Source: Sacculina carcini
Lineage: Eukaryota; Arthropoda; Thecostraca; Sacculinidae
Length of the DNA stretch: 64,000 nt
Assembly (NCBI GenBank): GCA_916048095.2
Contig: OU696572.1
Coordinates: 6,761,954-6,825,953 of the forward strand
Reading direction: 5' to 3'
Shown here piece after piece: positions 1-64,000 of the stretch (position 1 is its first letter; every line of letters starts with the position of its first letter). A model generated the notes under the pieces. The model had not been told where the DNA came from. It saw nothing but the letters and a program-made list of their open reading frames with translations, and ran no database searches. The position numbers and the translations under genes were made by a program.

Positions 1-970
1 CTGTAGGCGGCCAGCTGCTGGCGAATATGACCATGAAGTCGGCTCCCGCTGACGCTTTGCAACCACGACTTGAGGGTTTTGTTGAATCGTTCCACGGCGC
101 CATTCCCCCTCGGACAGTATGCTACGGACCGCAGATGTTCGATTCCGCGGTGACGCACGAACTCTTGAAACTCACCGCTGGTGAATTGGCGGCCGTTGTC
201 CGGTACAATTTGAGCGGGGTGGCCTTCGCGGGCAAACAGCCTTGAGGAATTCTGTGACGACACGTGTGTCCACCGATGAAATCAGGCAGACATCGGCCCA
301 CTTGGAGCGGTAGTCCACCAGCGTGATTGCAAAACGGCAGTATTCTGGTGCTAGATCCATCGGCCCGACGACATCAATACCCTCCTTTTGCCATTGTTCG
401 GTGGGTAACTCAACCGGTTTTAATGGAGCGGGGCGCGCTCGACCGCTGATAACCTTGTCCCTCGTCTGACACGAATAACATTGTTCAACGATACGGTGTA
501 CATCGGCGTCCATACCTGGCCACCATGTCAAACTGCGCAGAAGTTGCTTGTTTCTCACACAGCCATCGTGTGACGAGTGGGCGCGCGCAAGATTCTCCTC
601 GAAGACTGACGGGTATGACCAGCTGGTGGCCGGCCCTGATCACCAACTCGTCGTCGACGGATAATTCGTGACGTATGTGGAAATACGGCTTTACCACTGG
701 ACTGCAACGCTTGGCTGTGCAGGGAAACCCGTTGACGATGTGGCTCCTGAGATTCTCCATTTCAGGGTGGCTGCGGCAAGCGTCACTGACGGCGGCTAGT
801 CGTATACTCGGCCGGTCATCCAGCATGCCGATCACGTCGAAATCGGCGCACTCGTCCTCGTCGCGCTCGGACTCGGAGAAGGTCGGTGGCAACCGAGACA
901 GAGCGTCAGCACCTGGGATTCTGTGATCTGGAATATGCTGCACACTGTAAGCATACGACATTAGACGCAC
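1..970 (-). pseudogene. gypsy integrase (3' part of pol), incomplete
   Basis: Retroviral-type integrase that would insert the element cDNA. On the minus strand a zinc-binding pair (CYSC, about 467-483) is followed by the core with DVVGPMD (first catalytic Asp, about 370-395), LVDYRSKWADV (about 300-330) and GNGAVERFNK carrying the catalytic Glu (79-108). The reading shifts frame at about 485-560 and again near 240, and the protein runs out of the window at base 1. The region 560-970 holds the linker between RNase H and integrase, including HIPDHRIPGADALSRLP, typical of this position. A plus-strand frame at 27-245 is only an antisense shadow. Confidence 0.88.
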
Positions 971-1061
971 CTGCCAACGAGCTACGCGAGCTCCGGCTCT
1001 CCCGCTAAATTGCGCCGATATAATTGACTTCAGCGCATTGTGGTCGGTACGAAGAACAAAT

Positions 1062-1319
1062 TCACTCCCCTACAAGTACACTTTCCACTTTTCTACCGCC
1101 CGTACGGCGGCCAAGGTCTCTCGGTTCGGTGACGGAATACTTACGTTCGGCTGGCGATAATATCCGGCTCCAAAACGCCACCACCGACTCTCGGTCACCA
1201 TCGTCCAGCTGTGAAAGTATAGCGCGGGCGCCCTTGTCGCTACCGTCGGATGTAACGACCGTCTTCTTGGCCGGGTCAAAACGGCTGAGTGGCCCGGACG
1301 ATACAATAAGGGTATTCAC
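1062..1319 (-). pseudogene. gypsy RNase H fragment
   Basis: RNase H domain of the same pol. Visible motifs are TSDGSDKGARAILSQ (first catalytic Asp) and FWSRILSPAERKYSVTE (the conserved SR-L-s-AE-kYs-tE segment). The frame switches around 1110-1300 between two overlapping minus frames, indicating at least one indel. The following AVEKWKVYL stretch continues in the alternative frame at 1070-1100. It sits between RT and integrase as expected for Ty3/gypsy. Confidence 0.85.
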
Positions 1320-1340
1320 GTCGTTGAACGATCGATCGTG

Positions 1341-2118
1341 TTATGGCGTCCAGTCGAATGACACTCCCTTCAGCAGATACTGCAGAGGGCTCACGGCGGA
1401 CTGCGGCACGAATTGCGACAGCCAGCTGCGCAATCCTAAGAAACTGCTTAGTTCTATGGAGTCAGCGGGCGCCTGTGCGTCGCGGACGGCCCTGATGTGG
1501 TCGTCCGATGGAGACACGCCTCTGGAAGAAACTCTGAACCCGCAACAAATCAGCTCTGACCTGGCGATAGCTGATTTATCCAGGCTGAGCGTGACGTTGG
1601 CGGAGTTGAGGCGTCGCATGATCTTCCGCAGTTTCTGGTGGTGAATCTCGCGCGTCAGCCCGCATCACACGATGTCGTCCATATAATGAACACAGCCGTC
1701 TATTCCAGCCAGCAGATTGTCCAGCAGACGTTGAAACGCTGCGCCGGCCGATGCGAGACCGAAAGGTGCGCTTGTAGCGAAAAAAACCATCATGCTTTAT
1801 AAACGCAGTGATGGAACGATAATCGGGGTGGAGCGACATTTGGTAGTACGCAGAGCGTAGGTCAAGTTTGCTGAAAAACTTACCTTCCAATCGACTCATG
1901 AGCTCCTGAATGGTCGGCAGCGGGTTAATTTCCGTTATGATCTGGCTCTTCGGCCCTCGCAAGTCGACGCACAGTCTGATGCCGCCGGATTTCTTTTGAG
2001 CAACAACGATGGGACTCACCCATTGGGAAGCCTTCGTCCGCTCGATTACGCCGTCCTCGATCAGCTTATGAAGCTCGGCCGACACCTCGCCTCGCACCGA
2101 AAACGGGAGGCGCCTCAA
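1341..2118 (-). pseudogene. gypsy reverse transcriptase, frameshifted
   Basis: RNA-dependent DNA polymerase of the element. In order: LHKLIEDGVIERTKASQW (fingers), GIRLCVDLRGPKSQI, FSKLDLRSAYYQM (first catalytic Asp), and the catalytic box YMDDI at 1671-1685. After the box the frame changes; the thumb and connection continue as SANVTLSLDKSAIARSE and FLGLRSWLSQFVPQ at 1341-1619. The frame breaks near 1785 and 1620 mean no continuous polymerase. Family assignment is secure. Confidence 0.92.
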
Positions 2119-2121
2119 GGA

Positions 2122-2600
2122 TTACGCCGTTGGTTTGGCGTCAGGCTTGAGCTTTATGCGGTGACAGTATCCGTCAATCGCCGGTAACCGCTGAATTTCT
2201 GGTGCCTCCTCGTCTACACTTCCGACAACTCCTTCGCCTGGTCTGATTGCCAGTCCGAGATCGACCATTGACTTGAGGCCGAGAAGATTTTCAGACGACT
2301 GGGAGTCAATTATATAAAACTCCGAGCGTGCCTCGCGTTGACCCACCTTGCCCGTCGCCGGTAGAGTGCCGATTACTTTGAGCGGTCGTCGACCCACGCT
2401 GTAGAGCCGGGTGTCAGTGCGCGTGACCTCAGCGCCCTTGAACAGTGATCTGTACAGTGGCTGAGTACCGACACGCTGGCTCCTGTGTCGATCTGTAAGG
2501 TCACGATGGCAGTCTTACCGGACTCGGTGATGATGGTAGCCTCGCACGTCATCTTGCGACCGGACGATAAACATGAAAGGATTGCCACGTTTTTTCCAAG
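2122..2600 (-). pseudogene. gypsy aspartic protease
   Basis: Retropepsin that would process gag-pol. The active-site DTGA lies at 2478-2489, in LQIDTGASVSVLS; the C-terminal flap region continues in another frame as FYIIDSQSSENLLGLKSMVDL (about 2250-2330), where LLGL-MV-L is the usual second-half motif. Frame change near 2390. It is placed directly between gag and RT. Confidence 0.85.
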
Positions 2601-2639
2601 CGCCTGTTGTTGCCGCTGTTTTTCTTCGACTTCGATGAC

Positions 2640-3429
2640 AAACACACAAAAACCCAGAGGCCGGTGCGACCACATTTGTTGCGTGTCACCTTCCGAGCGG
2701 GGCAAAACTCACTGCGTGGCAGTTTGTGAGAGCGCCCGCAGTGTGAACAACTGTCGACTAATTGCGAATCTGTCCGGTGTTCTGGAAGTACCGGTTTTTC
2801 TTTCGCTCACTGCGTTGGTCTCCTCGAAAGAAGCGTCGCTTGGCTTTTGCGGTGCCGTCATTATCGCTGATTGACGCCTCGATATCTCGAACGCGCTGGC
2901 GGCTTGAAGTAGAGTTTCCAAGGTGAGTGATGGGTCCTGTAAGAAGCGTTCGCGCAGTCTGGGATGGAGAGTGTGCTCCATCACCTGATCACGGATCAGT
3001 TCGTCGGTCAGTGCGCTGTATTGGCAGTTTAGTGCCAATGTGCGCAACACCGATACATAGTCAGCCGTCGTTTCGCCGGATTCTTGTCTTCGATTCTTGA
3101 AGGTGAACCATTCCGCGATAACGTTCAATTTTGGCGAGTAATATTCGGTGAGTTTAAGCATAACCTTTTGACTTTCCGACTCACCTTCGAGTTTTGGCTG
3201 CGCAGTCTACCGGGAGTGACCGGTAGACTCTGAAGGTTTCTGCTCCGGTGAATTTCAGCAGCAGAGCTCGACGCCGGGCATCTGAGAATGAGTCGCCGTC
3301 GATGGCGACTGGATAATTCCCGTATATCTCCTTCCAATCAGCCCAAGGGACTGCAAGCTTACCGGAGGCGGCAAGAATGGTGGAGGCGCGTGGACACAAT
3401 CGGGTTGCATTACTAGTTGATTGTACCAA
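2640..3429 (-). pseudogene. gypsy gag with degenerate zinc knuckles
   Basis: Structural nucleocapsid protein. The capsid-like part spans 3429-2800 in two frames (break near 3170), with KEIYGNYPVAIDGDSFSDARRRALLL and EWFTFKNRRQESGETTADYV. The nucleocapsid end near 2640-2749 reads CSHCGRSHKLPRSEFCP followed by NKCGRTGLW, a doublet of CCHC knuckles in which some ligands are lost. No convincing ATG is seen at the 5' end; the start is therefore open. Confidence 0.82.
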
Positions 3430-3469
3430 AATTACATCCGAAAAATATCAGTTTACCTTGTCGTCAATT

Positions 3470-3665
3470 TGTAGTGTGACCCTGGACGTAACCTGCAGAA
3501 CTCGCCTGATAATGCACAATATATTATCAATACGAAATCCTAGCCTAGACTGAACATACTGACCTAGATTCGACAATAAACCCGCCTTATATAAACTTAC
3601 CGATTACCCGCAAGGCGCTTACTAAACAAGTACGCGCATCAGCCAATAAGCGATAGAACATAACA
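3470..3665 (-). repeat. candidate 5' LTR of the gypsy element
   Basis: A 196-base segment begins TGTTATG and ends ACTACA on the minus strand, with a TATA-like TTTATATAAGG in the middle and, just downstream, AATTGACGACAAGG where a primer-binding site would be. The partner LTR is outside the window, so identity cannot be checked and the ends are inferred. Confidence 0.5.
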
Positions 3666-3692
3666 ACCACGAGAGGGCTTAACCAAATATGG

Positions 3693-6069
3693 CAGTGGTT
3701 CTTAACCTTTTCTGTCCCGTTACCCCACATGAATTTCCTTGGCATCTCCATTACCCCATTCAAATTCGAAATAACAAAACACTATTGAATACTTCAGGAA
3801 CATTTATTATGCCAACGAAAAAACAGCCAACATTCGAATATGGAGAAATGAATCAGTGATACATTTTTTAACGACAAATTGGAAAAAAACTAATGAGAGA
3901 CCTGACACTTTCACAGCCATCAAACGGTTGAACCGTGGGGTGTAAGTAGTGAGGCAACACCTCAAGTCCCCATCAATCACAAGCCTGTTGCGAGATTTCG
4001 TCTTCATGGTCAACATCACCGAAAACCCTGCTTCACATCGATATGTTGATGCCGCTTGGACAAGCACATTGAGAGCTTCCTTTGCCAGATAAGGATAATC
4101 CTCCCTTTGCGTCGCCCAGGAGACCAAACTTTCACCAGCTTCAAAATCCGTCCTCAACTGGTTGTCTTCTCTCAGATTCAGGAATTCCAGCTTCGTTTGA
4201 ACGGCGGTATCTGGAATTGTGTTTTCACGCACCGTGAAGGGTCGCAAGATCCAGGCCTGGTTTCGTCGTTTTTCGAGACCTGGGAATTACTCCTCAATTG
4301 CTTCTGTCACAGCGACAAGGTGTGCCGAGATCTCTTCTCGGAAGGAAAATTGGTTATCCGGAACAGCTTCAAGTAATCCAGTCAACTCCAGGAAAGAGGA
4401 CGTATCACCATCATTGACGAGCCTTGTGTACAACTCTAGCTTTTTCTTGAAACCCGCAACCTTGTCCATAGCGATTGGTATGAAAGTTTGATTGCCCTGC
4501 AGGTAAATGTTCAGGGCATTTACCTCAGAGAAAAAGTCGCATAAATACGCAACTTTCGTCAGAAACCCATGATCATTCATCTTCTCGTGAAGCCGATTCT
4601 CTTTCCCAGTACGAACCCTTTCCAGAAAGAGAGCGACCTCCTCCCTAAGTTCCAATACACGCGTCAGGACATTCCCGCGGGAAAGCCACCGTACCTCCGT
4701 ATGAAACAAGAGATATACATGTTCCGCTCCCATTTCTTCGCACAGTTTTCGAAAGATGGGACAATTTGTTGCGCTTGTCCGGATATGGTTCACGATGTTC
4801 ACCACGTCTGACAGCACATCTTTCAGCGAAGAAGGAAGGGTTTTCATCGCCAAAGCATACCGGTGGATCATGCAATGGTTGAAGATGATATGAGGTGCAA
4901 CGTTTTTGACATAGGCTTTGATCCCAGACCTGCAGCCTGTCTTGGATGGCGCACCATCAATGCAAACACCAACAAGGCCCTTCCAGTCGAGCTCATGCTT
5001 GGTAATGAAGGTTTCCACAATTTGAACACGTCCTCTCCTCGTGTGGTGGTGGTCAGCGGTTCGGAGAAAAGATACTCTTCCTTGAGATCGGTTCCGCTGA
5101 TATAACGGACGAACACCATTAATTGTGAACAGCTGTCGACGTCTGTGGACTCATCCAGTTGTAAGGAGTAAAACTGGCTATCCTTGAGACTGTTCACAAC
5201 CTGTTACAAAATATCTTGGCTCATGTCCTGAATACGGCTCCGGATCGTATCGTTGGAAAGCGAGATTGTCTTGAGCTTGTCCGCCTGCTTCTCGCCTAGC
5301 ATCAGCTTCGTCGACTCTAGTAGACATGACTTTATCAGCGTCTGGCCAATAGTATGTGGTTTCTTGGCTTTGGCGATCCACAGGGCGATACGATAAGATG
5401 CCTCGAGTGCTGCTGTAGTCTGCTGAGCGAAGTGATCCGTAGAGTCAATGCGTTCAGCCTTCAGCGCGGTTTCGCGTCTTTTGAAATAATCCAAGCTCTG
5501 CCCTTTAAGATGATTATGTGCTGATTCCAAGTGAGCCTTAAGTTTGCTCGGCTTCATGCTCTCTTGCGTCAGAACCTTATTACAGACAACGCATTGCGGC
5601 TTCTCGACTCCCTGCTGGACAATGCTGGTGAAACCCATTCTCAGGAATGATTCATTGTACGACCGTTTTCTTGACATCGTTCACGATTCAATCTGCAAAG
5701 GAATGAACACAAAATCAGAAATCACAAAATATAACACACGGACAGTGTAGCACAGTAAAGCACTATGATCGGCCATAATTCACTCGATGTATGTAGTAAT
5801 AGCACAAAATACAAGAGCAAAAGGTTTACCCGGGTTAACTACTGTGTGTGGCCTGGGCGGTGATAGTAGCGCGGCTATGATTGGCTGGAGGGGCAGACCA
5901 AAACAATGGGGAGTGGTAGCCGCGCTGCTATTAGCTGGCCCGCCGCGGGGCTCCTCAATTGTCCCCACGTTGATGTAAAAATCAACTGTCCCAATTACCC
6001 TGCCATTATCCCCAGCAAAACCCCAAATTACCCCACTTGGGGTAATTACCCACAGGTTAAGAACCACTG
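3693..6069 (-). mobile_element. hAT DNA transposon, complete ends, dead transposase
   Basis: The ends are perfect 15-base inverted repeats, CAGTGGTTCTTAACC at 3693-3707 and its complement at 6055-6069. The flanks are a perfect 8-base target duplication, AAATATGG, at 3685-3692 and 6070-6077. The end sequence and 8-base duplication are diagnostic of hAT (Buster/Charlie-like ends). It carries a BED-finger transposase on the minus strand. The 5' end of the transposase is followed by about 390 bases of non-coding sequence to the right terminus. Confidence 0.97.
3810..5677 (-). pseudogene. hAT transposase (ZBED/FAM200-like), frameshifted
   Basis: DDE transposase with an N-terminal BED zinc finger (CVVC ... 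HLESAH, about residues 27-55 from the start at 5677). Then [11 protein letters not shown] (first Asp, about 5140), [11 protein letters not shown] (second Asp, about 4960), an insertion domain with [17 protein letters not shown], and the C-terminal dimerisation region AASTYRCEAGFSVM with the catalytic Glu (about 4020). The reading occupies at least three minus frames with breaks near 5200, 5020-4900 and 4290, so it is inactive. The family is also the source of domesticated vertebrate ZBED5/FAM200 proteins. Confidence 0.92.
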
Positions 6070-6077
6070 AAATATGG

Positions 6078-6723
6078 TCATAAGAGCTGAAACCCGTGAA
6101 TTTTACATATATGGCGCGACGATTACATAATACACGAATATAAATCAAATAACACATTATGCCAATGGCGTCACTACAGAGATGAACATAGTTAGAGGGG
6201 CAGAATATTGAGTTAACCAAAATTGAGATTTTTACTAATGGAACAATTTGTGATTGCGATAGTGAAATAAGTGTGTTTTTGACGAAATTCTCCTTCACTC
6301 CTAAAGTTCCAAATTTAGGTAAAACTTTCGCCTCGTATATATAATTTCGCATCCCAGAAGGTGATTCCCCATTGGAATGTCGCTAGATACATACTTGAAT
6401 GCAAATAATCTACGGAAGATTCCAAAATTCACATATATGAAAATTGAACAACATATTTTGTGGTTTTCTCCTACATATTTTGACATTTTTTGTCACATAA
6501 TACAAACATAAAACACCGGAAGTTATCACGTAAAATTCCCTACTCTACTGATGATACATTTATAGACGTTGAGAAGGTGTATTCGTTCTTTTTTCTCGGT
6601 CAGTTTTGTCAGGTTTAGTTAGGTTAATCTGTCCTCATACGGGAAGTTTTTGAGACTTTTATCATATTCAGTCTAGGTGATTTTTTGTTACCAATCATTG
6701 TATCTTTTCAATCTTTGCAACGT
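6078..6723. other. AT-rich spacer, nothing recognised
   Basis: Between the hAT element and the first I-group LINE. No coding similarity, repeat or RNA seen. It would contain the sequence originally next to the gypsy LTR before the hAT insertion. Confidence 0.5.
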
Positions 6724-7481
6724 GCCCCTGCGGTAGGGGGGTTAGAATTCTGCCGCCGTAGCTTCCGCGTGTCGTAAAAGGCGACTAAAGGCAGACATGT
6801 CTGGTCAGGTTTCGGCCTGCTACTGGTAACATGTAACCCGGTACAACCAACCGCATGGTCGGAATGTCGGCGACTAATCCGGCCCCCCACTGGCTTATGC
6901 CAGTTAGGAGGGTGGCCATACACCCAGCAGGAACAAAAACAAGACCTGTCAAAGGGCTGATGAGCTGTTTAGCAGCCAACGGCCATCTGGAAACCCTCCC
7001 CCGTCGGATCGGCAAACAGGATCCTGGCCGCTGAGTGTCACGTCGCCCGGGGTATAGTGGTGGCGTGACGCAACACTCGTCTTTGGCCTGCGCGTCGAAC
7101 CCCGACGGGGCCGCTGTTTGGCTCCTCGACAGTGGAGAGAATGGTCCGACGCCGGCACGGGTGGCCGGATAGGGCTCAAGAGGGTCAAGGTTGAGGTGCC
7201 TGGTGCTCGAGGGGGGTCCCGCCCGGTGCAGTGTCCGCCGTTTGCAGTGGGGCTGCAGATGCTGAGTCCAGATGGACCGGTGGGGGTCACTGGTCCGGGC
7301 CCGGCGCTGTAGGTCCCGCGGACTCGTACCGGGCGGAGCTCGCAGCGAGCTCAGGGGTATTCGGTGCCCGTACAGCGCGCACCACCACTGGCGTGGCATC
7401 CCATGCTGGCTCTGCCCGTCCCCCCAGTAGGGCCCCGTGCAGAGGTGGGTGGTCGTGCGCGCAGAGACAAATACACAATTC

Positions 7482-8964
7482 ATGGCGTCAAAACCTACAA
7501 CCATCCCAACTGCTGGTCGTCCATCGGGCGATCGGCCACGGCCGCCGAAAGGTGGTCGTGCATTGAGACACGACCAGGACGACACTCGTGTTGCTCCGAC
7601 TCCGATGGTGTTGGTGTTTGCCAGCACCGATGAGAAAATAAAACTGTCTTCATTGAACCCGTTCCGTCGCATGGACGGTTTCAAAAACATTGGCGACGTG
7701 CCTGTCGAGACCAACAGACAACGTGATGGATCGTTGATGGTTAAATTGGGCACTGAGACGGCAGCAACCCGCGCGATAAAGGCAACTACGCTCCGTTATC
7801 GCGTAGGTACGGGCGAAAATAAGCGTTGGGTGAGCACCCCCATCTCGGTGTGTGCGCACTCGACAATGAACCACGCCAGAGGTGTTCTGTTCTGTCGTGC
7901 GCTAGAGGACGTCGATGATGAAGAGATTTGCGACGGATTGGCATCACAGGGTGTCATCCGCGTGGAGCGCATCGTCCGACGGCGTGAGGGTAGCGAGGTG
8001 CCAACGCACTCTTTCTTCCTCACGTTTGACGGTGCTGTTCTGCCGGACGACATCACGATCGGTGACATCCGTCAGCGTATCCGTGTCCGCCCCTACGTAC
8101 CCAACCCAATGCGATGTTACAGGTGCCAACGTTTCGGGCATACGAGCTCCCGCTGCAACCGTGCTGAGATCTGCGGACGCTGCTCATCCGAACGGCACAC
8201 CGCTGCTGATTGCGACAATGAATATTTCTGCGTCAATTGCAGGAGCAGCGGTCATGCGTCCTCGTCGCGTGACTGCCCGGAATGGCTGAAAGAAAAAGAA
8301 ATTCTGGCTATTCGCGCTGCCCAGCGCTGCAGTTTCGGCGAGGCGCGTGCTGTATATCGCAGCTCGCATCCACCAAGCCCGTCCTTTGTCGGCGTCGTCA
8401 CGAAGTCGGCTCAGCCTCCACAGTCTGTCGACTCGTTTCTGGAGAAGCTGACTGTGGGAGACTTCTTGAAGCTGGCGGGACGAATGGGCTTGAAGCTGGT
8501 CGTACCTGAGGTTGACAAACATGAGCATGAACCAACACCAGTTGGTCGGCGGCCTGAGGGGGCTGCCGTGTCGCGGTATGGACCGTACTGGCAAATCGAC
8601 AGCGATGCCGGTTAGGCAGGGCGGCAAAAAACCGGCCGCTCAGCAGGCTTCCAAGCCAGCAGAGCGGTCGTCTACGAGCTGGAGGAAATCCGGAGACTGG
8701 ACGGTGGTTCAACACAAGAGCCGCCGTTCGGTCAAGTCAGCCTCGCCGAGGAGTGACCGGCGAGCATCTCCCGGTCACAAAGCGAGCGCGGTCCCTGCAT
8801 CTCCGCGCTCGGCGGTTGCTGACGCACCGCCTTCCGCACACGACGGAGCGACTCCCACCACTGCCATGGAGGTGGAGAGTTCCTCTAAGCGGAAGCTCTC
8901 GGTCTCTCCAAGTGGGTCCCCACCTGACGCGGAGAGAGGACGATCGGCCAAGCGATGCGATTAG
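7482..8964 (+). pseudogene. LINE ORF1 protein (triple CCHC), frameshifted near C-terminus
   Basis: Gag-like RNA-binding protein. The preferred start is ATG 7482 (MASKPTT), shared with the other copies; an open frame reaches further up without support. About residues 205-265 hold three zinc knuckles: CYRCQRFGHTSSRC, CGRCSSERHTAADC and CVNCRSSGHASSSRDC. The first frame stops at 8615; the basic Ser/Arg-rich C-terminus (SGDWTVVQHKSRRS onward) continues in another frame to 8964. Relative to copy D, around 100 bases are missing near 8580, which explains the shift. Confidence 0.88.
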
Positions 8965-9004
8965 GTACATGTGCTACCTGGTTTTTAGTGTATATGTGCC
9001 TTTT

Positions 9005-9362
9005 TATCGTCGTTTCATCCGTTCTCGCTGGCAGCTCTCCTGGGACGAATGTGGTTCTAACAAATTAAAAGCAGTGAAGCCCGAAATCGGACATTGGATG
9101 TGCTCTTGTCGCTGGAAGAGGTCCGAGGAAGTGGCGCTCTGTCGTCTGCGTGTGGGTCACACGTACGACACGCATCGCCATCTTCTACTCGGACAACCTG
9201 AACCCACGTGCAGCGCATGTAATGCACGTCTCTCCGTGCAACACATCCTGGTGGAATGTCCAGCATTCTCAGAGGCGCGTCAACGTTTTCTTGGATCCGT
9301 TCGGAGTATTGACGAGGTTCTTGGACAGGATCAATCGGCGGTCATTGAGGGCCGCATTTTTT
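9005..9362 (+). pseudogene. LINE ORF2 C-terminal tail
   Basis: Only the cysteine-bearing tail after RNase H remains: SRWQLSWDECGSNKLKAVKP, HTYDTHRHLLLGQPEPTCSAC, LSVQHILVECPAFSEAR. The frame ends at the stop at 9362 (EGRIF). It matches the tail of copy D closely. The tail's conserved C-x2-C and HxxxxC pattern is usual downstream of RNase H in I-group elements. Confidence 0.87.
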
Positions 9363-9689
9363 AATTTTTACGGCTTTTGCTTTTTATAATTATTTATTGA
9401 TTTTTATTCTTCTGACTTTCATATTCATATCACTCACCCTCACGTATATTTATTTCATAGCTCCATTACGTCCATTACATTCATATGCATAGTTTTAGTT
9501 TAATTTAGACAGACTGGGGGGTGCCATATGGTCCTGGAGGCCGGTGCACCCCTAAAACTCAATAAACAACAATTTATTGTCGTAGTTGTGCATTGTTGTT
9601 TTCCGTGTTGCTCATTCATGTCTCATACTCAGTATTCGGATTTAGTTAATCAGCGCCAATGGACTTATGTAATCGCTTATATAACTATA

Positions 9690-10011
9690 CCACGCTCTCG
9701 CTTCCGCTCGCGCAGTCTCCGACCGGTAGAAGCAACACTCGTCAACGCCAGCATCTGCTGGTACCACCGTCGCTTCGGCAGTGATGAAGGGCGCTGAACA
9801 GCACCCTGCAGCTGGTCCCAGGCGCAGTCGGGGAAACTAGCATGCCTGCAGCGCGAAGCACCTGCAGCTGTGGGCAAACGGCCAAAAACGATGCCACTTT
9901 CTACGTCGAAGACCGCGAGACTCATCAATGCTTCCTTGTCGACACGGGTGCGCAAGTGAGTGTCGTGCCTCCATCTGCGCAGCCTTCTCGACCGCTCTCC
10001 TGCGTGTGTGT
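9690..10011 (+). pseudogene. gypsy gag end plus protease fragment
   Basis: In one frame NASICWYHRRFGSD matches the histidine/cysteine motif at the end of gag in a common invertebrate gypsy lineage. In another frame, from 9890, CFLVDTGAQVSVVPP is the aspartic protease active site. The intervening sequence SWSQAQSGK fits the same lineage. Frameshifts separate the parts and no RT follows, because a LINE 5' fragment begins at 10207. Confidence 0.75.
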
Positions 10012-10206
10012 TAGTTTGCGTAGAAGAAATACATTTTGGGTAAATTTTTGTACCCAAGTTCATAGTGTTCCATGTTGGAACAATTTTACTTTGCGCTCCC
10101 TCACTGTCTAATATTCCATTGTTATTTATATTTATTTCTTCCTTAGGACTTAACTACAGCTGCTAATTATAAAAAGTGAACTTCATAAAATTTATACTAA
10201 CTGTTT

Positions 10207-10530
10207 GCCCCTTCGGTAGGGGGGCTATAATTCTGCCGCCGTAGCTGCCGCGTGTCGTAAAAGGCGACTAAAGGCAGACATGTAACCCGGTACAACCAGC
10301 CGCATGGTCGGAATGTCGGCGACTAATCCGGCCCCCCACTGGCCTATGCCAGTGAGGAGGGTGGCCAGACATCCAGCAGGAAGAAAAACAAGACCTGTCA
10401 AAGGGCGGGTGAGCTGTTTAGCAGCCAACGGCCATATGGAAACCTCCCCCGTCGGATCGGCAAACGGGATCCTGGCCGCTGAGTGTCACGTCACCCGGGG
10501 TATAGTGGCGGCTTCAGCTCCTGGCCTTTT
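10207..10530 (+). mobile_element. I-group LINE 5' UTR fragment (copy B)
   Basis: About 320 bases matching the start of copies A and D, with one short internal loss after GGCAGACATG. It stops shortly after TCACCCGGGGTATAGTGG, before ORF1. No coding content. Confidence 0.85.
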
Positions 10531-10664
10531 TTTCTATGTTTTGTTATGTAAGGTCAGGTTAGTTAGGCTACGCTAGTTGGGAAAGAGAAAGAGAGCGAGG
10601 GCTGAAACAGGCCCAAATATACCTGGGGCACATATATCCTTATGTAAACGTCTTACGCTCCGTG

Positions 10665-11139
10665 TAGGTGAACATGTTCCTCGTCATCTCCAAGTATAAC
10701 AGTAACATGGGATCGTGGACCACCATGATTGAATGGTGGTGCACTTTGTTATTGGAATCGGAGAGAAAATGCTACTTCTCTCTTCTGATGGGCGCGATCC
10801 AGATGAGCCTGGTGAACGCCTGGTTCCTCCACAAGAAGTCGGTGAAGAAGCCTGAACAGCTCTCGGCCCTCGACTTCACGCGAGATGGTGGTCTCGTATA
10901 TTAAGATCACCAATGGCAGGGACTCAATCATCTCACGAGTCCAAATCGCTTATCTCGTTGGACTGGAAGCGCAGCCTCCGCTGGACTCCCGCTTCGACGG
11001 TGTCGGCCATATTTACCTCGTGCGTGAACAGCAACGGCGATGTCATGGACCTGGTTGCAAGTCGAACCCGCTGTCCGAATACGGAAAGTGTGTACACAAT
11101 ACGCTGTACAGGCAGTGGTTCAATTTCTATCATACGAGA
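10665..11139 (+). pseudogene. piggyBac transposase C-terminal region
   Basis: The end of a piggyBac-type transposase. YNSNMGS (about 10687) is the start of the YN-MG-VD motif; one base is lost just after it. Then KCYFSLLMGAIQMSLVNAWF, the conserved N-A-W-L helix region, and, in another frame from about 10990, DSRFDGVGH and the cysteine-rich terminal domain RCHGPGCK...YGKCVHN...FYHTR ending at the stop near 11139. Several zinc-binding cysteines are replaced. It is separate from, and better preserved at the C-terminus than, the piggyBac at 13.1-14.7 kb. Confidence 0.82.
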
Positions 11140-11575
11140 TAAATAATCACCGGCAGACAGCTCGAAAAAGTCCATTTGGTGTTCTGATAGGGACAACCTG
11201 GATTGGATTGAAAGTATTGTTTATACTCGAATGCAGTGACAGCGCCAGGATTTTTCCGGTAGGGGACTGAGGAGGGCTTGAGGAAATATGAAGAACTACT
11301 TTCGAAATGTTCATGGTCAGGGTTTTCGGTGTGCTTACGGGGGTTGCTTAACAGAGTTGGCTGTTGGTTGGTCTGTTGTTTGTCATGATGTCGTGGAGCA
11401 GGCCTCTTGAAGTTATGTGCCACGATAACTCGCATTTGCCGATTCCAAACACAGTTGAATATAAAAGATGTATTGCGTCGTGATCTAATGTTATATTTTC
11501 TTAACTATGTCTGTGGACTTCTTAACTGTGGATCTGCCTGCGTAATATTTATCTTTACATTTCTATAACTATTGT

Positions 11576-11911
11576 GGACTCCGTGGCGCAGTTGTTAGCA
11601 CACCCGCCTCACAAGCGGGAGGTCCGTGGTTCGAAACCCGGCGGAGCAGAATTTCAATGGGCGAATTCTACAATCCCACAGCCCCTGTCCACCCAGCAGA
11701 AAATGATGGTACCAGATATCAGTCATGAGTTGTGCCATGCATTCTGGGGAGGTGGTCCTCTCTAATACGTCTTAAGTCCTTGTGGCGCCATAGCGTGGAG
11801 AGGGTCGGTTCTGCGGTGACAGCGAGCTGCACGGGGAACGCCTGTGTGTTCATAAGCTTCGGCTTCTTCCCGTGTAGCAACTGCCACTTAGGCATTAACC
11901 TTTAACCTTTA
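11576..11911 (+). mobile_element. tRNA-Val-derived SINE, full length
   Basis: The head, about 11576-11650, folds as a tRNA: A box TGGCGCAGTTGTTAGC, a perfect anticodon stem CCCGC/GCGGG with loop CTCACAA (anticodon CAC, Val), and B box GGTTCGAAACC. The unrelated body runs to about 11890 and ends in AACCTTT repeats. Copies at 17446-17740 and 31005-31338 share head, body and tail, so this is a SINE and not a tRNA gene. Confidence 0.93.
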
Positions 11912-12177
11912 ACTCTTGTTCCTAAGTCCTATCTGTTCCAATGCTCTCTACCCGGTGTTCTATCTCCAAGGTTCTATATCCTATTCTCCTATTCTTCTAT
12001 GTTCTATCCTCTGGTGTGTTCCTATATTCTGTTCCGTTCTGCCCGAATGGTGAAACCACTTCTTATATACGGCTAACTAACGCCGCCTACTACACTCTCC
12101 AGCTCCAAGCTGGGCACAGCCTCATTAATTGCGGACAGCGAGGTCAGCACAATGCACTACAACAAGTACGTGCCTTA

Positions 12178-12400
12178 ATCTACTGTGGTTGCAGTGATTT
12201 ATGTGTTTATGTATGTGTGCAACCAGTGATGTGCTTTCTGTTTCTAACCTACTGTGATTGCAATGATGTATGCGTTTTCGTGTGTACGTGCGTGCGACCA
12301 ATGCTTTGCTTCTCTGTTCCTAACCTACTGTGGTGACAGTGAAAGTGTTTATGTGTGTGCACAACATACGCTCAACTTTATATCCCTAACTGAATGTTGT
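12178..12400 (+). repeat. three imperfect tandem copies, about 70 bases each
   Basis: Each copy begins CCTACTGTGRTTGCAGTG-like and runs through TATGTGTGTGC and ...TTTCTGTTTCTAA. Copies start near 12178, 12249 and 12324. No coding meaning. Confidence 0.7.
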
Positions 12401-12587
12401 CATACAGGTACACAATGCACAACGCACAATACACAATGCGCAAAACAATAAATGAGTACTAAATGAAGTTATAAGAGTACAATTTATATATAACACCGCA
12501 TTAAATATATAGATTCTTACAGGTTGGTACATTTTGGGGAATTTTAACCCCTCCAAGTCCACTCTTAGCGCCGCCGCTGCTCGAAAG

Positions 12588-13064
12588 TCTTGAAAAACCG
12601 ACATGAACGCATATTTCCATTATTTGACCATTTCTTATTTTGTGTGGTAAATTTCGTGCGATGAACCTATTTCCTCTAAAACATGGAGTTGGTGCCATCT
12701 GTGCGTTCTCCGGCAGTGATCTATAGTTAGATCAGTGAATGTAAGTCTCTCCTATACATAACTTGTAATTATTTGAGCATTGAAATGTGTTGTGAAGGAG
12801 TATGAGGCAATAAATGAATTATTAAAACCAATTTTTCTACTCGAGGTCGTGTGTCTACCCTGTGGGTCAACAAAGATATCCACTGAAGAAAGTGTAAAAT
12901 GGTCTAATTCAATGCTCTATTAGGGCAAGTTAAAAATTCTAAAGTAATGATTTAACATAAAATACCTTGTGTACAAGGTCGAAATATTATATAAAATGAA
13001 GTATATGGAATTTTTTTTTAAGGTCACTGCTGTATATGCGGCGTATGGGTTGTATATGGGTTAC
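12588..13064. other. unassigned AT-rich sequence
   Basis: No gene or repeat recognised, apart from a second GGCGTATGGGT terminus-like string at 13040-13050, just outside the piggyBac left end, which could be the end of another copy. Confidence 0.4.
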
Positions 13065-13080
13065 CCCATATTCGCCGCTC

Positions 13081-14604
13081 GTTGCGAAAACGCAACGCCC
13101 GATATACTGTAACATATTTGAGCATGCACATAATTGTATCGCTATCACCGAAGCCATCTCACTGTCATTAGTTTGCAAGACTTGGACAGAACAGGGCGTG
13201 TATTTGTTGTTGTCATATTGATAATATATCAAGTGGTATACAGTGTTAAACTTGAGCAAGTTTTTGGCTATGGATGAACTCCCGGAAAAAACGGTATATA
13301 TAAAAAATTAAAAATTGCATTGATTTATATTTGGTAGTTTGTCGTAGCATATTGAATTGTCAACAAGACTGAAAATATTGCATGGGCAATTCGCAACCAG
13401 AAATACTATCAATATCAGTTTGGAAATATAATTTGTTCATTGTTGCGCAAACGCAACGAGCGGCATTTTCAACCCAGCAAGCTGTTGCGGAAACGCAACG
13501 AGCGGTATCTCTTCCCAGTCAGTTGATGGTCTATCACATCTGGTTCAAGTTCTGTCGTTCATGAATTGCATGATTCCATTTTGAAAGGTGTGCATAACTA
13601 TGCTTGAATTGTTTTGTGATTTAGAACTGATGATAATTTACAAATTGGTACATTCATATTTTGAATATAAATTGGTCACATGGTGCCACTGGTATTCCAC
13701 TCGCGGATCGATCTGATAAGTGCACACTAACAAGCGCCAATGCCTTCGGGAAATAATATCGAAGCAGTGTAGAATTGTTTTTAGATGATGAAGTCAATAT
13801 CGTTGTAACACACTGGAATGACAACGGAGTAGTGACTATGGTCTCCAGTGAGAATCGTGTTCTTCCTTTCGCAAAAACTGAGAAGCGAAAACAAAGAAGA
13901 GAATACACGTGAGTATGCCCAATATGATAAAGAAGTATAATTCGTACCTGGGAGGAGTTGATCATCTGGATCAGAATGTTGCCAAATATAGAGCCTCAAT
14001 CAGTGGCAACAAGTGGTAGATTTCGATTTTATGTTACCTTTTACATGTCTGTATGAATAATGCGTGGTTGTTTGGGAGAAAGTGCATATATACCGAAGAT
14101 TGGCTCTCATTCACAAGATCCAGGACTGGCTAAAGACCTATGTAAGACGAGGGAAGAATCCTCTGAGAGCAAGTGTCATACTGAATAGTGTCAGCTCATT
14201 TGAAGACTTGCTTTACGATAATGTAGGTCATGTCATTGTGAAGACAATCTCTGTTTCTCGCCGCAGATGCTGTCAATGCTGGAGCCAAACTGTGCACCCG
14301 TGCAAAACATGTTAGGTACATTTACATACCAAGTGTTTCATTGAGTTTCACACGCATCAATAACGTGTAATATATGTGTATTTTCAAGTGTTTTTATCGA
14401 AAGGAGAATACATGACTGATCCTTAGCTATTCTGGATTTGTTGTATGAGATTTTATTGTTGAATAATTGATAAATTACGATATATATCGTCATTTTATGA
14501 CACCAACTTAAGTGAGCATCAGACAATGCAAAATTTCATTACCGGTTATTGTGTTTCCATAACATTGCCGTGGATCCGTGTGCCACTCGTCGCGTTTTCG
14601 CAAC
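13081..14604. repeat. four copies of palindrome GTTGCGNAAACGCAAC
   Basis: Exact positions 13081-13096, 13442-13457, 13484-13499 and, with one mismatch and in the other orientation, 14589-14604. Three are joined to GAGCGG or CGCTC-like flanks. They lie inside the piggyBac ends, where transposase-binding repeats would be expected; that role is inferred. Confidence 0.8.
13770..14361 (+). pseudogene. piggyBac transposase C-terminal half
   Basis: LDDEVNIVVTHWNDNGVVTMVS corresponds to the segment before the catalytic core's end, followed by KTEKRKQRREYT, then KKYNSYLGGVDHLDQNVAKYRAS (the YN-MGGVD-D-N motif, 13930-13990), MNNAWLFGRK, and the cysteine-rich tail RRRCCQCWSQTVHPCKTC plus KCFIEFHTH (14258-14355). 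In-frame stops and frame changes occur near 13905, 14019 and 14313, so it is inactive. The N-terminal half is missing or unrecognisable. Confidence 0.82.
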
Positions 14605-14824
14605 ACAATATTTTTTCACGTTTCCTCTAATATGCATCACTTTAAATCTATTCTGGAAGCGTTTTTTTGTTGAATTGGCCATTATTGACCAAATATTTTC
14701 GATGCGGGCAACTTGCAAAACTTATATTTTTCTCGGCTTATATGGGTTAATAGTTTAACCACCACACACTGAATCTACCAATCTTATCATTTTCCCACTG
14801 CAAATGTCCAAAAATCTAAACTTT

Positions 14825-15115
14825 GTTCAGCTCAATGCTGAGCACTTGTGGCACCCCAATGGTGACCATATCTGTTCAGCCCAAAGCTGAACACTTGATA
14901 GTATCCCAATGGTGTCCTCCGATCTATCCACGCTGAGAACTCGTTGACATTCCAATGATTACCACCAATCAGCACATTTACTCGCTGCAAATGTCCAAAA
15001 GCGTTATTTGTTCAACCCAATGCTGGACACTTGATGCCACCTCGATGGTGACTACCAATGAACAAGATGAACACTTGATGGCACCCAAATTGTAATCACA
15101 AATTTGACCAATATC
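14825..15115. repeat. degenerate tandem repeat, about 50-60 bases per unit
   Basis: Recurring TTCAGCYCAAWGCTGARCACTTG followed by CCCAATGGTGACCA. Units near 14827, 14876, 14930 (poor), 15010 and 15063. No function inferred. Confidence 0.6.
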
Positions 15116-15279
15116 TCATCAGCTTCTTGATCAGCATCGATACGAATCTCAGCGCATCGCCGACTCCTTTTCCGGCATCAGGTATTCAGATCGAAGAACC
15201 GCATATGTGAATGACTTCAAACGAGGATTTCAAATGTGGCAGCCACATTTACTATTTGATTGTATACTATTTAATTGAA

Positions 15280-15880
15280 TTTATGAGTTTTTCGGATAAA
15301 ACAGGCATATTATCGCAAGTATTTATGCTTAAAGTCTGATGCAAGATCAAATGTTGTGCCAGAAAAGTGAAAGATTATTTATCAGTTTAATTTTTGTAGA
15401 AGCAAGTGACCAGTGGCTACAATTGTTTTCATCACTAAGTTGCCTCTAAACAACCCTAAGCGCGCCCCTTAAACACCAATTATCATCATCATCATAAGTT
15501 GCCTCTAAAAGCTTAAATATTTGTCTAGATCATTGGCTCGTAACCGGGGGTGCGAGACTGGTTCTCAAGGGGTGCTAGGACTTCTGTGAAAATTCCAGGA
15601 AATTTCGTGTATTATCTATGTTTTATATTTTTTCTTTTTTCTTTATCTTGTATCTATGTATATGATCTGTTTTATCTTTTTATATAGCTCTTAAGAATTC
15701 AAAGGGAATATAACTGACTGCTGATTTGAAAAAGGTACGAACATTGAAAATGGTTGAGAACCACTGGTCTAGATCGTATTAAACTTGCTTACTAGCGTTT
15801 ATCAAGCTCAGTCCTATCCAAATATAGTATTTATATTACCATATTAATTTTCGGCATTAATAGGTTAAGAAGTAGGGAAT
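15280..15880 (+). repeat. dispersed repeat, paralogue at 43440-43690
   Basis: Blocks such as TTGCCTCTAAA...AAATATTT...TCTAGA and TTTATCAAGCT..AGT.CTATCC occur in the same order at 43440-43690. The present copy carries two insertions that the other lacks: a 236-base MITE and a short segment at 15452-15495 flanked by the direct repeat TAAGTTGCCTCTAAA (15437-15451 and 15496-15510). Confidence 0.65.
15531..15766. mobile_element. hAT MITE with 8-base target duplication
   Basis: Ends CATTGGCTCGTAACC (left, worn) and complement of GGTTGAGAACCACTG (right) are hAT-type inverted repeats; GTCTAGAT flanks both sides exactly (15523-15530, 15767-15774). The related sequence near 43590 has a single TCTAGA and no insert, an empty site. 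Confidence 0.88.
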
Positions 15881-15938
15881 CAGAGAAGAGTGATTACGGA
15901 TCACTGTTCTGGACTGTTTTGCCTCGCTTTATTGACAG

Positions 15939-16055
15939 GTCGAAGTTGGGACACAATGCGGCGCTGCTACAACTGCCGATTGGTCTCGAGGCCGATTTTT
16001 CGGGCATTGTCGATGTGATCGAACTTAAGGCGTTATATTTCACCGGCGAGTGCGG
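15939..16055 (+). CDS. GFM1: GFM1 exon A (mitochondrial elongation factor G1)
   Basis: GFM1 is the mitochondrial translocase EF-G1, a GTPase that moves tRNA and mRNA on the mitoribosome. This 117-base exon follows acceptor ATTGACAG and ends before donor GTGAGC. The first base completes an Arg codon; then [34 protein letters not shown] and TGECG follow, matching the segment after the NKLDR motif of the G domain (about residue 200 of some 750). It ends two bases into a Gly codon, completed by exon B. Earlier exons, including the P-loop, were not found in 1-15938. The exon is GC-rich against AT-rich introns. Confidence 0.93.
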
Positions 16056-17007
16056 GTGAGCATTGTGTGTACAAATGCATGTGTCCGTGTGTTTAATGTG
16101 TATGTGTTCATTTTTTCTTGTAATTGTCGTATATCAGCTGGATGGGGAAATATCTGGAGTGTATATGCATCGACTTAATCACCAGGATGGGTGGGGATTT
16201 TATTGATAATCGTGTAGTGAAATTCAATGTGCATCACAATGCATGTTTCTGCTTGAGGTGTGACTGCGTTTGATTTTTCAATTGTTTTATTTGTTGATAA
16301 CGATGACCTGATTTGACGGTGAGAAGTGAATTGCCGGGGGTAAGAGTGAGCCGCCAGTAGGGCTGGGCAGGAATCGTGAAAATTGATACTCACGATTCCG
16401 GTTTTGTAGGTCAGTGGAACCGGTTCCGGAAGCGGTTCCACTTTGATGAAAAAAGTGATACTTTCTGTGCGCATAGGTCAGGACCCATCAATTATTCAAA
16501 ACTCATCATCATCATCACCCATCATAAATAATTACACAGGGGACATTTTTTCGAATTTTCCGCGGCATGGTTTTTTTCACACATTCTTACGTATTTTGGT
16601 CTGCTGAATCCAAATCTGAACTCGGTTTAGCTCTGCATGCTCCAGTTAATGCAATTTTGACTTTTTGATCCAGTGGAAAACCCCAATTTGTTCATTGTTG
16701 TCACATTGGCACATTACCTGCGATGCTTATACTGGCTAACCGACAAGTGATTTGATGCTTAAATGTTTTAATATATTGTTATGTGGCTTACGATGACAGA
16801 GAGTGAGATACTGTGTATGAGTGAATATGTGAACCTATAAGTGTGCTTATGTTTGTGTGAGGATTTTCCTGTATGATTGTGGGCTTGCAAATTGTACATG
16901 TCCTCCGACAGTGTGTGTGCGTGTGTGTGTGAGTGTGTGTATGTATGCCCTCTGTGATTGAAAACTTATTGACCTACTGGAATACCACGTGCACAACTGG
17001 ACAATTT
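16056..17007. other. GFM1 intron A, first part
   Basis: AT-rich; (GT)n-like stretch near 16905-16945. GAATCGTGAAAATTGATACTCACGATTCC at 16370-16399 is an imperfect inverted repeat. No coding similarity recognised. Confidence 0.5.
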
Positions 17008-18090
17008 GTGTGGACCTCCAAATAGTCTATTTCCTTCTAGGTCACAAAGAGGATTTACGAAGTACCCCTGCTATCTTTGCATGTGGGACAGTAGAGCTAG
17101 AGACAAGCACTGTATGCAGAAGGAATGACCCACGCATGAGATTCTGAAAGCAGACATACCAAATATTGTCAACGATCCAATTGTCAGTCGAGAAAATATA
17201 CCTACTCGCCTTCATATCAAGCTGGGATTGATGAAACAATTTGTGAAGGCGTTGAATCCTGAAGGTGAATGTTTCCAACACACATTTTCTATGCTCCCTA
17301 GTTTGTCACTCGAGAAGATCAAGGGATATGTTTTTGATGGACCACAGATTCGTGCACTTGTGCGTGATCAAGAATTTGTCATAAAGGTGAATGACAAGAA
17401 AAAGACTGCATGACTTGCATTTGTGACTGTGTTAAAAGTTATTGCTTAAAAGCCTAAGTTACAGCTACTACACGGGAAGAAGCCGAAGCTTATGAACACA
17501 GATGTGCCCCGTGTAGCTCGCTGCCACCGCAGAGCCACCATCCGTGCTATGACGCCACAAGGACGGAAGGCGTATCAGAGAGGGCCACCTCCCCACAATG
17601 CATGGTACAACACCTTACTGATATCTGGTAACCATTTACTGCTGGGTGGACAGGGGCTGTTGGATGATAAAATTCACCCAAAGAAATTATCCTTCGCCGG
17701 TATTCGAGCCACGGACCACCCGCTTAGTGATAGCAAAGTTTCTCGGTAACAAAACAGCTCACAACTATGAAACCCTTGTAGCGAGTATGTTGTCAACCTT
17801 TTGTGACTTTGGTTATAACATGAATGTCCAACTCCATAACTTGTACAGTCATCTTAATATATTCCCTCATAATCTAGGAGCTGTAAGTGACGAGTAAGGT
17901 GAGCGGTTCCTTCAGGACCTGACGACCATGCAAGAACGTTGTCAAAGGAGATGGGACAAACATATGATTGCAGATTACTGCTGGAAAATCAAACGCAAAT
18001 GTCCTGAGAATCTCCACAAAAGCAAAAGCTAAAAGTCCTAATCCATGCCCACTTAAATAGCAATCGGGCTTTGTCTCCTCATAAAAGCAA
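17008..18090 (+). pseudogene. decayed member of an unnamed dispersed invertebrate protein family, split by a SINE
   Basis: Readable blocks: VDLQIVYFLLG, then (after one shift) FTKYPCYLCMWDSRA, IPTRLHIKLGLMKQFVKALN, SLEKIKGYVFDGPQIRALV; after the SINE, FLGNKTAHNYETLVASML, YSHLNIFPHNLGAVSDE, GERFLQDLTTMQERCQ and MIADYCWKIKRKCPE. From general knowledge this block order (KYPC-LC-WDSRA; HIKLGLMK; FDGPQIR; FLGN; GERFHQD-like; DYCW) is a repeated, transposon-associated hypothetical protein found in many copies in cnidarians and insects; no function is established. In-frame stops (for example near 17412 and 17896) show decay. The 5' half is absent. Confidence 0.72.
17446..17740 (-). mobile_element. 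tRNA-Val-derived SINE, 5' truncated and diverged
   Basis: Same body as 11576-11911 in reverse; the B-box complement survives (TATTCGAGCC) but the A box is lost at the right end. It interrupts the pseudogene between LKVIA and FLGN. Confidence 0.88.
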
Positions 18091-18469
18091 GTGCCATCAT
18101 TTTTACCAGTATAATATAGAGTAAGCACTGTATATTTTTTGATTAGCTTCAAATTGTGATATTGAATAAGTTAACACTATCTTGCATTTACTTTGTTTTT
18201 GCCTAGCTATTTTAAATATCTTTATAATATAATTTAAAACATATTTTATTATACACTACAACGTCAATGTTATGATGACAAACCTGGGTGATTATTAAAT
18301 ACGTTTATTGCAACAAAACTAGAGCATTGAGAAAAAAACTAAACACCAGATATGAAATTAGCGTGAAAAGGTGTACCATATTCATTGTTTGATATAAATG
18401 CCGCAAAAATTTGTTTCCCTGTGTTATCAATTTTATTTTGGTGGGGCTCCTCACATACTCACCCATCAC

Positions 18470-20237
18470 CTGTTACAACAGTCACGATGATGACTGCACG
18501 ATGATTTCCACTGCCCCTTTCGTTTTGATCTTTTTTCTTCATCAATGAAACACTTCCACCATTCATGCATCGTAGCCGAATCAGTCTACACTTCCAACTT
18601 CTTTAAGCTCCATTTCAACGCCACATTCACGCTCTTCATTACTGCTTCTCGTTCCGCCACGTTTATATGCCCGATGTCGTCCTTCTTCCGAAGCCATGCA
18701 CCGTCTTCCACAATCACTCCACCAATCTCCAAAACCTCCCAAGTGCAAGGTTACTTGCATCGCACCACACCACTCCGTCTCTATTCTGCTTCACGCTCCA
18801 TACACCTTTCACAGTAGCATTCTCTCACTGAAGCAACCACCTCTTTGAGGCTTTCCACCTTGCTCGGATCAACTTTATCCGCGCTACCTTCCTCTCGGCG
18901 CTATATATAACTACAAGCCCTCATGAGCCATTCTGCCACCGGATAATGGCCGACTAGTGTGCCACAAATAGAAAATATTTCACGTCTGGTTAGTTGTTCG
19001 CCAACTTCAGGCACATCGTTCCCTCTGTGAAACATCATCCCACCATCAACACTCCTTTCCAGCTTCAAACCCAACGCAGATCCTCCAACTAGCGGCTCGG
19101 GAGACTTGGTCTCAAACCCAAAACGCGCCAGATGGCTGATGTCATCGGCTGTATTTGTGATAGTTCCATCGACTAAGATGTGGTCGATGTAATAATACGT
19201 TGATGCGCGTATCTTATCATATTTGCTTAGCAACGTTTTCAATATTTTAGACATTATCTTGGCGCAGAACACAATCCAAACCCACCCTCGTAAAGCAGTA
19301 CGTTTTCCCTTTATGGTTGATCAGCTGATATTGCCATAAGTCCTTCAGTACATACACTCTTAAATACGCCGCCTTCAAATCATCAATCGCGGTACGTCTC
19401 TCCACTTGGCGCCACCTCTTGAACATATGGTTACATACGTCCGTTACATCCTTTCCAGTATGACAAGGGACAAACTCGTTCAGCTCTCTAAAGTCGAGCA
19501 TTGCTCAGGCCTTTCCTTTAATCACCTGTACGACGGTCATGAGTAGGATGATACCTTCATTCACATCTTCCTTCCACAGCACGAGGATGCCATCCTGTAT
19601 CCACCTCTCTACTTCAGCATCAAACTTATTGCCAACCTTGTATAATGCTCGCCTGTAGTACCAGGTAAAATTCTTGAGATTCGGCGGCCGGTTCTTCCAC
19701 ATGTACTCAACCACTCACTTCTCACCATCAAACTCTGCGACAAAGTCTTTATCAACAATTCTACACGGGGCTTCCCTCGCGTCACCTCTCTGGTCCTATT
19801 CCCTGTCACAGCCGACACAGATATGTCCTGACATTTTTCTATTTACCATAATTCAACAGCCACTCGTTCGCTGAACCCATTTACGAAGGCCATTTTTACC
19901 GACGATTCGAGTCCTTCGCCAGGCCATCCCACTAGAACCGCTATCCGCCTGATGTTTTTAGCGTACACGTTAACTTGTTCCCCATTCCAGCGAATATTCG
20001 TGAACCCGCGATATGCATCGAACGAATTTAACGCGAATGCCTTTTCAGTCTCTTCGATTTTTACTGCATCCTTCTGGTCAACTTCATTCATTCCAAGAAT
20101 AGCGGTAAGAAACTGGCCAGGTCATTTATATCTCTCAACTCTGCTACAAGTTTTACTTTTTTCACCCAAGCTACAACATGGCCAGTCCCATAAAAACTTA
20201 TTAACATATCACTAACCATTTTCACTTTCTCAGCCAT
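18470..20237 (-). pseudogene. gypsy-like gag-pol, internally deleted
   Basis: Minus strand from ATG 20237. Gag: MAEKVKMVSDMLISFYGTG, HVVAWVKKVKLVAEL, FALNSFDAYRGF, NVYAKNIRRIAVLVGW, to about 19843. The zinc knuckle and protease are not seen. RT: FTWYYRRALYKVG, AEVERWIQDGILV, MLDFRELNEFVPC, IDDLKAAYLRVYV, the box YIDHILVD (expected YIDD, so one catalytic Asp is His) near 19175, then REIFSICGTLVGHYPVAEWL. RNase H: EVLEIGGVIVEDGAWLR, DDIGHINVAEREAV and TDSATMHEWW, down to about 18470. Frameshifts occur near 19500, 19260 and 18900. Flanking LTRs were not identified. Confidence 0.8.
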
Positions 20238-20259
20238 AATAGCCGAAATAGCTTGTGGT

Positions 20260-20968
20260 GTTACACGAAAATATATTCACCTGTCGAATACCAGCCGATC
20301 TTCTCAACGTCCACACACCCTATCCACCGTCAAACCACCCTTAACGCCCACGCCGCGCCAACCTCGTCAACTATTTCGCGAACTTCAGTTGATATGACGT
20401 CATATAAAGGAAAATAACTTGACACTGAATAATAATGCTAATTATAGATATAAAACCACATGTTCTATAGAGTAGTATGTGTTAAGTTTTTTTCTATCCC
20501 CTTGCAGTGCAATGTTTTTTCCATGCTACTGTGATATATATTTTGCATAATAATGGCAAATCAACAATCCGCTGGGGCTTATGCTGTTTTTCATTTTGAA
20601 TTGCATGTTGTGAATATATGTGTGTGACAAATGTTTAAATTGTTTACTACCATTATGCGGTGCGCAATGTACCAGAATACCCCAATGGGTTACTTATATA
20701 CAATTGGTAAATTCGTTTCAGTAAATATAATTGTAAATTTGTGGATGTGATATTTGGATGAATATTATTAATATAATGTTAGTAAATGTAAAACAATACT
20801 CCATTTTGTTTTAATAAATTTAATTTCATTTCATACTAGTGATAAAATATCTAGGTTTTCTAATTGACGTCGGTGTTTACTTTGAATACTTTGTCTATGC
20901 TATCATCCTTTGGTTGCAAATTCAACACTACTTTGTATTTTTCTGTGTGTATGCTAATGATTGGTCAG
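20260..20968. other. GFM1 intron A, last part
   Basis: AT-rich with no gene recognised. It leads into the acceptor TTGGTCAG of exon B. Confidence 0.5.
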
Positions 20969-21087
20969 TATCAACGTGGAGCAGGCGGAGGTGCCGGCAG
21001 GTTTACGTCAGTCTACTGAGGACGCGCGGCGAGAGCTGATTGAGCACGTGGCCAATGTCGACGAACAACTCGGCCTCATGTTTCTCG
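20969..21087 (+). CDS. GFM1: GFM1 exon B
   Basis: A 119-base exon after acceptor TTGGTCAG and before donor GTGAGC. It completes a Gly codon, then reads INVEQAEVPAGLRQST, EDARRELIEHVANVDEQ and LGLMFL, ending one base into a Glu codon. This matches the G-domain stretch of animal GFM1 (IPAELR...RQELIE-VAN-DEQLGE-FLEE). The open frame continues past the donor by chance into intron, so the splice site is chosen from phase and family alignment. Confidence 0.93.
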
Positions 21088-21255
21088 GTGAGCTGCAGCA
21101 GCGCTTTGTCGTACACGTACGCCCACACACATACATATGCATCAAAATTGAATCAATGTATATGAATCAAAATTTAACTTTACTCACTCACCCGGAATAA
21201 TTACGGATTTTAGGTGATAACTTAATCGGACACCATCTGTAATAATACACAGTAG

Positions 21256-21425
21256 CTTCTGCGATAACTTTTTTCAACTCGCGATAACGGTAAAATTTTA
21301 TTTTCCCCCTACCTGCGATAAACGATAAACAATAATAAATTCAAAACCCAAACTGCGATAATCGATAAACGATAAAACGATAGCGTTAAAAATGTATACT
21401 TGCGATAACAAAAGCGATACATGAT
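21256..21425. repeat. cluster of GCGATAA motifs
   Basis: Six GCGATA occurrences within 170 bases, most followed by A or AACG, with CGATAAACGATAA runs in between. It is a simple-sequence derivative with no assigned role. Confidence 0.65.
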
Positions 21426-21429
21426 AAGT

Positions 21430-22369
21430 ACCTTTTTTAGTTGAAATATTTAGCAAAAAACATACAAACTATTTTCCCGCGGTGAAAACTAATTAAACTA
21501 TACAAAAACTGATTGAACTTCGAACTGACTGAACTGACTTGAACTGACTGAACTTGATGTGATGACAGTTGAAGTTGACATTTTAAACATTTTGCAGCTG
21601 TTAATGAGTTCTCTATCATCGTGCTGACGTGTGTAGGCTGCTTCGGCGTACTTTCTATTTGTATCATCTCTGATGCCTCCAAGTATGAAGCACCAGCTGA
21701 CAGACAATGTAGAATTGATCTGATGTTCCTAGTTATGTTCGAACATAACTTCTTTTTAGTTTCGAGCTAATGTGCTCCTGTTCCGTGATTTCCACTGGTC
21801 GATAAGTGTCATCTATGTAAGATTTTTCGCAGATCGTACATGTTATTTTACAAATATCATTCTTCAGTCAACACCTTCTTGGGACCTTCTTGTCGCACAG
21901 GAACATGTAAAGCAACCGGAGTCGCATGTTTGTCGCTTTTTGAGAGGTGCAAATATTATTTAACTTGTGCGACTCGGTTAAGGAGTATGCGCTCTTTGTC
22001 TGCTAGTCCCGTTCTCCTGGTCGGTGACTAACACTGTCGCTTGTTTGTTTTTCCCAAATATGACAACTTAACATAATATTTGCTTTCGTTTTTTCAGTGT
22101 TGCCAGCATTTCTTAGTGCCCAAAGTTTTGTTTTTGGATTATATTCATGGGATATCCATTCATTTTCAGACGATTATCTATGGTTCTTAGAATTTGTTTT
22201 ATGTTCAACTAATTGGTGGATTTTCTTAACGCCATCACAAACTCGTCATATGCAACATAACTCTTTGCTTTCGTTGAGCCGTAGGATTGACATGGTGTGA
22301 AGGATTCATTGATCTCAGTTTTCATAATTAATATTAAATTTACGCATTTGAACACAACAATGGAAAAGC
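21430..22369. other. GFM1 intron B, unassigned
   Basis: Nothing coding recognised; a short GAACTGACT tandem lies near 21522-21560. Confidence 0.5.
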
Positions 22370-22617
22370 TCATGTTCGCGTGAATTTATGCATGGTCAAA
22401 TCCTCACGTCCCCTGCTGGCACACCGCAGGTCGGGCCGCACGGGTTTTGCCGTCACCGCCAGCACAAATTGCACGGCTGCGCGCACACGAAACCCGCCTT
22501 GCGAAAATTGGGCTATCCCTTCTAGAAACGAACCCAACCGTTTCACCTCGCCATGGAATCGAACCCTGGACCTCTCGTGCACAAAGCGTGCGTCTTAGCC
22601 ACTCGGCTACGAGGCGG
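22370..22617 (-). mobile_element. second tRNA-derived SINE-like element
   Basis: On the minus strand the head at 22546-22617 has A-box TAGCCGAGTGGCTAAGAC and B-box GGGTTCGATTCC, with a Ser/Leu-like D arm and CCTCG/CGAGG acceptor pairing; the anticodon stem is imperfect, so no amino acid is assigned. The body to about 22370 is GC-rich and not tRNA. Only one copy was seen in the window. Confidence 0.65.
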
Positions 22618-22620
22618 ACT

Positions 22621-23060
22621 GTTGAGTTTTCATATACAATGTGGTGTTGAATTTCCTACCATCATGGTTGATGAATTGATCAAGATATGACAAGCTGACT
22701 TCTTTTGGCATTTCGATGATAAATGTGATGTGTAAGTTGATTGAGTTGACAATTCGCTTTAGACTTTCCATGTTTTCTCCATCATACCACGCAATATAAA
22801 TGACATATGTGTACCGCTCATACTATAGTTGTCATGATAATTTTTCAATTGTTTGGCAGTCTATGCAATCTTATACTGTTGTTGCATCACTAACGAGCAA
22901 TTTTTTATGCATTTCGAGAGGAGACTGTTCTTCAATGCACACGATCAAGTCCACAAAAATGCTTCACTCAATTTACACACACATACATACACACCTGTGA
23001 CCTGTGATCTGTGACCTGTGACTGTTGGTTGTGGTGGACGCTGTGTCTAAACGAGCGACC
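22621..23060. other. GFM1 intron B, unassigned
   Basis: AT-rich; a short TGACCTGTGA(T/C)CTG repeat at 22997-23024 directly before the LINE. Confidence 0.5.
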
Positions 23061-23116
23061 TTTGAACGGTGACCTTGACAGACCAACACCAGTTGCAGCA
23101 AGGGGTTGAGTCAGAA

Positions 23117-23727
23117 ATGAGTGACAAAGCCAAAAGAGACAAAAAGAAAGGTGAGGAAGACAAATTTGATAATATGGTAGCTAAAATCAGGGAGATAGAG
23201 GATGAATATGAAAGAAAGTATCGAGGAAGTGAGAACCCACAATTGTCAACCGAAGAAAAAATGAACACAAAGATAGAATAATTCAGGCTCTTCAGGAAAA
23301 AATAGAGCAACTGGAAGAGAGGACTAAAGATGTCGAAGTGATAGCTCAATCTGTAAAAGTAGATGTCGACAGAATTGAAAAACAAAGCTCAAACTTCAAC
23401 ATGAAGAAAGAGGTTACTGAAATAATTCGTAACAATCCTAAGCTGATCAAGCAAACAGTAGATGTGAACAAAGCAGTCGTCTTCTTTGGATTCGAAGAAG
23501 AAGGCATCAAGAACAGGATATACACAGACAAATCAGAAGCGGCAAAAATCAAGGATGTTATGAAAACATTAACAGGAAACGAAATGGAAATCGAACACTG
23601 CATTGAAGGATTTACCAGATTGGGCGCATACGAAAAAAACATATACCGACCTCTAAAAGTGACCTATGTTAATTCGAACAAAGTGGAAGAAGTGATCAGA
23701 AGTGCAAAAACTCTCAAAGAGTCGTAA
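23117..23727 (+). pseudogene. CR1-like LINE ORF1 remnant
   Basis: Charged, coiled-coil-like start (MSDKAKRDKKKGEEDKFDN) up to a stop at 23279, then a second frame 23338-23727 with MKKEVTEIIRNNPKLI, VVFFGFEEEGIKNR and FTRLGAYEKNIYRPLKV, the last resembling the RNA-binding fold and R-LG segments of LINE ORF1 proteins. Stops and shifts break the frame. Confidence 0.65.
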
Positions 23728-23929
23728 AAATGGAAACATATGAATATTAGTAGATGTTTGAGCAAAGAAAATAGAGAAAAAATCAAAGAACTGCTCATTG
23801 TAGCAAAAGAAAAACTATGCAAAGAACTGAAGAGGAAGAAATTTTTTCTCTACAAAGTAGTGGGACTTCAAGTAAAAAAGTGGTATCTGAAGAAAAAAGA
23901 GAACCCAACATAAAATATACAGAAACAAA

Positions 23930-26527
23930 GGATTGAATATCATCTACTCAAACTTAGATGGTCTTATATCAAAACTGAATGAGTTCAATGATTACATTGA
24001 AGAAAATAGACCAGACGTTATATGTGTAACTGAAACAAAAATGTGTCAAAATTTAAACAATGAAGTACTACGTTGTACAGGCTACAACATATGGCGAAGA
24101 GACAGGCAAAGTAAGACTGGTGGAGGTGTAATGATCCTAACAGCAGATAAATTGCGAGTTAAAAAAATGTGATCTAGCAAATGAAAATGCAGAACTGATT
24201 GCGGTAGAAATCATGATGGACGTCGAAGTAACTGTGGCTGTGGTTTATATGCCACCAAAAACCAGTGCATGGAAATTGGATGAATACAAAAATTTAAGAT
24301 AAAATACAATCAAAAGTATAAGAGAGGTTCTGACAAAAACTGAAACAGGTGAAAAAGACTTGATTATTACTGGCGATTTGAATTGTAAAGTCAATTAGAA
24401 AAGCTCTTACATCTTATCATCTGAAAAAAGATTTGATGGACCTCAACCAGGACTACTTTTTAACTCAGCATGTGGAAGAAGACACAAGACAAAGAGGAAC
24501 TGACCAGTCATCTCTCCTCGATGTTATGTTCACCAAACGAGCAGATCAAGTAGAAAAGTTTACCTATGAACCACCGTTTGGTAAGAGTGACCATGTGGTT
24601 ATTTCCTTCAGATATATTCTAAGCAAATATATCATAATACCTGTACAAGTCGCTACAAGCATACCACATTATGAGAAAGGAAATTATGAAAAACTAAACA
24701 GGTTTTACTCAAGAAAGAATTGGGACCACGAGATGGATGACTCTGACGTAAACAATATATACAAAACGTTTTGACGCATCTACCAGCAATGGAGGCGATA
24801 TAGAATAAACAAGGATACAGAAAGTTATACAAGATATATAATATGTCGAAATAGATATACGGGAATAAGGAGAGAAGCACAATCAAAATTCGAAGAAGAC
24901 ATTGTCAATAACATCAAAGACAAGCCAAATTATTCTACACTACATCAACAGCCGCATTAAAGTGAAAAAGAAAATACAGCATATATACGAAAACGGTACG
25001 GTATACACAGATGAAAAAGATATATGCGAAATAATTAACTCACATTTTCACTCGGTCTTTTCAGAGAACGACACATGGATTCATCCTTAGGAAAGCATAG
25101 AGAGTACGTCAAAAATGCAGGACATCCTAATCATGTGGTCCAGACGATATTTCCAGTTATGTATTGAAGAGTTGTGCGAAAACGCTGAGCAGACCTCTAG
25201 AAATTATTATGAACTCATCGTTGAGACAGGGCAAATTACCAGACATGTGGAAACAGGCCAATATTACCCCAATGTTAAAAAAGGCAAAGCTGATAATGCT
25301 GCAAATTATAGACCAATATCACTAACGAGTGTCGTTTGCAAAATTATAGAAAAAATTAGAAAAGAGTGGACCAGATTTCTCGAAACCAATATAATCCTGT
25401 CAGATCAACAATTTGGATTGAGGTCTCAAAAATCAACTACTGCGAATCTCATAAGTTTCTATAGTATAATTATTGAAAATATACAAGAGAGAGAGCAATG
25501 GACCGATGCAGTTTACATTGATTTTGAGAACGCCTTCGATAAGGTCCCTCATGATAAGCTGATCTATAAACTAGTGAAATACGAAAAAATTGGCAAACAA
25601 CTGGAAAAATGGATGACGGATTTTCTGAAAAACAGGCAAATGAGAACATGTCTGAGAGGGCACAAATATTCGTGGATAAACGTGAAAAGCGGTGTACCTC
25701 AATGCACAGTCTTGGCGCCGATCATGTTCATCTTATACATAAATGATATTCAGGATGTCGTGCCGCCAGATATATGCATGAACATGTTCGCCGGCGATGT
25801 CAAACTACAAAAAAATATTCGCAGCCTAAATGATTGTGTAGACTTACAAACATGTATAGAAAATTTGGAACTGTGGAGTACTCACTGTCAAATGTCATTT
25901 AATACAAACAAATGTCGAATGGTACGATTTGGGACAAGCAAATTTAGACCAAACTATTCTTACATCATGAATAATACATCATTACAGGATTCGCAAAAAG
26001 AAAAAGACCTTGGAGTAATAATGAATCACAGGATGTTTCCTGAAAACCATATATCCGAAATAGTGAGAAAGACAAATTGCAAAATTGCACATATTATAAC
26101 AGCTTTCACATATATCAACGCCGAAATGTTAAGAAAGTTAATAATTGATTCATCAGACCATCTCTAGAATACGCTGTCACAATATGGAGTCCGCATATAC
26201 AGAAGCACAAGGAAAAACTAGAGAAAGTACAAAGATCAGTTACAAAAATATCACACGAGACAAGACATTTAGGCTACAATGAAATACTGAAAAAGTTGAA
26301 GCTATCTATCTATCTACCAGTCTGTTCCAGCCGACCAGTTCCACACGTTTACATGCTCTAAGTCTTCAAAAAAGTAGAGCCAAAAAAAGATATAAAGAAG
26401 TACAGTTTCCCTCAACGTAGTATAGATTTTTGGAATAGAATACCGCAAAATATAATAGGACAGCCAACAACAAGTAAATTCAAAGAAAATTATGATCTCT
26501 GGAAGGCAGGAGACACGAGCTTCTGAC
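23930..26527 (+). pseudogene. CR1-like LINE ORF2 (endonuclease plus reverse transcriptase)
   Basis: Endonuclease: NIIYSNLDGLISKLNEF, DVICVTETKM, GGGVMIL, VYMPPK and IITGDLNCK (23933-24400), then SSLLDVMFTKRA and FGKSDHVVISF (the SDH motif). Reverse transcriptase from about 25250: NYRPISLTSVVCKI, AVYIDFENAFDKVPH (first Asp), SGVPQCTVLAP, and MNMFAGDVK at about 25785, where the catalytic F/Y-A-D-D has become F-A-G-D. Tail as above. Frameshifts occur at about 24170, 24400 and 26165. The lost Asp alone would abolish polymerase activity. Confidence 0.88.
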
Positions 26528-26706
26528 TCATTCCTGCGCGAACAACTCGGTAAGAACAACTCGGTAAGAACACACACACACACATACACACACACAAACG
26601 CACACACACACTATGTCACATTTGAGTAATCCATTTGCCAGTGGTCAATTCTATTCGCCACTTGTGTTTGTGTCGGCGCATGTCCGCCGCTTTTGCGTCG
26701 GCGCAG

Positions 26707-26902
26707 AAGAGAAGACGCCTGATAAAGAACAGCTGAAGGCCGCCATTCGCCGATGTACCCTGCAACGCACGTTCACGCCCGTTCTGGTTGGTTCGGCGCT
26801 GAAAAACAAGGGCGTTCAGCCGCTGTTGGACGCCGTGCTGTGCTACTTGCCACATCCCGGCCAGGGACACAACCATGCGCTGGCCGTCGACCAGACATCC
26901 AG
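26707..26902 (+). CDS. GFM1: GFM1 exon C
   Basis: A 196-base exon: acceptor GTCGGCGCAG, donor GTGTGG. It completes a Glu codon from exon B and reads [50 protein letters not shown] and [14 protein letters not shown], ending two bases into a Ser codon. [16 protein letters not shown] is the near-invariant end of the EF-G G domain, carrying the G5-type SAL element. A CR1-like LINE and a (CA)n stretch lie within 180 bases upstream. Confidence 0.95.
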
Positions 26903-27816
26903 GTGTGGCTTGCTCTGGTGTCTTTGAATCGAGTTTGCATTGGAGAAGTTCTGTGCGGGAACATATGTAATTCGTATTGTAAATCCATTGTGTAGCTTGC
27001 GTTCAATGCGATGTTGTTGTAAAATTAAATGTTGGTGTAGTTGCTATTTGGGAAGATATGTACTAGGCGAACTATCTCAGAAGATATAATAACGTGTTAA
27101 ACTAATTAAACGCTGCTCGCACGCAATGCCACTGAAATTATGGTATTCTGAAATTCTTCCGAGAAATTGATTGATAGAATTGATAGAAGTAGATTTCCGG
27201 GAAAGTTTTGAAATAAATTGAAAAAAATCGAAATCAGCATGAAAAACTGCATCCACCACTCTAGTTGACTCTCAATTGACTCTAGCTCAGTTACCGAAAG
27301 AGATTAAAAGCCTACCCTCCCTAATAAACATTGGTTTAGGCGTTGGTATATTGATGTTGTTTTGCATTCTCCCAACTGGCTGGCATTTTATGCTCACCAA
27401 ATTATTGTGTATCGTATGTTTAATTTTAGCGGATGTGTGGTTATTTGAGAAAGTAAAGGTTCCAATGGCGTGAAATTGATTATCAACTCAAATATTTTGT
27501 AGTTTATAACTCGTGCGTTGATTTGTAGCAGAGTGGATCGTAGTTGTTATGCGCCTATCATGGTGATTATTGCCATTGAATACATCATATTGTCACACAG
27601 GACATCACCACGAATATCCAGAAAGCTAACAAGGAGGAAAACGTATAAAGAACAAAATACAAACATGGAAAATGCTGAAATTATTTGCATGTGTTGTGTT
27701 TGAAATGGGATGTTCATTTATGTGAGCCAAAGCTGCGTTGTATGGTTATTTTTGGTTGTAAATAGGTGTCGTGTTCTTTGCTGTATTTGACATGTCTTGC
27801 ATCCTACCGTGTTCAG
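26903..27816. other. GFM1 intron C (914 bases)
   Basis: Shortest intron in the window, AT-rich, with no element recognised. Confidence 0.75.
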
Positions 27817-27997
27817 TAAAGAATCTGAAAATCCCGCCAAGGTGAATTTGAATAGCGAGCGCTCCAGGCGGCTTCCTCTGGTCACACTGGCTTTCAAACT
27901 AGAGGCCGGACGCTACGGCCAGCTGACCTTTATGCGCTGTTACCAGGGCAAGTTGTGCCGCTCAGAAAACATATTCAACACTCGCACCGGCAAGAAG
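27817..27997 (+). CDS. GFM1: GFM1 exon D
   Basis: A 181-base exon after acceptor GTGTTCAG and before donor GTGATG. The first base completes Ser; it then reads [57 protein letters not shown] and GKK, ending on a codon boundary. [18 protein letters not shown] is the start of translation factor domain II, a beta barrel. The open frame running on to 28023 is intronic read-through. Confidence 0.95.
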
Positions 27998-28515
27998 GTG
28001 ATGCATATTTCAGCGACGCCTTGAATTATTATCTTTCCAAATCTGATATTGCCACTGTTTTTGGAGTTTGTATTGTTTCCTATATATATATATATATCAT
28101 TTAATTTGTATTTTCATTTTGTAAGTTATATTTGATATGACTCATGCTAGTTAGGTTCATATTTATATCTTGAAAATGATGTGTGGCAGCGTGGCTGATT
28201 TTGTTGTGTGTGTGTGTGTACGTTCGTGCGTGTGTGCGTTGTGTGGTCATGGTTGCTTGTGGATCACTGTGTACTTGTGTGTACGCTGATTGGTCGTTGG
28301 TTGGTCCTCTACGCTTATTGGTAGCGTGAGTGTAATTGTGTGTATGCAAACTGTTCTGTGTGAGTGTGATTATGCAAGTGTGTGTATGTGCGTGTGTGTG
28401 AGCAAGTCAGTCTGTTTGTAAGCGTGGTCGTGGCAGGTATGCCAGCCTGTGTCCATTTGCGTATTGTTCATTTTTTCGGGCGTCGTTACAAGCTATTTCG
28501 GCTCTTAATTTGGTC
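27998..28515. other. GFM1 intron D start, TG-rich low complexity
   Basis: (TA)n at 28080-28097 and a TG/GTGT-rich tract from about 28200 to 28440. No gene seen. Confidence 0.6.
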
Positions 28516-28854
28516 GTTATGCAAGCTACCGTCGACCCAAACTCCGAGGCAATGAGTGATGCAGCTGCCGGCAACACACTGGGGAACCAACCAGTATTTG
28601 ACGACCGTGTAATACCAGAATTTAACGGTGATGGTGGCGTAGTTGTATGGCTGACGCGTACCGAGATGCTGTGTCAGCTGCGAGGTGTCCCTACTGCTAC
28701 CGTGTTACCGCTGCGGCTGACGGGTGTGGCTTGTGCCGTTTGGTGTGAGATTTCGGCCGACTGTCGCGGTAGCCTGGACGCAGTCAAGTCGGGCCTATAT
28801 GCTGTTTTTGTGCTTGACAAATTTGCGGAATACGGCGCATTTTCCAAGCGACGC
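28516..28854 (+). pseudogene. gypsy gag fragment, truncated by P-like unit
   Basis: Open frame with DDRVIPEFNGDGGVVVWLTR, EMLCQLRGVPTATVLPLRL, TGVACAVWCEISADCRGSLD and VFVLDKFAEYGAFSKRR, which matches the N-terminal gag region of an invertebrate gypsy lineage (F-GEG-D-V-EWL; LPL-L-G-A--V; F--D-F-A---F). It ends abruptly at about 28854 where the repeated P-like sequence begins. No protease or RT accompanies it. Confidence 0.72.
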
Positions 28855-30574
28855 CAAATACAATTGTAAATGGAATAACTGAATATATTATGAGACCACA
28901 CAGGCATAATACAGTCACAGCACAAACAAGGAACGACCATACACGAGACAATGTGGAACCTTTTCGCTTCAATTTCTCTCTAATTAATCGTAGATAAATT
29001 TCAGCCACAACAATTATTGTTCAGAAGGACATTTACAGCGGTGCACATACTTTTTCAGCAACTAATTGTAAATTACGATGTTGAGAACAGTACTAGAAGT
29101 CAAGCATAACACCGCAATCACATCAGTTTTTCTAGTGCATGCAACCTATCTATTGCGCGCTGGTTTCCAACAATACTCAATCATACTTAATATACTTCTG
29201 CACAGTTAAAACCAAAGCAAAACAATATTATCAATATCACTAGAATATAACAGACTTCGGCGACCAATTTCTCTCAAATGCGAAAAATGTTCGGATGATA
29301 TGGTTTCACTTCGCGCAGCCAAAATGTTTTTACATGAATCACAATCCTGTTTTTGAGAATAGCAATAATAACAACAATAACCTGCAACATATACGATCAC
29401 TGGATGATGAGAATGTGAAATATCAGCGTCACATATACGAAAGATGAGACGTTCTGCAACATCTTTAAAAATTCAACGAAAGTATTCCGCGGTACACGCG
29501 AAATATTTCAAATCAATATTGCCTGAAGTGATAAAATCAATATTGCCTGATGAAATCAATATAAATAACTTTTATTCAATGTGATAATGCACGACAATCT
29601 CAACTCATTGGCACAATACTTCGTGATCTCACAGAGCGCATATGTTGTGTGATACGTGATATGTGATACACAGCCAAAATGTCTCTAGTCAAACCGACCA
29701 TATTCCTGTCTGACATTCATCCATCCAACCATCTCACTAAACGCTCCAAAAACAAATGCCTGGTATCCATAGCTGAATCAGTCAACGGATGAGAATAAGC
29801 ATTTCTCAACCTGGAGTCTTTGTACGGTGTCATAACATTACAAATAGTCCACCAACACAATATTATTAAATAAAATGAGCAGTATCTTCAGAGAAACCAG
29901 GATTATTTTTTGCACCCAATGATTTGTTGCACCCAAGGATTATTTTTTGCACCCAACACCGCAATTTTGCGGTGTTGGCTCTAATGATCTTAGAGCCAAC
30001 ACCGCAAAATCACTCCTAACATTCAGCACAAGTTTAACATTTTGTCCTTCAATACTCGACGGACGAACAGCTTTGAGCGACGAACCGTACGATGATCAAT
30101 AAATTTGAACATGACCACACTGGATTTTGTGTCTAATCTTCACAAAGCACAAACAATTTGAAACAATACCTGATTTAATCGTGATTCACACAATCTCTAT
30201 GATGCTAATATGATTGAAGATGCTCCGGTGTGCTTGGATATTTCCATGACACGCTATATAGTAATTCTTGCTTTTCTGGGAATGAGAACATGCTGAATTT
30301 AGACTATCGGTTGTCATTCCTTTTGCATCCCGGAACACAGCTTCAGGAATTTCCTGATAATACATCATAATGAACACAAACAAGAAAGCATCAATAGATA
30401 TGTGATGAACTATACCTTTCATACTACCTGCAGTTATTGCTGAAATTATTTATTATGATTAATATTAATTGGTATTTTAAGCGCGCACCATACTGTGACT
30501 ATATGACACGACCCGCTGTTAAACAATCTACAGCGATGCCTCCCAGTAAACTCAAGCGGGTATTAAAATTCGCA

Positions 30575-30647
30575 CACGGGACAAGATTCGAACCGCGAGC
30601 CTCTGACGTAAGATTTCAGCGCCTTAGCCATTGAACTACTCGAGATC
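30575..30647 (-). repeat. tRNA-like segment in unit 0; equivalents in units 1-3
   Basis: Minus strand: A-box TAGTTCAATGGCTAAGGC and B-box GCGGTTCGAATC. The same segment is present at the same place in unit 1 (34530-34598, minus), unit 2 (35784-35850, plus) and unit 3 (39008-39080, minus). The anticodon loop does not fold cleanly, so no amino acid is assigned. Most likely an ancient SINE captured before the family spread. Confidence 0.6.
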
Positions 30648-31004
30648 TGAAATGATTTCTGTTATATATTGTTGCTAATGAGTTTCAAGCATCACTAATA
30701 TAAATATTGCATAATCAATAACCTAATTTTAAACAATCAATGTAGACGAAAAGCGAAACACTAGCAGCTACAAAGCTAAACAGTGTTGATTGTAACCTCT
30801 GTTGATTTATAACTATGATAGTATGCAAATATATATAAGACATATTTAACGAAGCGAAGCCCACATGAGAAACGGGCAGATTTGCATATTTTACTGAACC
30901 TATGAACGTAACCAAACCTCTGACCGCAGCAAAATGTCCGGGATGATGATATGCAGAATTATCCGAGTGATGAACACAAAATGGATGCGCAAATCACACT
31001 TGAT

Positions 31005-31338
31005 AAAGGTTAAAGGTTAAATGCCTAAGTGGCAGCTGCTACACGGGAAGAAGCCGAAGCTTATAAACACACAGGTGTGCCCCGTGCAGCTCGCTGCCAC
31101 CGCAGAACCGACCCTCTCCACGCTATGGCGCCACAAGGACGTAAGACGTATTAGAGGGCCACCTCCCCAGAATGCATGGCACAACTCATAACTGATATCT
31201 GGTACCATCATTTTCTACTGGGTGGACAGGGGCTGTGGGATTATAGAATTCGCCCAATGAAATTCTCCTCCGCCGGGTTTCGAACCACGGACCTCCCGCT
31301 TGTGAGGCGGGTGTGCTAACAACTGCACCACGGAGTCC
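31005..31338 (-). mobile_element. tRNA-Val-derived SINE, full length
   Basis: Reverse copy of the 11576-11911 element, with intact A and B boxes, a CAC anticodon loop and an AAAGGTT-repeat tail at 31005-31020. It lies within P-like unit 0; units 1 and 3 lack it at the matching position (34955 and 39435), which are empty sites. Confidence 0.93.
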
Positions 31339-32052
31339 ACGACATCGACATTGACACGAATTCAGACAAATTCGCACTTCACTCTAAACCACACTGAAGT
31401 GAAAATCACTAAATACGTCAATTATCGCCAAGAATAGCACGCGAGAAAACACTAACCACGTGCGCTCGCTACCGTTCAACTTACAATGGCTGACAGTTGC
31501 AACGCCAACTAGATACAGGCCGTTTCACGAAAGTATGACGTCATCGGTTCCAGTGATTAACTCATACGGGCGATACGCGTTGCTATGTGTTAATGCGGGT
31601 GTTTGACTGGCATTCAGGTTCAACTAACTTGAAAAATCATGTGCCCAACATACAAAGCTTCAAATACAATTGCAAATGGAATAACTGAATATATTATAAA
31701 ACCACACAGGCATGAAAAAGTCACAACACAAACATGCAACCACTACACACGAGACAATGTGGAACGTTTTCGCTTCAATTTCTCTCTAATTAAATGTAGA
31801 TGAATGGATGTCACAGCAATTATTGTTCAGAAGAACATTTAAAGCGGTGCACACACTTTTTGTAAATTACGATGTTGAGAACAGTACGAGAAGTCAAGCA
31901 TAACACCGCAATCACTCAGTTGTTCTAGAGCATGAAACCTATCTTTTGCTCGCTGGTTTCCAACAATACTCAATTTATCATACTTAGTATACTTCTGCAC
32001 AGTTGAAACCAAAGCAAAACAATATTATCAACATCACTATAATATAACTATA

Positions 32053-32752
32053 CCATTTGCAATTTGATTTGATCCAAATGAAATCTAATTTGATCCAAAC
32101 GAAATCTGATTTGATCCAAATGAAATTTAATTTGATCCAAAAGAAATCTGATTTGATCCAAATGAAATTTAATTTGATCTAAATGAAATTTAATTTGATC
32201 CAAATGAAATACGATTGATAAAATTAAACCTTAATTGAAAAAATAAAACAAATAGTAACTAAATCTAAGCATTGGCTGTTGATTATCCAATAAATGTTCA
32301 GTATTTGTAAAAATATAATGTATTTGTTCATAATTTCTTATATTTCATATTTGCATTTCACATTTCTGTTTACTACTTTTAAACATCATAAGTTATGAGT
32401 GGAATTCTGAATTGTTTAATTAAAAGTGGGTAAAAATATTGAATATGATGTAATATAATGATATATAATTCAGTATAATACATGATGATGATATCGTGGC
32501 CTAGTTATGAAAACGTTTACACAACATAGAAAATCCCAATATTTCAGATGTGATATTGTGATGTAATTTGTTTATATGAATCTTTGTTATATTAATTTTT
32601 GATGATATCAATGACTACTAAATAGTATTTAGTCCTTAATGTACGAGTCGTATATACAGTCGACCCTCCAAATAACGGACTCGAAGGACCACGAAATAAT
32701 CCCGCTATTTGGAGGTTTCCGCTATTTGGAAGTCAGTTATTTGGAGGGCCTA

Positions 32753-32791
<39 letters not shown>

Positions 32792-33277
32792 ATACAGTAT
32801 TACTGTATATCATATATATACAGTAATATATATGATACACAGTCCTGATTTTCACTCCAAATGTATTCGCAACATGTTTCCAGTCACTCTCATTGTGGTA
32901 TGCTTCCGTGATTATTATTTCTATGATTTTCACTGAATTTATTATACTTTATTATTAATTTTGCGCTATTAACACTAGCGAACTGATGAGTCGTATAAAG
33001 TGTTATTGTGAAATATAGCATGGCCCCAGAAAATTTCTGCTCAATCGACTAAGTCGCCAAATATTCTTATTTTAATATAAATAGGCTTGTTTTTATATAT
33101 TTTTTTATACAAAACTTTCATTTTTCATTTTCTGCAATTAAAGTTCAATTTTTTTCCTTATATTTCATTTGGATCAAATCAGATTTCGTTTGGATCAAAT
33201 CAGATTTCATTTGGATCAAATCAGATTTCATTTGGATCAAATCAGATTTCATTTGGATCAAATCAAATTGCAAATGG
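32053..33277. mobile_element. MITE with 21-base iterated subterminal repeats, nested in unit 1
   Basis: Ends CCATTTGCAATTTGATTTGA at 32053 and the exact complement at 33277; TATA flanks both sides. The inverted repeats run on into tandem 21-base units (TTTGATCCAAATGAAATCTGA-like), seven or so at 32067-32210 and five inverted at 33166-33262. Units 0 and 3 have an uninterrupted sequence here (near 29250 and 37770). No coding content. Confidence 0.88.
32657..32755. mobile_element. 99-base pogo/Tigger-like MITE
   Basis: Ends CAGTCGACCCTCCAAATAAC and CAGTAGGCCCTCCAAATAAC (complement), flanked by TA on both sides and followed by a (TA)n run to about 32789. The CAGT-CCC end style and TA target fit pogo/Tigger. 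Nested in the 32053-33277 MITE. Confidence 0.8.
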
Positions 33278-35195
33278 TATAGACTTCGGCGACCAATTTC
33301 TCTCAAATACGAAAAATGTTCGGATGATATGGTTTCACTTCGCGCAGCCAAAATGTTTTTACATGAATTACAATCCTGTTTTTGAGAATAGCAATAATAA
33401 CAACAATAACCTGCAACATATACGATCACTGGATGATGATAATGTGAAATATCAGCGTCACATATACGGAAGATGACATGTTCAGCAGCATCTTAAAAAA
33501 TATAACGAAAGTATTCCGCGGAACACGTGAAATATTTCAAATCAGTATTGTCTGAAGTGATAAAATCAATATTGCCTGATGAAATCAATATAAATAAATA
33601 TTATTCGATGTGATAATGCACGACAATCCCAGCTCATTGGCACAATAATTCGTGATCTCACAGAGCGCATATGTTGTGTGATACGTGATGTGTGATACAC
33701 AGCCAAAATGTCTCTAGTCAAACCGACCATATTCCTGTCTGACATTCATCCATCCAACCATCTCACTAAACGCTCCAAAAACAAATGCCTGGCATCCATA
33801 GCTGCATCAGTCAACAGATGAGAATAAGTATTTCTCAACCTGGGCCTTTATACGGCGTCATTACATTACAAATAGTCCACCAACGCAAAATTATTTAATT
33901 AAAATGAGCAGTATCTTCAGAGAAACCAGGATTATTTGTAGCACCCAATGATCTTAGAACCAACACCGCAAAATCGCTCCTAACATTCAGCACAAGTTTA
34001 ACATTTTGTCCTTCAATACTCGACGGACGAACAGCTTTGAGCGACAAACCGTACGATGATCCATAAATTCGAGCATTAACACACTGGATTTTGTGTCTTT
34101 TTTCCATAGAAACACAAACAATTTGAAACAATACCTGATTTAAGCGTGATTCACACAATCTCTATGATGCTAATATGATTGAGGATGCTCCGGTGTGCTT
34201 GGATATTTCCATGACACGCTATATAGTAATTCCTGCTTTTCTGGGAATGAGAACATGCTGAATTTAGACTATCGGTCGTCATTCCTTTTTGCACCCCGGA
34301 ACACAGCTTCAGGAATTTCCTGATAATACATCATAATGAACACAAACAAGAAAGCATCAATATATCTTTGATAAACTATACATTTCATACTACCCGCAGT
34401 TATTTATAATGATTAATATTAATTGGTATTTTAAGCGCGTACCATAATGTGACTATATGACACGTCCTGCTATGAACCAATATATAGCGATGCCTCCCAG
34501 TAAACTCAAGCGGGTATTAAAATTTACACACGGGCCAAGATTCAAACCGCGAGCCTCTGACGCAAGATTTCAGCGCCTTAGCCACTGAACTACTCGAGAT
34601 CTGAAATGATTTCTGTTATATATTGTCGCTAATGAGTTTCAAGCATCACTAATATATATATTGCATGATCAATAACCTAATTTTAAACAACCAATTTAGA
34701 CGAAAAGCGAAACACTAGCAGCTACAAAGCTAAACAACTAAACAGTGTTCACCTCTGTTGATTTATAACTATGATGGTATGCAAATATATATAAGACATA
34801 TTTAACGAAGCCAAGACCACATGAGAAACGAGCAGATGTGCATATTTTACTGAACCTATCAACGTAACCAAACCTCTGACCGCAGCGAAATATCCAGGAT
34901 GATGACTTGCAGAATCATCCGAGTGAGGATCACAAAATGGCTGCGCAAATCACACTTGACACGAAATTTGACAAATTCGCACTTCACTCTAAACCACACT
35001 GAAGTGAAACTCATTAAACACGTCAATTATCGCCAATAATAGCACGCGATGAAACACTAAACACACGAGAACACTGACCACGTGCGCTCGCTAACGTGCA
35101 ACTGCCATGCTGACAGTTGAAAATATCCACGGAACACTGTGACGTGACGATGACGTCATACTTTCGTGGAAGGGCCTGTAGTCTAGGTGGCATTG

Positions 35196-37197
35196 ACAGT
35201 TGAAACGATTCCCGAGTCACTGTGACGTCATCGCCACGTGACAGTGGGACGTCTATTGTTTCAACTGTCAACCACGCAGTTACACGGTAGCGAGCGCACT
35301 TGGTTGGAGTTCTCAAGTGTTTAGTGATTTCTCTCGTGCTATTCTTGGCGATAATTGACGTTTATAGTGATTGTCACTTCAGTGTGGTTTAGAGTGAAGT
35401 GCGAATTTGTCAGATTTCGTGTCAAGTGTGATTTGCGCAGCCACTTTGTGATCCTCACTCGGATGATCCTGCATATCGTCATCCTGGACATTTTGCTGCG
35501 GTCAGAGGTTTGGTCTCGCTCATAGGTTCAGTGAAATATGTACATCTGCTCGTTTCTTATGAGGTCTTTGCTTCGTTAAACATGTTTTATCAACGTAGTT
35601 ATATATTTGCGTACCATAATAGTTATAAATCAACAGAGGTGGGCACTGTTTAGCTGTGTAGCTGCCAGTGTTTCGCTTTTAGTCGAAATTGATTGTTTAA
35701 ATTGAAGTTACTAATTTTGAGATATTTATATTATTGGTGTTTTAAACTCATTAGCGACAATATATCACACATATCACTTCAGCTCTCGGGTAGTGGCTAA
35801 GGCGCTGAAATCTTGTGTCAGAGGCTCGCGGTTCGAATCTTGGCCCGCGTGCGAATTTTACTATCTGCTTGAGTTTTCTGGGAGGCTGCGCTGTAGATTG
35901 GTTCATAGCGAGACGTGTCTTATAATAAAAATACGGTGCGCGCTTAAAACAACAATTCATATTAATCAAAATAAATCATTTCAGCAGTTACTTCAGCTAA
36001 TATGAAAGGTTTATTTCATCACAGAGCTATTGGTGTTTTCTTGTTTGTGTTCATTATATGTTATAAGGGAATTCCTGGAGCTGGTTACAAGGTGCAAAAG
36101 GAATTTCGACTGATAGTCTAAATTCAGCATGTTCTCATTCCCAGAAAAGCAAGAACTACTATAAAGCGTGACATGGAAATATCCAAGCACACCGGATCAT
36201 CTTCAATCATATCAGCATCATAGAGATTGTGTGAATCACGCTTAAATCAGGTATTGTTTCAAATTGTTTGTCGTATCATCTTTCGTATATGTGACGCTGG
36301 TATTTCATATTCCCATCATCCAGTGATCGTATATATTGCGGGTTATTGTTGTATTTTCTCAAAAACAGGATTGTCATTCATGTAAAACATTTAGGCTGCG
36401 CGAAGTGAAACCATGACATCCGAAAAAATTTCGTATTCGATAGAAATTGGTCGCCGAAGATTGGCGTATTATTTTTATGTTGATTATATTGTTTTGCTTT
36501 GATTTTTACTGTGCAGAAGTATATTAAGTATGATAAATTGTGTATTATTGGAAACCAGCGCGATGATAGGTTTCATGCACTAGAAAAACTGAGTGATTGC
36601 GGTGTTATGCTTGTTTACTTGTACTGTTCTCAACATCGTAATTTACAATTAATTGCAGAAAAATTATGTGCACTGCTGTAAATGTCCTTCTGAACAATAA
36701 TTGTTGTGACAAATTCTTCTACGATTAATTAGAAACAATGGAAGCGAAAACTTTCCACATTGTATCGTGTATGGTCGTTGCATGTTTGTGTTTTTACTGT
36801 TTCATGCCTGTGTGGACTTATAATATATTCAGTTATTCTATTTGCAATTGTATTTGAAGCTTCTTATGTTGGTAACATGATTTTCAAACTTAATTGAGCC
36901 GGAATGAGAGTCAAACACCCGCACTAAGCACAATAACAACGCGGTAATATTTTTTGGTTTTGGTTAAACTGTGCAGAAGTATATTTAGTATGATAAAGTG
37001 TATATTGTTGAAAACCAGCGCGATGATAGGTTTCCTGCACTAGAAAAACTGAGTGATTGCGGTGTTATGCTTGATTTCTTGTACTGTTCTCAACATCGTA
37101 ATTTAAAAAATTACGCACACTAATAACAACGCGTATCGCCCGTACGAGTGAAGCGACCGCCATCAATGACGTCATACTTTCGTGAAACGGCCTGTAT
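35196..37197 (+). mobile_element. P-superfamily-like unit 2 (inverted; right arm of palindrome)
   Basis: Runs opposite to units 0, 1 and 3. It continues unit 0 after the unit 1 insertion, so units 0 and 2 together form a head-to-head palindrome with its centre near 35225. The outer end is ...TTTCGTGAAACGGCCTGTAT. A 150-base stretch is duplicated (36510-36690 and 36965-37110). Transposase remnant: MKGLFHHRAIGVFLFVF at 36003, then stops. Confidence 0.65.
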
Positions 37198-39677
37198 CAA
37201 CGCCACCTAGATACAGGCCGTTTCACGAAAATATGACGTCATTGATCATTGGCCATTGACTCATACGGGCGATACGCGTTGCTATTAGAACCTGTGTGTT
37301 AATGCGGGTGTTTGACTGTCATTCCGGCTCAACTAACTTGATAAACCACGTGACCAACATATAAAGCTTCAAACACAATTGTAAAACGAACAATTGAATA
37401 TATTATCAAACCACACGGGCGTAAAACAGTCAAAACACAAACATGCAACGACCATATACGATACAATGTGGAACGTTTTCACTTCAATTGTTTCCAATTA
37501 ATCGTAGATGAATTTCTGTCACAACAATTATTGTTCAGAAAAACATTTACAGCGGTGCACACAATTTTTCTGCCATTTTTTTTTAAAATTACGATGTTGA
37601 GAACAGTACAAGAAATCAAGCATAACACCGCAATCACTCAGTTTTTCTAGTGCAGGAAACCTATCATCGCGCTGGTTTTCAACAATATACACTTTATCAT
37701 ACTAAATATACTTATGCACAGTTTAACCAAAACCAAAAAATATTACCAACATCATCACTAGAATAAAACAGACTTCGGCGACCAATTTCTGTCAGATACG
37801 AATTATTATCGGATTATATGGTTTCACTTGGAGCAGCGAAAATGTTTTTACATGAATCACAATCATGTTTTTGAGAATAGAAAAACAACAATAACCTGAA
37901 ACATATACGATCACTGGATGATGAGGATGAGAAATTTCAGTGTCACATATACGAAAGACGAGACGTTCAGCAACATCTTTAAAAATATCAGGAAAATATT
38001 CCACAGAACACATGAAATGTTTCAAATCAATATTGCCTAATGAAATAAATATAAATAAATATTATTCGATGTGATAATGCACGACAATCCCAACTCATTG
38101 ACACAATACATCGTTATCTCACAGAGCGCATATGTTGTGTGATACGTGATGTGTGATACACAGCCAAGATGTCTCTAGTCAAACCGACCATATTCCTATC
38201 TGACATTCATCCATCCAACCATCTCACTAAACGCTCCAAAAACAAAGGCTTGTCATCCATAGCTGAATCAGTCAACGGATGAGAATAAGCATTTCTCAAC
38301 CTGGTGTCTTTGTACGGTGTCATAACATTACAAATAGTCCACCAACGCAATATTATTAAATATAATGAGCAGTATCTTCAGAGAAATCAGGATTACTTGT
38401 AGTACCCAATGATCTTGGAGCCAACACCGCAAAATCACCCCTAACATTCAGCACAAGTTTAATATTTTGTCCTTCAATACTCGACGGACGAACAGCTGTG
38501 AGCGACAACCGTACAATGATTAATAAATTCGAGCATGAGCACACTGGATTCTGTGTTTAATCTTCACAAAGCACAAACAATTTGAAGTAATACCTGATTT
38601 AAGCGTGATTCACACAATATGATGCTAATATGATAGTAGGTGATCCGGTGTGCTAGGATAATTCCATGTCACGCTTTATAGCCATCTGTCATTTGTTCTT
38701 CAGTTCTTGGTTTTCTTGGAATGAGAACATGCTAAATTTAGACTATCAGTCGTAATTCCCTTTGTACCCCGGAACACAGCTCCAGGAATCTCCTGATAAT
38801 ACATCACAACGGGCACAAACAGGAAAGCATCAATAACTCTGATGATATAAGCCTTTCATATTACCTGTAGCTATTGCTGATTTTATTAATTATTATTAAC
38901 ATTACTTGTTGTTTTAAGCGCGCCATAATATGACTATATGGCACGTCCTGCTATGAACCAATCTACAGCGGTGCCTCCCAGTAAACTCAAGCGGGTATTA
39001 AAATTCGCGCACGAGTCAGGATTTGAACCGCGAGCCTCTGACACAAGATGTTAGCGCCTTAGCCACTGAACTACTCGAGATGTGTCATGATTTCTATTAT
39101 ATATTGTCACTAATGAGTTTCAAGCATCACTAATATAAATATTTCATAATCAATAACCTAATTTCAAACAATTAATTTAGACGAAAAGCGAAACACTAGC
39201 AGCTACAAAGCTAAACAGCTAAACAGTGTTCACCTCTGTTGATAAATAATTATGATGGTATGCAAATATATATAAGACATACTTAACGAAGCCAAGACCA
39301 CATGAGAAACGGGCAGATGTGCATATTTTACTGAACCTATGAACGTAACCAAACCTCTGACCGCAGCAAAATGTCCAGTATGATGGTATGCAGAATCATC
39401 CGAGTGATGAACACAAAATGGCTGCGCAAATCACACTTGAAACGAAATTTGACAAATTCGCACTTCACTCTAAACCACACTCATGTGAAAATCACTAAAC
39501 ACGTCAATTATCGCCAAGAATAGCACGCGATAAAACAATAAACACACGAGAACACTAACCACGTGCGATCGGTACGTAGCAACTGCAATGACTGACCGTT
39601 GAAACAATGGCCAGTACACTGTCACGTGGCGATGACGTCATACTTTCGTGGAAGGGCCTGTAGTCTAGGTGGCATTG
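37198..39677 (-). mobile_element. P-superfamily-like unit 3
   Basis: Both termini present (CAACGCCACCTAGATACAGG left, complement CAATGCCACCTAGACTACAG right), 2.48 kb. No matching target duplication seen. Minus-strand transposase scraps: SSIEGQNIKLVLNVRGDFAVL (about 38460), WWTICNVMTPYKDTRLRNAY (about 38310), LVRWMDECQIGIWS (about 38200) and VIVYVSGYCCFS (about 37900). Stops throughout. Confidence 0.68.
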
Positions 39678-39982
39678 GTTGGCCTCGCCGAACTTCTGTC
39701 AAAAGGTCAAACATAATTTGGCCTTTTTATCATTAGATATCATTGCCATATTTTTATTGGTTTTTGTATGTTGGAGTCAATAATTAAGTATTGTTCAACC
39801 AAAACAATACCTATGGAAATGTCGTTAATGGCTTTAAACATTGGCGGCGCCAGGATTTTTAGGGTAAAGGGGTGAGTGTGGCTAAGGAAAACATTGTGGG
39901 GCATGGCGAAATATGAATAGCTACACTCGAATGCTGACTACATAATATTATAACAAGGGACTGGAGCAATCAAATAGGAGTA

Positions 39983-40243
39983 TGTTCGATATAGGAAACC
40001 ACCTCAATATTTGTCCGGGTATATATATACCCGCTTTAATACCACACGTCCAAGCACTGCGTACAGCGCTAAACACACCCTCTGCGTACCAATGTCACTC
40101 ACATGTCACTGACTCAGGTCAACTATTTGAGTTCAATTGACCTTGTCAAGCACACACATACATACATACAGTCAAACACGACTGACACGGCATAGGCGTA
40201 CGACTGGCATAGGCGTACACATAACAGAGCTAAATACACTACA
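39983..40243 (-). repeat. 3' LTR of an internally deleted LTR retrotransposon
   Basis: Minus strand: polypurine tract GGAGGGAGG (40244-40252), then TGTAGTGTATTTAGC... to ...ATCGAACA at 39983, 261 bases, with GGGTATATATATACC as the TATA region. The last 40 bases recur at 40523-40560 as the end of the 5' LTR. Confidence 0.75.
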
Positions 40244-40522
40244 CCTCCCTCCAGTGGGATACTCAGTTGTAGGACTTAGATCCCCACTTGACACAAAGGT
40301 TTTCCGGTCTTCGACGATGTCTTGTTCCACGACGAAGTACTTGTGAAGGAAGTGCTCTATCAGACGATGTATTTTGACTGTTGACTTTCTCCTCTCGACC
40401 ATTATTCGTCGGATAACTTCCCATAGCATTGTTTGTCGATTTTAGCGATATAAATCGACGTGTTGGACGAAGATAGCGTCAGTCCAGTGGGAGCGTATGT
40501 TCGTGTCCTACCGACTGCGCCA
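40244..40522 (-). pseudogene. internal region of the deleted LTR element
   Basis: Next to the 5' LTR end (ATCGAGCA, 40523) is the primer-binding site TGGCGCAGTCGGTAGG (40522-40507), a common gypsy tRNA primer site. Only about 280 internal bases remain, including an open stretch MLWEVIRRIMVERRKSTV...GDLSPTTEYPTGG that runs into the LTR. The stretch has no recognised domain. Gag and most of pol are gone. Confidence 0.65.
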
Positions 40523-40968
40523 TGCTCGATATAGGAAACCACCTCAATATTTGTCACAGTATATATATATATATATATATAATATATGATATTGGTGTAG
40601 CCTGGAAGAATATTCTCATTCAGACAAACGAGATTAAACTGGATTGCCGCTTTGCAGTTTTCAATCTTCTTCTTTGTCGTCTCGATCGCTCGTGCGAGTT
40701 TTTGATGATCGCTGTTGAGCTTGTGCAGTAATTCGCCGATGTGTAACGTTTCGGAGCAGCCGGTCTCCATCCTCAGACAATGTGGTCAACTAAATGCCGT
40801 TTGTTCGTTGTCGAGTGTGTGTTTATATAGGTCGTCAATTGTATGTGTTATTTTCACGCCTCGTGTATGCGCGCGGTGTGCGAAATTCGCACCTATGGTC
40901 GATGACGCCTATGGCTCACGCTACTGCGCGCCGCCGTTTGTGGCACCTCGCGCATGGGCGCGTCCAGC

Positions 40969-41281
40969 CACCTACTGCCGATACATCGACGACATCTTCA
41001 TCCGAGTGAAGTCATCTGAGGAAATTGACACTCTCAAGCGTGCTTTCGAAGAAGAAACGTCACTAAAATTCACGCACGAGAACGCACTCGACGGTCGGCT
41101 GGCATTTCTCGATGTGCTAGTACAGCTGAATAGCGGAGAGTTTAGCACAAACGTATACACCAAGCCGACAAATCTGGGACTGTGTCTGAATGGCATCAGT
41201 GAATGTCCAACAAGATATCTGCGATCTACAATCAGCGCATACATCCGTCGGGCACTGACACACTGCTCAAGCTGGGCTTAA
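40969..41281 (+). pseudogene. Penelope reverse transcriptase, C-terminal part only
   Basis: Begins within the palm at YCRYIDDIFIRV, with the catalytic YIDD at 40982-40993, and continues LKFTHENALDGRLAFLDVLV, FSTNVYTKPTNLGLCLNG and RYLRSTISAYIRRAL. The N-terminal half, with the first catalytic Asp, is absent because the left arm starts there; the open frame through the arm into RT is a fusion artefact. A frame change near 41281 leads to the endonuclease frame. Confidence 0.88.
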
Positions 41282-42016
41282 ACGCACAAAGAGCTCGAGC
41301 GTGTCACACAGGTGCTGCTCAACAACGGCTATCCGAACGAGCAAATTTCAGACGTGATTGCTGCAGCGCTGAACAAACATTTCGAGACCAACTCTTTGAA
41401 CGACGCACAACAGCATATCACCTTGTACTACAGAAACGTTATGTCTTCTGCTCACAAAGTCGACGAACGCGTCATGAAGGAGATTGTTGAGAAGAATGTG
41501 AGACCCACTGAACCAAAAAAGGTGAAATTGATAATTTATTATCGTTCACAAAAAACATCGAGTCTGATATTGCGCAACAAAGCATGGAATGACAGTCCAG
41601 ACAAGCTGCAGCGACATCATGTTGTCTACCGTTACACCTGTGAAAACGATGAGGGATGCGGACCTCATTCCTACATCGGGATGACAACAACAACGCCGTC
41701 GCGCCATTTGACCTGCCATCTCAGCAACGGCGCTATCAAAAACCACAATGCATCGGCGCATAACACAAGGATTAGTCGAGAAGAAATAGTGGCAAGAACA
41801 GATATATTGGCGCACGAAACTGACAACAGGCGCTTGAAACTTTTGGAAGCAATTTACATAACAACAATGCGCCCAAAAATTAACGTGCAATTGGAGGAAA
41901 ATGGTGTTCTCCCCACCCAAAGACCCCCATCAAGCAGTGAGCTGGACGCGCCCATGCGCGAGGTGCCACAAACGGCGGCGCGCAGTAGCGTGAGCCATAG
42001 GCGTCATCGACCATAG
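41282..42016 (+). pseudogene. Penelope linker plus GIY-YIG endonuclease
   Basis: LNKHFETNSLNDAQQHITLYYRNVM and VKLIIYYRSQKTSSLI form the usual linker; then VVYRYTCENDEGCGPHSYIG, MTTTTPSRHLTCHLSNGAI and ILAHETDNRRLKLLEAIYI represent GIY-YIG (Y-Y...YIG, R/H, E). The frame is open for about 235 codons to 42016, the last 25 in the right arm. Good preservation fits a fairly recent copy. Confidence 0.85.
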
Positions 42017-42127
42017 GTGCGAATTTCGCACACCGCGCGCATACACGAGGCGTGAAAATAACACATACAATTGACGACCTATATAAACACACACTCGACA
42101 ACGAACAAACGGCATTAAGTTGACCAC

Positions 42128-42168
42128 ATTGTCTGAGGATGGAGACCGGCTGCTCCGAAACGTTACAC
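42128..42168 (+). ncRNA. candidate hammerhead ribozyme in Penelope arm (also 40741-40783, minus)
   Basis: CTGAGGA (42133-42139), a GGAG/CTCC stem (42141-42144 with 42153-42156), then GAAA (42157-42160) and CGTTACA, with TGT/ACA able to pair as a short stem I. Hammerheads are known in Penelope terminal repeats. The base after CTGAGGA is unpaired and stem III would be minimal, so activity is doubtful. Confidence 0.4.
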
Positions 42169-42293
42169 ATCGGCGAATTACTGCACAAGCTCAACAGCGA
42201 TCATCAAAAACTCGCACGAGCGATCGAGACGACAAAGAAGAAGATTGAAAACTGCAAAGCGGCAATCCAGTTTAATCTCGTTTGTCTGAATGA

Positions 42294-42373
<80 letters not shown>

Positions 42374-42394
42374 CCACGCTATAATACCACAGAG

Positions 42395-42560
42395 TACAAT
42401 GTACTTCGGATATAGAAAACTTGTCGGGACTGGAGAACAAGTCTCTTATATTCGAGGTTCTCTTATATCCGGGTGAAAGTACACGTTAAGCATAGAAGAC
42501 GGGCCCGAAGGAATACTCTCTTATAACCAGGGTTCTCTTGTATCCGGGGTTCAGTTTAAT
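42395..42560. mobile_element. degenerate pogo-like MITE
   Basis: Inverted TCTTATATCCGGG/CCGGATAT-type blocks around 42405-42555 with repeated GGTTCTCTTATATCC. Ends unclear. Confidence 0.35.
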
Positions 42561-42742
42561 TTGTACAGGACCACTTTTAGATTAAGATAAAATAGCATGC
42601 ACGTACGACAATGAAGCTTCATTTACAGTGGTAAGCAATTTTAATGTTCATGGTTATGATTTTGGGGGGCTTAGGGGTATCGACATACTTCTTGTGGGCT
42701 GAAGCCCCCAAGCCTCCCCTTGGCGCCGCCACTGACTTCAGG

Positions 42743-43899
42743 AGTCAACAAATTGTATGCGACCGTGGCGTCTGCACCGGATGTGTTTGCTCCCGGCACA
42801 CTCGCATATCGCCACAAGGATCAAATAGTTAACCATCACTACCGCGTGCAAGTGACAGTGCTCGTGCAAATCAGGTTTATCGTAAATATTTTTGTGTAAG
42901 TAGGTCTCCATACATACATAGGTCATAACATATTTATTTTCAGAAAATTAAATGTAGCTGAAACCAAATATTACTCTTCTAGATTGTCCCTGGTTTGTGA
43001 GATATTTTAAGACTATATAAAAAACTATGTTTGCTGGTGTTTTGGGCGTACTTTCATACTACCACAAACTGTTTAATCGCAAAAATAGTAGATGGAATTC
43101 AGCAAAAAACTATACTAATATCTGAACTCAACGTGCTGGAAATACCCATGGTCAGTTAGAAATAATCCACAAGTTGAATGTGCAACCAACATGGTGTTTT
43201 GGAATATTTCCTTCACCTGGAACATACTGGAAATCAGGATATGTGTGACTTTATGTAGTGGTGGAGAAATTACTTCTTGTGAAAAATGCCTTCCATGTGT
43301 GGCACAATGGGATAGCCCTTTTCTGGTGTTTTAGAAACAATAACCGTGCTGTTTTTGGAGTTTGGCCTTGTTTGGCCTTTTTTCGTCGGTGGTTTGGCTT
43401 TATCTGGCTCGAGACACCTGGCAACCCTGTGATCAACATGCTGCAATTTATGCTCAAAATCTGATTTAGGATCAAATTATTTGCAAAAAAACGGAAATAG
43501 TAACTATCAGTTGAAATTTTGTACACGCAAGTTCCGAGTGGCAACATTTGTTGCCATCACTAAATTGCCTCTATCAACTCAAATATTTTCTAGAGCTGTT
43601 CTCAAGACTTGTTTATCAAGCTGAGTTCTATCCGAATATCACACTTATAGTACCAGCAAGTTTATGTTTCGGCATTAAGCTATTAATGCCGCAAATTATT
43701 TAAAATTCAGTCTGGTCAAGATTCTGCCATGTACTCATAAACCAGCAATGACACAGGCATAACAGTTATACCATTGTGTGGTGAATTGTGTTCTACAAGA
43801 TAAGTTATGATTCATAACCAAAAGTATTCATAAAACGTATACAATTGACAAAATCAAATATGTATCCAAAAATTTACTCGACCGTCGGACGACCAAAAT
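42743..43899. other. GFM1 intron D, mostly unassigned
   Basis: No gene recognised. The stretch 43440-43690 is the paralogue of the repeat at 15280-15880 and supplies the empty site for its MITE. Confidence 0.5.
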
Positions 43900-43904
43900 G
43901 TATT

Positions 43905-44236
43905 GCTTTCATCACTGGTGACTTCACATCACTTCACTACGTCAGCGGTGTCTTGGATCTGTCCAGGCTGTTGACGACGTTCTTGGAGAGGATGAGTCGG
44001 CGGTCATTGGCGGCTGCCGTTTTGAGTTTTACGGTTTCTGCGTGTTATTATTGTTATTATTGAGTGTATGTATTGAGTTTTTCATTGACCACATCCATTT
44101 CCTCCACCATCACACTTATCTATATCATCGTTCCATTCCTCATGATCATCATTATCAGATGGATTAGCTTAAAGTGGGTTGGGAGGTGCCTTATGGTCTC
44201 AGAGGTTGGTGCACCCCATTAACTCCAATAACAACC
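43905..44236 (+). mobile_element. I-group LINE 3' end, diverged
   Basis: The 3' end of ORF2 and 3' UTR: CTTGGAGAGGATGAGTCGGC, GGCGGCTGCCGTTTTGAG and GGGAGGTGCCTTATGGTCTC correspond to the tails at 9290-9571 and 61140-61400. 5' truncated. Confidence 0.78.
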
Positions 44237-44581
44237 ATATATTCCGTCGCCATAATCAAACGCATTTACAGTGAGCATCTTGATACCTCAGAACAATTAG
44301 TTTTTCGGATTGTCTTTGTAGTTAACAATATATTCACCTTTGGAATCGGTATTCTGGAGTTATTGCAGCACAACTACAATAGAAACAATATCAGAGTATC
44401 ACTGTCAGTAGAACAATACTACAGTTATACTAATACTATACTATACTATACTAAATACCCTGTTGGTTTATGTAAGCTATTTTGATTCTGGTATATCTTA
44501 TCTCATTCTCAATGTGTATTAAATTTTTTAAGGTTCGTTAGTGTTTGCCTCTGTATTTGTTGATGTCACAATATGTCACAG

Positions 44582-44728
44582 GTTCGTGTGACCCGTCTAG
44601 TGCGCATGAACGCTGACAAACTCGAGGACGTAGAGAGTGTCTACGCAGGCGACATATTCGCCGTGTTTGGCGTGGATTGTGCATCAGGCGACACATTTGT
44701 CTCCGACGCTAAACTCAAATTGGCCATG
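44582..44728 (+). CDS. GFM1: GFM1 exon E
   Basis: A 147-base exon (49 codons): acceptor ATATGTCACAG, donor GTTGGT. It reads [38 protein letters not shown] and [11 protein letters not shown], matching domain II of GFM1 ([32 protein letters not shown]). It joins exon D on a codon boundary across a 16.6-kb intron, and exon F on another. The donor is weaker than the others. Confidence 0.95.
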
Positions 44729-44896
44729 GTTGGTATTTGTGTGACATTTGCTAGTCGAATCTCAGCGTTTTCCTAATCATTTAACATAATTTAATTTATG
44801 TATCGTATTTCATGTATTTGTATCATAATCATTCAACACGTTGTAAATTATTTAACTATACTCTAATTTATAATTACTAATACGATAATGATGGCA

Positions 44897-45324
44897 TATG
44901 CCGTAAAACCTCTAATTGAACTGCACCTCTAATTGAAGAAGATACGGATAAATAGAATAGAACGGCTCCTTGGAGAACAGTTGAAAAATATAATGAAAAC
45001 CTCTAATTGAACGACACCTAATTAATGTGTACTTTTATTCATTCTTTAATTTGGTAATAGCTATGACTGACTGACTTATATGAGTGAATTTGCGATTAAT
45101 TTTAATTCATTTCTATACATTTGTTAAATATGCATACGTTACGTGGCTATAATTCATACCTAAAATTTTCCGTATCTTCTCAAAATTATCACCAGTTATT
45201 TGAGAAAAGATCAGCATTCTCTAATTGAGCGGCACCTCTAATCGAGCGGCATCTCTAATTGAACGACATTCCTCAGGAAGGCTTGAAACATAGAACGGCA
45301 TGCCGTTCGAAGAGGTTTACGGTA
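44897..45324. mobile_element. MITE, Tc1/mariner or pogo type
   Basis: Left TGCCGTAAAACCTCTAATTG and right (complement) TACCGTAAACCTCTTCGAAC form an inverted repeat next to TA. CTCTAATTGAACGRCA is iterated near both ends (44919, 44938, 45001, 45218-45260). No coding content. Confidence 0.7.
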
Positions 45325-45399
45325 ATTAGGTACTTTGTCTTTATGTTCAATAGTATTTCGCTAGTAGTATTCGAATACATGTTAAATATATGTTGAGTC

Positions 45400-46800
45400 A
45401 TGATAAAACGCACACACACTTATTCGTTGGTAATTTGCGGCCCTAATTCATCATCTGTTTGGCTGAATTTACTGAAAACAGATATGGATACGAATAGGGG
45501 TATTTATGCATGCACTGAGACCCGACTGAGTGCTGATATCCTGAGACTATATGACTTATATGGTTATATGTTTTCGGATTGTAGAAATGTGCATGGTGGA
45601 GGTTTACCAGTATACGTATCTTGTCAATACCGTTCCATACAAATACTTTCAGTAACCATTTCAAAAGAAGATATATAGACACTAGGAGTCGAAGTATCTG
45701 TCAGTAACAAACAAATAATTATCATTTGTACTTACAGAAGGCCAAATGGCTCGTATGATATATTTCAGAGCGCCGTGACAGAATTGTTGAGTGAGCTGCA
45801 CAACAAAAAGTATGATGGTCTGATAGTTTTTGGGGATTTCAACATCAATCTGCTGCATAAAAATGAAAAAAATGATTTAGTTTAAACATATGATGGAGTA
45901 TTTTTCATACAAATCAAAGTTAATTAAACCGACTGGAGTAGCCAAGTCATCAGACACAGCATTGGACCACGTGTGAACAACTCTACAGAAAGAAAATGTC
46001 GCCAACTGTGTAGTAACAACTGATATCTCGGACCATTTCCCTGTCATCTCACAATTCAATTTAACTGTTCAAGAATCGTTTTGAACCATAAAAGCGTAAT
46101 GTGAGAGTTTTCAATGTCAGTTCCTTGGATGAATTTAAAAGAAAATTGGAGAGAGACATGGAGACTGAGATATAATGTGCCGATGCAGCGTATGACGTTT
46201 TTCATTATATTTTTCGAAAAACATTCGACCAGCGCTTCCCTATACGCCAAGTGCAACAATGCAGAAAACAAGCGAAATGTCCGTATCTCACGTCAGCACT
46301 TAAAGGTTGAATAACTGAAAAACATAGGGTATACAAATTGGCAAAAAATGGCCCCTGTATTTTACTCAGATGTACAAACGTTATATAAATAACCACTGCC
46401 ACGCTGAGATCGGTCAAACAAATGTATTACAAAGACAAATTAAAAGAAACACAAAGTGATACCAAACAAGAATGGAAAATGATAAATCAAATCCTCGGCA
46501 GGGATGGAGCTTGCTCGAAGCGGAATATCACTCTGCAACCACATTGCTATAATGTTGCTGATGCATTTAATCAGCACTTTGTTGGCACCTCAAGTGACTG
46601 CTCTGCTGACGATGAATACAAGCGGTACCTCGATAACGCACCGTCTTTTTCAATGTTTCTTTTTCCAACAAATTAAAGTGAAGTCGCGACAATCCTCGAT
46701 ACTCTCAAATTTAATTCGGCTGGCGTTGATGAAATTCCGACAAAAAATTTAACAGCGTTAAACAACTGATATGTCTTCCTCTTACAAATGCCATAAATAA
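45400..46800 (+). pseudogene. decayed LINE endonuclease and 5' part of reverse transcriptase
   Basis: Endonuclease: IYACTETRLSADI, GYMFSDCRNVHGGGLPVYVS, IIIICTYRRPNGSYDIFQSA, YDGLIVFGDFNINLL (45510-45860), then GVAKSSDTALDHV. Then YYKDKLKETQSDTKQEWKMI, NVADAFNQHFVGTSSD, LKFNSAGVDEIPTKNL, the spacer and N-terminal RT of a CR1/Daphne/jockey-like LINE. Many shifts and stops; it ends before the RT catalytic motifs at the start of the GC-motif block. A different family from both other LINEs. Confidence 0.78.
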
Positions 46801-46869
46801 GTGTATCGAAGCAGTATCAATGTATCAAAATCAATGTATCAAAGCAGTATCAAGTGTATCAAAGCAGTA

Positions 46870-48700
46870 TCAGTAAAGTAATATCATGCAATGCCAACTA
46901 TATGCATATTCTGTTTTAGCGGAAGCATAAATCTGGAATTATAGAGATGACAGAAGGTTTCATTGTTTTGATAGTGTTACACTTCTGAATTACTACACAC
47001 GAAGGACGGGTGTGAATTTGAGCAGTGTTGAGGGAAAAAACTTCGACAATAATTAAAACAAGAGTTTACAAATTTGACTTTTTCTATTGGTCGTTTTTCA
47101 TCAATTTTCTTTGTGTTTGTTTCGTGTTTGAGTTCTGAATTATTCCGCACGACGGGCAGCTTTATATATGAGGCTGGTTGTGGAAAAACATGTTTTCTAA
47201 ATTGAAACATAAATTTCACATTGAGACTTTTATATTGGCTAAAACTTTGCTATGGGTTTTTTTTCAATTTGCACTAATTTTTTATGAATTTAATTTTTTA
47301 TGAATTTTATGAACTGTTCCGCACGACGGGCGGGCTTAAATGTATCTATAAAGAGTGGGTTTAAATGATAGCGAGGTATATGATATTTTGCTAGCAGTAA
47401 ATATTCTAGCGATAAAAGTAGAACTGCTCTTAAGCAAATGATATATTTTGCGATCTGATGATATATGTAGTAGGAACAATACGTAGTATAATATAGATTG
47501 CATAATATAATATCGGCTGTAATATCAAGGGCTGTAATATCGGTGTAATCCAAAAAATATCAACTGTATGAATATGATGCATTAGTGGAAGCATTAACCG
47601 GGAATTATGAGATAATATTATGGAAACACATCATTTATATACTAAAAAAATTCATTATTATTTTGTGTTTATATTTCGAAATTATTCCTGACGACTGGCG
47701 ATTTAAGTATGAGGTGGGTTGACTGAATAATATGTCGTCAATTATAAGAATAAGAATATGCAAATTCAGAACATGAATTTTCTATTGGTTTAGATTTTAC
47801 AATTCAGAGTTTTTAGATATTAGACTGGCTGTTTGCATTTAAATATTACATTTGGCTGTTGCATTTAAATATTGTTTGCATTTAAATACTTTTGTTTTAT
47901 TAATTGTTCCGCACGACGGGTGGGTTCAAACATTCAATTTTACCGTGTGGAATGAATCCATATACAAAACTCACGGGCTTGACTTCAAGATCCAGACTCA
48001 CTAATGTAAATGTGACTTAAATGGTGTACAAATATATCGCATTATGCAACAAATGTGAATTTAGCTGCCTTACAGTTTGGTTCCGATACTATATTGGCGG
48101 GTTGAGAGAAAAGTATTGGTGGGCCGCGTGTTTGGGACACCTGGGGTAGATAATCTCAGTCTTGTGATTACAAATTATGATCGAATCAGTATATTTTGTG
48201 ATCACAAACTAATAAGTTCAATCACCTCAGACTAGGCTGAGTGCGGTCAAGATTGAATGGTTGGGTTGGGTTGGGTAGGTTTGCCTCAGGTTATATTGGG
48301 TTTTACTGATAGCGGAACATATATAAATTTTAGCAATACATATTATAGCGGTAAAAGTAAGCTAGTACTTGAGCAAATAATGTTGGGAAATCATCTTAAG
48401 TAATAAATATAGTTTGGAAACATTCTGATGAAAAGATTTCATCATCTTTCATTGTTTGTTTCGTGTTTGTGTTCTGAATCATACCACACGACGGGCAGAT
48501 TTATATATCAAGCGGGTTGAGGGATAATATTTGTCATAATAAAAACAAAAATATTCACATTTAGACTTTTCTATTGGTTAAGATATTTATAGGTTACATT
48601 TCTTGCTTTTAAATTTGCATTCATTATATTTTATGGATTTAATATGAATTTTATTGTATGAATTGCTCCGCACAACGGACGGGTTTTAATGCTAGTATAT
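46870..48700 (-). repeat. left arm of large inverted repeat (partner 54400-55870)
   Basis: Matches 54400-55870 in reverse over most of its length, for example the AACCCAACCCAACC stretch (48250-48275 with 54815-54835) and the segment 46880-46985. It has an extra block of about 370 bases at about 47640-48010. The arms are separated by about 5.7 kb. Confidence 0.82.
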
Positions 48701-48726
48701 ATATATATATACTAGCATTAAAACCA
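48680..48726. repeat. head-to-head palindromic junction
   Basis: GGTTTTAATGCTAGTATAT followed by ATATACTAGCATTAAAACC, about 40 bases, where minus- and plus-oriented copies meet. The same TACTAGCATTAAAACCCGCC start is at 51907. Confidence 0.85.
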
Positions 48727-49150
48727 TTACATGAAATAAAATTCATATTATATTAATAATAAAAATTCAAATTAAAAAGGATTATATTAAATACATATAA
48801 ATCCTAATCAAATGAAAATTCTAAATTTCATTTTTTATGTTTATTTTGACAAAATATGATCCCTCAACTCGCCTCATATTGAAACCCGCCCGTCGTACGG
48901 AATAATTCAGAGCTCGAATACGGTTCTGGACCTTGAAGTTAAATCAGTTAGTTTAGTATATAAACTCGTTTTACACGGTGAAATTGAACGTTTTATTGTC
49001 TTTAGTTACTGCCCGCGGGACATTTTTATTTCATAAACATGATCCATCACTGAGTTTACGTTTGAGGCCCCTGATTTATACCAGTGAGCCCGCACAATTA
49101 TGTCACCTCGTATTTAAGCATACTTACACATACATACACAGACAGATCAG

Positions 49151-49189
<39 letters not shown>

Positions 49190-49441
49190 CCTCAACCCGA
49201 CCCGGCCTCAACCCGCCCGTCGTGCGGAACAATTCATAAAGTAATATTCATGTTCAATCCATAAAATAAACTGAATACAAATTAAAAAGCAAAAAGTTCA
49301 ACCTGTAAATACGCTCACCAATAACAATTCTAAATGTGAATATTTTCATTTTTACTTTGACAAAATATTATCCCTCAATCTGCCTCATATATGAACCTGC
49401 CCGTCGTGCGGAATAATTCAGATCACAAACACGTAACAAAC

Positions 49442-49850
49442 GGAATAGTGGAATAGTGGGCGCGCTCAATGGATCATTTGACACAATTTCTGGAGAATTT
49501 GTTGAATTGTCGTTCATTGTATAGCTTGTACCGTACCGCTCATTGTATAACTACAACGCAAACATTAGACACTATACGGGCAAACTTAATGCCGTCCACT
49601 AGTGTGATTCACTGAAATGTTCCCGATGCGAGTAGTTTGTGCTGGTGCCTCGATTGAGTTGTTTTGCGTTTCAATGTTTCAGCCAAAATGTACAGTGGTT
49701 GTTAAATTTACGGGCGCTAACTGAATTGATAGGTGTGTGTGTGTGCATGTAAAGGCAAAACGTATCTATTTATATCTATCTGTCTGTATTTATTATATGT
49801 GCGTGGTGATTGTCAATACACTTCAATTTAAAAAAAAAAACAAAAAAAAA
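49442..49850 (+). mobile_element. poly(A) retrocopy with target duplication
   Basis: AAACACGTAACAAAC occurs at 49427-49441 and 49849-49863, flanking about 409 bases that end in an A-rich tail (A10-C-A10). The insert has no repeat motif in common with its host block. AATACA lies about 20 bases before the tail as a possible variant poly(A) signal. No open frame or known RNA recognised. Confidence 0.75.
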
Positions 49851-50949
49851 ACACGTAACAAACAATGAAAGTTCTAGCATGTAAACCCGCCCGTCGTGCG
49901 GAACAGTTCATACTATTAAATTTGTATTCAATTCATAAGAGAAAAGGAATATGAATTTAAAAAAGTGTAAACCCATAAAAAATCCATATTTCTCTATTTT
50001 TATATTATTTTCACAAAATATTATCCTCAATCCGCCTCATATTTAAACCCGCCCGTCGTGCGGAATAATTCAAAATTCAGATACGGAATAATGAAAATTT
50101 ACTTAACATTTTATCATAATGTTTACAAAATATATTTATAAATTAGCATCATCTAGCATGGAAACACTTCCGTTTTGCAGAACAATTAATAAAGTAAAAT
50201 AAATATTGAATTCATAAAAGAAAACGAATACAAATTTAAAAAGAAAATAGTAAACCCATAAAAAGTAATAACCAATAGAAAAGTCTAAATATGAATGTGT
50301 ATATTTTAGATGTGGCAAAATATTTTCCCTCGAACAGCCTCATATTTCGACCCGCCCGTCGTGCGGAACGATTAATAAAATATAATGAATCAAAAAGCAA
50401 AAAGCTTATCCAACAGAAAAATGTAGATTTGTAAATTCTTGTTTTAATTATAGACGAAGTGTTTTCCCTCAACACTGCTCAAATTCACACCCGTCCTTCG
50501 TGTGTAGTAATTCAGAAGTGTAACACTATCAAAACAATGAAACTTTCTGTCATCTCTATAATTTCAGATTAATGCTTCCGCTAAAACAGCATATGCATAT
50601 AGTTGGCATTGCATGATATTACAACCCATATCCTTATGCAACCTAAGCGTATGCAACTTGAAATTAATCCAATTAAATTACACAGTAAAATTCAGTAGTT
50701 TGCTTTGTTACCAGTAGCATTTTACCAGCAGGTCGTGCGGAACCATTCATGTGTAAAAAGTGAGGACAATATAGCCTTTCTATTCAGTATAATGTATCAT
50801 TAATTAAACTGTACGCAATAAAACGACACCATCCATGCTTGGAGCTAATATGATGCATTCTTAATTGTGATTGGGCTTCAGTGAAATTTAATCAGTGTAT
50901 ACTCCTGTGTAGTCGCAAGTGCGCAAAATAGCTGTCAAATTGGCAATAT

Positions 50950-51880
50950 GTCCTTTTGACTTTACACCGCCGTAACTTCCTTCAAATACACTTTGGGAAA
51001 TAAAAAATTATTCCGCATTGTAGAACACAAAATTTCCAGCACAATGGTGTAATTTATTTTTATGTGTAACAAATATTTACTGAAAAATAGTAGAAAAATG
51101 AATTAATTTTAGTTGCCCGGTGTTCAAGTGTTTGTGTTCAAGTGTTCACGTTTTTTTGTATCGTTTTTGGTTATAAATTATAGTTTTTCTTGTAGAACAC
51201 AAAATTCTCTACATAATAGTATAATTTTTATAGCTGTACCATTGCTGGTTTATGAGGAATGGATAGCGAAATATTGACCAAAATATTCACATTTTTAGTG
51301 CTAATTTTGCCTTTTTGATTTTGTCATTTTGACTTCACACCGCCGTAACTTTTTTTAATACAATTTGGAAAATTAAAATGTATATCGTGTTGTAGAAAAC
51401 AAAATTCCCAGCATGATGGTATTACTTATTTAGATGTGTGATAATTAGTTTTTGAGAAATAGAGAAAAAAATATAGAATATCGGTCACCCGAAGTTAAAA
51501 TGAAATTTTGAATGTATATTGAAATTTTGTCATTTTTACATGTTTCACAAATAATTTTTGGATATTAATTATAGCCTATCTTGTAGAACGGAAAATTCTC
51601 TACACAGTGGTATAATCTGTATTGCTGTACCATTTCTGGTTTAGGAGAACTCGATGGCAGAATATTGACCAAAATTCTCGCATTTTTCAGGGTTCATTTT
51701 GTCTTTTCACCGCTATAACTTTTTTTGGTTTCATTTTTAAAATTTAAAATTTAGTGTAAAGTGTAGACAATAAAATTTCCAACGTGATGATACAAATTGT
51801 TAGCGGGTAAGCCAAGTGGTGGCCGAGTATTAGCTGATAGAAAATGGACCAACGAGGGTGGGGCACACAGACACACACAC
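50950..51880 (+). repeat. subrepeats of about 370 bases; second set at 56170-57470
   Basis: Each unit starts near CACCGCCGTAACTT and includes TTGTAGAA.ACAAAATT and GATGGTATAATTTATTT. Both sets end with GAAAATGGACCAA, a (CA)n run and AGAGGATCTCTT followed by (TA)n, at 51865-51905 and 57430-57505, showing that 50.5-51.9 and 55.7-57.5 are paralogous copies. Confidence 0.78.
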
Positions 51881-52152
51881 ACACAGAGGATCTCTTATAT
51901 ATATATACTAGCATTAAAACCCGCCCGTTGTGCGGAGCAATTCATAAAAATATTGCAAATTAAAAACAAATAAGGCAAACTCATAAAAACCTTAATCAAT
52001 TAAAAAGTCTAAATTTCATTATTTTTAATTTTATTTTGACAAAATATTTTCACTCAGCCCGCCTCATATTTAAACCCGGCCGACGTGCGGAATAATTCAG
52101 AACTCGAACACCATCCGTTCTGGTTCTTGAAGTAAAATCCATTAGTTTTGTA

Positions 52153-53108
52153 CAGGGTGTTCCAAAAGAAACAGTGCAGTAGGAATATGCTAATAATCCA
52201 AAGAAACAAAACTCACAGAAACATACTATTTATTGCAAATATTCACAAATCTAATACCTTATCAACTAAAGTACGATTGAGGATTGACTCGTGCAGTAAG
52301 ATATGATCTACAATAACTGTTGAAAGTGTGCGCCATTCACCTGCAGACATAAACGAGCGCGACGCTGCATGCTTTGAAAAACACACTCAAGTTCATCAGG
52401 TTTGATGTTTTGAATAACACTTGTTATTTTCTGCTTCAGCTCATCCGTAGTTCGAGGATTGTCTGCATACACTGAGCCTTTCAATTTGCCCCACAAATAA
52501 AAGTCAGGTGTTAAATCCGGTGATCGAGGTGGCCACAAACCACGAGAGATCACACGATCCCCAAAGACATCACCAGCTGCAGCCATACTGACACGAGCCG
52601 TAAGAATTTAAGTTGATGCACTGCTCGGTGAGTTGATGTTAGAGATATCCTAGTTTCTTGAGACAAACGCCTCAAAGACTTTCGTGGGCTCCTCTGAAGT
52701 TTGTTGGTAACATTCTGTAATACTGTATCTGTAACGACTTTTGGGCGGCCACTTTTGGGTTTGTCTTGAACACTTCCAGTTTCTTTGAACTTATGCAACA
52801 AAGCGGAAACACAATTTCGATGCGGCAAACGTTCTGCACCAAATTTTTCTAACTCTTGCACTTCTTTTGTGAATTTGCCACCATCTCGGAGAACATTTTC
52901 AACAATAAATATCCTTTCTTGTAAGGTAAGCACCATTTTCCCTGAAACAAAAGAATATTTAATATAAATATCTAAAATTAGATAACTAAATTATCTAAAT
53001 AAAATATTTAAAATCTTTTGGGAAAACATTTTCAACTACATTTAAACATTTTAAATGTATAAATATCCTTTCTCGTGTTCAGTGCACTGTTTCTTTTGGA
53101 ACACCCTG
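52153..53108 (-). mobile_element. mariner-type transposon, internally deleted, perfect ends
   Basis: Perfect 26-base inverted repeats (start CAGGGTGTTCCAAAAGAAAC) at 52153-52178 and 53083-53108, flanked by TA. At 956 bases it is shorter than autonomous members. Nested in the GC-motif block. Confidence 0.93.
52308..52936 (-). pseudogene. mariner-type transposase, middle deleted
   Basis: The N-terminal frame from 52936 holds a helix-turn-helix DNA-binding region (ERIFIVENVLRDGGKFTKEV, NCVSALLHKFKETGSVQDKP, KSGRPKVVTD), similar to the HTH domain of a mariner-like family. From about 52586 another frame has RGLWPPRSPDLTPDFYLWG, the segment with the last catalytic Asp, followed by DELKQKITSVIQNI. 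The first two catalytic Asp regions are missing and the two halves are out of frame. Confidence 0.87.
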
Positions 53109-53124
53109 TATATGAATTCATTCT

Positions 53125-54415
53125 ACACGGTGAAATTGAACGTTTTATTGCTGCCCGCGGGACATTTTTATTTCATAAAAATGAGCCATCGCTTCGTTTG
53201 CGTTTGAAGCCTCTGATCATTGAACCAGCGAACCATGAACCAGCGCAATTATGTCACCTCATATTCAAGCATACATACACAGACAGACAGATAATTTCTT
53301 CTTTATGTATATATATAGCATTCAAACCCGCCCGTTGTGCGGAGCAATTCATAACATGAAATTCATATTCAATTCATAAAAAATATGGAAAAATAAAAAT
53401 GAAATAGGGTACACTCATAAAAATATTCATTTATTCAAAATTATAAGTTTAATTATTTTTATTTCGACAAAATATTTCCCCTCAGTCCGCCTGAGTGATT
53501 TTTAAACCCGCCCGTCGTGCTGAATAATTCAGAACTCGAATAAGTCAAATCCATTGGTTTTGTGTATGGATTAATTCTACAGGGTAAATTGAACGTTCTA
53601 TTGTCTATAGTTGCTGCCCGCGGAGCATTTTTATTAAAAAATACCTTTTTTAAAATAAACCATTTGAAAAAATGAACTAAAAAATGGAAACACTTTTTTT
53701 AAACCCGCCCCTCGTGCGGAATAATTCATACAATAAAATTCATATTTGAAGTCAAATCCATTGGTTTTGTGTATGGATTAATTATACAGGGGAAATTGTA
53801 CGTTCTATTGTCTATAGTTGCTGACCGCGGAGCATTTTTATTTTTTTTTTAATTACCTTTTTTTAAATGAACCATTTGAAAAAATGAACTAAAAAACACT
53901 TTTTTCATCTATTGAAAATTATAAGTTTAATTATTTTTATTTCGACAAAATATTTCCCCTCAGTCCGCCTGAGTCATTTTTAAACCCGCCCGTCGTGCTG
54001 AATTATTCAGAACTCGAACACGATCCGTTCTGGATCTTGAAGTCAAATCCATTGGTTTTGTGTATGGATTAATTCTACAGGGTAAATTGAACGTTCTATT
54101 GTCTATAGTTGCTGCCCACGGAGCATTTTTATTAAAAAATACCTTTTTTTAAATGAACCATTTGAAAAAATGAACTAAAAAATGGAAACACTTTTTTTAA
54201 ACCCGCCCCTCGTGCGGAACAATTCATACAATAAAATTCATATTTGAAGTCAAATCCATTGGTTTTGTGTATGGATTAATTATACAGGGGAAATTGAACG
54301 TTCTATTGTCTATAGTTGCTGACCGCGGAACATTTTTATTTGTAAAAAAATTACCTTTTTTTAAATGAACCATTTGAAAAAATTAACTAAAAAACACTTT
54401 TTTTAAACCCGCCCG
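53125..54415 (+). repeat. tandem duplications of GC-motif modules
   Basis: The block CAAATCCATTGGTTTTGTGT...CTATAGTTGCTG.CCGCGG recurs at about 53546, 53757, 54040 and 54247, with alternating CAG- and CAT-type motifs, consistent with a duplicated unit of about 490 bases. Sequence 53125-53310 equals that at 48975-49150. Confidence 0.75.
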
Positions 54416-55870
54416 TCGTGCGGAACAATTCATACAATAAAATTCATATCAAATCCATAAAATATATTGAATACAAATTGAAAACCAAAAAATGTAACCT
54501 ATAAATATCTTAACCAATAGAAAAGTCTAAATGTGAATATTTTTGTACTTATTTTGACAAATATTATCCCTCAACCCGCCTGATATATAAATCTGCCCGT
54601 CGTGTGGTATAATTCAGAACACAAACACGAAACAAACAATTAAAGATGATGAAATATTTTCATCAGAATGTTTCCAAACTATATTTATTACTTAACATCA
54701 TTCCCCAATATCATTTGCTTAATTACTATTTTACTTTTACCGCTATAATATTTATTGCTAAAATTTATATGTTTTCCGCTATCATTAAAACCCAATATAA
54801 CCTGAGTCAAACCTACCCAACCCAACCCAACCATCCAAACTTGACCGCACTCAGCCTAGTCTGAGGTGATTTAACTTATTAGTTTGTGATCACAAAATAT
54901 ACTGATGCGATCATAATTTGTAATCAGAAGACTGAGATTATCTACCCCAGGGGTCCCAAACACGCGGCCCACAAATACTTATCTCTCAACCCGCCAATAT
55001 AGTATCGGAACCAAACTGTAAGGCAGCTAAATTCACATTTGCTGCATAATGCGATATAATTATACACCATTATCATATTATCTCATAATTCCCGGTTAAT
55101 GCTTCCACTAATGCATCATATTAATGCAGTTGTTATTTTTTGGATTACACCGATATTAAAGCCCTTGATATTACAGCCGATATTATATTATGCAATCTAT
55201 ATTCTGCTACGTATTATTCCTAATACATATATCATCAGATCGCAAAATATATTTAAAGGTTCACATCATTCTCCAAAATCATTTGCTTAAGAGCTATTCT
55301 ACTTTTATCGCTAGAATATTTACTGCTAGCAAAATATCATATACCTCGCTATCATTTAAACCCACTCTTTATAGATACATTTAAGCCCGCCCGTCGTGCG
55401 GAACAGCTCATTAAATATAATTAATATTCAATTCATAAAAAAATTGGTGAAAATTGAAAATGAAAAACAAACCCATAGGAATGTTTAGCCAATATGAAAG
55501 TCTAAATGTGAAATTTATGTTTCAATTTAGAAAACATGTTTTTCCACAACCCGCCTCATATTTAAAGCTGCCCGTCGTGCGGAAAAATTCAGAACTCAAA
55601 CACGAAACAAACACAAAGAAAATTGATGAAAAACGACCAACAGAAAAAGTGAAATTTGTAAATTCTTGTTTTAATTATTGACGATGTTTTTCCCTCAACA
55701 CTGCTCGAATTCACACCCGGCCTTCGTGTGTAGTAATTCAGAAGTGTAACACTATCAAAACAATGAAACTTTCTGTCATCTCTATAATTCCAGATTTATG
55801 CGTCCGCTAAAACAGCATATTCATATAGTTGGCATTGCATGATATTACAACCCATATCCTTATGCAACTT
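54400..55870 (+). repeat. right arm of large inverted repeat
   Basis: Reverse partner of 46870-48700. Junctions are gradual rather than sharp; see that entry for the anchor matches. Confidence 0.82.
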
Positions 55871-57533
55871 AAGCTTATGCAACTTGAAATTAAACCAATT
55901 AAATTATACAGTAAAATTCAGTAGTTAACTTTGTTCCCAGTAGTATTTTACCCGCCCGTCGGGCGGAACAATTCATGTGTAAATATTGAGGACAATAAAG
56001 CCATTCTATTCAGTATAGTGTAGCATTAATTAAACTGTACCCAATAAAACCACACCATCCATGCTTGGATCTAATATGATGCATTCTTAATTGTGATTGG
56101 GCTTCAGTGAAGTTTAATCGGTGTATATTCCTGTGTAAGCGCAAGTGCGCATAATAGCTGTCAAATTGGTAATATGTGCTTTTGACTTTACACCGCCGTA
56201 ACTTCCTTCAGATACACTTTGGAAAATTACAAATTATACCGTATTTTAGAAAACAAGATTTCTAGCACGATGATATAATTTATTTTTATGTGTTACAAAT
56301 ATATTACTGAGAAATAGTAGAAAAAGGAATTAATTTCAGTCGCCCGGTGTTCAAGTGCAATTTTGGATGTGTTTGAGAATTTTGCCAATTGTACATGTTT
56401 TTTGTATCATTTGTGGGTATAAATTATAGCTTATCTTGTAGAACACAAAATTATCTACACAGTAGTATATTCCTGTGTAATCGCAAGGGCGCATAATAGC
56501 TGTCAAATTGGCAATATGTCCGTTTGTTTTTACACCCCCGTAACTTCCTTCAGATACACTTTGGAAAATTACAAATTATACCGTATTGTAGAAAACAAAA
56601 TTTCTAGCACGATGGTATAATTTATTGTAATGTGTGACAAATATTTCCTGAGAAATGGGTAGAAAAATGAATTAATTTTAATCACCCGGTGTTCAAGTGT
56701 AATTTTGGATGTATTTGAGAATTTTGCCAATTTTACACGTTTTTGTATCATTTGTGGGTATAAATTATAACTTTTCTTGTAGAACACAAAATTATCTACA
56801 CACTAGTATAATTTTTATAGCTGTACCATTGCTGGTTTATGAGGAATAGATAGCGGAATATTGACCAAAATATTCACGTTTTTTGTGCTAATTTTGCCTT
56901 TTTGCTTTTTTGTCATTTACACTTCACACCGCCGTAACTTTTTTTAATACACTTTGGGAAATTAAGAATTATACCGTGTTGTAGCAAACAAGATTCCCAG
57001 CATGATGGTATTACTTATTTTGATGTGTGATTATTAGTTTTTGAGAAATAGAGAAAAAAGTATAGAAAATCGGACGCGTGGAGTTTAAATAAAATTTTGA
57101 ATGTAGATTGATTTTTTTCCATTTTACATGTTTCATATTTAATTTTTTGGTATAAATTATAATTTGTTGAGTAGAACAGAAAATTTTCTACACAGTGGTA
57201 TAATTTGTATAGTTGTACCATTGCTGGTTTAGGAGGAGTAGTCTTCAGAAAATTGTCCGAAATTTTCGCATTTTTCAGGGTTGATTTTGTCTTTTCACCG
57301 CTATAACTTTTTTTGATTTCATTTTTGATATTTAAAATTTAATCTAAAGTGTAGATAAGAAAATTTCCAACGTGATGGTATAAATTGTTAGCAGGTAGGC
57401 CAAGTGGTGGCCAAATAATAGCTGATAGAAAATGGACCAAGGAGGGTTGGACAGACACACAGACACACACACACACACACAGAGGATCTCTTTTATATAT
57501 ATAGATATATATGTGTGTGTGTGTGTGTGTCAG

Positions 57534-57625
57534 GAGTCCATTCACGTGCCAGACCCAGTGATTTCCAAGTCGATCAAGCCGAAGAAGAGCACTGACAACG
57601 AAAATCTCGGCAAAGCTATTGGAAG
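57534..57625 (+). CDS. GFM1: GFM1 exon F
   Basis: A 92-base exon: acceptor TGTGTGTGTCAG, donor GTAAAA. It reads ESIHVPDPVISKSIKPKKST and DNENLGKAIG, and ends two bases into an Arg codon, as in the family (S-ESI-VPDPVIS-AIKP...KGIGR|F). This is the end of domain II and the beginning of domain III. The polypyrimidine position is occupied by a (TG)n run and the repeat block ends about 30 bases upstream. The next exon (FT-EDPTF) is not in the window. Confidence 0.94.
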
Positions 57626-57794
57626 GTAAAAAACTATTGCAACCTGACTCGTTTGATTCATGCATATTCATATTGATATTTTTGTTTAAAGAACTAAGGA
57701 CATTTGATGATCATGATTCAATCCAACGTTATGGGATTGTGGTTTATCATTTAACTCTTATTATATTTTTCCATTATTCTAGCCATATTTATCA
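57626..57794. other. GFM1 intron F start
   Basis: Short unassigned sequence after exon F. The rest of the intron is LINE material to the end of the window. Confidence 0.6.
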
Positions 57795-58160
57795 TTCAGG
57801 TCCATCGTACGCCAGTACAGTCAAGTACTGTTCAGCCACTAATGTCTGTTGACTCCTTTCTGGGGTAACTGACAGTCGGGGGCAATGTGAGACTTGCTAG
57901 TCGCTGCTGCTGTGGTGTCTATCCTGAAATCGGGCAAATTGGGTGACACCCATTGGGATTATCGCCCGATCTCACTTCTTGCCTTTGCAAGCTCTGATAT
58001 AATGGTGTGCAGTGCTGGTTCTTGGAACACGTTCGGCTGCTTAATGCAGTTCAATGCAGATTTCGCCGGGGTCATTCGACCATTGACCAACTGGTGGCGA
58101 TCGACGTACGCGTTCGTGAGAGTTTTTTGCGTGGTCACCATGTCGGGGCAATATTAAATA
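57795..58160 (+). pseudogene. I-group LINE fragments: ORF1 scrap joined to RT scrap
   Basis: SVDSFLG.LTVG (about 57848) matches ORF1 of the LINE family, then VVSILKSGKLGDTHWDYRPI, SLLAFASS and (frame-shifted) CRFRRGHSTIDQLVAIDVRV are reverse transcriptase blocks. These are the only RT finger/palm blocks of an I-group LINE in the window, though whether they belong to the same family is not certain. Confidence 0.7.
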
Positions 58161-58535
58161 ATAAATATTAATAATAAATCGTGTCGCACGAAGTTGTCAG
58201 ATTCATCTCCAAATCATCATGCCCCTGCGGTAGGGGGGCTAGAATTCTGCGGCCGTAGCTGCCGCATGTCGTAAAAGGCGACTAAAGGCAGACATGTTTG
58301 GTCAGGTTTCGGCCTGCTACTGGTAACATGTAACCCGGTACAACCAGCCGCATGGTCGGAATGTCGGCGACTATTCCGGCCCCCCAGTGGCCTATGCCAG
58401 TGAGGAGGGTGGCCAGACATCCAGCAGGAAGAAAAACAAGACCTGTCAAAGGGCGGATGAGCTGTTTAGCAGCCAACGGCCATCTGGAAACCAGAGGTCT
58501 GCCTGGTCGTGCGCGCAGAGACAACGAAACATCAC

Positions 58536-59711
58536 ATGGCTTCAAAACCCACGACCACCCCAACTGCTGGTCGTCCATCGGGCGATCGGCCACGGCCGCC
58601 GAAAGGTGGCCGTACACTGAGCCACATGCACGACGAGAGTCGTGTTGCACCTATGCCGATGGTGCTGGTTTTAACCAGCACCAATGAACACGTTTCACTG
58701 TCCTCGCTGAACCCATTCCGTCGTCTGGATGGGTTCAAGAACATTGGAGACGCGCCTGTTGAAGCCAGCCGACAGAGAGACGGTTCTCTGCTGGTCAAGT
58801 ACGCAACTGAGACGGCAGCAGCCCGCGCGATGAAGGCCGACACTTTTCGGTATCGCGTGGGATCGGGCAATGAGAAGCCTTGGATAAGCACCCCCATCTC
58901 GGTGTGTGCGCATTCGACACTTAACCATGCCAGAGGCGTTATGTTTTGTCGTGCGCTAGAGGGTGTTGAGAACGAGGAGATATGCGACAGATTGGCATCC
59001 CAAGGTGTCATCCGCGTGGAGCGCATCGTCCGACGGCGTGAGGGTAGCGAGGTGCCAACGCACTCGTTTTTCGTCACGTTTGACGGATTTGATCTGCCGG
59101 ATGACATCAAGGTCGGTGACATCCGTCAGCGTATCCGAGTCAGCCCCTACGTGCCTAACCCGATGCGGTGCTACAGGTGCCAACGTTTCGGACATACGAG
59201 CTCCCTCTGTAATCGTGCAGAGATCTGTGGACGTTGCTCATCCGAACGGCACACCGCTGCTGATTGCAAAGAGGAATATTTCTGTGTCAATTGCAGGAGC
59301 AGCGGTCATGCGTCTTCGTCGCGTGACTGCCCGGAATGGCTGAAGGAGAAAGAGATTTTGGCCATTCGCGCTGCCCAGCGCTGCAGTTTCGGCGAGGCGC
59401 GTGCTGTGTACCGCAGCTCGCATCCGTCGGGCCCGTCCTTTGCCGGCACCGTCAAACTGTCAGCTCAACCTCCACAGTCTGTCGACTCGTTTCTGGAGAA
59501 GCTGACAGTTGGCAACTTTCTCAAGCTGGCGGGACGAATGGGCTTGAAGCTGGTCGTACCTGAGGCTGATAAACATGAGCTTGAACCAACACCGGTTGAT
59601 CGGCGGCCTGAGGAGGTTGCCGTGTCACGGTCGCCAACGGCCGCACCCCAGCGTTCCCAGGCGTCCGCGACCCAGCGGCCCCAGACGGCCGCAGCCTTTT
59701 CAGGCTGCTGA
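58536..59711 (+). CDS. LINE ORF1 protein (triple CCHC), copy D
   Basis: Nucleic-acid-binding gag-like protein, open for 391 codons from ATG 58536 (MASKPTT), the start conserved in copies A and E. About residues 210-265 have CYRCQRFGHTSSLC, CGRCSSERHTAADC and CVNCRSSGHASSSRDC, all ligands intact. SVDSFLEKLTVGNFLKL follows, then a Pro/Ala/Gln-rich end. The natural basic C-terminus is in another frame (from 59575), so the frame probably ends early at 59711 after an indel. Confidence 0.85.
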   Translation: MASKPTTTPTAGRPSGDRPRPPKGGRTLSHMHDESRVAPMPMVLVLTSTNEHVSLSSLNPFRRLDGFKNIGDAPVEASRQRDGSLLVKYATETAAARAMKADTFRYRVGSGNEKPWISTPISVCAHSTLNHARGVMFCRALEGVENEEICDRLASQGVIRVERIVRRREGSEVPTHSFFVTFDGFDLPDDIKVGDIRQRIRVSPYVPNPMRCYRCQRFGHTSSLCNRAEICGRCSSERHTAADCKEEYFCVNCRSSGHASSSRDCPEWLKEKEILAIRAAQRCSFGEARAVYRSSHPSGPSFAGTVKLSAQPPQSVDSFLEKLTVGNFLKLAGRMGLKLVVPEADKHELEPTPVDRRPEEVAVSRSPTAAPQRSQASATQRPQTAAAFSGC

Positions 59712-61245
59712 GCGGCGACCTCAGCGGGTCGCCGATCGGCCGGTCAACCGGCCGATGGACCGCGCTGGCAAATCGGCAGCGATGCCGGTTAGTCAGGGCG
59801 GCAAAAAACCTGCCGCTCAGCAGGCTTACAAGGCACTGAATGTGCTGAAGACTGTTTCCCGCATGCGGTATGGAGCAGATCGACAGTCCCTTCTCCTTCT
59901 GTACCGCTCGTTAGTCAGGTCGCGTCTCGATTACGCAAGCATCGTATATGATCTGGCTTCGGAGTCAGCAAAAAGCCGTTTGAATGTCGTACACCACGCA
60001 GGGATACGCATTGCCACCGGCGCGTTTCGCACGTCACCAATCGTCAGCCTCCTCGTTGAGGCTGATGAGGCTCCGCTGGCGCTTCGTCGTCAAGAGCTGG
60101 GCATGCGTTATTCTCGCAAGCTGGCAAGCACCCATGAAAACCCCGCGTATGACCTAGTATTTTCCCAGCATGTGCCTGAGCAGCATCACCTTCCAGGACC
60201 TCAGTGTTCTGTGCTGTTTTGCAGCAAAATGAAGGCACTGCTGGAGTCATGCGGGATGGGTGCTAACGACGTCCTCAGACAAGAATACACGGCGGAGTCA
60301 CCCTGGGAATTGGTCACACCCGAGGTTTACGTCTCGCTAGCAGCTCTGCCGAAACACCGTACAGTGCCCAGTGTGCTTCGCTCAAACACACTGGAGCGAA
60401 TTCATTCTTACGGACGGTATACTGCCGTGTACACTGATGGATCTAAGTCGGCCAGTGGTGTAGGTTGTGCGTTTGTAAGTGGAGGTACGTGCCGCTCGAG
60501 CACGCTGCCACCGAGCGCCTCCATTTACACGGCTGAACTTCACGCTATCCTGCTGGCCCTGGTTTTTATTCGCTCATCTTCTTTTTCATTGTTTTTAGTT
60601 TTATCTGACTCCCTTAGTGCTTTAACTTCATTATCGTCTTTCTCCTTACATCCTCTTATACAGAGGATTTTTATCTCTCTTGACATCATCCACCACCAGG
60701 GCAAGCGTGTAAAGTTCTGCTGGATTCCGGCCCATATTGGTGTTTTGGGCAACGAGCGAGCTGACAGAGCCGCAAAAAGAGCTGCTGAACGAGACTTTTA
60801 TTCATTTTATTTTAACTTTCCCATTCCGTATTCGGACTTTTATCCTATTATACATCGTTTTATCTGTTCTCGCTGGCAGCTCTCCTGGGACGAATGTGGT
60901 TCTAACAAATTAATAGCTGTGAAGCCCGAAATCGGACATTGGATGTGCTCTTGTCACCGGAAGAGGTCCGAGGAAGTGGCGCTCTGTCGTCTGCGTGTGG
61001 GTCACACGTACGATACGCATCGCCATCTTCTACTCGGACAACCTCAACCCACGTGCAGCGCATGTAATGCACGTCTCTCCGTGCAGCACATCCTGGTGGA
61101 ATGCCCATCATTCTCAGAGGCGCGTCAACGTCTTCTTGGATCCGTTCGGACTATTCACGATGTTCTCGGACAGGAGCAATCGGCGGTCATTGAGGGCCGC
61201 ATTTTTGAGTTTTTACGGCTTTTGCCTTTTAGAATTATTTATTGA
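59575..61245 (+). CDS. fused ORF1 tail-ORF2 frame with RNase H, 556 codons
   Basis: No stop for 556 codons. Residues 1-85 are the ORF1 C-terminal region (PMDRAGKSAAMPVSQGG). The junction is at AAQQA|YKALNVLKTVS, from which ORF2 sequence downstream of the RT core follows (LLLLYRSLVRSRLDYASIVY). RNase H: YTDGSKSASGVGC (about 286), AELHAILLAL (about 319), LVLSDSLSAL (about 345), WIPAHIGVLGNERADRAA (about 383-400), so D, E, D, H and D are all present. The C-terminal cysteine/histidine tail HTYDTHRHLLLGQPQPTCSAC and LSVQHILVEC is complete. Whether it is expressed is unknown; the fusion may be a chance of the deletion. Confidence 0.8.
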   Translation: MSLNQHRLIGGLRRLPCHGRQRPHPSVPRRPRPSGPRRPQPFQAAERRPQRVADRPVNRPMDRAGKSAAMPVSQGGKKPAAQQAYKALNVLKTVSRMRYGADRQSLLLLYRSLVRSRLDYASIVYDLASESAKSRLNVVHHAGIRIATGAFRTSPIVSLLVEADEAPLALRRQELGMRYSRKLASTHENPAYDLVFSQHVPEQHHLPGPQCSVLFCSKMKALLESCGMGANDVLRQEYTAESPWELVTPEVYVSLAALPKHRTVPSVLRSNTLERIHSYGRYTAVYTDGSKSASGVGCAFVSGGTCRSSTLPPSASIYTAELHAILLALVFIRSSSFSLFLVLSDSLSALTSLSSFSLHPLIQRIFISLDIIHHQGKRVKFCWIPAHIGVLGNERADRAAKRAAERDFYSFYFNFPIPYSDFYPIIHRFICSRWQLSWDECGSNKLIAVKPEIGHWMCSCHRKRSEEVALCRLRVGHTYDTHRHLLLGQPQPTCSACNARLSVQHILVECPSFSEARQRLLGSVRTIHDVLGQEQSAVIEGRIFEFLRLLPFRIIY

Positions 61246-61415
61246 GTTTTATTTCTTGGGTTTCACATTCATTTTGTTCACTATCACACTTATTTATTTC
61301 ATCATTCCATTCCTCATGTCCATCATTTTAGGGTGCTTGGGCTGTGAATAGACTGGGGGGTGCCGTATGGTCCCAGAGGCCGGTGCACCCCATAAACACA
61401 AATAACGAACGAACG

Positions 61416-62056
61416 AACAATGGAATATTAGAGGTATTATACCGAATTTTAATGATTTACTGCTTATTTTACACTCCCGACAACCATCGATTTTAGCAAT
61501 ACAGGAGACTAAGCTTTTAAATTCTTCGTATTTTAGTATTCAGGATTTTAATATTTTTAGATATGATAATCCCAGCTCGACTATAGCCCACGGCGGGGTT
61601 ATGCTGGCTGTTCGCACCAGTGTACCCTGTCGCCGCCTGCATATTCAGTCAGCTTTGCAGGTGGTTGCGGTTCGGTGCTGGCTGGGTGGTAGGGAGCTGA
61701 GTGTGTGCTCACGTCTCTCCGTGCAACACATCCTGGTGGAATGTCCAGCATTCTCAGAGGCGCGTCAACGTTTTCTTGGATCCGTTCGGACTATTGACTA
61801 GGTTCTTGGACAGTAGCAATCGGCGGTCATTGAGGGCCGCATTCTTGAATTTTTACGGCTTTTGCCTTTTATAATTATTTATTTATTTTTATTCTTCTGA
61901 CTTTCATATTCATATCACTCGCCCTCACGTATATTTATTTCATCGCTCCATTACGTCCATTACATTCATATGCATAGTTTTAGTTTAATTTAGACAGACT
62001 GGGGGGTGCCATATGGTCCTAGAGGCCGGTGCACCCCTAAAACTCAATAAACAACA
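61416..62056 (+). mobile_element. I-group LINE fragment: endonuclease start joined to 3' tail
   Basis: Follows the tail of copy D directly. WNIRGIIPNFNDLLLILHSR, LAIQETKLLN and HGGVMLAVRTSVP are the N-terminal apurinic endonuclease (61420-61690), and are then joined at about 61710 to RLSVQHILVECPAFSEAR of the ORF2 tail and the 3' UTR. It lacks RT, RNase H and the 5' half. Confidence 0.85.
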
Positions 62057-62175
62057 ACATCTCCAAATCGCTCTACACCGTCATGAGCGACATACCTGAA
62101 TGTGTACATCACACAGCCGGGAGACGACGTCGAGCCAACAAGGTGTGTCCTCATTCGATATTCTTCAATGGATGG

Positions 62176-64000
62176 GCTCCCTGCGGTAGGGGTGGTTATT
62201 ATTCTGCCGCCACAGCTGCCGCTTGTCGTAAAAGGCGGATAAAGGCAGACTGGTCTGGTCAGGTCTCGGCCTGCTACTGGTAACATATAATCCGGTACAA
62301 CCAGACGCATGGTCGTAATGTCGGCGACTAATCCCTCTCCCCTACTGGCCTATGCCAGTGAGGAGGGTGGCCAGGCACCCAGCAGGAAGAAAAACAAGAC
62401 CTGTTAAAGGACAGAGGAGCTGTTTAGCAGCCAACGACCATCTGGAAACCCTCCCTCGTCGGATCGGCAAGCAGGAACCTGACCGCTGAGTGTCACATCA
62501 CCCGGGGTGTAGTGGTGGCGTGACGCAACACTCGTCTTTGGCATGCGCGTTGAACCCCGAGGGGGTCGCTGTTTGGCTCCTCGACAGTGGAGAGAATGGT
62601 CCGACGCCGGCACCGGTGGCCGGATAGGGCTCAAGAGGGCCAAGGGTGAGGTGCCTGGTACTCGAGGGGGCCCGTCCGGCGCATTGTCCGCCGTTTGCAG
62701 TGGGGATGCAGTTGCTGAGTCCAGATGAACCGGTTGGGGTCACTGGTCCGGGCCAGGCGTTGTAGCTCCCGCGGACTCGTACCGGGCGGAGCTCGCAGCG
62801 AACTCAGGGGCATTCTGTGCCCGTACAGCGCGCACGGTCACTGGCCTGGCATCCCATGTTGGCTCTTCCCGTCCCCCCAGTAGGGCCCCGTGCAGAGGTG
62901 GGTGGTCGTATGCCCAGAGACAATAATAAATGTTATGGCTTCCAAATCTTCAACCACCACACCTGCTGGTCGTCCAAGGGGCGATCGGCCACGGCCGCCG
63001 AAAGGTGGCCGTACGATGAGTACTGTCATGGACAACACTCGTGTTGCACTTGTGCCCATGGTGTTGGTTTTTACCAGCACCTATGAGCATGTCAAATTAT
63101 CGTCCCTGAACCCGTTCAGACGTGTGGATGGAGTCAAGAACATTGGTGACGCACCTGTCGAGGCCAGCCGACAGAGAGATTGGTATCTGCTTGGCAAATA
63201 CGGATATGATACTACAGCAGCCCGCGCGATGAAGGCCGACACATTTCGGTATCGCGTGGGATCGGACAATGACAAGTGTTGGGTGAGCACCCCATCTCGG
63301 TATGTGCGCATTCGACCCTTAACCATGCAAAATGTGTTATGTTTTGCCGTGCGCTAGAGGGTGCTGATAACGACGAAATCTGCGACGGCTTGGCATCCCA
63401 AGGTGTCATCCGCGTGGACTGTATCGTCCGACGGCATAAGAGTAGCGAGATGCCAACGCACTCTTTCTTCCTCACGTTTTACGGTGCTGTTCTGCCTGAT
63501 GACATCAAGATCGGTGACATCCGTCAGCGTATCCGTGTCCGCCCCTACGTACCCAACCCAATGTGATGCTACATGTGCCAACGTTTCGGTCATACGAGCT
63601 CCCGCTGCAACCGTGCTGAGATCTGCGGACGCTGCTCATCCGAACGGCACACCGCTGCTGATTGTGACAATGAGTCAATTACAGGAGCAGCGGTCATGCG
63701 TCCTCGTCGCGTGACTGCCCTGAATGGCTGAAAGAAAAGTAAATTCTGGTTATTCGCGCTGCCCAGCGCTGCAGTTTCAGCGAGATCCGTGCTGTGTATC
63801 GCAGCTCGCATCCGTCGGGCCCGTCCTTTGCTGGCACGGTCAAATACTCTGCTCAATCTCCGCAGTTCATTGACTCGTTTCTGGAGAGGCTGACGGTTGA
63901 CGACTTTCTGAAGCTGGCTGGACGAATGGGTCTCAAGCTGGTCGTACCTGAGGCTGACAAACGTCGAAAAGAATCAGCACCGGTTGATCGGCGTCCTGAG
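62176..64000 (+). mobile_element. I-group LINE copy E, runs off the window
   Basis: 5' end near CCCTGCGGTAGGGGTGG, a 5' UTR resembling copy A over its full length, and ORF1 to the window end. It is the most diverged of the family copies here. Confidence 0.88.
62935..64000 (+). pseudogene. LINE ORF1, copy E, frameshifted
   Basis: From ATG 62935 (MASKSSTTTP). A lost C near 63290 shifts the frame (restored reading in the next frame as TPISVCAHSTLNHAKCVM), a CGA-to-TGA change makes a stop in front of the first knuckle (about 63564), and a loss near 63675 removes part of the third knuckle. First and second knuckles are readable (CYMCQRFGHTSSRC, CGRCSSERHTAADC). Confidence 0.85.

Follow-up and report, generated by a model that had tools for sequence, protein, structure and literature searches.

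Evidence for a high-copy, non-coding canonical Helitron family with internal copies of its 3' terminal motif in Sacculina carcini

Results

Composition of the repeat block

The window, by which we mean the whole 64,000-nucleotide stretch of Sacculina carcini DNA analyzed here, contains a block of modular repeats that had been described from the sequence alone as an unassigned repeat at 46870-57505. Sequence comparison indicates that the block is made up of three putative Helitron copies, which we call W1, W2, and the truncated W3 (Table 1). Together these elements extend from 46878 to 57505, in agreement with the earlier limits. We compared W1 to E1, a 4598-bp copy located between A and T at C1:503332-507929. 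The two are collinear and 88-98% identical, and W1 additionally carries a mariner-like insertion and a locally duplicated segment. Diverged direct repeats with units of ~340-390 bp form a block that makes up the 5' half of the elements. W2 starts with TATATA instead of TCTATA (TA for TC), and the hairpin has been lost at its CTAG end. The CTAG terminus of W3 falls at a module that E1 carries internally. The sequence-only reading noted that modules in the left part of the block are inverted. We found the same arrangement, which arises because W3 is a copy in its own right, truncated at its 5' end and oriented the other way.

Table 1. Coordinates of the elements and features that make up the repeat block (window positions)
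Feature	Position	Strand	Basis or remark
W1, whole-length copy; TC at 57505, CTAG ends at 51908	51908..57505	-	Collinear with E1
W1 5' end TCTATATATATAAAAGAGATCCTCTG, preceded by A (57506)	57480..57505	-	Sequence
W1 3' end CCGCACAACGGGCGGGTTTTAATGCTAG, with terminal hairpin motif and CTAG; next base T	51908..51935	-	Sequence
W1 5' block of diverged direct repeats, ~340-390 bp	56089..57479	-	Similar W2 block at ~50893-51880
Direct local duplication inside W1, two ~500-bp copies, 92.6% identical	53426..54403	-	Sequence
W1 internal fusion of an old 3' end (GAATGCTAT) into 5'-end-like sequence (TATACATAAAGAAGAAATTATCTGTC)	53311..53342	-	Sequence
956-bp mariner-like element inserted in W1, separate from the Helitron	52153..53108	-	25-bp inverted ends CAGGGTGTTCCAAAAGAAACAGTGC; TA on both sides (52151-53110)
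W2, second copy, head-to-tail with W1; CTAG end at 48712	48712..51907	-	Sequence
W3, 5'-truncated at 46878, 3' end CTAG at 48695	46878..48695	+	Opposite orientation
Degenerate 25-base core copies, n = 28 (terminal and subterminal types)	46986..55975	.	Core search, up to 7 mismatches

We found no stop-to-stop frames longer than 123 amino acids in the block outside the mariner-like insertion, and the family is therefore non-coding here. The frame in the mariner-like insertion is broken in two (52308-52607 and 52550-52990, minus strand), and its match to the Pfam HTH_32 family (E 9.4e-7) is below the curated cut-off. An Rfam search at the gathering score returned two tRNAs and nothing else.

Other repeats lie near the block. 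Similar non-LTR retrotransposon-like copies, recognized by eye, are found beside the Helitron cluster at 58470-61245, 7431-9364, and 62884-63566, and an RNase H match is present at 59548-61242 (E 7.9e-11). A further repeat occurs as two inverted copies at 40610-40855 and 42054-42304. At C1:4389465, a Helitron array has a 5' flank ~98% identical to this repeat, and the Helitron there sits in or beside the (AT)n end of that window-type repeat.

The block was originally recognized by a GC-rich 16-mer, CCCGCCCGTCGTGCGG. Allowing up to 3 mismatches, we obtained 25 matches in the window at 24 distinct places, since the palindromic site at 55951 was matched on both strands. Seven copies are exact. 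Dinucleotide shuffles (n = 100) gave a mean of 0.08 matches and a maximum of 1 at the same threshold, showing that the repetition is genuine. Searching with a 25-base core and up to 7 mismatches identified the 28 degenerate places in Table 1. The minus strand has six of these, which all lie to the left of 48684 and within W3, and the plus strand has the other 22. The earlier count of at least 28 copies is thus accurate for degenerate copies but too high for closer ones. Terminal and subterminal motifs form pairs with a spacing of mostly 150-190 bp (a ~180-bp pair), and the linkers between pairs are unrelated in length. The uneven spacing and the two alternating suffixes (AACAATTCAT and AATAATTCAG) were as previously described. 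E1 contains 11 recognizable motif copies in one orientation, all in its last 2.7 kb, as counted in fetched parts covering all but 138 bp. At around position 4112-4180 of E1, an old 3' end is fused to 5'-end-like sequence.

Genome-wide copies and their termini

We searched the genome (264 Mb in 43 contigs) for further copies. The exact 16-mer occurs 6265 times (3204 forward, 3061 reverse), compared with 0 for the reversed control. The motif is dispersed and is not confined to a local tandem amplification. Read on the strand opposite to the one used originally, it corresponds to a 3' terminal hairpin whose terminal copies read CCGCACAACGGGCGGGTTTTAATGCTAG. The opposite end of the same blocks reads TCTATATATATAAAAGAGATCCTCTGTGTG. 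In the fetched copies, the element overall has the form TCTATATATATAAAAGAGATCCTCTG ... CCGCACAACGGGCGGGTTTTAATGCTAG. The terminal GC-rich palindrome (CCGC/GCGG) has a 4-bp stem and is located 13 nt before the 3' end, compared with some 10-12 bp for the hairpin of canonical Helitrons. The hairpin is weak, and its folding was no better than that of shuffles in three of four sequences.

The bases flanking each end were counted across the genome. The 28-base 3' end, which terminates in CTAG and so conforms to CTRR, has 2507 exact copies. T follows CTAG in 2383 of these (95.1%), and another base follows in 124. The 26-base 5' end, which starts with TC, has 2075 exact copies, with A before TC in 1646 and another base in 429. 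Among 100 of the 429 that were listed, we counted by eye 95 G, 3 C, and 2 T. G is the base that a head-to-tail junction, CTAG|TC, places before TC, and in most of these cases it belongs to the CTAG of such a neighbor. Nine of the non-A starts listed lie on C1 below 7.37 Mb, and 8 of these abut exactly a listed 3' end, the exception being C1:1574175. Flanks of this kind are what insertion between A and T should leave behind, also where the A|T lies just before an older copy.

Head-to-tail arrays were observed, several of them with exact CTAG|TC junctions. The unit length is nearly constant in the arrays at C4:3269199-3282858 (4544-4545 bp), C2:3866496-3875714 (4596 bp), and C1:1022000-1042000 (~4.6 kb). 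These arrays could be concatemers, the result of repeated insertion at the same site, or later duplications. In a different arrangement at C1:1.73-2.43 Mb, a large unit of ~12-14 kb recurs, each time with two minus-strand motifs 250 bp apart. This unit is probably a tandem or segmental repeat that contains Helitrons of the family.

We looked for empty insertion sites by joining the flanks of E1, and those of a second copy (E2, C1:2626271-2632489), at A|T and searching the genome with each joined pair. Scoring 40 of 1515 candidates gave 4 matches to the flanks themselves and 36 to E1. Eight of the 36 cover the right flank only, and 25 of the remaining 28 cross the junction with a length difference of -9 to +13 bp. 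These 25 uninterrupted matches demonstrate that E1 arrived as one piece, without target duplication. Its host sequence is a repeat that is empty at 25 other places. No empty site was found for E2, for which its own flanks alone were matched among the same 40 candidates. The flank counts, together with the empty site of E1, show insertion between A and T without target duplication. It had been suggested to check whether whole blocks occur at other loci with defined ends and target duplications; defined ends were found genome-wide, but target duplications were absent from the copies examined.

A TC start, a CTAG end, and a GC-rich palindrome 13 nt before that end are the marks of canonical Helitrons. 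The TC start, the CTAG end, and a hairpin near the 3' end are described as Helitron marks in the part of PMC4683698 available to us. We conclude with high confidence that the block consists of three clustered copies of a canonical Helitron family that is non-coding and present in high copy number. The ends do not fit the Helitron2/Helentron type, which has asymmetric terminal inverted repeats and a non-CTRR 3' end.

We considered whether the block could instead be a satellite, with the ~180-bp terminal/subterminal pair as a monomer that was amplified locally in tandem. The spacing of ~150-190 bp does recur within pairs. However, the copies are dispersed genome-wide on both strands, the linkers between pairs have unrelated lengths, and the empty site shows E1 to be a single insertion. 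Repeats of the family are not restricted to tandem arrays lacking a defined insertion, though head-to-tail arrays of whole elements exist, and we regard a satellite as very improbable. A fold-back element or MITE with inverted ends is scarcely credible, even though W3 and W1 together form a ~1.5-kb inverted repeat, because W3 has a 3' end of its own and is a distinct, truncated copy, the ends of E1 are not inverted copies of each other, and the A|T site shows no target duplication. A reading of the block as one big inverted repeat was likewise rejected.

The suggestion that the motif marks the terminus of a non-autonomous element was borne out by its place in the 3' terminal hairpin of copies with defined ends across the genome. 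The fold-back part of that suggestion was not, as the copies examined lack terminal inverted repeats and target duplication. We also searched collections that are not meant for eukaryotic DNA. The 25-mer had 0 matches in viral contigs, the 3' end pattern had 0 in bacterial and archaeal genomes, and window positions 51905-52135 did not match phage records; given the content of these collections, such negatives carry little weight.

A candidate autonomous partner

The Helitron Rep-side domain PF14214 has 150 matches in the genome, with a best E of 9.5e-58 and frames of up to 1740 amino acids. Autonomous and non-autonomous Helitrons usually have only ~30 bp in common at the 3' end. At a locus on C11 (7753180-7753682), the first part has a short similarity to the C-terminus of a Rep/helicase (13 of 26 residues; E 1e-5 in a search against a single 503-base sequence), and 420 bp further on the locus ends in the last 34 bp of the family and CTAG. 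Nothing beyond those 34 bp is common to both, and CTAG is followed by A, not T, in this copy.

We examined the association of PF14214 with 3' ends that lack the following T. Among 100 such ends listed (from 124, on contigs to C29, using 91 of the 150 PF14214 matches), we found 4 with PF14214 on the same strand and no more than 6 kb upstream (5 matches in all), compared with 0 in three control classes and an expectation of ~0.1. The two C11 loci among them are neighbors with similar spacing and may represent one duplication. For ends followed by T, inspection by eye of 100 listed ends, all at 0.5-7.37 Mb of C1, placed none within 6 kb downstream of the three Rep loci there (4611934, 4647425, and 4734480).

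A large intact Rep/helicase family is represented at C36:1181045, C35:2697942, C18:2558475, and C1:4611934, with 92-99% identity in the stretches compared. No end matching the present family was found in the DNA read for these copies, beyond which their own 3' end lies. As judged from these sequences, the diverged Rep/helicase at C11 seems to fit the partner role better than the large intact family. The positional association with PF14214 and the common 3' end at C11, weighed against the absence of T-flanked ends near Rep loci, indicate that the C11 Rep/helicase-associated element is a likely, but not proven, candidate for the autonomous partner of the family.

Two features of the large family were observed in passing. 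Within C1:4606900-4614900, the intact-looking copy starts in a (TA)n run directly downstream of an old 3' end of the present family, which does not imply placement inside such an element. At C36:1179545-1183087, on the minus strand, a unit of 69 bp (23 residues) is repeated in tandem in the N-terminal part of the frame.

Origin of the internal motif copies

A single mobile unit that holds ~11 copies of its terminal motif internally is unusual. We grouped 218 distinct motif contexts and found that one upstream module accounts for 77 of them. Right after the hairpin, this module leads into 7 different sequences, each seen at least twice, and 6 single ones. Two shifted versions of one downstream sequence were counted once among the 7. 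A remnant reading ATGCTAG or ATGCTAT is present in 5 of the 7 downstream classes (40 of 77 contexts), and one remnant-bearing class runs into 5'-end-like sequence. We lean toward a model in which the ~11 internal copies are earlier 3' ends that were bypassed, or were fused by head-to-tail self-insertion. When a 3' end is bypassed, flanking DNA or a neighboring element would become internal.

A rather less probable explanation is that the array in this same Helitron family was produced when copies recombined, or when the template was switched between them, at the conserved motif. Head-to-tail copies are common and offer ample substrate for unequal exchange, and the duplication at 53426-54403 in W1 is local. 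Exchange would likewise join one upstream module to 7 different downstream sequences exactly at the motif. However, the CTAG-like remnants that begin most of the downstream classes, and the class that leads into 5'-end-like sequence, are what old ends would leave.

The array could also be functional, providing alternative terminators or binding sites for the Rep/helicase, which we consider quite unlikely. Copies followed by GCTAG have retained the 4-bp stem in 35 of 41 cases and unclassified copies in 74 of 112, but subterminal-type copies have done so in only 20 of 81; these copies are related and not independent, so the counts are descriptive and not a test. The W3 terminus, located at what is an internal module in E1, would suit alternative terminators. 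Against a function, conservation of the core does not uniformly exceed that of its neighbors at 61 sites chosen by 3' flank alone.

Bypass and self-insertion may be part of a broader process, which we put forward tentatively as an unlikely possibility. The lineage's own 3' terminator would serve as a building block, with each bypass or self-insertion adding a terminal module and the array being kept as alternative stops. If true, the family would keep yielding new combinations of end and body, and its sequence would be a readable record of successive end-bypass events.

Discussion

The best "unknown" of this window can now be annotated as a mobile family present in thousands of copies. The sequence-only reading recognized no described family. 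That may hold for the family itself, which is new and non-autonomous, but it does not hold for its kind, as canonical Helitrons are well described. The internal array is the point of interest. We infer that the Rep/helicase is supplied in trans and that copying follows a rolling-circle route. A Rep/helicase supplied from elsewhere would nick the 5' TC end, unwind one strand, and stop at the 3' hairpin and CTAG, and the copy would then insert between A and T with no target duplication. The exact CTAG|TC junctions are compatible with rolling-circle transposition. Head-to-tail arrays with such junctions should be useful for testing circle-based insertion against insertion at the same site. The chain of probable former 3' ends in single units provides a natural record of end bypass, and the copies within one genome could reveal in what order and at what rate bypass occurred.

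In a narrow search of partly available literature, we found no Helitron reported to contain 3' terminal hairpins in an array. We compared the family to four known systems, using the portions of each source available to us. Mothra, a high-copy non-autonomous Helitron from rice (PMC4683698), shares the TC start, the CTAG end, low GC content, a hairpin 13 bp before the 3' end, and internal tandem-repeat blocks. Its blocks are not described there as copies of the 3' terminal hairpin, and its length is 1.25-2.7 kb versus 4.6 kb here. The Hel1 Helitrons of insects (PMC6544945) are likewise non-autonomous and canonical, with separate Rep/helicase elements. The three Hel1 exemplars are 162-257 bp long and were set against our family by description, not by sequence; the main text of that source, as available, does not contain the string TCTATATATA.

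Helibat and Helraiser from bats (PMC4778049) resemble the family in their TC and CTAG ends, their AT target, and the use, predicted here, of a hairpin as terminator. Bypass that creates new 3' ends, proposed here as a source of the internal copies, has been shown for Helraiser and was also seen in bat genomes (PMC4778049). The Helibat/Helraiser hairpin has been experimentally tested, whereas that of the present family is known from sequence, and the account consulted describes no array of terminal motifs like the one found here. Composite Helitrons from Fusarium (PMC5148889) also carry several termini per mobile unit, and self-insertion has been proposed as the source of their multiple 5' termini. 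As described in the sections seen, these composites have Helitron2-type ends and a multiplied 5' terminus, whereas in the present family it is the 3' terminal motif that is multiplied.
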